From positions 1-28,675 of IMG/VR virus record IMGVR_UViG_3300041955_000703: 28,675 bases of DNA, one strand, 5' to 3'. The DNA is from a virus. Below, one piece after another: positions 1 through 28,675 of the stretch (positions are counted from its first letter, which is position 1; each line of letters begins with the position of its first letter). A program made the position numbers and the translations under genes. The notes under the pieces are model-generated. The model searched no databases and was not told where the DNA came from. It was given only the letters and a program-made list of their open reading frames with translations.

Positions 1-23
1 CTGACTGGATGCGGGAAAATCAT
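1..23 (-). CDS. start of a gene running off the left edge
   Basis: An ATG at 23-21 overlaps the TGA stop of the upstream gene (TGA at 22-20) in the ATGA arrangement used throughout this operon. Only seven codons are inside the window (MIFPHPV), so no function can be assigned. The call rests on the coupling pattern; it would be wrong if the frame closes just outside the window. Confidence 0.4.
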
Positions 24-385
24 GCTGACCTCAAAAACCCCCTTTCAAGGTTTCCATGCCACTCGTTTCTGCCGTCCACCACACCTTTGTTTCTCCAAAT
101 GCTTGGTGAAAGAGTTGGAAAGTCCAGATTTCCGTCCCAAGACCAATGTGGGCCTGAGCTATCTGAAAAGGTGGGCCCACGGGTGACAGGAATGGGAGCA
201 ATGGTGCCCCCCTCGTTGCCAGGAATCCTGATGAGCAGGTCTGTGACCACTCCCACCGAATTGGAGAGCCAAAGAAAATCGCCATCCCTCTCCAGTATAT
301 CCTCACAGCCTGGAAACCAATTCTCGGCGGTGGCGCCCGTTGGCGGGGGCTCTCTGCGACGGCAGGCCACTGAGTCCCGATTCAT
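20..385 (-). CDS. small phage protein resembling DUF6527
   Basis: This 121-aa protein starts at an ATG that overlaps the stop of the GH130-like gene (ATGA), so the two are translationally coupled. The C-terminal half has the pattern W-S-W-D-G-N followed by PTLSPSI (about residues 81-95) and then a WHG-x-L segment near the end. From memory this matches small phage proteins of the DUF6527 type, where a W-x-F-N-G-D then PT-x-SPS signature precedes a C-terminal histidine. The paired N-terminal cysteines usual in that family are missing: only one Cys (in FPGCED) follows the first nine residues. Function is unknown; its place at the end of the head operon suggests a minor structural or accessory role. 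Confidence 0.6.
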   Translation of the reverse strand: MNRDSVACRRREPPPTGATAENWFPGCEDILERDGDFLWLSNSVGVVTDLLIRIPGNEGGTIAPIPVTRGPTFSDSSGPHWSWDGNLDFPTLSPSIWRNKGVVDGRNEWHGNLERGFLRSA

Positions 386-1407
386 GCCACCACCATCCTC
401 TCCAGGAGCTCTGAGAACGTGTACCGCATCAGGCAGCAGTAGGAATCATTGACCCCGATGGACACAATGGCCGAGAAATCCCCGCTGCCCCCCTGCTCCA
501 GGATGGCCCCACCTGGAAAGACGCAGCAGGGGTGACCCGCCCCTGGCCTGGGGCTGTGGAGGGTGGGGCTGGCCTCTGTGCCCCACAGCAGGGGCTCCTT
601 GGTGTAATGGGTGATCCGGTAGGGGGCAAAGCCGTCAAAGAGCTGCGCCCCGTACCAGTAGCGTCCCCCCCGCCCAGGGATGCGCACCCACCCGCCCACA
701 AACTCCAGCATGCTCCTCCTGGGCCCACCAATCGCCCCATCAATCCAGTTTATGGCAACAGGGCTGGCCCTGCCTGAGCAGGAGGCCCCTGGAGGGTCAA
801 TCGGCACTGCGGCAGTGGTGTGGCCTGCCCTGGTGGCCACCTCCAGCACCATCCTGGGGTGCTGCGAATAGACCAGGCACAGCTTGCCGTCCAGGTCCTC
901 AAACGGGGTCCAGTTTTTCTCAATGCCCCCGATTTTCCCAAAGCCCAGGGGAATCTCCTCCACCGCTGCCAGGCTGTCAGGATCAATGGCAAAGAGCCTG
1001 GGCTGGCAGACCGGGGGCAGCTGCAGCCTCACCATCAGGGCCAGCAGCCACAGCCTCCCACCCGCAACGCACAGCCTGGGGTCCTCCCAATGGTTGTCTC
1101 CCTTTTCGTTGGGCAGCCTGACGGTGCCGCTGCCCTGGATGGTCAGCTCAGAGTCCAGCAGGGAGAGCCCGATGCTGGAGACCGCCGAGAAACTTTCAAC
1201 CCGGTAGGCAACAAAAATGCGCTGGCCGAGCCTGCAGATGGATGGGTTGTAATGCCTGGCCCCTGGCACCAGCTCCCTGGAGTCCAGCCTGGCCAGGAAA
1301 TTGGGACTCAGCTCAACAGGGGGATGGGGCAGCCTGATTTCATGGATCAGCTGCGGGGTGGGAGGCCAGGGGGCCTGAGAGGGGAGTGGGGCACCTGAAA
1401 GTCTCAC
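382..1407 (-). CDS. GH130-like five-bladed beta-propeller protein
   Basis: This 341-aa protein starts at a GTG overlapping the preceding stop (GTGA). GH130 enzymes are beta-mannoside phosphorylases and hydrolases built on a five-bladed propeller. Propeller-type motifs occur in the family order: YNPSI and YRVES near residues 53-71, WEDPRL near 107-112, EKNWTPF near 163-169, then near the C-terminus a CCVFPGGAI stretch, SIGVND and a final SELLERM. The last three correspond to the FPCGA, YYGAAD and LL motifs that close GH130 domains. I cannot verify the catalytic Asp/Glu or the phosphate-binding residues. It lies between head connector and accessory genes rather than with the glycosyltransferases, so it may act on or bind host glycans from the virion. 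Substrate and activity are inference; the fold is fairly secure. Confidence 0.7.
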   Translation of the reverse strand: MRLSGAPLPSQAPWPPTPQLIHEIRLPHPPVELSPNFLARLDSRELVPGARHYNPSICRLGQRIFVAYRVESFSAVSSIGLSLLDSELTIQGSGTVRLPNEKGDNHWEDPRLCVAGGRLWLLALMVRLQLPPVCQPRLFAIDPDSLAAVEEIPLGFGKIGGIEKNWTPFEDLDGKLCLVYSQHPRMVLEVATRAGHTTAAVPIDPPGASCSGRASPVAINWIDGAIGGPRRSMLEFVGGWVRIPGRGGRYWYGAQLFDGFAPYRITHYTKEPLLWGTEASPTLHSPRPGAGHPCCVFPGGAILEQGGSGDFSAIVSIGVNDSYCCLMRYTFSELLERMVVA

Positions 1408-1892
1408 AGGTTTCTGAGGTCATGGGGCTCAAACTGCCGCCGCTGCCCAAGGTTCAGAGTCACAAGGCCCGGTTTCACCGCAATGTTGCTGCCGCTTGGG
1501 TTGCTGGTGGCATTAATCGGAAACCTGCCCTCACGCAGCTGCAGCAGGGTGCTCTGATACGTGCGCTCATCCTGGGTTTGGTCAGGCAGCAGCACCATGT
1601 TGAGCCTGCCCTTGAGCACCCTGCAGACCTTTTTCACGCACAGGTCTTTCAGGTTGGGGGGGATCACATTGGGGGTGACCGTCCCCTGACTGGCATCCAT
1701 CGTATAGCGTCCAGAGAAACCGATGGACCCCAAAATCTCGTCTGAAATGTTGGCGATGACCCGCCCGGTGGGGTCACTCTGTCCAGAGGCCAGCGCAGTG
1801 GTCTGAAACGCTGTGACCAACGGCCCGGCCTGGGCATCCTGCAGGTCAGCCAAGGTGACCGCAATCCAGGGCACTGAGGGCAGCCCTGGCAT
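1404..1892 (-). CDS. Mu gp36/DUF1320-like head-tail connector
   Basis: The chosen ATG at 1892 has a clear GGAGG eight bases upstream, one of the few strong Shine-Dalgarno sites in the operon, and gives 162 aa. A TTG five codons upstream is less likely. The centre of the protein (LKDLCVKKVCRVLKGR, then DERTYQSTLLQLREG) resembles the helical core of Mu gp36-type (DUF1320) completion proteins, which sit at the head-tail interface. The N-terminus has a WIAVTLADLQDAQAG segment, also like that family (start with a short helix, then a substrate-like loop). Position after the capsid genes agrees. The family call is from motif memory, not a search. Its stop overlaps the GTG of the GH130-like gene. Confidence 0.5.
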   Translation of the reverse strand: MPGLPSVPWIAVTLADLQDAQAGPLVTAFQTTALASGQSDPTGRVIANISDEILGSIGFSGRYTMDASQGTVTPNVIPPNLKDLCVKKVCRVLKGRLNMVLLPDQTQDERTYQSTLLQLREGRFPINATSNPSGSNIAVKPGLVTLNLGQRRQFEPHDLRNL

Positions 1893-1896
1893 GGCC

Positions 1897-2274
1897 TCAA
1901 CCTCCAATCCCTGGGAATTTCCTGTGGACCGCAGCCCTCACCTTGGCCTTTTCGTCAGGGGTCCCAAACTGACTCACCCTGGCCAGCGCATTTCTGGCAT
2001 GGGCTGCGTCATGGATGGGATACCTGCCCCCAGGCAGCGCAAAGTTGGAGGGTTTGATGTGCTTGCGAGCCTTGGCCGTCAGGACTTTGTTTGGCACCAC
2101 CACAGGCTCAGTCATGTGGGAGGCTGTAAACCTGCTCTCATTCCTGACCAGGGTGGGTGTTGCCCTGGAAAAAACCCCGTAGGGTGAGGAGCCCCTGAAT
2201 TGAGGCTCCGATTGGGCAGACTTTCCCTGTTGTGGTTTTGACCCTGCCCTGGTGATGGTGCCAAGTGAGCTCAT
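1897..2274 (-). CDS. small basic capsid-associated protein (DUF6582-like C-terminus)
   Basis: This 125-aa basic protein starts at an ATG coupled by ATGA to the previous gene. The C-terminal 60 residues contain KARKHIKPSNFALPG, GRYPIHDAAHARNALARVS and KVRAAVHRKFP. This pattern is widespread in phage head proteins and at the C-terminus of some head proteases; I recall it as DUF6582. Residues 45-58 (NESRFTASHMTEPV) resemble residues 87-100 of the major capsid protein encoded upstream (NEERFTASYYSEPL): nine of 14 are identical. This suggests a shared binding or processing motif. The precise role is not known. Confidence 0.65.
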   Translation of the reverse strand: MSSLGTITRAGSKPQQGKSAQSEPQFRGSSPYGVFSRATPTLVRNESRFTASHMTEPVVVPNKVLTAKARKHIKPSNFALPGGRYPIHDAAHARNALARVSQFGTPDEKAKVRAAVHRKFPGIGG

Positions 2275-2573
2275 GCTTTTGCGGTCTCGAGTTTCTTGCC
2301 TGGCACAGGGGTGCGCTCAGGCTCGTGCCAGCTGCCAGGCAGCTTGCCGTAGGGGTCCTGCACTGCGCTGCGGACCACCAGGATGCCTGGTGGGTTTATC
2401 CCGTCATTGGCCACATCGCAGAAAACGTGCAGCTGGACGGGGGTGGACTCGGTTGCCTCATCCCCAGGCAGGGTGGTCCAGACCTGGGAGATGGTGGCAG
2501 CCCGATGGTGCCCTGGGTGGCGAGCAGTCTCAGGCATGACGTAGTGGACTGCTCTGCTGAGTGAGGGAATCAT
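2271..2573 (-). CDS. unknown small protein downstream of the capsid gene
   Basis: This 100-aa protein starts at the ATG at 2573, the first gene after the capsid stop. The leader just upstream is C-rich (CCTACCCCCACAGCC) without a Shine-Dalgarno site. The sequence is mixed and soluble, with a predicted beta-rich middle (PVQLHVFCDVAND, then GILVVRSAVQDPYG). I do not recognise a family. Its stop overlaps the next start (ATGA). Position between capsid and connector suggests a head or head-completion function. Confidence 0.6.
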   Translation of the reverse strand: MIPSLSRAVHYVMPETARHPGHHRAATISQVWTTLPGDEATESTPVQLHVFCDVANDGINPPGILVVRSAVQDPYGKLPGSWHEPERTPVPGKKLETAKA

Positions 2574-2606
2574 GGCTGTGGGGGTAGGACGTTCTACTGT
2601 GCGGGG

Positions 2607-2631
2607 TGACCTGGGGCCAGCCCCCAGGTCA
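2607..2631 (-). terminator. GC-rich hairpin over the capsid stop codon
   Basis: TGACCTGGGG (2607-2616) and CCCCAGGTCA (2622-2631) form a perfect 10-bp inverted repeat with a 5-base loop. On the minus strand the stem begins exactly with the TGA stop of the capsid gene. No U-tract follows, so it is not a canonical intrinsic terminator. It could slow RNA polymerase, or protect the 3' end of an abundant capsid mRNA. Confidence 0.5.
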
Positions 2632-3810
2632 GGTGATGGTCAGCTCGCCAATGCCCACTGTGGCTGTCTGCTGGATCATCTCGTAATGCTCAATGCTGAT
2701 GTCCACAAACTTGGCCCCAACAGGCTGACGGTAAACCCTGAAATCCCCATCTGCCACAGGAGTCACAAACCTCTTGAGGTTGGTGGGGTCATCCCTGGTG
2801 GGATTGTCCTGGGCAAAAAAGGCCACCACATTCTGCGGCAGCACATAGGACTTGGTGGGGGTGACCCATTCCGCAGACTGGTAGAGGGCTTTGGAGACCA
2901 TCATGCCGTCCACGGACTGGTCAGCAACCACATCATCCACGGTCCTGCCATAGCCATAAATGGCCCCGGCAGCCAATGCCTGGGCTGCGTAAGCAGCCTT
3001 GCGAATGTTCCAGCTCTTGAGGTCAATCAGCAGCCGATTGGGGAACACTCCAGAGGTCACCTGGGTGGTCTGGATGAGTGTGCGAATGTCCTCATCAGGC
3101 TGCGGGGTGGGGTTGGTGCTGGAATTGTAGGTCCAGACCTTTCCGGTGTTGGCTGCCGCTGCCGCTGCCAGCAGGGTGGAGATGGCCCTGCGGTAGATGT
3201 TGCGCTTGAGCCTCTGGAGGATGCGGGAAACAATCAGCTCCTCAGTGAGGATGCCTGCTCCCTCCTCGTCCAGGTCCAGCCGATAGCGCAGGCCCCGGTT
3301 GACCGTCTTGGAGAGGACAGTTGAGCCCTTGAATTCGATCTCCTTGAATTCCGAGCCAATGGGCCTGTCATCGTTGAGCTCGGACAGGAAAGCCTCCACG
3401 TTGACTGCGGACTTGAATTCAAACCTGCGTCCAACGGGGACCCTGGGTGCGATGAAATCAATGAGCTTGTCCAGGTCCTCAGGGTCAGTCCAGCCCACCG
3501 CATAGGTGGTCAGGGGCTCCGAGTAATAGGATGCCGTGAACCTCTCCTCGTTGGCCAGGATTTTCCGGCCTTGGCTGTCCCTGAGCCTCAGGGGCATCCC
3601 CGCCGAGTCTGTCGGAAACAGCATCTTGGCATCCTCGTCAGAGAGGGAATAGATGCGCCCAGGCTTTATGTTGCCGCCTGCTGGCATTTCAGGAAATCTC
3701 TCAAGGCCCTCAACCGAATTTGAGAGGGCCAGGGAGCTCCTGGCAAAGGTTTCAAATTCCTGCTCAATCCTGGCCTTGACCTGGCCAACCTTGTAGGAAG
3801 TGCTTTTCAT
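2629..3810 (-). CDS. major capsid protein
   Basis: This 393-aa protein is the right size and in the right place (after portal, protease/scaffold and decoration-like genes) to be the HK97-fold major capsid protein. The N-terminal ~100 residues are charged and helical, consistent with a delta-type scaffolding domain. The middle has ERFTASYYSEPLTTYAVGW (89-107), then DFIAPRVPVGRRFEF, typical of capsid N-arm and E-loop regions. The second half contains a long DNxxRDDPTNLKRF-type loop and ends in a beta strand (VGIGELTIT). A Leu-Ala-Asn at residues 85-87 sits where a delta domain would be cut. The start is preceded by a 48-base C/A-rich leader and no Shine-Dalgarno site; a hairpin covers the stop. 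The fold is inferred from order and size, not from a search. Confidence 0.85.
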   Translation of the reverse strand: MKSTSYKVGQVKARIEQEFETFARSSLALSNSVEGLERFPEMPAGGNIKPGRIYSLSDEDAKMLFPTDSAGMPLRLRDSQGRKILANEERFTASYYSEPLTTYAVGWTDPEDLDKLIDFIAPRVPVGRRFEFKSAVNVEAFLSELNDDRPIGSEFKEIEFKGSTVLSKTVNRGLRYRLDLDEEGAGILTEELIVSRILQRLKRNIYRRAISTLLAAAAAANTGKVWTYNSSTNPTPQPDEDIRTLIQTTQVTSGVFPNRLLIDLKSWNIRKAAYAAQALAAGAIYGYGRTVDDVVADQSVDGMMVSKALYQSAEWVTPTKSYVLPQNVVAFFAQDNPTRDDPTNLKRFVTPVADGDFRVYRQPVGAKFVDISIEHYEMIQQTATVGIGELTIT

Positions 3811-3858
3811 GGTGGTGTGTCTTTTTGTTGGAGGTGGGTGGGTGTGTGGCAGGGTTGC
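3811..3858 (-). promoter_or_regulatory. C/A-only leader of the capsid gene
   Basis: The 48 bases between the decoration-like stop and the capsid ATG are 43 C or A on the coding strand, with only three G and two T. The leader contains ACACACCCACCCACC and ends ACACACCACC next to ATG. There is no purine-rich ribosome site. It is probably an unstructured translation-enhancing leader; a protein or sRNA target is also possible. Confidence 0.55.
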
Positions 3859-4482
3859 TCAGGTGATCACATCCACATTCACGACCTGTGGACGGGGATC
3901 GAATTCAATTTGCGCCCCCGCACCCTCTGAGGTGCTGAGGGACAGGCCAAGGCTCCAGTAGGACCCTGGGGTGGCTGGCAGGGATGTGAGCTGGCCGGCA
4001 GTGGTGCTGGACCCCACCAGGAGGGTGTTGAAAGGCACCACCCCGTCAGTGATGCCATAGAGGGTGGCCCGGCCTGCCCCGCCAAGGAGCTGGACGGCAC
4101 CCTGGAACGGCGCAACGTCAAGGGAAGTGCTCACCTCATCGGTCATGATCCCCAGGGGAATCTCCAGCCTGCTGGTGGGCAGCAGGTGGACAAACACCCC
4201 GTCAGGGATGCTGGTAGCATACGGCACTGCGGGGGCCAGGGCTGACTGCGCTCCTGAGGCTGCGTAGGAGACCGCCAGATACCTGGTGGTATAGAGGGTG
4301 TAATCAATCGGCCAGGCACTCAGCATGCCATGCGGGTGTCTGCCCTCAGCAGCGTTGGCCAGGACCCTCTGGCCCAGGATACGGTCAATGATGGCCCTCA
4401 TGTTGACGGGCTGCACACTGACGATTCCAAACCTTTTCTTGGCCCAAATGTTGAAAGAGCCGTAGTTTGTCTTGAGTTTCAT
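3859..4482 (-). CDS. capsid decoration-like protein
   Basis: The start at 4482 (MKLKTNYGS) gives 207 aa; an upstream in-frame extension would cover the C/A leader and is low complexity, so it was rejected. The gene lies between protease/scaffold and capsid genes, where Mu-like and lambda-like phages encode head decoration or cement proteins. The sequence is beta-rich in the second half (ITDGVVPFNTLLVG, then LPATPGSYWSLGLSLS), with glycine and alanine turns as in DUF2190-type cement proteins, which is a loose resemblance only. A Leu-Ala-Asn occurs at residues 41-43, as in the capsid protein. It has its own C/A-rich leader, suggesting high expression. Confidence 0.55.
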   Translation of the reverse strand: MKLKTNYGSFNIWAKKRFGIVSVQPVNMRAIIDRILGQRVLANAAEGRHPHGMLSAWPIDYTLYTTRYLAVSYAASGAQSALAPAVPYATSIPDGVFVHLLPTSRLEIPLGIMTDEVSTSLDVAPFQGAVQLLGGAGRATLYGITDGVVPFNTLLVGSSTTAGQLTSLPATPGSYWSLGLSLSTSEGAGAQIEFDPRPQVVNVDVIT

Positions 4483-4534
4483 GGGTGGAAATTTTGTCGG
4501 TTGTGGTTGTGGGTGGTGGCGGGGTGGGTGGGTG
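4483..4534 (-). promoter_or_regulatory. C/A-only leader of the decoration-like gene
   Basis: All but five of 52 bases on the coding strand are C or A (two G, three T). It reads in blocks such as CACCCACCCACC and CCACAACCACAACC, then AAAATTTCCACCC before ATG. No Shine-Dalgarno site is present. It closely resembles the capsid gene leader in composition and length. Confidence 0.55.
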
Positions 4535-5242
4535 TTATTTGCCATCCTCCTTTTCATCCTCGTCCCTGGACTCGTCATTGGTCCCATGCTCGGGGCCAAA
4601 GAGCTCTGGACGCATCTTCTTGACGTTGGACCAAGCCCGGTTGCGGCAGGTGTTTTTCTCGTTGGCCGTCATGTTGGGGTGGTAGCCCAGGGCCTTCATT
4701 TCCGCATTGACCAGCTTATTGATTTTGTCCCCGTTGCTCATGCCATCCTCCTCAGGGGCGTCCCCGCCGTTCTCCAGGGGCTTGCCCCCGTTGGCAAACT
4801 CCTCCCTGGCCTTGCGGTCCAGCTCAGCTGCGGTCTCACTGGCCACCCTGGGGCTGGTTTTCACCTTGGCCTTGACGTTGGCCAGGATGCGCTTGCCAGC
4901 GTCCAGGTCATTGGCAAGCACCGTCTCCCAGGTCTTGCGGTCAGCTGCCGTGATCCTGCCATCCTTGATGGCCCCATCCAGGACCTCTTTGATTTCAGCG
5001 GTCTTGGCGTTGGCCAATGCGATTGCCCCCGCATCAGCCCTGGCCTTTTGGGCATCCCGGTCTGCGGTCACAGTCTCCAGCTCCTTGGTCTTGGCTGCCA
5101 GCTGGTCCTGGACGTTGGCCAGGGCTGTGGGCTCTGGACGTTTGGTGAGGCTGGTCACAGCCTCCAGAATCTCAGCATCAGTGGACTCATTGCTGAGTGT
5201 GGGAAAGAGGGCTTTCAGGGCCTTGAGCAGTAGGTCTTTCAT
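4535..5242 (-). CDS. possible nested scaffold protein (Mu Z-like)
   Basis: An in-frame ATG at 5242 (MKDLLLKALKALF, residue 193 of the protease gene) begins exactly at the protease/scaffold boundary and would make a 235-aa scaffold with the same C-terminus. Mu and many lambda-like phages make scaffold this way from a start inside the protease gene. The bases before the ATG (CACTCACCAATGATCCC) lack a Shine-Dalgarno site but are C/A-rich like other capsid leaders here. This is an inference from position and analogy. Confidence 0.35.
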   Translation of the reverse strand: MKDLLLKALKALFPTLSNESTDAEILEAVTSLTKRPEPTALANVQDQLAAKTKELETVTADRDAQKARADAGAIALANAKTAEIKEVLDGAIKDGRITAADRKTWETVLANDLDAGKRILANVKAKVKTSPRVASETAAELDRKAREEFANGGKPLENGGDAPEEDGMSNGDKINKLVNAEMKALGYHPNMTANEKNTCRNRAWSNVKKMRPELFGPEHGTNDESRDEDEKEDGK

Positions 5243-5818
5243 GGGATCATTGGTGAGTGCGTTTGCTAGTGACAAATTGGGGATGTTGGGTTTGTCCACC
5301 AGGCCAATGGATTTGATGGCGATGGGGACAAAGACTGTCATCTCATTTTTCTTCTCCCCGGTCTCCTCCACATACCAGTTGGGGCTGATGCGGTCCTTGC
5401 CGTTGGCCACCAGCCTGCCACCCGCCTCAGTGAGGACCTGTTTGATGGCCAGCCCCTCATCCCTCACCTCCATGTCAGCCACATTGCCGTAAATGGTGTG
5501 GTCAGGATACTGGTTCGCTAGGTCAGGGTTGTCAGGGTGGCCCTTGAAAATCGGCAGGCCCACAATGGCCCTCTTGAATCTGCCCCAGGTGCTCTTGAAA
5601 GCATTGACAATGCTCTCAGCCTCCAGCTGCCCAAAACGCTGCCAGCCTGCAGCGTGCCTCCACATCCCGAACGGGATTACCGTCCAGCCCCGGTCATCAG
5701 TGATGGCCTCCAGGGAATTTGGCAGGCCAAAGCAGTAGGAATGGGCTCCTGCACTGTTGGCCAGCGCAATGGGCTCCTGGGGTTTTGTGGTAATCCGTCC
5801 CGCTGAGATGGTGAGCAA
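4535..5818 (-). CDS. Mu I-like head protease with C-terminal scaffold
   Basis: This 427-aa protein resembles the Mu-like prophage I protein family, which matures the prohead and supplies the internal scaffold. The protease part runs from about residue 25 to 190: SYCFGLPNS, RGWTVIPFG, an IFKGHPDNP turn, EAGGRLVANGKDRISPNW and IKSIGLVDKPNIPNL. The last segment is the hallmark of the family. Residues 193-430 are charged, helical and Ala/Glu/Lys-rich, as expected for scaffold. The start is a TTG directly after the portal TAG and in the same frame; no ATG or GTG lies close by. Seven Leu-Ala-Asn tripeptides occur (positions 19, 100, 184, 233, 268, 301 and 312), possibly self-cleavage sites. Catalytic residues were not identified with certainty. 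Confidence 0.75.
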   Translation of the reverse strand: MLTISAGRITTKPQEPIALANSAGAHSYCFGLPNSLEAITDDRGWTVIPFGMWRHAAGWQRFGQLEAESIVNAFKSTWGRFKRAIVGLPIFKGHPDNPDLANQYPDHTIYGNVADMEVRDEGLAIKQVLTEAGGRLVANGKDRISPNWYVEETGEKKNEMTVFVPIAIKSIGLVDKPNIPNLSLANALTNDPMKDLLLKALKALFPTLSNESTDAEILEAVTSLTKRPEPTALANVQDQLAAKTKELETVTADRDAQKARADAGAIALANAKTAEIKEVLDGAIKDGRITAADRKTWETVLANDLDAGKRILANVKAKVKTSPRVASETAAELDRKAREEFANGGKPLENGGDAPEEDGMSNGDKINKLVNAEMKALGYHPNMTANEKNTCRNRAWSNVKKMRPELFGPEHGTNDESRDEDEKEDGK

Positions 5819-7786
5819 CTATGTGTGGAGAGCTGCACTCTCTATTGCACCACTCGCAAGGGACGTTCCTATGATGGCCTCAAGTGACCTGATCAGTTCT
5901 CCTGACTCGTCATTGATCTTTCCCAAAATGGATGGCAAGTCTTTATTTATGGCAGCAAGGGCTGCCTGCCGCTGCTCGTCATTGTCAATCGCATTGGCCT
6001 CCTCAATGCGTTTGCGCAGCGGGGTGAGTGCCCTGGCCTGGTTGAGTGCCAGGCTCCGCATGGCCTGCCGCCGAAAGATGGCAGCATTGATGACCAGCCC
6101 CGCATTGCCGAGAGAAAGGGGCCCGGTCACTCCCTCGTCCCCGATTCCCTTGCCGATGCCAGCAGCTCCAGCCTGGGGCGGGGTGGCCAGGTCCTCTCCT
6201 GGGTCAGGGTTTCTCCTGCCGTAGGTGCGCTGCAGGTCTTTCTTGGCCATCGGCACGCCGCAGCTGAGCAGGAATTGGTCAACCGCAATGGCCTTGGCAG
6301 TGTCAATGTCCTCAGGTGGCACAATCTTAATCCTGGCCAGGGGCTTGTCTGTGCCGAAAAGGTATCTGCAAACCCAACGGTCAAAATAAAAGTGCAGGGC
6401 CTCCCCGCACAGGATGCTGTCTGCCTCTGCCAGCTCCTCCTCCTGGGCAATCTGCGGCAGGGCGCCCACGCCACCCGCCCCGCCCCTGCTGTGCGTGGAC
6501 AGGTCCCCGCCCATCCACAGCCTGGCGATGGCCCGGTCCATGCGGTCACAAAACATTTCCTGGGGGATGGTGCTGCCCAGGGTCTCCACTTTCAGGACCT
6601 CCAGCTGTGCCTTGAGGTTGGTCACCAGGCTGCCGTCACTCCTGATGTTCGCCACCGCTGACACCATCTGATCCCACTCGGGGCTGCCGTAGGCTGCGTC
6701 AGTCTTGCCGATGACAAAGGGCATGCCGTACTTGTCCACAAAGTTGGCCCAGGCACGCAGCCCGAGCTGCTTGTAGATATAGGCAATGGAGGTGGCGAAA
6801 TGCAGACCGTCCCCCACCGTGATCAGCCAACCACCAGCGTCCAGGGGGATGCCGTCAAGGGCCAGCTCATAGGGCAGATACCGCATCTGTCCGGTGCGAT
6901 TCTCGAAAAACCAAACGGGAACATGCCTGAAATGCGCAGTGAGGCTTGGTGCGCTGGTCTCGGCGTCCACCGATGGCACCCAAACGATTTCATGCACAGA
7001 GAACCTGCCCCCAATGGCCTCCATCATCTGCCGCAGCAAGAGCTGGATTCCCCCCTGCTGGTTTTGGTCCAGGACATCAGTGCAGGTCAGGTTCTTGTAG
7101 GCAAATTCCAGGGCTTGCTTGTGCTTCTCGGCATCGGGGCTGTCCTCGTCTTTGATGATTTCCCACTGCAGCTTGGAGACCGCAAAGACCCTCTTGGCCT
7201 CCACTGCCTTGATACTGTCATCCCTCTCCCTGATTTCATTCCAGCAGAGGGACTGCCACCGCAAGAAACCCAATTTCCACTGCTCCAGATAGTGGCCGAG
7301 CCTCCTTGGGGTCAGGCCCCTGATGGGATTGAAACGGGCCAGGAGGTACTGGAGCACCCGCTGCGCTGACACCACACTTTCCTGGTGCGTGGGCTCAGAG
7401 GGTGGCTCCTCTCCCCTGATTTGGGTGGACGCTGTAGGATAGGGCGGGGGATTGAGCCCGATGCTGGCAGCTTTCTCTGGAAACTTATCCCAGGCTGCCA
7501 TGGACGCTGCGCTCATCCATTGCTCAGGGGAGAAAGGTGGCCTGGGTGGAATCTGAATGGGGGTCATGGCCCCGCTTTTGTAGGTGTTGCCCTTCTTGCC
7601 TGTCATGATCCCCAGGACATCACCCACCATCCTCAGCGGGGGCACCGCAGCCTTGGAGATGAAGCCCATGTTGTATGCGTTCGCAAACTCCTGCCGAATG
7701 GCCTTGGCGTAGGTGATGCGCTCCCTGGGTTTGAGAGTCGCCACCAGCCTGAGCACTTTGTCCTGAGGTGTGAGTGTGGATTTCAT
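5819..7786 (-). CDS. portal protein, Mu gp29/DUF935 type
   Basis: This 655-aa protein starts with an ATG coupled to the zinc-ribbon gene (ATGA). The portal ring sits at one capsid vertex and is the channel for DNA. Family features include SLCWNEIRERDDSIKAVEAKR (180-199) near the start of the core, PVWFFENRTGQMRYL (290-304), and KYGMPFVIGKTDAAYGSPEWDQM (352-374), the most diagnostic stretch of DUF935 portals. A predicted helical stem follows (residues 370-470), then a low-complexity linker and a helical C-terminus. It is somewhat longer than Mu gp29 because of an N-terminal extension of about 130 residues. The stop is TAG, and the next codon in frame is the TTG used as the start of the protease gene. 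Confidence 0.85.
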   Translation of the reverse strand: MKSTLTPQDKVLRLVATLKPRERITYAKAIRQEFANAYNMGFISKAAVPPLRMVGDVLGIMTGKKGNTYKSGAMTPIQIPPRPPFSPEQWMSAASMAAWDKFPEKAASIGLNPPPYPTASTQIRGEEPPSEPTHQESVVSAQRVLQYLLARFNPIRGLTPRRLGHYLEQWKLGFLRWQSLCWNEIRERDDSIKAVEAKRVFAVSKLQWEIIKDEDSPDAEKHKQALEFAYKNLTCTDVLDQNQQGGIQLLLRQMMEAIGGRFSVHEIVWVPSVDAETSAPSLTAHFRHVPVWFFENRTGQMRYLPYELALDGIPLDAGGWLITVGDGLHFATSIAYIYKQLGLRAWANFVDKYGMPFVIGKTDAAYGSPEWDQMVSAVANIRSDGSLVTNLKAQLEVLKVETLGSTIPQEMFCDRMDRAIARLWMGGDLSTHSRGGAGGVGALPQIAQEEELAEADSILCGEALHFYFDRWVCRYLFGTDKPLARIKIVPPEDIDTAKAIAVDQFLLSCGVPMAKKDLQRTYGRRNPDPGEDLATPPQAGAAGIGKGIGDEGVTGPLSLGNAGLVINAAIFRRQAMRSLALNQARALTPLRKRIEEANAIDNDEQRQAALAAINKDLPSILGKINDESGELIRSLEAIIGTSLASGAIESAALHT

Positions 7787-7998
7787 TTCTTGGCGAGTAT
7801 TTTGAGCACCAGGATTCTCAGCTTTTCATCCTCCAGGGCTTTCAGCTCCTCAGCGTTCAAGCTGGCATACGCTGGAAAATGGATCATGGCGATTTGCCTT
7901 TTCGGCAGGGCTCCAACCCTGATGGTCATGCCTGCCTGGTTGGCGATGCCTTTCTGGATGACCACTGAAATGGACCTGTGACAATGTGGGCACTCCAT
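7783..7998 (-). CDS. small zinc-ribbon-like protein
   Basis: This 71-aa protein begins MECPHCHRS, a CxxC that could be half of a zinc ribbon; a second Cys pair is absent, so metal binding may use the neighbouring His or need a dimer. The C-terminal half is helical and charged (NAEELKALEDEKLRILVLKIL). The ATG lies one base after the stop of the secreted Pro/Thr protein, and its own stop overlaps the portal start (ATGA). Function is unknown; its place next to the portal suggests a head assembly factor. Confidence 0.6.
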   Translation of the reverse strand: MECPHCHRSISVVIQKGIANQAGMTIRVGALPKRQIAMIHFPAYASLNAEELKALEDEKLRILVLKILAKK

Positions 7999-7999
7999 G

Positions 8000-8551
8000 T
8001 CATGCTGTGCCTGTGCCTTGGGTTGGCGTTGGGGTGGGCTGGATGAAGGGATTGGTTGGCGTGGGGCTTGGCGTTGGCGTTGCCGTGGGGCTCGGCGTGG
8101 GAGAGGGTGACGGGGTTGGAGACGGGGATGGGCTCGGTGTGGGGCTCGGCACAGGGGCGGCTGTGGGAGTGGGTGCAGCGGTTGGAGTCGCCGTGGGTGA
8201 CGGGGTTGGCGTTGGCGTGGGTGCGGGTGGACCGTAGGTGGCCAGCATCAGTGCCGCATTGTAATATGCCTCTGCCCTGCCCTGGAAATAATTGCTGGCC
8301 AGGGGAAGCATCTGCCCATCTGTCAGGGAGCTCTCAGCTGCGCCATAGAGCAACCGCACCATCAGGAGCCTGTCACCAATCGCCACCTGATTGACCGGGG
8401 GCAGGGCTGGCAGTGTGAACGGTGGCAGGGTCACACCTGGCATGTTCACAATCCAGGTGGGGGTGGGGCTCGGTGTTGGGGTGGGCTGTCCTGATGCCTC
8501 AGCCACGAGCAGCGCAGAGACCAATGACAGGATGACGGGGTGCAGCTTCAT
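8000..8551 (-). CDS. secreted protein with Pro/Thr/Ser-rich mucin-like tail
   Basis: The 183-aa protein has a Sec-type signal peptide ([21 protein letters not shown]), then a short Pro/Thr stretch (24-32), a folded central part (about 33-107, with [22 protein letters not shown]), and a long tail of PT, PTPSP and APTP repeats (108-182). No Cys follows the signal, so it is not a lipoprotein. Pro-rich secreted proteins close to small membrane proteins in phages are often spanins, a reasonable guess here. The tail also looks like an O-glycosylation substrate, notable because this phage encodes several glycosyltransferases. It is coupled by ATGA to the upstream membrane protein gene. Function is inference. 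Confidence 0.65.
8009..8230 (-). repeat. low-complexity Pro/Thr/Ser coding repeat
   Basis: This stretch encodes the repetitive tail of the secreted protein. On the coding strand CCA, CCC, ACG, ACC and AGC codons alternate with near-repeated units. ACG and other CG-containing units are frequent, unlike most of the genome, which avoids CpG. Such tracts expand and contract by slippage, so length may differ between relatives. Confidence 0.7.
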
Positions 8552-8724
8552 TTCTTGCGATGGAATTTCCTCACAGGATCATGGATGGGTGCCCTGGGCC
8601 TGGTCAGCAGCCAAGCCCCTACAGCAACCAGGATGATGATGCCAGCCCCAAGTGAAAGGCAGCTCAGCACATCCATGACCCGCTGCAGGCTGCCTGGGTC
8701 ATTTCCTGTGAGCTCTTGGTGCAT
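8548..8724 (-). CDS. small single-span membrane protein
   Basis: Beginning at the ATG at 8724 the protein is 58 aa (MHQELTGND); a start at 8676 (MDVLSC) would give 42 aa and cannot be excluded. One transmembrane segment is evident ([18 protein letters not shown]), followed by a basic tail ([17 protein letters not shown]), so the C-terminus is probably cytoplasmic. Its stop overlaps the secreted protein's start. With the 39-aa protein upstream it may form a holin or holin/antiholin pair; that is inferred only from size and neighbours. Confidence 0.6.
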
Positions 8725-8818
8725 ACCGTTTGGCCAGCACAGCTGTGACCCACGCCACCAGCTCACAGGCTGCCGCAAGACCTACTGCTGCCCACTGGAT
8801 TGAGGGTGGAATGGTCAT
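8699..8818 (-). CDS. 39-aa membrane peptide, candidate holin
   Basis: An ATG at 8818 overlaps the large terminase stop in the ATGA arrangement and opens a 39-codon frame that ends at 8699. The peptide (MTIPPSIQWAAVGLAAACE, then [20 protein letters not shown]) has one hydrophobic span of about 20 residues and a basic C-terminus. Coupling to the terminase and overlap with the next small membrane gene make it likely to be real. Holin or other lysis function is inference. Confidence 0.6.
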   Translation of the reverse strand: MTIPPSIQWAAVGLAAACELVAWVTAVLAKRYAPRAHRK

Positions 8819-10206
8819 ATCAGCCCACTGCGATTCTCCCACCCCTGACCAGCCTGAGGCTCATCATACCCAGGGGTGTTGTCTGCTCCAGGGTCCAGGT
8901 CATCCCGCCTCTTGTCCCTGGTGGTGGAGAATTGGAATGGCTGGCCCCTGATGCCGAGATGCTTAGTCGCAAGGGCCAAGGCGCACACGCAGTCATCATG
9001 CATGCCTGGGGGTGCCGAGTAGAAAACCCCGGTGAATCTGCCGTCCCTGCCTCGAAACTCATATTCAAACATTTCCAGCTCTGTCAGCAGCACTGGACCT
9101 GTCAACCCAAGCCTGGTCTGCTGAATCTCGGATTGCAGCAGCTCCATGAGGTCCTGCTTGCTGCGGGTGGTGAACACAAAGCCCTCAAAGTTGCCTGACG
9201 CTGTGCTCAGGTCCTCCACTATGGCGTCCCCGATTCCGGTGGCGTCCACCAGGGCAGCCTTGCCTTTCGTCTCCTGGATGATGCGGCGTTTGGTTTCGCC
9301 CCAGGGTGCCTGGAATCGGACCAGGTTGACCATCCTGCCCTTGCGGTCCAGGGCCACACCAGCGGTCCAGTCCAGGTGCTTGCCCAGGTCCCATCCCCAA
9401 CAGGCCACAGGGTCAACAGAGAAAGTCTCCATTTTGCAGGCTGCGATGGCTGCCAGGCCAAACGGGTTGCCCTCGTCATCAGAGGGCTCGGCCTCATAGA
9501 GCTCCTTGAACACAGCCTCAGGCAGCTGCCTCCTGGCATCCTCCACCTCAGGCTGGTCCATGATCCCCGCAGCCACCGCATCCCTCCAGGTCAGCTTGGC
9601 ATAGCTCATGTCAGGCTCACCCGCCTCTGCCCTCTTGCACATTTTGAAAGCCCAATTTTTTTTGCCCTTAACGTTGCCGATGATCCGCACCAGGCCCTTG
9701 GTGTGGGTGATGACAGACCTGACCGCATGCCATGCCTCCTCCCTGCACCTGGTGGCCTCATCAATGACTGCGGCAAAGACATCCTCACCATACAGGGCAT
9801 CAGGCTTCTCCCCGGTCTTGAACCAAATCACAGCCCCGTTGAAAAGGGTTAGCGTCAGCTCAGTGTCATTGGGTTTCGCAACACCACCCGTGATGGCCAG
9901 TTTCATCCTCCTGTAGGCAATCCTGGCCTGGCCAGCAAACGGGGCCACCCACCAAAACTGCCTGCCTGGCCTGCCGTGGATGATGGCCTGCTCTGCCAGC
10001 CACACAATGCAGCCCCAGGTCTTGCCTGATTTGGTGCTGGCCTCAATGCAGGCATACCTGGCAGGGGAATAAATCGCAGCCTCCTGCTTGGGATACAGGC
10101 TCGGCCTCTGAAAATCCACAGAGAGGTCAGGCTGCCGCAGCGCAGCCTTGGGCTCAGTCCTCGCCGTTGCCGCCGCTTTCCGTTTCGCCGTTGCCGTTGG
10201 GGCCAT
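8815..10206 (-). CDS. terL: terminase large subunit
   Basis: The ATG at 10206 gives 463 aa; a longer frame upstream overlaps the small terminase and was not used. The ATPase has a Walker A-like STKSGKT (57-63) and Walker B AAVIDEATR (145-153), with a GNVKGKKNW motif typical of phage terminases. The nuclease half has GWDLGKHLDW with Asp at 273, ALVDATGIGD with Asp at 321, and HDDCVCALAL with Asp at 404-405, the three acidic positions of the RNase H-like fold. It cleaves and translocates DNA into the prohead through the portal. It overlaps the small terminase by 53 bases and is coupled to a small membrane gene downstream. Confidence 0.9.
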   Translation of the reverse strand: MAPTATAKRKAAATARTEPKAALRQPDLSVDFQRPSLYPKQEAAIYSPARYACIEASTKSGKTWGCIVWLAEQAIIHGRPGRQFWWVAPFAGQARIAYRRMKLAITGGVAKPNDTELTLTLFNGAVIWFKTGEKPDALYGEDVFAAVIDEATRCREEAWHAVRSVITHTKGLVRIIGNVKGKKNWAFKMCKRAEAGEPDMSYAKLTWRDAVAAGIMDQPEVEDARRQLPEAVFKELYEAEPSDDEGNPFGLAAIAACKMETFSVDPVACWGWDLGKHLDWTAGVALDRKGRMVNLVRFQAPWGETKRRIIQETKGKAALVDATGIGDAIVEDLSTASGNFEGFVFTTRSKQDLMELLQSEIQQTRLGLTGPVLLTELEMFEYEFRGRDGRFTGVFYSAPPGMHDDCVCALALATKHLGIRGQPFQFSTTRDKRRDDLDPGADNTPGYDEPQAGQGWENRSGLI

Positions 10207-10885
10207 GAGAGGGGAGCAGATGGACTGCCGCTGCGTCCAGCTGGAATGTCTCAGAGGCAGTCCTGCTCTGATCACTGCGCACGAGGGTGACCCTGATGGT
10301 GCGACGGTCATTGAATTGGATGGGCGGGGTGTCCACCTGGCCAAGGAGCTGCTTGCCGAGCCAAATCTGCATGACGGCATTTCCCTTGAGGGCATTGGCC
10401 AGCTGAGCCCTCCTCAGGCTCATTGTGGCAACGCTGAGGCCCTTTTTGTAAGCGTGCATAAGGGCAGGGCAGGCTTTGAGCCTCCTGTCCACGGTGCTGC
10501 GGTTGACATCGCAGACCTCAGCAATCTCTGCCGTAATGGCCCCGATTCTGCCGAAAGCCTCAAGCTGCCTGGCAGTGGCGAAGTCCTTGCGGGGTCTGCC
10601 GAGAGGGGCATGCTTGGCCCCGTTGCCATTGCCGCTGGTGCCGTTGGCTGCGGGGCCCTCGCTCCCGTTTGGCCCTCCTGTAAACGTGGACGGGTTGAGC
10701 ATGAGGGTGTCAAGGCTGGAGTTGTCCCCAACAGGAGTTATGAGCTCAGCTGATTTCCCTTTCCTGGGTTTCTTGCTCCGCATCTTTCGGCACGCTAGGG
10801 CTGCCAGGCCAGATTCTCCAGCACAAATGTCCCTGGTGGAATTTGGTGCTTGAAAAGGGAAACCCAACGGATTGAGCTGAGGCAT
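10154..10885 (-). CDS. terS: terminase small subunit
   Basis: The protein binds DNA at the packaging start and recruits the large subunit. The start is uncertain: ATG 10885 (MPQLNPLGF, 243 aa) has GAGG nine bases upstream and is used here; ATG 10783 (MRSKKPRKGK, 209 aa) may be used instead. The key region is a helix-turn-helix-like segment FATARQLEAFGRIGAITAEI, AEVCDVNRSTVDRRLKACP, as in small terminases. Next comes LRRAQLANALKGNAVMQIWLGKQLLGQ, the conserved segment of many small terminases that acts on small polypeptide substrates or oligomerisation. The C-terminus has RRTIRVTLVRSDQ. It overlaps the large terminase start and is divergent from the replication operon. Confidence 0.8.
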   Translation of the reverse strand: MPQLNPLGFPFQAPNSTRDICAGESGLAALACRKMRSKKPRKGKSAELITPVGDNSSLDTLMLNPSTFTGGPNGSEGPAANGTSGNGNGAKHAPLGRPRKDFATARQLEAFGRIGAITAEIAEVCDVNRSTVDRRLKACPALMHAYKKGLSVATMSLRRAQLANALKGNAVMQIWLGKQLLGQVDTPPIQFNDRRTIRVTLVRSDQSRTASETFQLDAAAVHLLPSHGPNGNGETESGGNGED

Positions 10886-11099
10886 GCTGATAAACCTCAG
10901 CAGTGAGAGCAGCCTAAAGAATTTGCCCCGCTGGACGCTTCTCCAGATGGGGTGGACGCAGCCTGCCGCTGGAGTTGGTGGCACCATTGAAAAGCGCATC
11001 CTGTCTCAACGGCCGGCAGGATGCGGGGGTTTTAGGTGCCCCCGTGGCGCCCGGTTTCCTCACTAGGGGCAGGCTGCGAAACTTTGAGAGGACCCCAAC
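10886..11099. other. divergent intergenic region
   Basis: This 214-base stretch separates the minus packaging operon from the plus replication operon. It must carry promoters for both, but I see no convincing -35/-10 pairs. It holds the inverted repeat at 10995-11025, and just before the plus-strand start a GAGAGG eight bases from the ATG at 11100. If the small terminase starts at 10999 (in-frame ATG) the region shrinks to 100 bases. Confidence 0.5.
10995..11025. promoter_or_regulatory. 9-bp inverted repeat, possible operator or terminator
   Basis: CGCATCCTG (10995-11003) and CAGGATGCG (11017-11025) are perfect inverted repeats with a 13-base loop. On the plus strand GGGGTTTTA follows, and on the minus strand CTTTTCAA follows shortly after, so either direction has only a weak T-tract. 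Because it sits between divergent operons, a dimeric regulator site is as likely as a terminator. Confidence 0.45.
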
Positions 11100-11375
11100 A
11101 TGACACAACCAACGAAAGAGACAGAGAGTGACGCAGTGCTGGAGGCAGCCACCAACCTGGTGGTGACCCTCGAGGATGTGCTGCAGGCCAGGGCAGCCAA
11201 GACCCGCCGCAGTTACACAGGGCAGTTTGCGAGCCCCGAAAGGCTCAATGCCGCCATTGAGAAGATCAGGAGGGGCATTGACGAGGTGAGGGAGCTGTCA
11301 GTGCTCAACCCCAAGTGCGCTGCCAGGTATCATGAGCAGTTTGGGATCATCTGCGCTGAGACCGCTGCGGCGTAG
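11100..11375 (+). CDS. unknown 91-aa early protein
   Basis: The first gene of the plus operon starts at the ATG at 11100, with GAGAGG eight bases upstream. The protein is helical and charged (AVLEAATNLVVTLEDVLQA; RLNAAIEKIRRGIDEVREL) and ends in Ala. No family is recognised. The stop is TAG, and a GTG one base inside it opens the next small frame. Its place suggests an early or regulatory role. Confidence 0.65.
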   Translation: MTQPTKETESDAVLEAATNLVVTLEDVLQARAAKTRRSYTGQFASPERLNAAIEKIRRGIDEVRELSVLNPKCAARYHEQFGIICAETAAA

Positions 11376-11530
11376 TGCTGGCCGAGAAAGCGGTGCTGGC
11401 CACTCCCGAAAAGGTGAATTCGGCAAGGTGGGAGCTGGCCAGGGATTTCAGGGGCAGGGGCCTCATGACCGATAAAAGACCCATGAGGAGGACCAAGCAC
11501 CTGTGCGCCAGATGCGCTGACAGCCCATGA
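11375..11530 (+). CDS. small Cys-pair protein
   Basis: A GTG at 11375 overlapping the previous TAG opens a 51-codon frame that runs to a TGA at 11528-11530, which overlaps the next start (ATGA). An internal ATG at 11465 would give only 21 aa. The C-terminus has RTKHLCARCADSP, with a CxxC that could bind metal. Support is coupling at both ends and genome-like codon use; function is unknown. Confidence 0.4.
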   Translation: MLAEKAVLATPEKVNSARWELARDFRGRGLMTDKRPMRRTKHLCARCADSP

Positions 11531-12309
11531 GGATTCGCACCCTCAAGCCTGAATTCTGGCGCAATCCAGACCTGGCCAGGCTGCCTGAATTCACCAGGCT
11601 GCTGGCCATTGCCCTGCTCAACTATGCCGATGATGAGGGCTTTTTCTGTGCGGACCCCGCCCTGATCCGTGGGGAGCTCTTTCCGTTTCTGGAGAGCTCG
11701 GGGACTATTCAACGAGGGCTCACCGAGCTGGCCAACATCCACTATGTGGACCTGTACCATGGCACCAACGGCAGAATTTACGGCAAGGTGGTGACCTTTG
11801 GGATGCACCAAAGCATTGACCGCAAAACCCCAAGCAAGTTAAAGGGATGCATCAAACTCGGTGAGGGCTCGCTGAGTCCTCAGGGATTACTCGCTGAGGG
11901 CTCGCTTCTGGAACAGGGAACAGGGAACAGGGAACATGATAGAGGCGGGGATGCCGAGCCCCCCGCCAAGGCAAGGGAGAGGAATCCCCTCTTTGATGCC
12001 TTGGCGATGGCAACCGATGGGGACCCCCTGCAGATGACCGCAAGGCAGTGCAGGGCTGTGGGAGTGGCCCTGGCCGAGATTCGCAAGGTGTGCCCTGAGC
12101 TGACGGTGGCCGAGCTGACCAGGAGGGCTGCCAACTACAAGCTGCACATGCCGCACGCCACCCTGACAGCCAATGCCCTGGCCAGCCATTGGGCCCGGTG
12201 CGACAGTGCCCCAACTTATGAAGCCTATAAAAGACCTAATGACAGAGGCTTTAAACAGCGTGCAGACTACTCAGGAATCAAGGACCACGGGGTGGGTCCC
12301 CAACCTTGA
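11527..12309 (+). CDS. phage replication initiator-like protein
   Basis: The 260-aa protein begins MRIRTLKPEFWRNPDLARLPEFTRLLAIALLNYADDEG, a segment characteristic of phage replication proteins with an N-terminal winged helix. A C-terminal helical domain (residues 165-225) may contact the helicase loader, whose gene follows and overlaps. The two parts are joined by a linker with repeats (LGEGSL/LAEGSL, then EQGTGNREH) encoded by a 33-bp partial duplication and a 7-bp tandem repeat. DNA binding and origin recognition are inferred from the family and neighbours. The start overlaps the previous stop. Confidence 0.65.
   Translation: MRIRTLKPEFWRNPDLARLPEFTRLLAIALLNYADDEGFFCADPALIRGELFPFLESSGTIQRGLTELANIHYVDLYHGTNGRIYGKVVTFGMHQSIDRKTPSKLKGCIKLGEGSLSPQGLLAEGSLLEQGTGNREHDRGGDAEPPAKARERNPLFDALAMATDGDPLQMTARQCRAVGVALAEIRKVCPELTVAELTRRAANYKLHMPHATLTANALASHWARCDSAPTYEAYKRPNDRGFKQRADYSGIKDHGVGPQP
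11856..11906 (+). repeat. 33-bp tandem duplication in the linker
   Basis: ACTCGGTGAGGGCTCGCT at 11856-11873 recurs as ACTCGCTGAGGGCTCGCT at 11889-11906 (17 of 18 bases identical), offset by 33 bases. The offset is a multiple of three, so the frame is kept; the encoded units are LGEGSL and LAEGSL. Confidence 0.7.
11910..11936 (+). repeat. 7-bp tandem repeat (GGAACAG)n in the replication gene
   Basis: GGAACAG is repeated three times (11910-11930) and followed by GGAACA (11931-11936). The unit is not a multiple of three, so loss or gain of one copy would shift the frame of the replication protein after its N-terminal domain. Such tracts slip readily. Confidence 0.75.
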
Positions 12310-12898
12310 CGCATGGGAGCCCTCCCTGGTGCAGGCCAGGCAGGTCTGCTCCAGGTACGTTGCCGACATGGAGCAGGGCAGGCAGCCCTACTGGTTGACG
12401 CTGACGGGGGCCAATGGCTGCGGCAAGACCAGGCTCCTGCAGCAGCTTTTCAGGGAGGCTCAGAGGCTCAACCCAGGCAACCCCGCCAACAACCGCATTT
12501 GGCCCCCCGATTGGGAGACCAGGCCCAGGGGTGCGGTCAGCGTCTATGAGGACAGCAGGCCCCTGTGCAGATGGTTCACCGAGTCAGGCATGGCAGCCAA
12601 GATGAGGGAGGGCTTTTGGGAGCTGCCGAGACTGCTGCAGGAGGACTGGTGCGTTGCCCTGGATGAGTTGGGGGGCGCCCGAGACCCCACCAACTTTGTG
12701 GCTGACGCAGTGGCCCAGGTCTGTGATTTGAGGCTTGGACGCTGGACGCTGTTTGCCACCAACCTGACCCTGGGCGAAATTTCACAGCAGGTGGATGCCA
12801 GAATCGCCTCCAGGCTGATCCGAGATGACAACCGAGTGCTGACCATCACTGCGGGGGACTATGCCCTCAGGACCAGGCCAAGGGAATTGTGGGCTTGA
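12218..12898 (+). CDS. DnaC-like AAA+ helicase loader
   Basis: The ATG at 12218 (MKPIKDLMTEAL) gives 226 aa and overlaps the replication gene by 92 bases. An ATG at 12239 is also possible, and neither has a clear ribosome site. Walker A is GANGCGKT (64-71), Walker B is WCVALDELGG (around 148-151), sensor 1 is LFATNLT (about 179-184), and the arginine-finger region is ARIASRLIRDDN. These are the marks of DnaC/IstB-type ATPases, which load a replicative helicase at the origin. The partner helicase is not in this window and may be the host's. Confidence 0.8.
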   Translation: MKPIKDLMTEALNSVQTTQESRTTGWVPNLDAWEPSLVQARQVCSRYVADMEQGRQPYWLTLTGANGCGKTRLLQQLFREAQRLNPGNPANNRIWPPDWETRPRGAVSVYEDSRPLCRWFTESGMAAKMREGFWELPRLLQEDWCVALDELGGARDPTNFVADAVAQVCDLRLGRWTLFATNLTLGEISQQVDARIASRLIRDDNRVLTITAGDYALRTRPRELWA

Positions 12899-12915
12899 CA
12901 CTGCATGCAATACAG

Positions 12916-13395
12916 ATGAGCGGTGTAACTATGCGCAGGAAATCTCTGCTGACAATTACCATTGATCCTGATGTGAGGGAGTGGCTGGTCCAAAAGTTTT
13001 GCGACACGAAGCGGGGCGTATCGGGTTACATCAATGACCTGTGCAGGGCCGAGAAGGAGAGTACGGAGAAGGAAAACCCTGTTGCAATTTATGGAATTTT
13101 CTCAAACAGCGGGAAATGCCTCTATATCGGCCAGACCATTCATTTCAAAGAGAGAATTGCTCAGCTCTTGGGTAAACACGCAAAATTCCGTGGGCACTCA
13201 CGGGTGACCGTCAAGGTGCTTGACCGGGCCACATCAATCCAGGAGGCGGGTATCTTGGAACGCAGACACATCAAGAATTTCAAGAAGAGGGGAGAGGCCC
13301 AGGAAAATTTCTTGGGTGGTGCCACTATCAGGAGGCTTTCAAGGCTGGACCTAGATGCCGATTATTGTGCGCAGATGGAGCCTAGCCAACAGTGA
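12916..13395 (+). CDS. ribbon-helix-helix/GIY-YIG nuclease-like protein
   Basis: The start is unclear: ATG 12916 (159 aa) is used, and ATG 12931 (MRRKSLLTITID) fits the fold just as well. Residues 15-46 (SLLTITIDPDVREWLV..VSGYINDL) look like an RHH-type DNA-binding domain. The GIY-YIG domain has YGIF (59-62), YIG (70-72), Arg 80, Glu 115 and Asn 131, the expected catalytic set, though Tyr is Phe in the first motif (GIF for GIY). The gene is AT-richer (about 50% G+C) and has near-normal CpG (16 seen, about 22 expected) whereas neighbours are much depleted. It looks like a mobile endonuclease captured by the phage. No intron is visible next to it. Confidence 0.75.
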   Translation: MSGVTMRRKSLLTITIDPDVREWLVQKFCDTKRGVSGYINDLCRAEKESTEKENPVAIYGIFSNSGKCLYIGQTIHFKERIAQLLGKHAKFRGHSRVTVKVLDRATSIQEAGILERRHIKNFKKRGEAQENFLGGATIRRLSRLDLDADYCAQMEPSQQ

Positions 13396-13766
13396 AAAAC
13401 GAGGTCAAGAAACCCCCGCCGTTGGGTGTGGTCCTTGGTCAGGGCCACTTTTCCGTTGGCCCTGGATTCCTGCCAGGCAAGGAGCCTGGGACGGTCATCC
13501 CCGCAATAATGATCAGCAGGGTGGTGCGCTCCCCGGTGCTCTTTGGCCTGGACGGCAAGCCCCTGGACACTGCCAGGGACCCTGAGAATTTGGTGGCCAT
13601 CATCGGCACAGCCAACCGTCAGGCAGTTCAAATCATCCTCAAGACCTGCATGACCCTGCTGGAGATTTTTGAGAAGCTGGAAAAGGGCCAGCCGTTGGAT
13701 TCTCTGATCAATCCCCCGCCCCAGGAGCCACCAGGGCCCGATGGACAGGAGAGCAAGCAGCCATGA
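13392..13766 (+). CDS. unknown 124-aa protein
   Basis: A GTG at 13392 overlaps the stop of the GIY-YIG gene (GTGA) and opens the frame. The protein has a polar N-terminus, a hydrophobic middle (VIPAIMISRVV) and a helical segment (TCMTLLEIFEKLEKGQPLD), then a Pro-rich tail (NPPPQEPPGP). No family is recognised. The stop overlaps the next small gene (ATGA). Coupling shows it is translated with its neighbours. Confidence 0.6.
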   Translation: MKNEVKKPPPLGVVLGQGHFSVGPGFLPGKEPGTVIPAIMISRVVRSPVLFGLDGKPLDTARDPENLVAIIGTANRQAVQIILKTCMTLLEIFEKLEKGQPLDSLINPPPQEPPGPDGQESKQP

Positions 13767-13936
13767 GCGAACCACTCAAGATTGAGGCCAGGGCAATGTG
13801 GGCCTTTACGGGCCCAAGCGGTCAGCTGGAGGTGTGCAGCAGCCCCAAGGTGCGGGTGAGGTATCCCAAGGGCAAGTGGCGGGTGGTCAAGACCAGCCCG
13901 GTGATTGTGCTGGTCCTTGGACCCAAACAGCCATGA
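13763..13936 (+). CDS. small 57-aa protein
   Basis: An ATG overlapping the previous stop opens a 57-codon frame (MSEPLKIEARAMWAFTGPSG, then QLEVCSSPKVRVRYPKGKW). It ends in a TGA overlapping the next start. It is probably a small beta-rich protein; no family recognised. Double coupling and genome-like codons support it. Confidence 0.5.
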   Translation: MSEPLKIEARAMWAFTGPSGQLEVCSSPKVRVRYPKGKWRVVKTSPVIVLVLGPKQP

Positions 13937-14196
13937 ATGACGGTGGGCCAGCTTTTCCCAAGGCGAGTGGCCTGTTTAAAACAGGCCAAGATGGCATGAG
14001 CCTCAGGGATTTTTACGCTGGCCTGCTTGGCGCATCAATGGCTGCCATTGAGAAATGGTGCCAGGTGATTGCCGAAAGCGCCATGGAGGAGGGGGTCAGG
14101 CCCACACACATGCTGGTCATTACAGCCTTTGATTTCGCTGAGGCCATGATTGCCGAGAGGGCCTTGAGCCTGGCAAGAGAAAGGGCAAAGCCATGA
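13933..14196 (+). CDS. conserved small phage protein (GMSLRDFYAG type)
   Basis: The ATG at 13933 (MNDGGPAFPKASG) overlaps the previous stop and gives 87 aa. The GGPAFP...GMSLRDFYAG...AEAMIAERA pattern is very common in small phage proteins of unknown function and fits well here. An upstream extension in the same frame covers the previous gene and is not used. The function is unknown even in well-studied phages, but presence in early or accessory regions is typical. Confidence 0.75.
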   Translation: MNDGGPAFPKASGLFKTGQDGMSLRDFYAGLLGASMAAIEKWCQVIAESAMEEGVRPTHMLVITAFDFAEAMIAERALSLARERAKP

Positions 14197-14297
14197 GGGA
14201 TTTCCAAAACAGGCTTTTCCTGGAGCTGATGCTGCTCACCTTCACCTTTGTCCTCTGGACCTGTTACGGTCCCATCCATTTCCCCACCTGCCCATGA
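14193..14297 (+). CDS. 34-aa membrane peptide
   Basis: An ATG in an ATGA overlap opens a 34-codon frame with one hydrophobic span (LFLELMLLTFTFVLWTC). Its stop overlaps the next start as well. It may be an inner-membrane peptide; no function known. Confidence 0.5.
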   Translation: MRDFQNRLFLELMLLTFTFVLWTCYGPIHFPTCP

Positions 14298-14761
14298 ATC
14301 CTGACAGCCAAATGAAAGTTGCCCTGTTTGCCAGCAAGGTCTCCCCCATCTCCAAGCTGATCGAATGGGAGACCCGCAGCAAATACAGTCACGCAGCTGT
14401 GGTGCTGCGCAGTGGCCAGGTGATTGAGGCAGTGGAGGGTGTGGGGGTGCACATGCTGGAGGACCTGCCCAAGGTCACCCTGCCTGACCGCATTGACCTT
14501 TTCATGGTGGCAGACCTGGACCAGGATGCCGCTGAGAAATTCCTGCTCTCCCAACTCGGCAAGCCCTATGACTGGCCTGACCTCCTGGGCTTTGTGACCA
14601 GGACTTTCATGGAGGAGGACCGCGGGGCCTGGTTTTGCTCTGAGCTGGTCTTTGCTGGCATTGAGGCTGGAGGGGTCACCCTCCTCAGGGACATCCCCCC
14701 TTTCCAAGTCAGCCCTGGGACCCTGAGCCTTTCACCGCTGCTGATCCCTTACACACCATGA
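14294..14761 (+). CDS. YiiX/NlpC-P60-like permuted papain peptidase
   Basis: This 155-aa protein resembles the YiiX/YaeF family, a circularly permuted relative of NlpC/P60 peptidases. The catalytic His is in KYSHAAVVL (His 33) and the catalytic Cys in AWFCSELVF (Cys 115), with a conserved GKPYDWPDLLGF segment (89-100) between them. In phages such proteins are usually amidases or endopeptidases, sometimes regulators of host lipids; substrate here is unknown. There is no signal peptide. The gene is coupled to both neighbours and leads directly into the glycosyltransferase genes. Confidence 0.75.
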   Translation: MNPDSQMKVALFASKVSPISKLIEWETRSKYSHAAVVLRSGQVIEAVEGVGVHMLEDLPKVTLPDRIDLFMVADLDQDAAEKFLLSQLGKPYDWPDLLGFVTRTFMEEDRGAWFCSELVFAGIEAGGVTLLRDIPPFQVSPGTLSLSPLLIPYTP

Positions 14762-15753
14762 ATGAGCTCACCATTGCCTGGATGACTGCCAGGAAAGACG
14801 CAAAGTTTGACTGGTTCTGTGACAGCCTCCATGCCGAGTGCGGGGGCAGTTACTTTGGCCTGACCGTGATGGCCATTGACTATTGGGCCAACCCCTACGG
14901 GTGCACCACCAGCCTGCATGAGGACCGCAGGGCATACATCCTGCAGAGCCTCAGGTGCCCAGGGGAGCAATTCAAATGGGCAGCCCCCAAGCCCACACCC
15001 TGGCAGGGTCCCTACAGGCAGGGCAGGAAAGACTGGTTTGCCGCTGCCAATGCTCGCAACACCGCAGTGTGCCTGTGCGAAACCGAGTATATTTGCTTTG
15101 TGGATGACCTCACGGTGCTCAACCCTGGGTGGTTGGCAGAGGCCCTTAATGCGATGCGTTTTGAAAAGACGGTAACCTGTGGCTCATACCGCAAGGTGAG
15201 AAAGCTGGTGGTGGTGAACGGGGAAATCATGTCCTGGGAGCCCCACCTGGTGGACAATGGGAAGGGGGCCCAGGTGGACGCTGGCCTGGACAATCGCCTC
15301 AGCCACATTGACCCCAAGGCAACCGAGCACCGCTGCCAGGGCCAGTGGCTCTATGGCTGCAGCTGCATCATGCCTGTGGAGGCCCTGCTGGAGGTCAACG
15401 GTTGGGATGAGAGGTGCGACGGCATGGGCACAGAGGACTACTGCACTGGCATCAACATGCAGAAAAAGGGGTGGAAATTCCGCTTTGCCCCCAAGATGCT
15501 CACCCTGGAATCAGAGGAGGGCCACCACACTGAGGGCCAGATGGCCAGGGCAGACTACGGCAAGAGCCCCAACGACAAGAGCCATGCCATGCTCAACCTT
15601 TGCCTGCAGGGAAATGGCTGGAGCCCGGTCATGTTTGGCAATAGTGACCTCAGGAAACTCAGGACCAGGGTGCTCGAGCACCAGCCTTTCCCAACCCCGC
15701 CCAGGAATTTTCTGGAATGGTACAATCGAAAGCAAATCGCAGAGCTGGACTGA
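14758..15753 (+). CDS. GT-A glycosyltransferase (GT2 with GT7C-like C-terminal part)
   Basis: The 331-aa protein has a GT-A type nucleotide-sugar site: AAANARNTAV (96-105) followed by YICFVDDLTVLNPGW (111-125), where FVDDL is the metal-binding DxD. The C-terminal half includes GQWLYGCSCIMPVEALLEVNGWDERCDGMGTEDYCTGI (195-231), which matches the galactosyltransferase-type Glyco_transf_7C module that closes the active site (NGWDE, then G-x-ED). It transfers a sugar from a nucleotide-sugar to an unknown acceptor. It is coupled to the peptidase gene and starts the glycan island. The sugar donor cannot be named from sequence. Confidence 0.85.
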   Translation: MNELTIAWMTARKDAKFDWFCDSLHAECGGSYFGLTVMAIDYWANPYGCTTSLHEDRRAYILQSLRCPGEQFKWAAPKPTPWQGPYRQGRKDWFAAANARNTAVCLCETEYICFVDDLTVLNPGWLAEALNAMRFEKTVTCGSYRKVRKLVVVNGEIMSWEPHLVDNGKGAQVDAGLDNRLSHIDPKATEHRCQGQWLYGCSCIMPVEALLEVNGWDERCDGMGTEDYCTGINMQKKGWKFRFAPKMLTLESEEGHHTEGQMARADYGKSPNDKSHAMLNLCLQGNGWSPVMFGNSDLRKLRTRVLEHQPFPTPPRNFLEWYNRKQIAELD

Positions 15754-15755
15754 GC

Positions 15756-15851
15756 ATGGCGCATTACCTCCTCCACCTCCTGGGCATTTTTGCCTGCACC
15801 ACAGTGCTGGCCTTTCTCATGGTCACCCTCATCCTCAGGCTCACACGATGA
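15756..15851 (+). CDS. 31-aa membrane peptide
   Basis: The ATG lies two bases after the glycosyltransferase stop and opens a 31-codon frame (MAHYLLHLLGIFACTTVLAF) with one long hydrophobic span. Its stop overlaps the next start (ATGA). It is one of several tiny membrane peptides scattered through the operon; no function known. Confidence 0.5.
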   Translation: MAHYLLHLLGIFACTTVLAFLMVTLILRLTR

Positions 15852-16057
15852 AAACTCACATTGGCTATTGCTACCAGCCCAAGGGAGAAATTGGGCATGA
15901 CGGTTTCAGGCCCCGCATGGCAGTGCTGTGCGACGAGCAGGGCAACCTGACTGACCCAACGCAGAGGGCCCGATTCACCTCAGGTGGATGGGTGCTGATG
16001 GGGCACCATGAGCCTGGGAAAGCCCCGGTCACCGTTTGGGATCAGGCCAAGCAGTAA
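15848..16057 (+). CDS. unknown 69-aa protein
   Basis: The ATG overlaps the previous stop and gives 69 aa (MKTHIGYCYQPKGEIGHDGF and so on, ending WDQAKQ). It is small, soluble and mixed, without a recognised family. Its 3' end overlaps the next gene by 22 bases. Confidence 0.55.
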   Translation: MKTHIGYCYQPKGEIGHDGFRPRMAVLCDEQGNLTDPTQRARFTSGGWVLMGHHEPGKAPVTVWDQAKQ

Positions 16058-16572
16058 ACCTCAAGAATTACACCACTGAGGTCCCAACCAGCACCACCAT
16101 CTTTCGGGTGCAGCAGTTTCTCATGAAGGCAGGTGTGTCTCAGCTAGCAATGGACTATGGGCTGGACGGCAGTGTGTCTGCCATCACCTTTTCCCTGCAG
16201 CTGGAGGCCAAAAAAAGGCCAGTGATGGTGAGGCTGCCAGCCAATGTGGACGGGGCCCTGGAGGCCCTGTGGAGGCAGAGGTGCGAAGGGGGCAGGCTCA
16301 ATTCCGACAGGGACATTTGCACTTACAAAAACGGCAAATGGCTCAAGAAAGAAAGCCTCAGGGAGCATGCCTCAAGGGTTGCTTGGAGGCTGGTCCAGGA
16401 CTGGATTGAGGTGCAGCTTTCAATGGTGGCCATGAAGCAGGCAGATTTCCTCCAGGTCTTTCTGCCCTATGCCTGGGACGGCAGGCAGACCTTTTACGAC
16501 AGGCTCAAGGGTGGGGGATTCAAGCTGCTGGAGGCACCCAAGCAGGAGGGAGAGGTGGTGGAGGCCCGATGA
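16036..16572 (+). CDS. conserved phage protein (NYTTxVP type)
   Basis: The protein starts LKNYTTEVPTSTTIFRVQQFL and continues DGSVSAITFSLQLEAKKRPVMVRLPANVDGALEAL, a pattern I recall from a common phage family of unknown function that has NYTT-x-VP at the extreme N-terminus. No ATG or GTG lies upstream of this motif; the only near start is TTG at 16036, inside the previous gene, giving 178 aa. The C-terminal part is helical (RVAWRLVQDWIEVQLSMV), and a characteristic WR-x-QDW patch is present. It may be an early DNA metabolism or host-takeover protein. It is coupled to the GT11-like gene. Confidence 0.65.
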   Translation: MGSGQAVNLKNYTTEVPTSTTIFRVQQFLMKAGVSQLAMDYGLDGSVSAITFSLQLEAKKRPVMVRLPANVDGALEALWRQRCEGGRLNSDRDICTYKNGKWLKKESLREHASRVAWRLVQDWIEVQLSMVAMKQADFLQVFLPYAWDGRQTFYDRLKGGGFKLLEAPKQEGEVVEAR

Positions 16573-17348
16573 GCAGCCCCAAGGTCATTGTCCTGTCCCT
16601 CATCGGGACGAAGTTGGGCAACGCCACCATGTCCTATTTGCATGCCAGGGCCCATGCGGAAAGGGTGGGTGCGGAGCTCCAGTGTGACCCCTGGATTGGG
16701 GAGGAGATTTGGGACCTGACCATCCACAGGGTGACCCACCGGGGTCTGGACCACAGGGACGAGAACACCCTGCTGCCCCATGAAACCAACGTCATGCTGC
16801 GGACCTACGCACAGAGCCAACGGGCCATGATTTACACTGCGCTGCAGGCCAGGGAGTGGCTGCGTTTCAGGAGGCCCATTGAGGAGGTGCTTGCTGATCC
16901 AGAGGCCATGCGGCGTTTTGATTCTGACCACATTGTGGCCCACCTGAGGCGGGGGGATTTCGCCCCGTTGGGTTACCCCCTGGTGGGTGTGAAATCCTAC
17001 CATGACGCTGTGGTCCAGTTTGGCCTGGCAAATAGGGCCAAGTGGGGAGGGTTTGACCAGGCTTTCAATTTTGTGAGTGAGGAGCACCCCACGCCCTGGG
17101 GCAAGCTGCCGTCCAGGCTGTCCATGCTCCCCGATTTTTACCGCATGGTTTATGCCCCGGTGCTGCTCAGGGCCAACTCAAGTTTCTCCTGGGTTGCGGG
17201 GCTCCTGAATCATAGGGTTTTCAGCCCGGTCATCAATGAGGCTTTCGGGGGCAAGGAGAATGACTGCAAATTTGTGGAGGGAAACTGGCCCAGGCTCTCC
17301 ATGCTGCCGATGTGCTCAGACCTGCATTTGCCCAATGAAACCGTTTGA
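16569..17348 (+). CDS. GT11-like fucosyltransferase-type glycosyltransferase
   Basis: This 259-aa protein has HIVAHLRRGDFAP (121-133), the H-x-RRGD motif of alpha-1,2-fucosyltransferases and related GT-B enzymes, which binds the nucleotide-sugar. A second block SMLPDFYRMVYAPVLLRANSSFSWVAGLL (185-213) matches the family's C-terminal donor-side motif with conserved N-S-S-F-S. It lacks part of the usual N-terminal domain but is within the range of short bacterial members. It would add fucose or a related sugar to an oligosaccharide. It is coupled to the gene before it and overlaps the FkbM gene downstream. Confidence 0.75.
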   Translation: MSSPKVIVLSLIGTKLGNATMSYLHARAHAERVGAELQCDPWIGEEIWDLTIHRVTHRGLDHRDENTLLPHETNVMLRTYAQSQRAMIYTALQAREWLRFRRPIEEVLADPEAMRRFDSDHIVAHLRRGDFAPLGYPLVGVKSYHDAVVQFGLANRAKWGGFDQAFNFVSEEHPTPWGKLPSRLSMLPDFYRMVYAPVLLRANSSFSWVAGLLNHRVFSPVINEAFGGKENDCKFVEGNWPRLSMLPMCSDLHLPNETV

Positions 17349-17922
17349 GGTGCCTGACCTGCTTGACCACAACCTCACCCCTGACAGTTGGGTGCTGGAG
17401 GCTGGTGCTTTCAAAGGGAATTTCACAGCAGACGCCAGGACCAAGTGGCACTGCCATGTGCTCTGCTTTGAGCCCATTTCAGGGTTTTTTCAGGCCCTCA
17501 GAAAAAGGTTTGGCACTGACCCCAAGGTGCTGATGGTCCACGCAGCCCTGGGCCCTGTGATGCAGCAGGGAGTGAAATTCAGGGTCAAGGGAAGCATGTC
17601 ATCTCCCTGGGCAGATGACGGCAAGTGGGAGCCTTGCGTCATGGTCACCCTGGATTGGGCCATCGCAGCCCTTCCGGTGGTGGAGCTGGCCAACATTAAC
17701 ATTGAGGGCGGGGAGTATGACCTGCTGGAGGACATGCTGAGAAAGAGCCTGGCCAAGAGATTCAAATTCATCCAGGTGCAGTTTCACAACCTGCCTCAAG
17801 CTGCCCATCTGGCCCGATGGGAGGCCATTCGTTGGGGCCTTGAGAAAACCCATCAGCTGGCCTTTGGCTGCCCACCCACAGAATTTCTGCCCAACACTTG
17901 GGAGGGATGGAGGCTCAGATGA
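17335..17922 (+). CDS. FkbM-family methyltransferase
   Basis: The ATG at 17335 (MKPFEVPDLLDHNL) overlaps the GT11-like gene by 14 bases and gives 195 aa. It is a class I SAM-dependent methyltransferase: WVLEAGAFKGNFT (19-31) is the SAM-binding glycine motif, CFEP (44-47) the acidic residue binding ribose, and NINIEGGEYDLL (120-131) the FkbM signature. FkbM-type enzymes methylate sugar hydroxyls. In this cluster it probably caps or modifies a glycan made by the neighbouring glycosyltransferases. Confidence 0.85.
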   Translation: MKPFEVPDLLDHNLTPDSWVLEAGAFKGNFTADARTKWHCHVLCFEPISGFFQALRKRFGTDPKVLMVHAALGPVMQQGVKFRVKGSMSSPWADDGKWEPCVMVTLDWAIAALPVVELANINIEGGEYDLLEDMLRKSLAKRFKFIQVQFHNLPQAAHLARWEAIRWGLEKTHQLAFGCPPTEFLPNTWEGWRLR

Positions 17923-18503
17923 AATTCACCTCATACAGCCAAGCAGGCCAGGATCAATGGGTGTTTGACACCCTGGTGGTGGGTGCCGCCCAGATGACTG
18001 GCACTTTCCTGGACATTGGCTGCGCTGATCCGGTCACCTGGAACAACACCTATGCCCTGGAGCTGGTGGGCTGGAGGGGCCTGCTGGCCGACAATGACAG
18101 CCATGCCTGCCAGCTCTGCCGAGCCAAGCGGCAGTCCTTGGTGATCCAGCAGGATGTCACCAAAATGGACTGGAGCAGGGTGCTGCCCCCGTATAATTTC
18201 GATTACCTGTCCCTGGATGTGGACTCGGCCACCCAGGCTGCCCTGGAGTGCCTGCTGCGGGACGGGGTGACCTGGAGGATGGCCACCATTGAGCATGACT
18301 CTTACAGGTTCGGCCCAGGCCCCAGGTCTGCCATGAGAAAGATGCTCTATGGGGCAGGCTATGTCTGTTTCAAGGAGGATGTCTGCGCCACCCCAGGCAT
18401 GCCATTTGAGGACTGGTGGGTGAACACAGAGCTGGCAGCCCTCCTGGAGCTGGAGGCGAATTTCAGCGAATTGGAAAGGCAGTCAGTCCCCGCTTATGCC
18501 TAG
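17919..18503 (+). CDS. FkbM-like methyltransferase
   Basis: The ATG at 17919 overlaps the previous stop and gives 194 aa. Residues 5-17 (SYSQAGQDQWVFD), 28-38 (GTFLDIGCADP) and 42-60 (NNTYALELVGWRGLLADND) form the FkbM-like pattern SQ-x-GQD...D-x-G...N-x-x-x-LE. Residues 95-103 (DYLSLDVDS) match the second half. It is not a recent duplicate of the previous gene, since they differ over most of their length, so the two may act at different positions. The stop is TAG and the next gene starts inside it (8-base overlap). Confidence 0.8.
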   Translation: MKFTSYSQAGQDQWVFDTLVVGAAQMTGTFLDIGCADPVTWNNTYALELVGWRGLLADNDSHACQLCRAKRQSLVIQQDVTKMDWSRVLPPYNFDYLSLDVDSATQAALECLLRDGVTWRMATIEHDSYRFGPGPRSAMRKMLYGAGYVCFKEDVCATPGMPFEDWWVNTELAALLELEANFSELERQSVPAYA

Positions 18504-19233
18504 CAAATTTGAGCTCTACTGGCCTGCCATTTTTGTGGTCAATCTGGCCCGGCGCAGGGACCGTTGGGAGCATTTCAATGGTGAAATGAAAAAGATTGGC
18601 GTGGACAGGGTTTTCAGGCTGGAGGGCTTTGAGGTGGTGGGCAGGGACGGCAAGGTGGATGGCAACACAGGATGCACTGCCTCTCACAGGAGCCTCCTGG
18701 ACGCCATCTGCTTTCACCAAATCAAACGGGCCCTCATCTTTGAGGATGACGCAATGATTGTGCCTGAGAATTTCCATGAGGTGTGGGAGGCCATTGAGCC
18801 CCGCATCCCCGAAAAATGGGATGTGCTGTATTTGGGGGGCCATTACGCAGAGGACCCCATTGCCAGGGTCAACCCCAACATCATCAGGTGCGGCAGGATG
18901 AAAACCACCTCCTCCTATGGGATCACCCTGCAGATGGCCCGAAAGATGGCTCCTGAAATTTTTGGTGTCGGTCCTGTGGATGAGCTCTTTGGGGGCTTTG
19001 CCGATGACCGGGCCAATCATTTTTACTGCCTGCAGCCCCGCCTCTTTGCCCAATATCCCAACGTTTCCGACATCCAAGGCAGGCACATGGACAATTCAAT
19101 GTGCATGCTGGACCGCAGGCATGAGAGCCTGATGCCCAGGGATTACGTTGGCCTGCTCAAGGACTATGTGCGCCCCCCTCCTGTGCTTAGGGCTGGCAAA
19201 CTTCGCAACCCTGACCAGGACAAGCCCCGATGA
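18496..19233 (+). CDS. GT25-family glycosyltransferase
   Basis: The 245-aa protein has the GT25 pattern: IFVVNLARRRDRWEHF (12-27), GCTASHRSLLDAI (59-71) and RALIFEDDAMIV (78-89), where EDD is the DxD-like metal site. GT25 members include LPS galactosyltransferases and collagen galactosyltransferases. Its C-terminal part (NPNIIRCGRMKTTSSYGIT; SSYGITLQMARKM) matches the family's acceptor side. It follows the two FkbM genes and overlaps the second by 8 bases. The acceptor could be virion protein or lipid-linked glycan. Confidence 0.85.
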   Translation: MPSKFELYWPAIFVVNLARRRDRWEHFNGEMKKIGVDRVFRLEGFEVVGRDGKVDGNTGCTASHRSLLDAICFHQIKRALIFEDDAMIVPENFHEVWEAIEPRIPEKWDVLYLGGHYAEDPIARVNPNIIRCGRMKTTSSYGITLQMARKMAPEIFGVGPVDELFGGFADDRANHFYCLQPRLFAQYPNVSDIQGRHMDNSMCMLDRRHESLMPRDYVGLLKDYVRPPPVLRAGKLRNPDQDKPR

Positions 19234-19487
19234 AAAAGCACCAGGAATCCAAGAAAAGGCCAACGGTTGGACGGGGCTTTGGCGGGGCCAACAAGCCCCT
19301 TTTCCACGAGCCTCCCCCGCCCAAGGAGACCATTGTGCACAGGGCAGTCCCCGCCCCCGCACCCCCCCCGCCACCCAGGAAAGTTGAGCCCCCGCATCCC
19401 CTGGCAGGGCTGCCAATTCAGATTGCCCCCAAGAGGCCAGGCAAGTTGACTAGGCTGCTGTCATTCTTTCGCAACAAGGCACCATGA
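19230..19487 (+). CDS. Pro-rich basic protein
   Basis: The ATG overlaps the GT25 stop. The 85-aa protein is basic and Pro-rich (HEPPPPKET; AVPAPAPPPPPRK) and ends in a small hydrophobic/basic segment (LTRLLSFFRNK) that might associate with membranes. No family is recognised. It may be a linker or substrate-type protein; with no conserved enzyme motif a catalytic role is unlikely. Confidence 0.55.
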   Translation: MKKHQESKKRPTVGRGFGGANKPLFHEPPPPKETIVHRAVPAPAPPPPPRKVEPPHPLAGLPIQIAPKRPGKLTRLLSFFRNKAP

Positions 19488-19642
19488 AACAGCTCCGCAT
19501 CCAGCTCCTCAAGGACATCCTGGCACTGACCAACAAGCCTGGAAACCTGAGGGCTTTTCTCATCGGCCTGCTTTTCCCTGAGTTTGCGCACATTTGCGCC
19601 AAGCTGGCCGAGCTGTCTGGAGACATTGAAAACAACCCCTAA
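19484..19642 (+). CDS. unknown 52-aa protein
   Basis: An ATG in an ATGA overlap opens a 52-codon frame (MKQLRIQLLKDILALTNKPG and on), ending in TAA at 19640-19642. It is helical with one moderately hydrophobic stretch (AFLIGLLFPEFAHI). No family recognised. Confidence 0.5.
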   Translation: MKQLRIQLLKDILALTNKPGNLRAFLIGLLFPEFAHICAKLAELSGDIENNP

Positions 19643-19645
19643 GCC

Positions 19646-19864
19646 ATGCACCTCATGATAAACACCCCGATGGACCTGGCCATGTTTCTGCTCGGCATTT
19701 TCCTCTGCCTCCTGCTGGCAGTGGTGCTGCTCTTTTTCGTTGCTGCGCTGATTGCCTGCATTTGGGGGATGATCAAATTTGGGCCAGCCTATGCCAAGAA
19801 ACTCAAGACTGAGGCCCAGGCCAGGGCCTCCAGCCCAAAGACTGAGGGCCTGAGGGTCCTATGA
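19646..19864 (+). CDS. membrane protein with one or two spans
   Basis: The 72-aa protein has a long hydrophobic region (LAMFLLGIFLCLLLAVVLLF then FVAALIACIWGMI), enough for one or two transmembrane helices, and a basic C-terminal tail. Starting at ATG 19646, it ends in an overlap with the methyltransferase start (ATGA). It could anchor the glycan enzymes or be a small transport or lysis component; this is not decidable here. Confidence 0.6.
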   Translation: MHLMINTPMDLAMFLLGIFLCLLLAVVLLFFVAALIACIWGMIKFGPAYAKKLKTEAQARASSPKTEGLRVL

Positions 19865-20493
19865 CCCCGCAGACCAAGGCTGCCATCACAGCCCTTTGCG
19901 ACAAGACCAACCCCAGGCACGCTGAGGGCTGGTGCTGGTGGGAAAAGGCAACGGCAATGGCCGAGCTCATTGAGAGGGTGGAGCCTGACCTGGTTGTGGA
20001 GGTGGGGATTTTCGGGGGGAGCTCCATGCTGCCCCAGGCCCTCCAGTTGAGGGACAATGGGCATGGCATCATCATCGGCCTGGACCCCTGGACCAAGGCT
20101 GCCGCCACTGAGGGGCAGCTGCCCCCCGAGCATGTGAAATGGTGGAGTGAGGTCAACCTGGAGAGGGTCATGCAGAGATTCATGGCGCAGCTTGTGGCCC
20201 TGGACCTGGTGGAGGTGGCTGTGCCCATCAGGGCCAGCTCCCAAACGGTGGTGCACCTGTTTCAGGCAGGCTCCATTGACATCCTGCACATTGACGGCAC
20301 CCACAGTGAGCTGGCCTCCATGAGGGATGTCCTGGGTTACTTCCCCAAGGTCAGGCATGGGGGCTTCATTTGGCTGGATGACATTCACTGGCCCACCAAC
20401 AAAAAGGCAGTGGAGTGGCTGGATGGCCACTGTGAGATTGGGAACACCCTCGTCAGCCCCTTTGGGCAGGCCAGGCTTTACAGGAAACCCTGA
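19861..20493 (+). CDS. TylF-like O-methyltransferase
   Basis: This 210-aa class I methyltransferase has DLVVEVGIFGGSS (43-55) as SAM loop, IIGLDPW (71-77) as acidic strand, and IDILHIDGTHSE (139-150) and FIWLDDIHWP (169-178), the metal-binding D-x-x and DD-x-H motifs of macrocin O-methyltransferase (TylF) and cephalosporin hydroxylase-like sugar methylases. Such enzymes methylate sugar hydroxyls using Mg. It is coupled to the membrane protein gene and ends the plus operon. Confidence 0.8.
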   Translation: MTPQTKAAITALCDKTNPRHAEGWCWWEKATAMAELIERVEPDLVVEVGIFGGSSMLPQALQLRDNGHGIIIGLDPWTKAAATEGQLPPEHVKWWSEVNLERVMQRFMAQLVALDLVEVAVPIRASSQTVVHLFQAGSIDILHIDGTHSELASMRDVLGYFPKVRHGGFIWLDDIHWPTNKKAVEWLDGHCEIGNTLVSPFGQARLYRKP

Positions 20494-20550
20494 CATCCTG
20501 CCAGGATCAGCAGCAGGGCTGCTCCTGCTGCCCTGGTGAGGTCCTGGGCC
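20494..20550. terminator. convergent intergenic region with hairpins
   Basis: Plus and minus operons meet here. GCAGCAGG (20510-20517) pairs with CCTGCTGC (20524-20531) around a 6-base loop, and ATCC/GGAT pair at 20495-20507 around TGCCA. No T-tract follows on either side, so any termination would be Rho-dependent or weak. Nothing else is seen. Confidence 0.35.
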
Positions 20551-20910
20551 TCAGGCTGGCCACTTACCTGCAGGGCACTTGCTGGTGCCCAAGGCTGCCT
20601 TGGCCCTGGTGCAGCCACACCCAGGATACCCACATTCCCCCAGGCCAAAGTTGCCCCTGGGGCTCCAGTAAGTGCAGGTTTTGCACACTGCCAGCCTGGC
20701 CTTGCGCACACTCCTGGCAGCCATCGGAAACCCCGCCCCTTTCCAGATGGAGAGCTCAGCCCTGAGCCTCATGGCCTTGGTGACAATGGAGGCATGCTCC
20801 ACAGGGGGCCCCATGAGCACAGGGGTGCCCTGGCAGGGTTCCTTGGCCTTGGCCCGGTCAGGACCGACCAGGACCATTTTGACGCTGAGGATTTTTGCGG
20901 TCTGCTCCAT
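20551..20910 (-). CDS. small Cys-rich zinc protein of the tail operon
   Basis: The 119-aa protein overlaps the preceding stop by one base (TGATG). Its C-terminal part has Cys at 76, 79, 93, 98, 100 and 112 (CKTC, then GECGYPGCGC, then KCPAGKW), resembling small phage proteins ending in CP-x-GKW (DUF6171-like). Zinc binding is likely. A role in tail or lysis assembly is inferred from place only. Confidence 0.65.
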   Translation of the reverse strand: MEQTAKILSVKMVLVGPDRAKAKEPCQGTPVLMGPPVEHASIVTKAMRLRAELSIWKGAGFPMAARSVRKARLAVCKTCTYWSPRGNFGLGECGYPGCGCTRAKAALGTSKCPAGKWPA

Positions 20911-21836
20911 CAGGGGGTGATGTCAACCACCCTGCACAGCCTGGCATAAATCTCCAGCCCAGGCACGTTGGGGATGGGCTGCCAGCCTGTATTGATTGCG
21001 GTCTGTCCAGGGAGGGCCTGGGCCTCAATGGTCACTATGGCATAAGGCACCAGGGGGGTGTCCGTTCCCACAGCCCTCTCCTGCAGGGTCACAATGAATT
21101 GATAGGTGTGGCCTGCGATGCCCCCCGCAAAACTCACCATGAATTGGGCCTGCTTGAAATAGAAAACGTCTTGGCCTGGGCGGGGAATGGTGGTGACAGA
21201 AAAGTTTTGGTCGCAGTTTTTTCCAGCCCAGGGCACGTTGACCACAGCCCTCTCAATCGCATCATCATACGTGTCCTCATCCCCCAGGACTGCCTCAATG
21301 GCCTGGTTGTATTGGATGACCTGGCAGGCACCAAAGCCGCTGGCATTGGGCGTGCAGTTGAAATTGGGGGCAATGCTGTGGGTGGTCCTGGTGTAAGAGT
21401 CCACGCCGCTGGTGCCGCATCCATAACAGCCCAGGAATGAAATCAGGACATCATTGGTGGGGGAGCTGAATGGATTTTGGCAGCCCCCGCCCCCGGTGAT
21501 GGTGCCCCCCTGTGTATAGGCACAGGTATTCTTGTCATACTTGTTGGCCCCTGACCAGGCAACGGAGCAGTAGCCGCAGGCCCCTGGAACATAGCACCCA
21601 GGGCCAAAATTTCCAATGAAGATGCTCCCGTAAAGGGTCTTGGTCCGGTAATAGACCGGGGGGTTGGATGGGTTTACGTACTCGGCAAACCCGCAGAATT
21701 GGGCAAGGCCATTGGTGGCTGGCCTGCTCTGGCAGGTTGTTACGCAGGGGGGTGGGCCACACTGGCAGTTGGACTGAGAGGCGCAGTCACAACATTCCCC
21801 GGTGTTGGGGTCCACAACTGGTGTCTCATATCCCAT
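20910..21836 (-). CDS. Cys-rich tail-associated protein
   Basis: The 308-aa protein has a dense N-terminal Cys cluster (GECCDCASQSNCQCGPPP then CVTTC, residues 13-35) and many scattered Cys later, a pattern of disulfide-rich extracellular proteins rather than cytoplasmic ones. The C-terminus is beta-rich (YQFIVTLQERAVG; EAQALPGQTAINTGWQPIPN). No family is recognised. It follows the tail hub gene by three bases, so it is probably a tail tip or receptor-binding component. The start ATG is supported by that spacing. Confidence 0.65.
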   Translation of the reverse strand: MGYETPVVDPNTGECCDCASQSNCQCGPPPCVTTCQSRPATNGLAQFCGFAEYVNPSNPPVYYRTKTLYGSIFIGNFGPGCYVPGACGYCSVAWSGANKYDKNTCAYTQGGTITGGGGCQNPFSSPTNDVLISFLGCYGCGTSGVDSYTRTTHSIAPNFNCTPNASGFGACQVIQYNQAIEAVLGDEDTYDDAIERAVVNVPWAGKNCDQNFSVTTIPRPGQDVFYFKQAQFMVSFAGGIAGHTYQFIVTLQERAVGTDTPLVPYAIVTIEAQALPGQTAINTGWQPIPNVPGLEIYARLCRVVDITP

Positions 21837-21839
21837 GGC

Positions 21840-23360
21840 TCATCCAATCGGCAGCCCTCCCTGGGCTGTGGGCCCATAGAGGTTGAGGGTGAGCATCTGG
21901 CCTCCAGAGCAAACGCCAACGGGGAATGTTGAGAAGCCACCAGGAGGCAGGCCCAGGGCAGCGGCAAGCGGGCTGGTCCCCGTCTTGCTCGTCCCCGATG
22001 ACCCCGTTTTGTTGACCTGCTTTTGGGTCTCAGGGTTGACGGCCTTTTGGCAGTTGACCCCGCCCACCAGGTTGGGTGTGGCCACCGCTGCCAGGCCAGA
22101 GACCACCAGGCCCCTCCTGGCCGTCATGTTGAGCAACCAGGCAAAGGTCTGCGGGGTGAGGTGGTTGGGGGTGCCCAGGTTGGCTGTGGTTTCTCCAGTG
22201 AAAAGGTCCTCAGTCACCTCCTGGATGGGGGTCAGCATGGTGCTCCAGGCAGCCTGGCCATTCAGGAGATTCAGTGTCTTGCCTGGCCTCAGGATGCCTG
22301 AGCACTCCACCTCCTTGGTGGTAATGCTGCCTTCCCAAAGGGGGGTGATCAGGGAAAGAAAATAGGCTCCTGCCATCCCAACGGGTGGGGTCTCTGTGGT
22401 GGTGCCTGTGAGCTGCTGCAGGTCAATGGACCCAATGATGGCCCCCCAAATGTCAGGGGCCCCGGCCACATCCTGCTGGACGGTCATCACCTGCACCTTG
22501 CCCTGGGAAAGCACAGGGATGCCAGAATTGTTGAGGACCCCGGTGGTGGGGTCCACGCAGCCATTGGGCACCATCACCTGGCAGAGTGCGCTGCCGATAT
22601 AATTGAACCTGACCCCCGATGGCACCAGGTCATTCCTGGGGGTCAGGTCAAACTCAGTCACAAAATTGTCCTGGGACAGGTCCAGAAACATGGGGTTGAG
22701 GTAAAGCCTGCCGTTGGCATTGAACGTGGGCACCCCTGAGCTGTAATCGAACCAGCCCACACCATCGGGGCTCCACTGCATGCACCTCCTGATTGTGTCT
22801 GCCAGCGTCAGCTCCCTGCACTCCTCAAAGGGAACATTGATAAAGGCAGGGAGGGCCCCGAATGAGATGGGGATGCCGACAGTCAGGGCATACAGGATCA
22901 CATTTTCAATCTGCTGGCCTGTGGTGATGGGTGTCCCCAGGGTGGGGTCCTGGAAAAGGGTAATCTTGGAAATCTTGAGCAGGTCCGGTGCGCAGCTGGT
23001 GGGGTCATAGCACTCGGTGGGGACCTGCCAAACGGTCTCCCTGAGCTGATACCAGGGACCGCTGACTGTGTATTTCACCGTCTCAGTCTTGGCTGATCCG
23101 ATGATGACCGTCTTGGTGACAATGCCCTGAAACCAGGGTTTCCTCACACCCCCCGCAGTCTGAAAGAGGTTTACTGTCTCGCCCCAGGCCAGGTATGGGG
23201 CCAGCAGCGCATTTTGCTTAATCTCAAACGTAAATTCATCATCAGCCATGCTCCTGAATTTGAGCCTGGGGTGCTCAATGCCGTAGGCTGCCAGGGTGCC
23301 GCTGATGACCGGGCCAGCACCCCCGCCCCCCACCGTCATGCTCCAGACAACCGAGCTCAT
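21840..23360 (-). CDS. tail hub/baseplate-type protein
   Basis: The 506-aa protein begins with a beta-barrel-like segment (SSVVWSMTVGGGGAGPVISG; then YGIEHPRLKFRSMADDEFTFEI) and continues with KYTVSGPWYQLRETVWQ, LADTIRRCMQWSPDGVGWFDYSSGVPTFN, and further beta-rich repeats. This matches the N-terminal domains of siphophage hub proteins, where such barrels form the tail tip. The C-terminal third is rich in Pro/Gly/Ser/Thr (NKTGSSGTSKTGTSPLAAALG). It follows the tape measure gene by six bases. Family call is by pattern and position. Confidence 0.65.
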   Translation of the reverse strand: MSSVVWSMTVGGGGAGPVISGTLAAYGIEHPRLKFRSMADDEFTFEIKQNALLAPYLAWGETVNLFQTAGGVRKPWFQGIVTKTVIIGSAKTETVKYTVSGPWYQLRETVWQVPTECYDPTSCAPDLLKISKITLFQDPTLGTPITTGQQIENVILYALTVGIPISFGALPAFINVPFEECRELTLADTIRRCMQWSPDGVGWFDYSSGVPTFNANGRLYLNPMFLDLSQDNFVTEFDLTPRNDLVPSGVRFNYIGSALCQVMVPNGCVDPTTGVLNNSGIPVLSQGKVQVMTVQQDVAGAPDIWGAIIGSIDLQQLTGTTTETPPVGMAGAYFLSLITPLWEGSITTKEVECSGILRPGKTLNLLNGQAAWSTMLTPIQEVTEDLFTGETTANLGTPNHLTPQTFAWLLNMTARRGLVVSGLAAVATPNLVGGVNCQKAVNPETQKQVNKTGSSGTSKTGTSPLAAALGLPPGGFSTFPVGVCSGGQMLTLNLYGPTAQGGLPIG

Positions 23361-23366
23361 GGGTTG

Positions 23367-24974
23367 TCAGTTGCCGTGAAAGCTGGTCATGGCCACCTCC
23401 AGCTGGTTGCCAGCCTTTTCGGCAGCCTGGGCTGCCCTCTTGGTGCCGTGGGCCACCCTGCTGTGGGCATCACTCAGGGCTGTGGCCTGCTTGTCCATTG
23501 CATCAGCCAAACCCTTGGCAGCCTCAGCAGTGTCCTTGGCAGCCTTGGTGGCCCCCTTCACATGGTCAGTGGTTTTCTGCAGGGCAGCAAGGCCCTCAGG
23601 GGTCAGGTGCTCGGTTGCCGCAGCCTCAGCCTTTTCCTCAGCCTTGGTGGGCTTCTCACCCTTCTCAGCCTTGGCCTCCTCCTTGGCCTCCTTGTCGGCA
23701 ATCCTCTCCAGGGCCTTTGCCGCTGCGTCAGCAGCCTTGGCCATCTTGTTGGTCTCCTCTGTGGCAGCCTTCACTGCCTCATTGTGGTCTTTCTCGGCAA
23801 GGGCCAGGGCCTTGTTTTTAACCTCCTCCTTTTTCAGGTCCTCCAGCTCCTTGGCCTGGGCCAAATCAGTGTTGGCCTTGTCAAGGGCCTGCTTGCCCTC
23901 AGAGACCTCTTTCATGGTCTTGGCATGCTCGGTCTCGGCAGCCTTGGCAGCCTCCTGCTTTTTCATCGCATCCAGGGTGGCAGCGTGCGCTGCCGCTGAG
24001 AGGTCCTGGGCCCTCTTTTCCATCTGCTCCCTTTCACCCTTGGTGGCAGTGCCGCCAAAGCCCAGGACTGCCCCTGCCGTTGCCGCCTCTGCCCTGCCTG
24101 CCAGCCCTGCCTGCTCCTGGGCCTGCCTGGTCAGGTCCTTGGCCTTGTCCGTTGCCAGGTCAGCCTCAGCCTTGCGCTTGTCCACCTCAGCCCTGTTTGC
24201 CAGCTCCACTTGGGACAGCCTGCCAGATTCCGTCTCCCTGCGATTCTGCTCAGCCTGGGCAGAAAGGGTGGCATTGTGGGCATCCTCTGCCTCCTGGTTC
24301 AATTTGTCCAATTCCCTGCGTGCAGCGTAAAAGCTCCTGACCCTCTCCTGCTGCTCAGGTGTGGTGGCTGCCCCCAGGTCAATCTGCTCCTTTACGTCAA
24401 GACGGGACGCAGCCACAGCCCTCTTGGCTGTCTCGAGAGTCTTGGTCCTGGCCTCAGACTCTTTCTGCATCTTGTCCAGGTCAGCGTAGGTGGCCTGGAG
24501 CTCCTTGGCTGCGGTCAGCATGCCTGCAAAATCGGACTCAACCGATTTGGCCACATCCTCCATTGTCTTTTTGAAATCCTCTGCCTTTTCACTGGAGCCT
24601 TTGATGGCCTCACCCGTTTGGTGCATGGCCCTGGTGAAAGCCATGACGGCACCAAGCCCCGCCCCTGCCAGCAGCGCAATGATGCCCCCGAGCCCGGTTG
24701 CCCCCATCGCCGTCCCTGAAACAATGATCAGGCCCCGCAGCCCCCTGACCATCGCCCCAATGCTGCTGGCCCCGCCCCGCATGGCACCCTCCAGGCCCCT
24801 GATGACCTCCCCGGTGTGCCTGCTGGTCCCCGTCAATTCCCTCAGGGTGTGGGCTGCCCCACCCCCGCTGCCTGCCACATCATCCAGTGCCCTTGCTGCC
24901 TGCTGAGCCCCCGCAGTGTCGGCCTCAGTTTTGATCAGGACATCCAGCTCAGGGCTGTCAAAGTCATCAGCCAT
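23367..24974 (-). CDS. tail tape measure protein
   Basis: The 535-aa protein has the features of a tape measure: a short polar N-terminus, a hydrophobic and Gly/Ala-rich segment (about 80-115) that may insert into membrane at injection, and then a very long Ala/Lys/Glu coiled coil (about 150-450) without catalytic domains. It sets tail length by acting as a ruler, roughly 0.15 nm per residue in known phages, implying a tail of about 80 nm. It starts 40 bases downstream of a strong terminator, with AGGG eight bases before the ATG. Confidence 0.85.
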   Translation of the reverse strand: MADDFDSPELDVLIKTEADTAGAQQAARALDDVAGSGGGAAHTLRELTGTSRHTGEVIRGLEGAMRGGASSIGAMVRGLRGLIIVSGTAMGATGLGGIIALLAGAGLGAVMAFTRAMHQTGEAIKGSSEKAEDFKKTMEDVAKSVESDFAGMLTAAKELQATYADLDKMQKESEARTKTLETAKRAVAASRLDVKEQIDLGAATTPEQQERVRSFYAARRELDKLNQEAEDAHNATLSAQAEQNRRETESGRLSQVELANRAEVDKRKAEADLATDKAKDLTRQAQEQAGLAGRAEAATAGAVLGFGGTATKGEREQMEKRAQDLSAAAHAATLDAMKKQEAAKAAETEHAKTMKEVSEGKQALDKANTDLAQAKELEDLKKEEVKNKALALAEKDHNEAVKAATEETNKMAKAADAAAKALERIADKEAKEEAKAEKGEKPTKAEEKAEAAATEHLTPEGLAALQKTTDHVKGATKAAKDTAEAAKGLADAMDKQATALSDAHSRVAHGTKRAAQAAEKAGNQLEVAMTSFHGN

Positions 24975-25014
24975 GCCGTTGCCCTAGTGGCACCGCAGCC
25001 AATTCACAAGACGC

Positions 25015-25048
25015 AAAAAAACTGCCCCCTGGGGTTTCCAGGGGGCAG
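25015..25048 (-). terminator. strong intrinsic terminator upstream of the tape measure gene
   Basis: On the minus strand CTGCCCCCTGG (25048-25038) and CCAGGGGGCAG (25032-25022) form a perfect 11-bp stem with a 5-base loop, and a run of seven Ts (25021-25015) follows at once. This is a canonical Rho-independent terminator for transcription from the right. No T-tract is present on the plus strand. It lies only 40 bases before the tape measure start. Confidence 0.9.
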
Positions 25049-25145
25049 AGGATAAACCCGCAACTTTGGGGCACCTTTTCGGCCTTGCCGACAGAGACAC
25101 CAAATCCCCGTCTTGGTCAAGTCCTATCGGCAGGCTTAGGCGATG
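25049..25145. other. non-coding stretch between terminator and small gene
   Basis: About 97 bases with no supported gene. It carries TTGCCGACAG (25086-25094 region) and ATCGGCAGG (25126-25134), which can pair imperfectly and share the core TCGGCA with sites on the other side of the small gene. Confidence 0.4.
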
Positions 25146-25385
25146 TCAGGCAAACCTGCCTTTGGCGTCCCTGGACCAAGCTGGATGGAGCCTGGGCCTG
25201 CCCCCCTTGGCACCGTTCCTCCTGGCAGCGGCAGCCTTCGCAGGAGAGGTGCGCTTGCCCAACTCCCTCATGACTGCGGATATGACAGACTTTCTCATGC
25301 GTAAAACCGCTGTAAACCTATCTGCAGGGAATTCAAGCAGATTTTTCCACTTCAGGCTTGCAAAACCCATCGGCAGGGTTTCCAC
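25146..25385 (-). CDS. small basic protein, possible regulator
   Basis: The frame begins at GTG 25385 (79 aa); ATG 25370 (74 aa) and ATG 25298 (50 aa) are other choices. The C-terminal part (RTSPAKAAAARRNGAKGGRPRLH) matches a tail frequent in small phage and bacterial DNA-associated or regulatory proteins, where SPAKAAAAR-x-N-G-x-x-GGRPR recurs. The N-terminal part is hydrophobic and helical (WKNLLEFPADRFTAVLRM). It is the only gene on the minus strand before the terminator and faces a plus operon, a typical regulator position. DNA binding is inference. Confidence 0.55.
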   Translation of the reverse strand: METLPMGFASLKWKNLLEFPADRFTAVLRMRKSVISAVMRELGKRTSPAKAAAARRNGAKGGRPRLHPAWSRDAKGRFA

Positions 25386-25399
25386 TGTCGGCAGTTAGG

Positions 25400-25418
25400 A
25401 AACTCCAACCAAAATGAA
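25400..25418 (+). repeat. 19-base repeated start context (copy 1)
   Basis: AAACTCCAACCAAAATGAA occurs here around the ATG at 25414 and again, identical, at 26110-26128 around the ATG at 26124. It lacks a Shine-Dalgarno site and is C/A-rich. Confidence 0.75.
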
Positions 25419-25734
25419 ATTCTCAACCACACTCAGGCTCCAAGACTCCAAGCAGGAGCTCACTGGCAAGACCATCAGGCAGACCTATATTTCAGGCACC
25501 ACCGCTGACTGCAAAGAGAGGACCAGGGTGACAAGGGATGTGGAGGGGGTCATTGAGCTGACCATTGATGAGCAGGCCATCATGAGGAGGTTGGGTGGGC
25601 TGGCCCTCCTCAGCAAATGCGGCAGGGCCCAAGCAATGAGGGGGCTCGTCAAGGCCAAGAGGATCAGCAGCAAAGAGCTGTCCAAGACCGTGGAGCCCCC
25701 TAGGGCCCTCACAGGCTCAGAGGTGTATCTGTGA
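25414..25734 (+). CDS. unknown 106-aa early-type protein
   Basis: The ATG at 25414 follows the repeated AACTCCAACCAAA leader. The protein is basic with a beta-rich first half (MKFSTTLRLQDSKQELTG; RDVEGVIELTID) and a helical basic second half (AQAMRGLVKAKRISSKELS). No family is recognised. Its stop overlaps the next GTG start (GTGA). It heads the right-hand plus operon. Confidence 0.6.
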   Translation: MKFSTTLRLQDSKQELTGKTIRQTYISGTTADCKERTRVTRDVEGVIELTIDEQAIMRRLGGLALLSKCGRAQAMRGLVKAKRISSKELSKTVEPPRALTGSEVYL

Positions 25735-26111
25735 AAGCACTCTCCATCCTTGCCCGGTCCCTGGGCCTCACTCTCCTCCTTGTGTCCTCAGCCTGCTCCG
25801 CTGAGGTTGGGGCCTTTCAGACTGTGCTCCGCATCTCTGGCACTGATGAGGCCAAGGAATCCAAGGAATTCACCGTTGGCCCCCACTGGAGGGTGGTCTG
25901 CACCAGCAGCAAGGCAGGGGATGATTTCGGCATCCAAATCTTTGTGATCCCAACGGCAGGGCTCTCCAACGCTGAGGTCATAGACGTAAGGGAGGAGGGG
26001 CTGCGGGTGGTCTATTTCAGAAACCCAGGCACCTACAGGGTCAAGGTCATCGGATTTTCCGCAAGCTGGTCTGTCACCGTTGAGGACCAGCCCACAGAGA
26101 AGCAAAAGTAA
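25731..26111 (+). CDS. secreted small protein with signal peptide
   Basis: GTG 25731 overlaps the previous stop. The 126-aa protein starts with a signal sequence (MKALSILARSLGLTLLLVSS, then ACSAEV). Cleavage after Ala-Cys-Ser-Ala is likely; the Cys could instead make it a lipoprotein, though the lipobox is poor (no Leu at -3). The mature part is beta-rich (FTVGPHWRVVCTSSKAGDD; YRVKVIGFSASWSVTV), like a small beta-sandwich. No family recognised. Exported early-block proteins in phages may serve superinfection exclusion; that is only one option. Confidence 0.65.
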   Translation: MKALSILARSLGLTLLLVSSACSAEVGAFQTVLRISGTDEAKESKEFTVGPHWRVVCTSSKAGDDFGIQIFVIPTAGLSNAEVIDVREEGLRVVYFRNPGTYRVKVIGFSASWSVTVEDQPTEKQK

Positions 26112-26128
26112 ACTCCAACCAAAATGAA
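26110..26128 (+). repeat. 19-base repeated start context (copy 2)
   Basis: Identical to 25400-25418: AAACTCCAACCAAAATGAA, with the ATG at 26124-26126 the start of the Zn-binding protein gene. It begins at the TAA stop of the secreted protein gene (26109-26111). Confidence 0.75.
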
Positions 26129-26705
26129 CATTGAAACAAGAGTGACAGCCAAGAGAGGCTGTGGCTATCGCAAACCAGGTGGCCTTTACCTGGTCTCACC
26201 AGCTGGTGGCATGCCCTGCTGCAAGCTGCCGTTTATCCTGACCGTTTGCCCATGCTGCGGAGCAGGGATCAAACCTGCCAGGGGATGGACCTGGATTGAC
26301 GCTGATGCGCTGCTCAGGACCAAGGGCAGCCCATGCACCAAGCCCAATTCTTTGGGCAGCGCATGCCCACTGTCTGAATCAGCAGGGACAATGGGCAAGG
26401 CTGGCCTCATTTGGGTGGAGGAAAAGTTTTACCCCACCGCTGAGGACTTCATGAAAGAGGCCCAGGCCCAGGGGATCAGCAGGAGAGTGTCTGCCATCCC
26501 CAGGGGTTTCAAGTTGGGTGAGACCTGGGTGCTGCTGGCCCACAGGCTGGCAGTCTCCCACATCCTGCCAGAGGGCTGCTCCACAAACGGGGAAAAGGTG
26601 ATCCACCAGGCAGCCATTTTCAGGGTGTTCAAGCCCTCTGCCGTGTATATCGCAACGTCAACTGAATATGTGGTCAAGGGCACAGAGACAGAGGAGGAGC
26701 TGTAG
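26124..26705 (+). CDS. conserved phage Cys-rich protein, cut by an amber codon
   Basis: The 193-aa protein has GCGYRKPGGLYLVS (12-25), CPCCGAGIKPARGW (42-55), a Cys pair later (71 and 81), LIWVEEKFYPTAEDFMKEAQAQGISRRVSAIPRGF (95-129) and TWVLLAHR (134-141). I recall this layout from a common phage protein of unknown function that probably binds zinc. The frame ends at TAG (26703-26705) right after TEEEL, but the same frame continues with 25 sense codons (DLTKRGITPV and on) to TAA at 26781-26783. The family's C-terminus has an ETEEEL-x-x-L-x-x-RGITPV-type run, so the TAG seems to lie inside the ancestral gene. The start has the repeated C/A leader. Confidence 0.75.
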   Translation: MNIETRVTAKRGCGYRKPGGLYLVSPAGGMPCCKLPFILTVCPCCGAGIKPARGWTWIDADALLRTKGSPCTKPNSLGSACPLSESAGTMGKAGLIWVEEKFYPTAEDFMKEAQAQGISRRVSAIPRGFKLGETWVLLAHRLAVSHILPEGCSTNGEKVIHQAAIFRVFKPSAVYIATSTEYVVKGTETEEEL

Positions 26706-26860
26706 GACCTCACCAAGCGGGGCATCACCCCGGTCAGGGACATCCTGCCCCAGGAGGAGATGGCACTGCCAGGCCCAAACTAATTCGCTCCCGGTTGGAG
26801 TCATGGTGGCCAGAGCCTTAAATCAGCGTAGAGCTGAGCCATGATCCACCCGCTTTTGAA
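26706..26860 (+). other. frame extension beyond the amber codon, then non-coding sequence
   Basis: Bases 26706-26783 continue the frame of the Zn-binding gene with genome-like codons to a TAA. From 26784 to 26860 I see no gene; short frames there are 13 codons or fewer. Confidence 0.5.
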
Positions 26861-27031
26861 ATGAAACTGCATACCAAACTCATCACCAAGCTGCTGCGGC
26901 GTCTTGGGGCCAAGAGTGAAAAACTCAAGACCCTCCACCGCAGTGAAGCTGCCAAACGGGGTTGGGAGCTCAGGAGGTCAAAGCCTCCTGCCCCGCCCCC
27001 CGCCGACAATGGAAACCCGCCCACCAGTTGA
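26861..27031 (+). CDS. small basic 56-aa protein
   Basis: The ATG at 26861 (MKLHTKLITKLLRRLGAKSE) opens a 56-codon frame ending at TGA 27029-27031, overlapping the next gene by 23 bases. It is strongly basic, with a helical N-terminus and a Pro-rich tail (PPAPPPADNGNPP). A minus-strand frame in the same place is its shadow. No family recognised. Confidence 0.5.
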   Translation: MKLHTKLITKLLRRLGAKSEKLKTLHRSEAAKRGWELRRSKPPAPPPADNGNPPTS

Positions 27032-27290
27032 CCACTCCCTGGACCTGCCCCCCGCAGCCATCATCTGCCCACACCTCAAGGACCCCAATGTGATGGTGGT
27101 CTGTGCCTGGTGTCCTGGCAAGGCTGAGGCTGATGCCTGGTGCAAGGCCAGAGGCTACAGGGTCACACATGGCTGCTGCCCCGCCTGCACCAAGAAGATG
27201 AGAGCTGAGCTGACCAAGGCTCCAGCAGCACCCACCATCCCGTCCCCATTCAACTGCTGCGGGGACCGTGATTTTTGCATTGCAGATTGA
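27009..27290 (+). CDS. zinc-finger protein (CAWC...HGCCPAC)
   Basis: The ATG at 27009 (METRPPVDHSL) gives 93 aa. Residues from about 32 (VCAWCPGKAEADAWCKARGY) lead into VTHGCCPACTKKM, the CAWC...SHG-x-CP-x-C zinc-binding pattern common in short phage and bacterial response-type proteins. Further Cys occur at the C-terminus (NCCGDRDFC). It probably binds zinc; function unknown. Confidence 0.65.
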   Translation: METRPPVDHSLDLPPAAIICPHLKDPNVMVVCAWCPGKAEADAWCKARGYRVTHGCCPACTKKMRAELTKAPAAPTIPSPFNCCGDRDFCIAD

Positions 27291-27321
27291 AACCCAACGG
27301 TTCAGAAACCAAACCCGCCAC

Positions 27322-27792
27322 ATGAGAAACCCAACCAAGTATGCAAAGCTGCTGGATCAAATCTCCACAGCCCGAAAGTTTGTCCAGGACCAGCTGGACT
27401 CCTATCCCAAGGCCCTGCCCAGGCTTGACCCCCTCCTGGGGGAGCTCTCAGATACCGTGGACCTCAACCCCTACGGGGGCAGCTTTTGGTTCACCGTCCA
27501 CAACAGGGAGGACCTGCAGGTGCTCCTGCAGCTGGCCCCCAAGTGGACAAAAGAGATTGAGGAGAAGGGCATCAGATACACTGCTGTCGTGGACGGGGTG
27601 ACCTATTGGGTGGCAGCCCAAGATGCTGGACTGCCTGACACCTGCAGGCTGGTGGAGAAAGAGATTGAGCTGCCAGCTGTGGCAGCCAAGACGGTCAAGA
27701 GGTGGGTGGTGGAGTGTGATCCTCCCCCCGCCGAGTCTGCCGCTGCAGTCAATCCTGAGGCACAGAAATCTGAAACTGCCACAGGGCTCTAA
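27322..27792 (+). CDS. unknown 156-aa protein
   Basis: The ATG at 27322 (MRNPTKYAKLLDQIS) follows a C/A-rich leader (CCAAACCCGCCAC) and no Shine-Dalgarno site. The protein has a helical N-terminus and a beta-rich middle (SFWFTVHNREDLQVLLQL; YTAVVDGVTYWVAA), ending in a Pro/Ala-rich tail. It lies just before the RecT-like gene, so a recombination or DNA-protection role is plausible but unproven. Confidence 0.6.
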   Translation: MRNPTKYAKLLDQISTARKFVQDQLDSYPKALPRLDPLLGELSDTVDLNPYGGSFWFTVHNREDLQVLLQLAPKWTKEIEEKGIRYTAVVDGVTYWVAAQDAGLPDTCRLVEKEIELPAVAAKTVKRWVVECDPPPAESAAAVNPEAQKSETATGL

Positions 27793-27796
27793 ACTC

Positions 27797-28555
27797 ATGG
27801 ACGAAGCAAAACCCAAGCCCCCCACTGATGAGCTGCCCCTGCAGACCGGGCCAGCTGTCCCAATCGAAAAGCAGGCTGCTGCTCCTCTCACCCTGGCCCC
27901 CGCCGCAGCCCCGCTGGCAGGGGCCAAGCCCCCGGTGCCCAAGTCTCAGCTCATTGAGATGACAGGCAAGGGGGTCCAGCTCAAGACCGTGGAGGAGGTC
28001 TTTCTGTTTTCACAGGCCCTCATGAAATCAGGCATGGCACCCAAGGGCCTGGACACCCAGGAAAAGATTTTCATTGTGGTGGAGTTTGGCCTGGAGTTGG
28101 GCCTGAGCCCAATGGCTGCCTGCCAGAATATATCCTGCATCAATAACAGGCCCACCGTTTGGGGTGATGCGGTCCCAGGGCTCTGCGCTCCCCTCATTGA
28201 GGACTACAAGGATGAGGAGATTGGCGAGCAGGGCAAAGATTCCTGGGGTTTCAAGGTGACCGTCAAACGCAAGGGCAGGGCCAGCCCGGTGGTGCGGTCA
28301 TTCACTGTGGCTGACGCCAGGGCAGCCCACCTGTGGGGCAAGCGGGGGGCTGCAGGAGGGGAAACCCCCTGGATCACCCACCCAGGCAGGATGCTCCTCA
28401 TGAGGGCCAGGACATTTGCTTTCCGTGATGCCTGCCCCGATGCGCTCAGGGGCCTGCTCACTGTGGAGGAGGCCAGGGACCTCCCTGAGGAGCCCATGAA
28501 AAATGTCACAGGATCAGCCAAGCTGGACGCCATTGACGGGGGGACCACACCATGA
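27797..28555 (+). CDS. RecT-like single-strand annealing protein
   Basis: The ATG at 27797 follows the previous TAA by four bases and gives 252 aa. The first 50 residues are a Pro/Ala-rich linker. The core has VEFGLELGLSPMAACQNISCINNRPTVWGDAVPGL (95-129), the RecT signature G-x-SPM...I-x-x-x-x-x-P-x-x-x-x-D, then WGFKVTVKRKG, and PWITHPGRMLLMRARTFAFRDACPDALRGLLTVEEARD near the C-terminus, also characteristic. RecT-like proteins anneal single strands and usually pair with an exonuclease, which is not visible in the window and may lie to the right. Confidence 0.8.
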   Translation: MDEAKPKPPTDELPLQTGPAVPIEKQAAAPLTLAPAAAPLAGAKPPVPKSQLIEMTGKGVQLKTVEEVFLFSQALMKSGMAPKGLDTQEKIFIVVEFGLELGLSPMAACQNISCINNRPTVWGDAVPGLCAPLIEDYKDEEIGEQGKDSWGFKVTVKRKGRASPVVRSFTVADARAAHLWGKRGAAGGETPWITHPGRMLLMRARTFAFRDACPDALRGLLTVEEARDLPEEPMKNVTGSAKLDAIDGGTTP

Positions 28556-28675
28556 AAGAGGTCACCGTCACCCTGGAGACTCAGATTGCCGAGCTCAAGA
28601 GGGAGCTGGCAGTCAGGGAAAATGTGTATCGGTCATGGATTGCAAAGGGCACCATGAGGCAGGAGGTGGCTGACT
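28552..28675 (+). CDS. small phage protein, partial (ELKRELAxRxxVY type)
   Basis: The ATG overlaps the RecT-like stop (ATGA) and the frame runs off the window after 41 codons. The visible sequence (TQIAELKRELAVRENVYRSW, IAKGTMRQEVAD) matches a common small helical phage protein that has ELKRE-x-x-x-R-x-x-VY-x-x-W. Function is unknown; it usually lies next to recombination genes. Confidence 0.7.
   Translation, partial: MKEVTVTLETQIAELKRELAVRENVYRSWIAKGTMRQEVAD

Follow-up and report, generated by a model that had tools for sequence, protein, structure and literature searches.

Which glycan would be made by the three glycosyltransferases (GTs) and three methyltransferases that a virus record of 28,675 bases encodes in one operon, on what acceptor would it be placed, and do these enzymes stand together by more than chance? 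The whole record, here called the window, carries a Mu-type portal gene (PF06074, 2e-58) as well as Mu-like protease, terminase, tape-measure-like and RecT genes; a search for tRNA over its full length returned none. The answer proposed in the following, to which we give a probability of about two in three, is that the operon and a further enzyme encoded at 382-1407 form a phage glycan-assembly cassette for an O-methylated glycan, with a protein of the head or tail as its most probable acceptor. The cassette itself is near certain, and the virion-protein acceptor is likely, judging from gene position.

Layout of the operon and family identity of its enzymes

Positions 14294-20493 of the plus strand hold 13 closely spaced ORFs, in agreement with the gene set and coordinates given in an earlier note on this DNA. 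All of these genes had been described as linked by stop/start overlaps, which is correct for most junctions (ATGA or short overlaps) but not for those at 15753/15756 and 19642/19646, which are gaps of 2-3 nt. The enzymes follow each other in the order GT2-GT11-FkbM1-FkbM2-GT25-MT24, with small ORFs interspersed, and in the window this operon of six enzymes and the tail operon run towards each other, the former lying outside any virion operon. The ORFs of the operon and the gene at 382-1407 are:

382-1407, minus strand: GH130/GT108-like five-bladed propeller enzyme, predicted from an AlphaFold model, Foldseek, the family profile and co-occurrence with GT2; core member
14294-14761, plus strand: C92-like permuted papain-type ORF, first in the operon (PF05708 at 0.0017, below cut-off)
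14758-15753, plus strand: GT2-type glycosyltransferase with a GT7C-like end (Pfam, 2.6e-6); core member
15756-15851, plus strand: 31-aa membrane-like peptide (ORF with a hydrophobic stretch apparent in its sequence)
15848-16057, plus strand: 69-aa ORF (ORF list)
16036-16572, plus strand: 178-aa ORF, its TTG start being uncertain (relative in the FkbM locus L119, tblastn 38%, 5e-33)
16569-17348, plus strand: GT11-like glycosyltransferase (motifs HLRRGD and NSSFSW; profile of phage relatives)
17335-17922, plus strand: FkbM-type methyltransferase 1 (PF05050 at 2.6e-5, 24.9 bits against a cut-off of 22.7)
17919-18503, plus strand: FkbM-type methyltransferase 2 (relatives annotated FkbM, profile E 4e-49)
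18496-19233, plus strand: GT25 glycosyltransferase (PF01755 at 8e-11, 42.6 bits against a cut-off of 24)
19230-19487, plus strand: 85-aa proline-rich ORF (sequence composition)
19484-19642, plus strand: 52-aa ORF (ORF list)
19646-19864, plus strand: 72-aa membrane peptide (hydropathy 3.39 over 19 residues)
19861-20493, plus strand: Methyltransf_24 (MT24) O-methyltransferase (PF13578 at 7e-15); core member

The profiles matched by the enzymes are those of GTs and methyltransferases, as had been expected, although not every family label of the earlier note is retained. 'GT2/GT7C-like' stands in its first part, Glyco_tranf_2_3 (2.6e-6) and Glycos_transf_2 (3.5e-5) both being over the Pfam cut-off, but hardly in its second, the GT7C match being weak (0.059). 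The GT11-like protein alone has no match in Pfam and its single-sequence structure model is uninformative (pLDDT 34); its identity is backed by the profile of its phage relatives, which matches proteins positive for PF01531 (7e-26 and 1e-19), and by the HxRRGD and NSSFSW motifs, largely retained among the GT11-like proteins. Of the two FkbM-like methyltransferases, FkbM-1 is itself over the PF05050 cut-off, and FkbM-2, which has no direct match in Pfam, is supported as a probable member through a profile of its relatives that matches a cyanophage protein annotated as FkbM (4e-49). The GT25 claim agrees with a PF01755 match over cut-off. 'TylF-like', as applied to the product of 19861-20493, is a loose label because the TylF match (PF05711, 0.012, 15.3 against 23 bits) falls below cut-off; Methyltransf_24 fits instead. 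A PHROG match of the same protein bears the label DNA methyltransferase, which conflicts with Pfam. Small membrane peptides are interleaved in the operon as claimed (e.g. the 72-aa peptide), and the ORF at 14294-14761 is probably not a glycan gene.

Recurrence of the enzyme set and the propeller enzyme

IMG/VR was scanned with alignments of the FkbM-2, GT25 and GT2 proteins, and genes were counted as co-occurring when found within 6 kb of GT2 and on the same strand. Relatives of GT2 are present on 42 viral contigs; in the 36 non-redundant loci with GT2, they are accompanied by a Methyltransf_24 gene in 35 and by a GH130-like propeller in 29. GT11 (9 loci), FkbM-2 (7), GT25 (6) and FkbM-1 (3) are variable accessories to this core of GT2, Methyltransf_24 and propeller. 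Among 127 viral loci selected by FkbM or GT25 and devoid of GT2, by comparison, Methyltransf_24 is found in 4 and the propeller in none (Fisher test on the Methyltransf_24 counts, 35/36 vs 4/127, p = 6e-30). Furthermore, the sequence distances of GT2, MT24 and propeller are correlated across phages (r 0.31-0.52), a level reached by 0 of 5000 permutations.

Gene order and gene fusions add to this picture. The locus L271 (MT24-GT11-FkbM1-FkbM2-GT25-GT2) has the GT11-FkbM1-FkbM2-GT25 block in the same order as the window, L234 reads propeller-GT2-GT11-FkbM1-GT25-MT24, and fused genes are found for MT24-GT2 (L100), propeller-MT24 (L247) and GT9-like-propeller (L267 and, weakly, L259). The doubt that no related phage might keep the cluster together is answered by the counts of the two core partners given above: the island goes beyond chance, the same enzymes being grouped again and again on phage contigs, and it is near certain that the enzyme set is a recurring unit and not the chance of one contig. 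Single-protein scans with the GT2 of the window and with the portal found no relatives, and an open-access literature search found no description of the GT2-MT24-GH130 combination in phages.

In cellular genomes the GT2 family is scarcely represented. A five-sequence GT2 alignment found none in 84,980 species genomes, and a 33-sequence alignment found, in the same set, a single locus, L271, which is a 6.4-kb contig of an Opitutaceae metagenome-assembled genome (MAG) with all six island enzymes. This phage-like contig also carries a GroES-like gene (named by eye) and neighbours related to the viral contig L233. When 388 Verrucomicrobiota genomes were searched with a profile, one full-length GT2 match was obtained, again L271, along with four marginal ones near 38 bits. 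Thus, the family is nearly confined to viruses, where 'virus-only' is to be taken as 'not found' because pattern scans can miss relatives; a Verrucomicrobiota host is only a hint.

The third core member had been missed by the earlier note, which listed the six island enzymes. In the window, the propeller gene is the penultimate gene of the head operon, 13 kb from the island. The protein's own sequence has no match in Pfam (including PF04041), PHROGs, NCBIfam or the PDB and, because PF04041 against the window protein alone gave nothing, the link to GH130 required relatives, some of which exceed the PF04041 cut-off, including that of L238 (40% to the window protein). The family profile matches GH130 in the PDB with an E value of 7e-19, and an AlphaFold model from an alignment of 24 sequences is all-beta (pLDDT 85, pTM 0.86), with GH130/GT108 as best Foldseek matches (E 2e-9 to 8e-7, TM about 0.45-0.67). 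The model also resembles Leishmania structures, including MPT-4, which we take to be a GT108. E108 and D109 of a Glu-Asp-Pro-Arg motif are invariant in the 24 sequences, the Asp presumably being the catalytic residue. From profile and model, the protein is predicted to belong to the GH130/GT108 fold, with phosphorylase or mannosyltransferase as its candidate activity.

Genomic position and the probable acceptor of the proposed glycan

Working in the cytoplasm of the host, the core enzymes, joined here by two FkbM enzymes, a GT25 and a GT11-like one, would assemble a short oligosaccharide out of nucleotide sugars that the host presumably makes; none of the cassette genes was recognised as a sugar-nucleotide gene. 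The methyltransferases would O-methylate the oligosaccharide, which would go onto a head or tail protein, so that the virion would exit the cell with a methylated glycan and, possibly, with altered adsorption, stability or recognition. Going by the enzyme families, the glycan probably contains fucose (from GT11) and mannose (from GH130/GT108). A methylated oligosaccharide had already been put forward in the earlier note, and both the GT and methyltransferase families and the persistence of the cluster in related phages speak for it. The order of the steps, the acceptor and the benefit are what we infer from the gene families, co-occurrence, synteny, fusions and position observed here.

For the acceptor, the position in relatives is an indirect indication. 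L238 (TerL-portal-MT24-GT2-GT25-protease-putative capsid-gB-propeller) and L278 (TerL-portal-GT25-protease-putative capsid-gB-propeller) interleave cassette and virion genes; L238 and L278/L279 share with the window its protease gene and its putative capsid gene, and in them, too, the latter is followed by one and the same small gene and then by the propeller. Against this, neither propeller nor GTs were found in the stretch examined of L280-L283, which are more distant relatives by the putative capsid gene. Elsewhere, the cassette is immediately behind TerL (L234), GT25 leads into the tape-measure operon (L178/L231), or the cassette stands between TerL with a 754-aa protein and a 437-aa protein (L235, L239, L241 and L253), where a portal/capsid reading of the two flanking proteins follows gene order only because PHROGs and PDB profiles gave no identification. 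Placement with virion genes, as in L238, L278, L231 and L234, is supporting, not defining, for virion glycosylation. TerL is a poor marker of lineage, because its relatives have almost no other gene in common.

Three targets had been considered in the earlier note (the virion, a phage-made protein and the host surface), and the first is favoured here, because the genes are found within head/tail operons in relatives and two flippase families and a hydroxymethylase were not found; such absences are weak negatives because many records are fragments. An alteration of host glycans (LPS, capsule or others) in the course of infection or lysogeny, resulting in superinfection exclusion or receptor masking, seems unlikely. 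The small membrane peptides within the operon would suit it, as would the GT25, GT11, FkbM and GT9-like families of the cassette loci, which are characteristic of pathways to LPS and capsule, but neither a GtrA (PF04138) nor a Wzx flippase was found among the 36 records (some incomplete), an integrase is over cut-off in only 4 of them, and the relatives' genes are placed among head and tail genes. Gtr-type serotype conversion, i.e. a GtrA flippase with a GT in a temperate phage, was rejected on the same PF04138 (0/36, in partly incomplete records) and integrase counts.

Glycosylation of a phage product outside the virion, for instance a protein that is secreted or inserted into a membrane, is improbable. 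The ORF at 8000-8551 would be a candidate by its signal-like start and its composition (23% Pro, 16% Thr), Pro-Thr-rich stretches being often O-glycosylated, but it cannot be the shared acceptor because no relative of it was found in 45 cassette loci. Least credible of all is DNA hypermodification, in which the GTs would put sugars on modified phage bases and thereby give resistance to restriction. Virus-encoded GTs that glycosylate DNA do exist, according to a passage of PMC12619734 that cites such work, and the DNA methyltransferase label of the PHROG match would agree with this, but is contradicted by Pfam. Neither the window nor its 36 relatives, some of them incomplete records, yielded a thymidylate-synthase-type hydroxymethylase (PF00303), and T4-type DNA glucosylation was rejected on this absence. 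To our knowledge, FkbM, GT11, GT25 and GH130 are not families of DNA modification, and do not fit it.

If the methylated glycan is placed on the virion, a broader proposal can be made, which we hold tentatively and at somewhat less than even odds: uncultured (perhaps Verrucomicrobiota) phages may have a virus-dominated protein-glycosylation pathway, in which a viral GT2, a partner methyltransferase and a GH130-fold sugar transferase coat the capsid with a methylated glycan, the module being passed among phages whose head genes are unrelated. So far, glycosylation of a phage's own particles is known from few cases; were the proposal true, it would suggest that virion glycosylation is a common strategy among uncultured phages. 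The cassette also offers enzymes that can be tested and a marker gene with which further examples could be sought.

Comparison with known systems

In mycobacteriophages (Che8 and others; Freeman 2023), phage GT genes have been linked with glycans that sit on capsid and tail-tube proteins and give protection from anti-phage responses, as summarised in passages of PMC11256854 and PMC12619734. Phage GT genes are thus common to these and to the window, whereas tblastn over 50,697 phage records gave no match for either the GT2 or the propeller of the window.

The mix of GTs and methyltransferases, called unusual for a phage in the earlier note, is not rare, because cyanophages and huge phages carry larger islands. 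GT11, GT25 or FkbM genes are adjacent in the Synechococcus phages DSL-LC02 and S-H68 and in the uncultured huge phages LR756504 and LR756508, with 22-33% identity to those of the window. Their islands, in larger genomes, may comprise further functions (DSL-LC02 adds genes of GDP-fucose synthesis), but the phage records yielded no relative of either the GT2 or the propeller of the window.

The protein of 382-1407 has its fold and conserved Glu-Asp motif in common with GH130 mannoside phosphorylases and GT108 (2b4w, 6q50, 4udg and 9gph), to which it is only about 13-16% identical; unlike these references, some phage propellers are fused to GT9-like or MT24 domains.

A functional likeness, not drawn from homology, is seen with the chlorovirus PBCV-1, where A064R, a GT-GT-methyltransferase, builds the end of a capsid glycan terminating in an O-methylated sugar, A061L being also part of the machinery (PMC7826918, PMC9614988). 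Virus-encoded GTs and O-methyltransferases, and a GT-methyltransferase fusion, occur in both systems, but PBCV-1 is a virus of green algae and its glycan is N-linked. Against this background, in which phage GT/methyltransferase islands and virion glycosylation were already known, what is special here is the recurring, nearly virus-only core.

Terminase and its neighbours

Two genes on the minus strand concern us here:
8815-10395 (-), terminase large subunit
8000-8551 (-), ORF of 183 aa whose start is signal-like and which carries long Pro-Thr/Pro-Ser repeats

IMG/VR holds more than 570 relatives of the terminase large subunit, yet the best 80 of them have almost no other gene in common with the window, a picture of strong mosaicism. 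The Pro-Thr/Pro-Ser ORF is flanked by the terminase and portal genes, and a role of its product as an O-glycan acceptor is conceivable; no relatives of it were found among the cassette loci.

Genes at the borders of the island

12889-13395 (+), ORF for a GIY-YIG endonuclease, lying ahead of the island
14294-14761 (+), first ORF of the operon

PHROG 1128 labels the latter ORF ‘enoyl-CoA hydratase-like’, a name that looks wrong here; Pfam and NCBIfam give weak matches to the YiiX/YaeF permuted papain fold. In L271, the phage-like contig of an Opitutaceae MAG, a GroES-like gene (6070-6384, named by eye) lies directly behind GT2.

Small proteins and the propeller

25731-26111 (+), small protein with a hydrophobic N-terminus

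This protein may be a cassette member. Its 48% relative in viral locus L178 (5917-6192) adjoins FkbM-1, within a glycan gene run. The 178-aa island ORF (16036-16572) has a 38% relative at 5615-6043 of L119, an FkbM-bearing viral locus separate from the window. The window copy of the GH130-like propeller is without a GT9-like domain; in viral loci L098 (5580-6932) and L267 (4856-6724), such a domain lies ahead of, or is fused to, the propeller.
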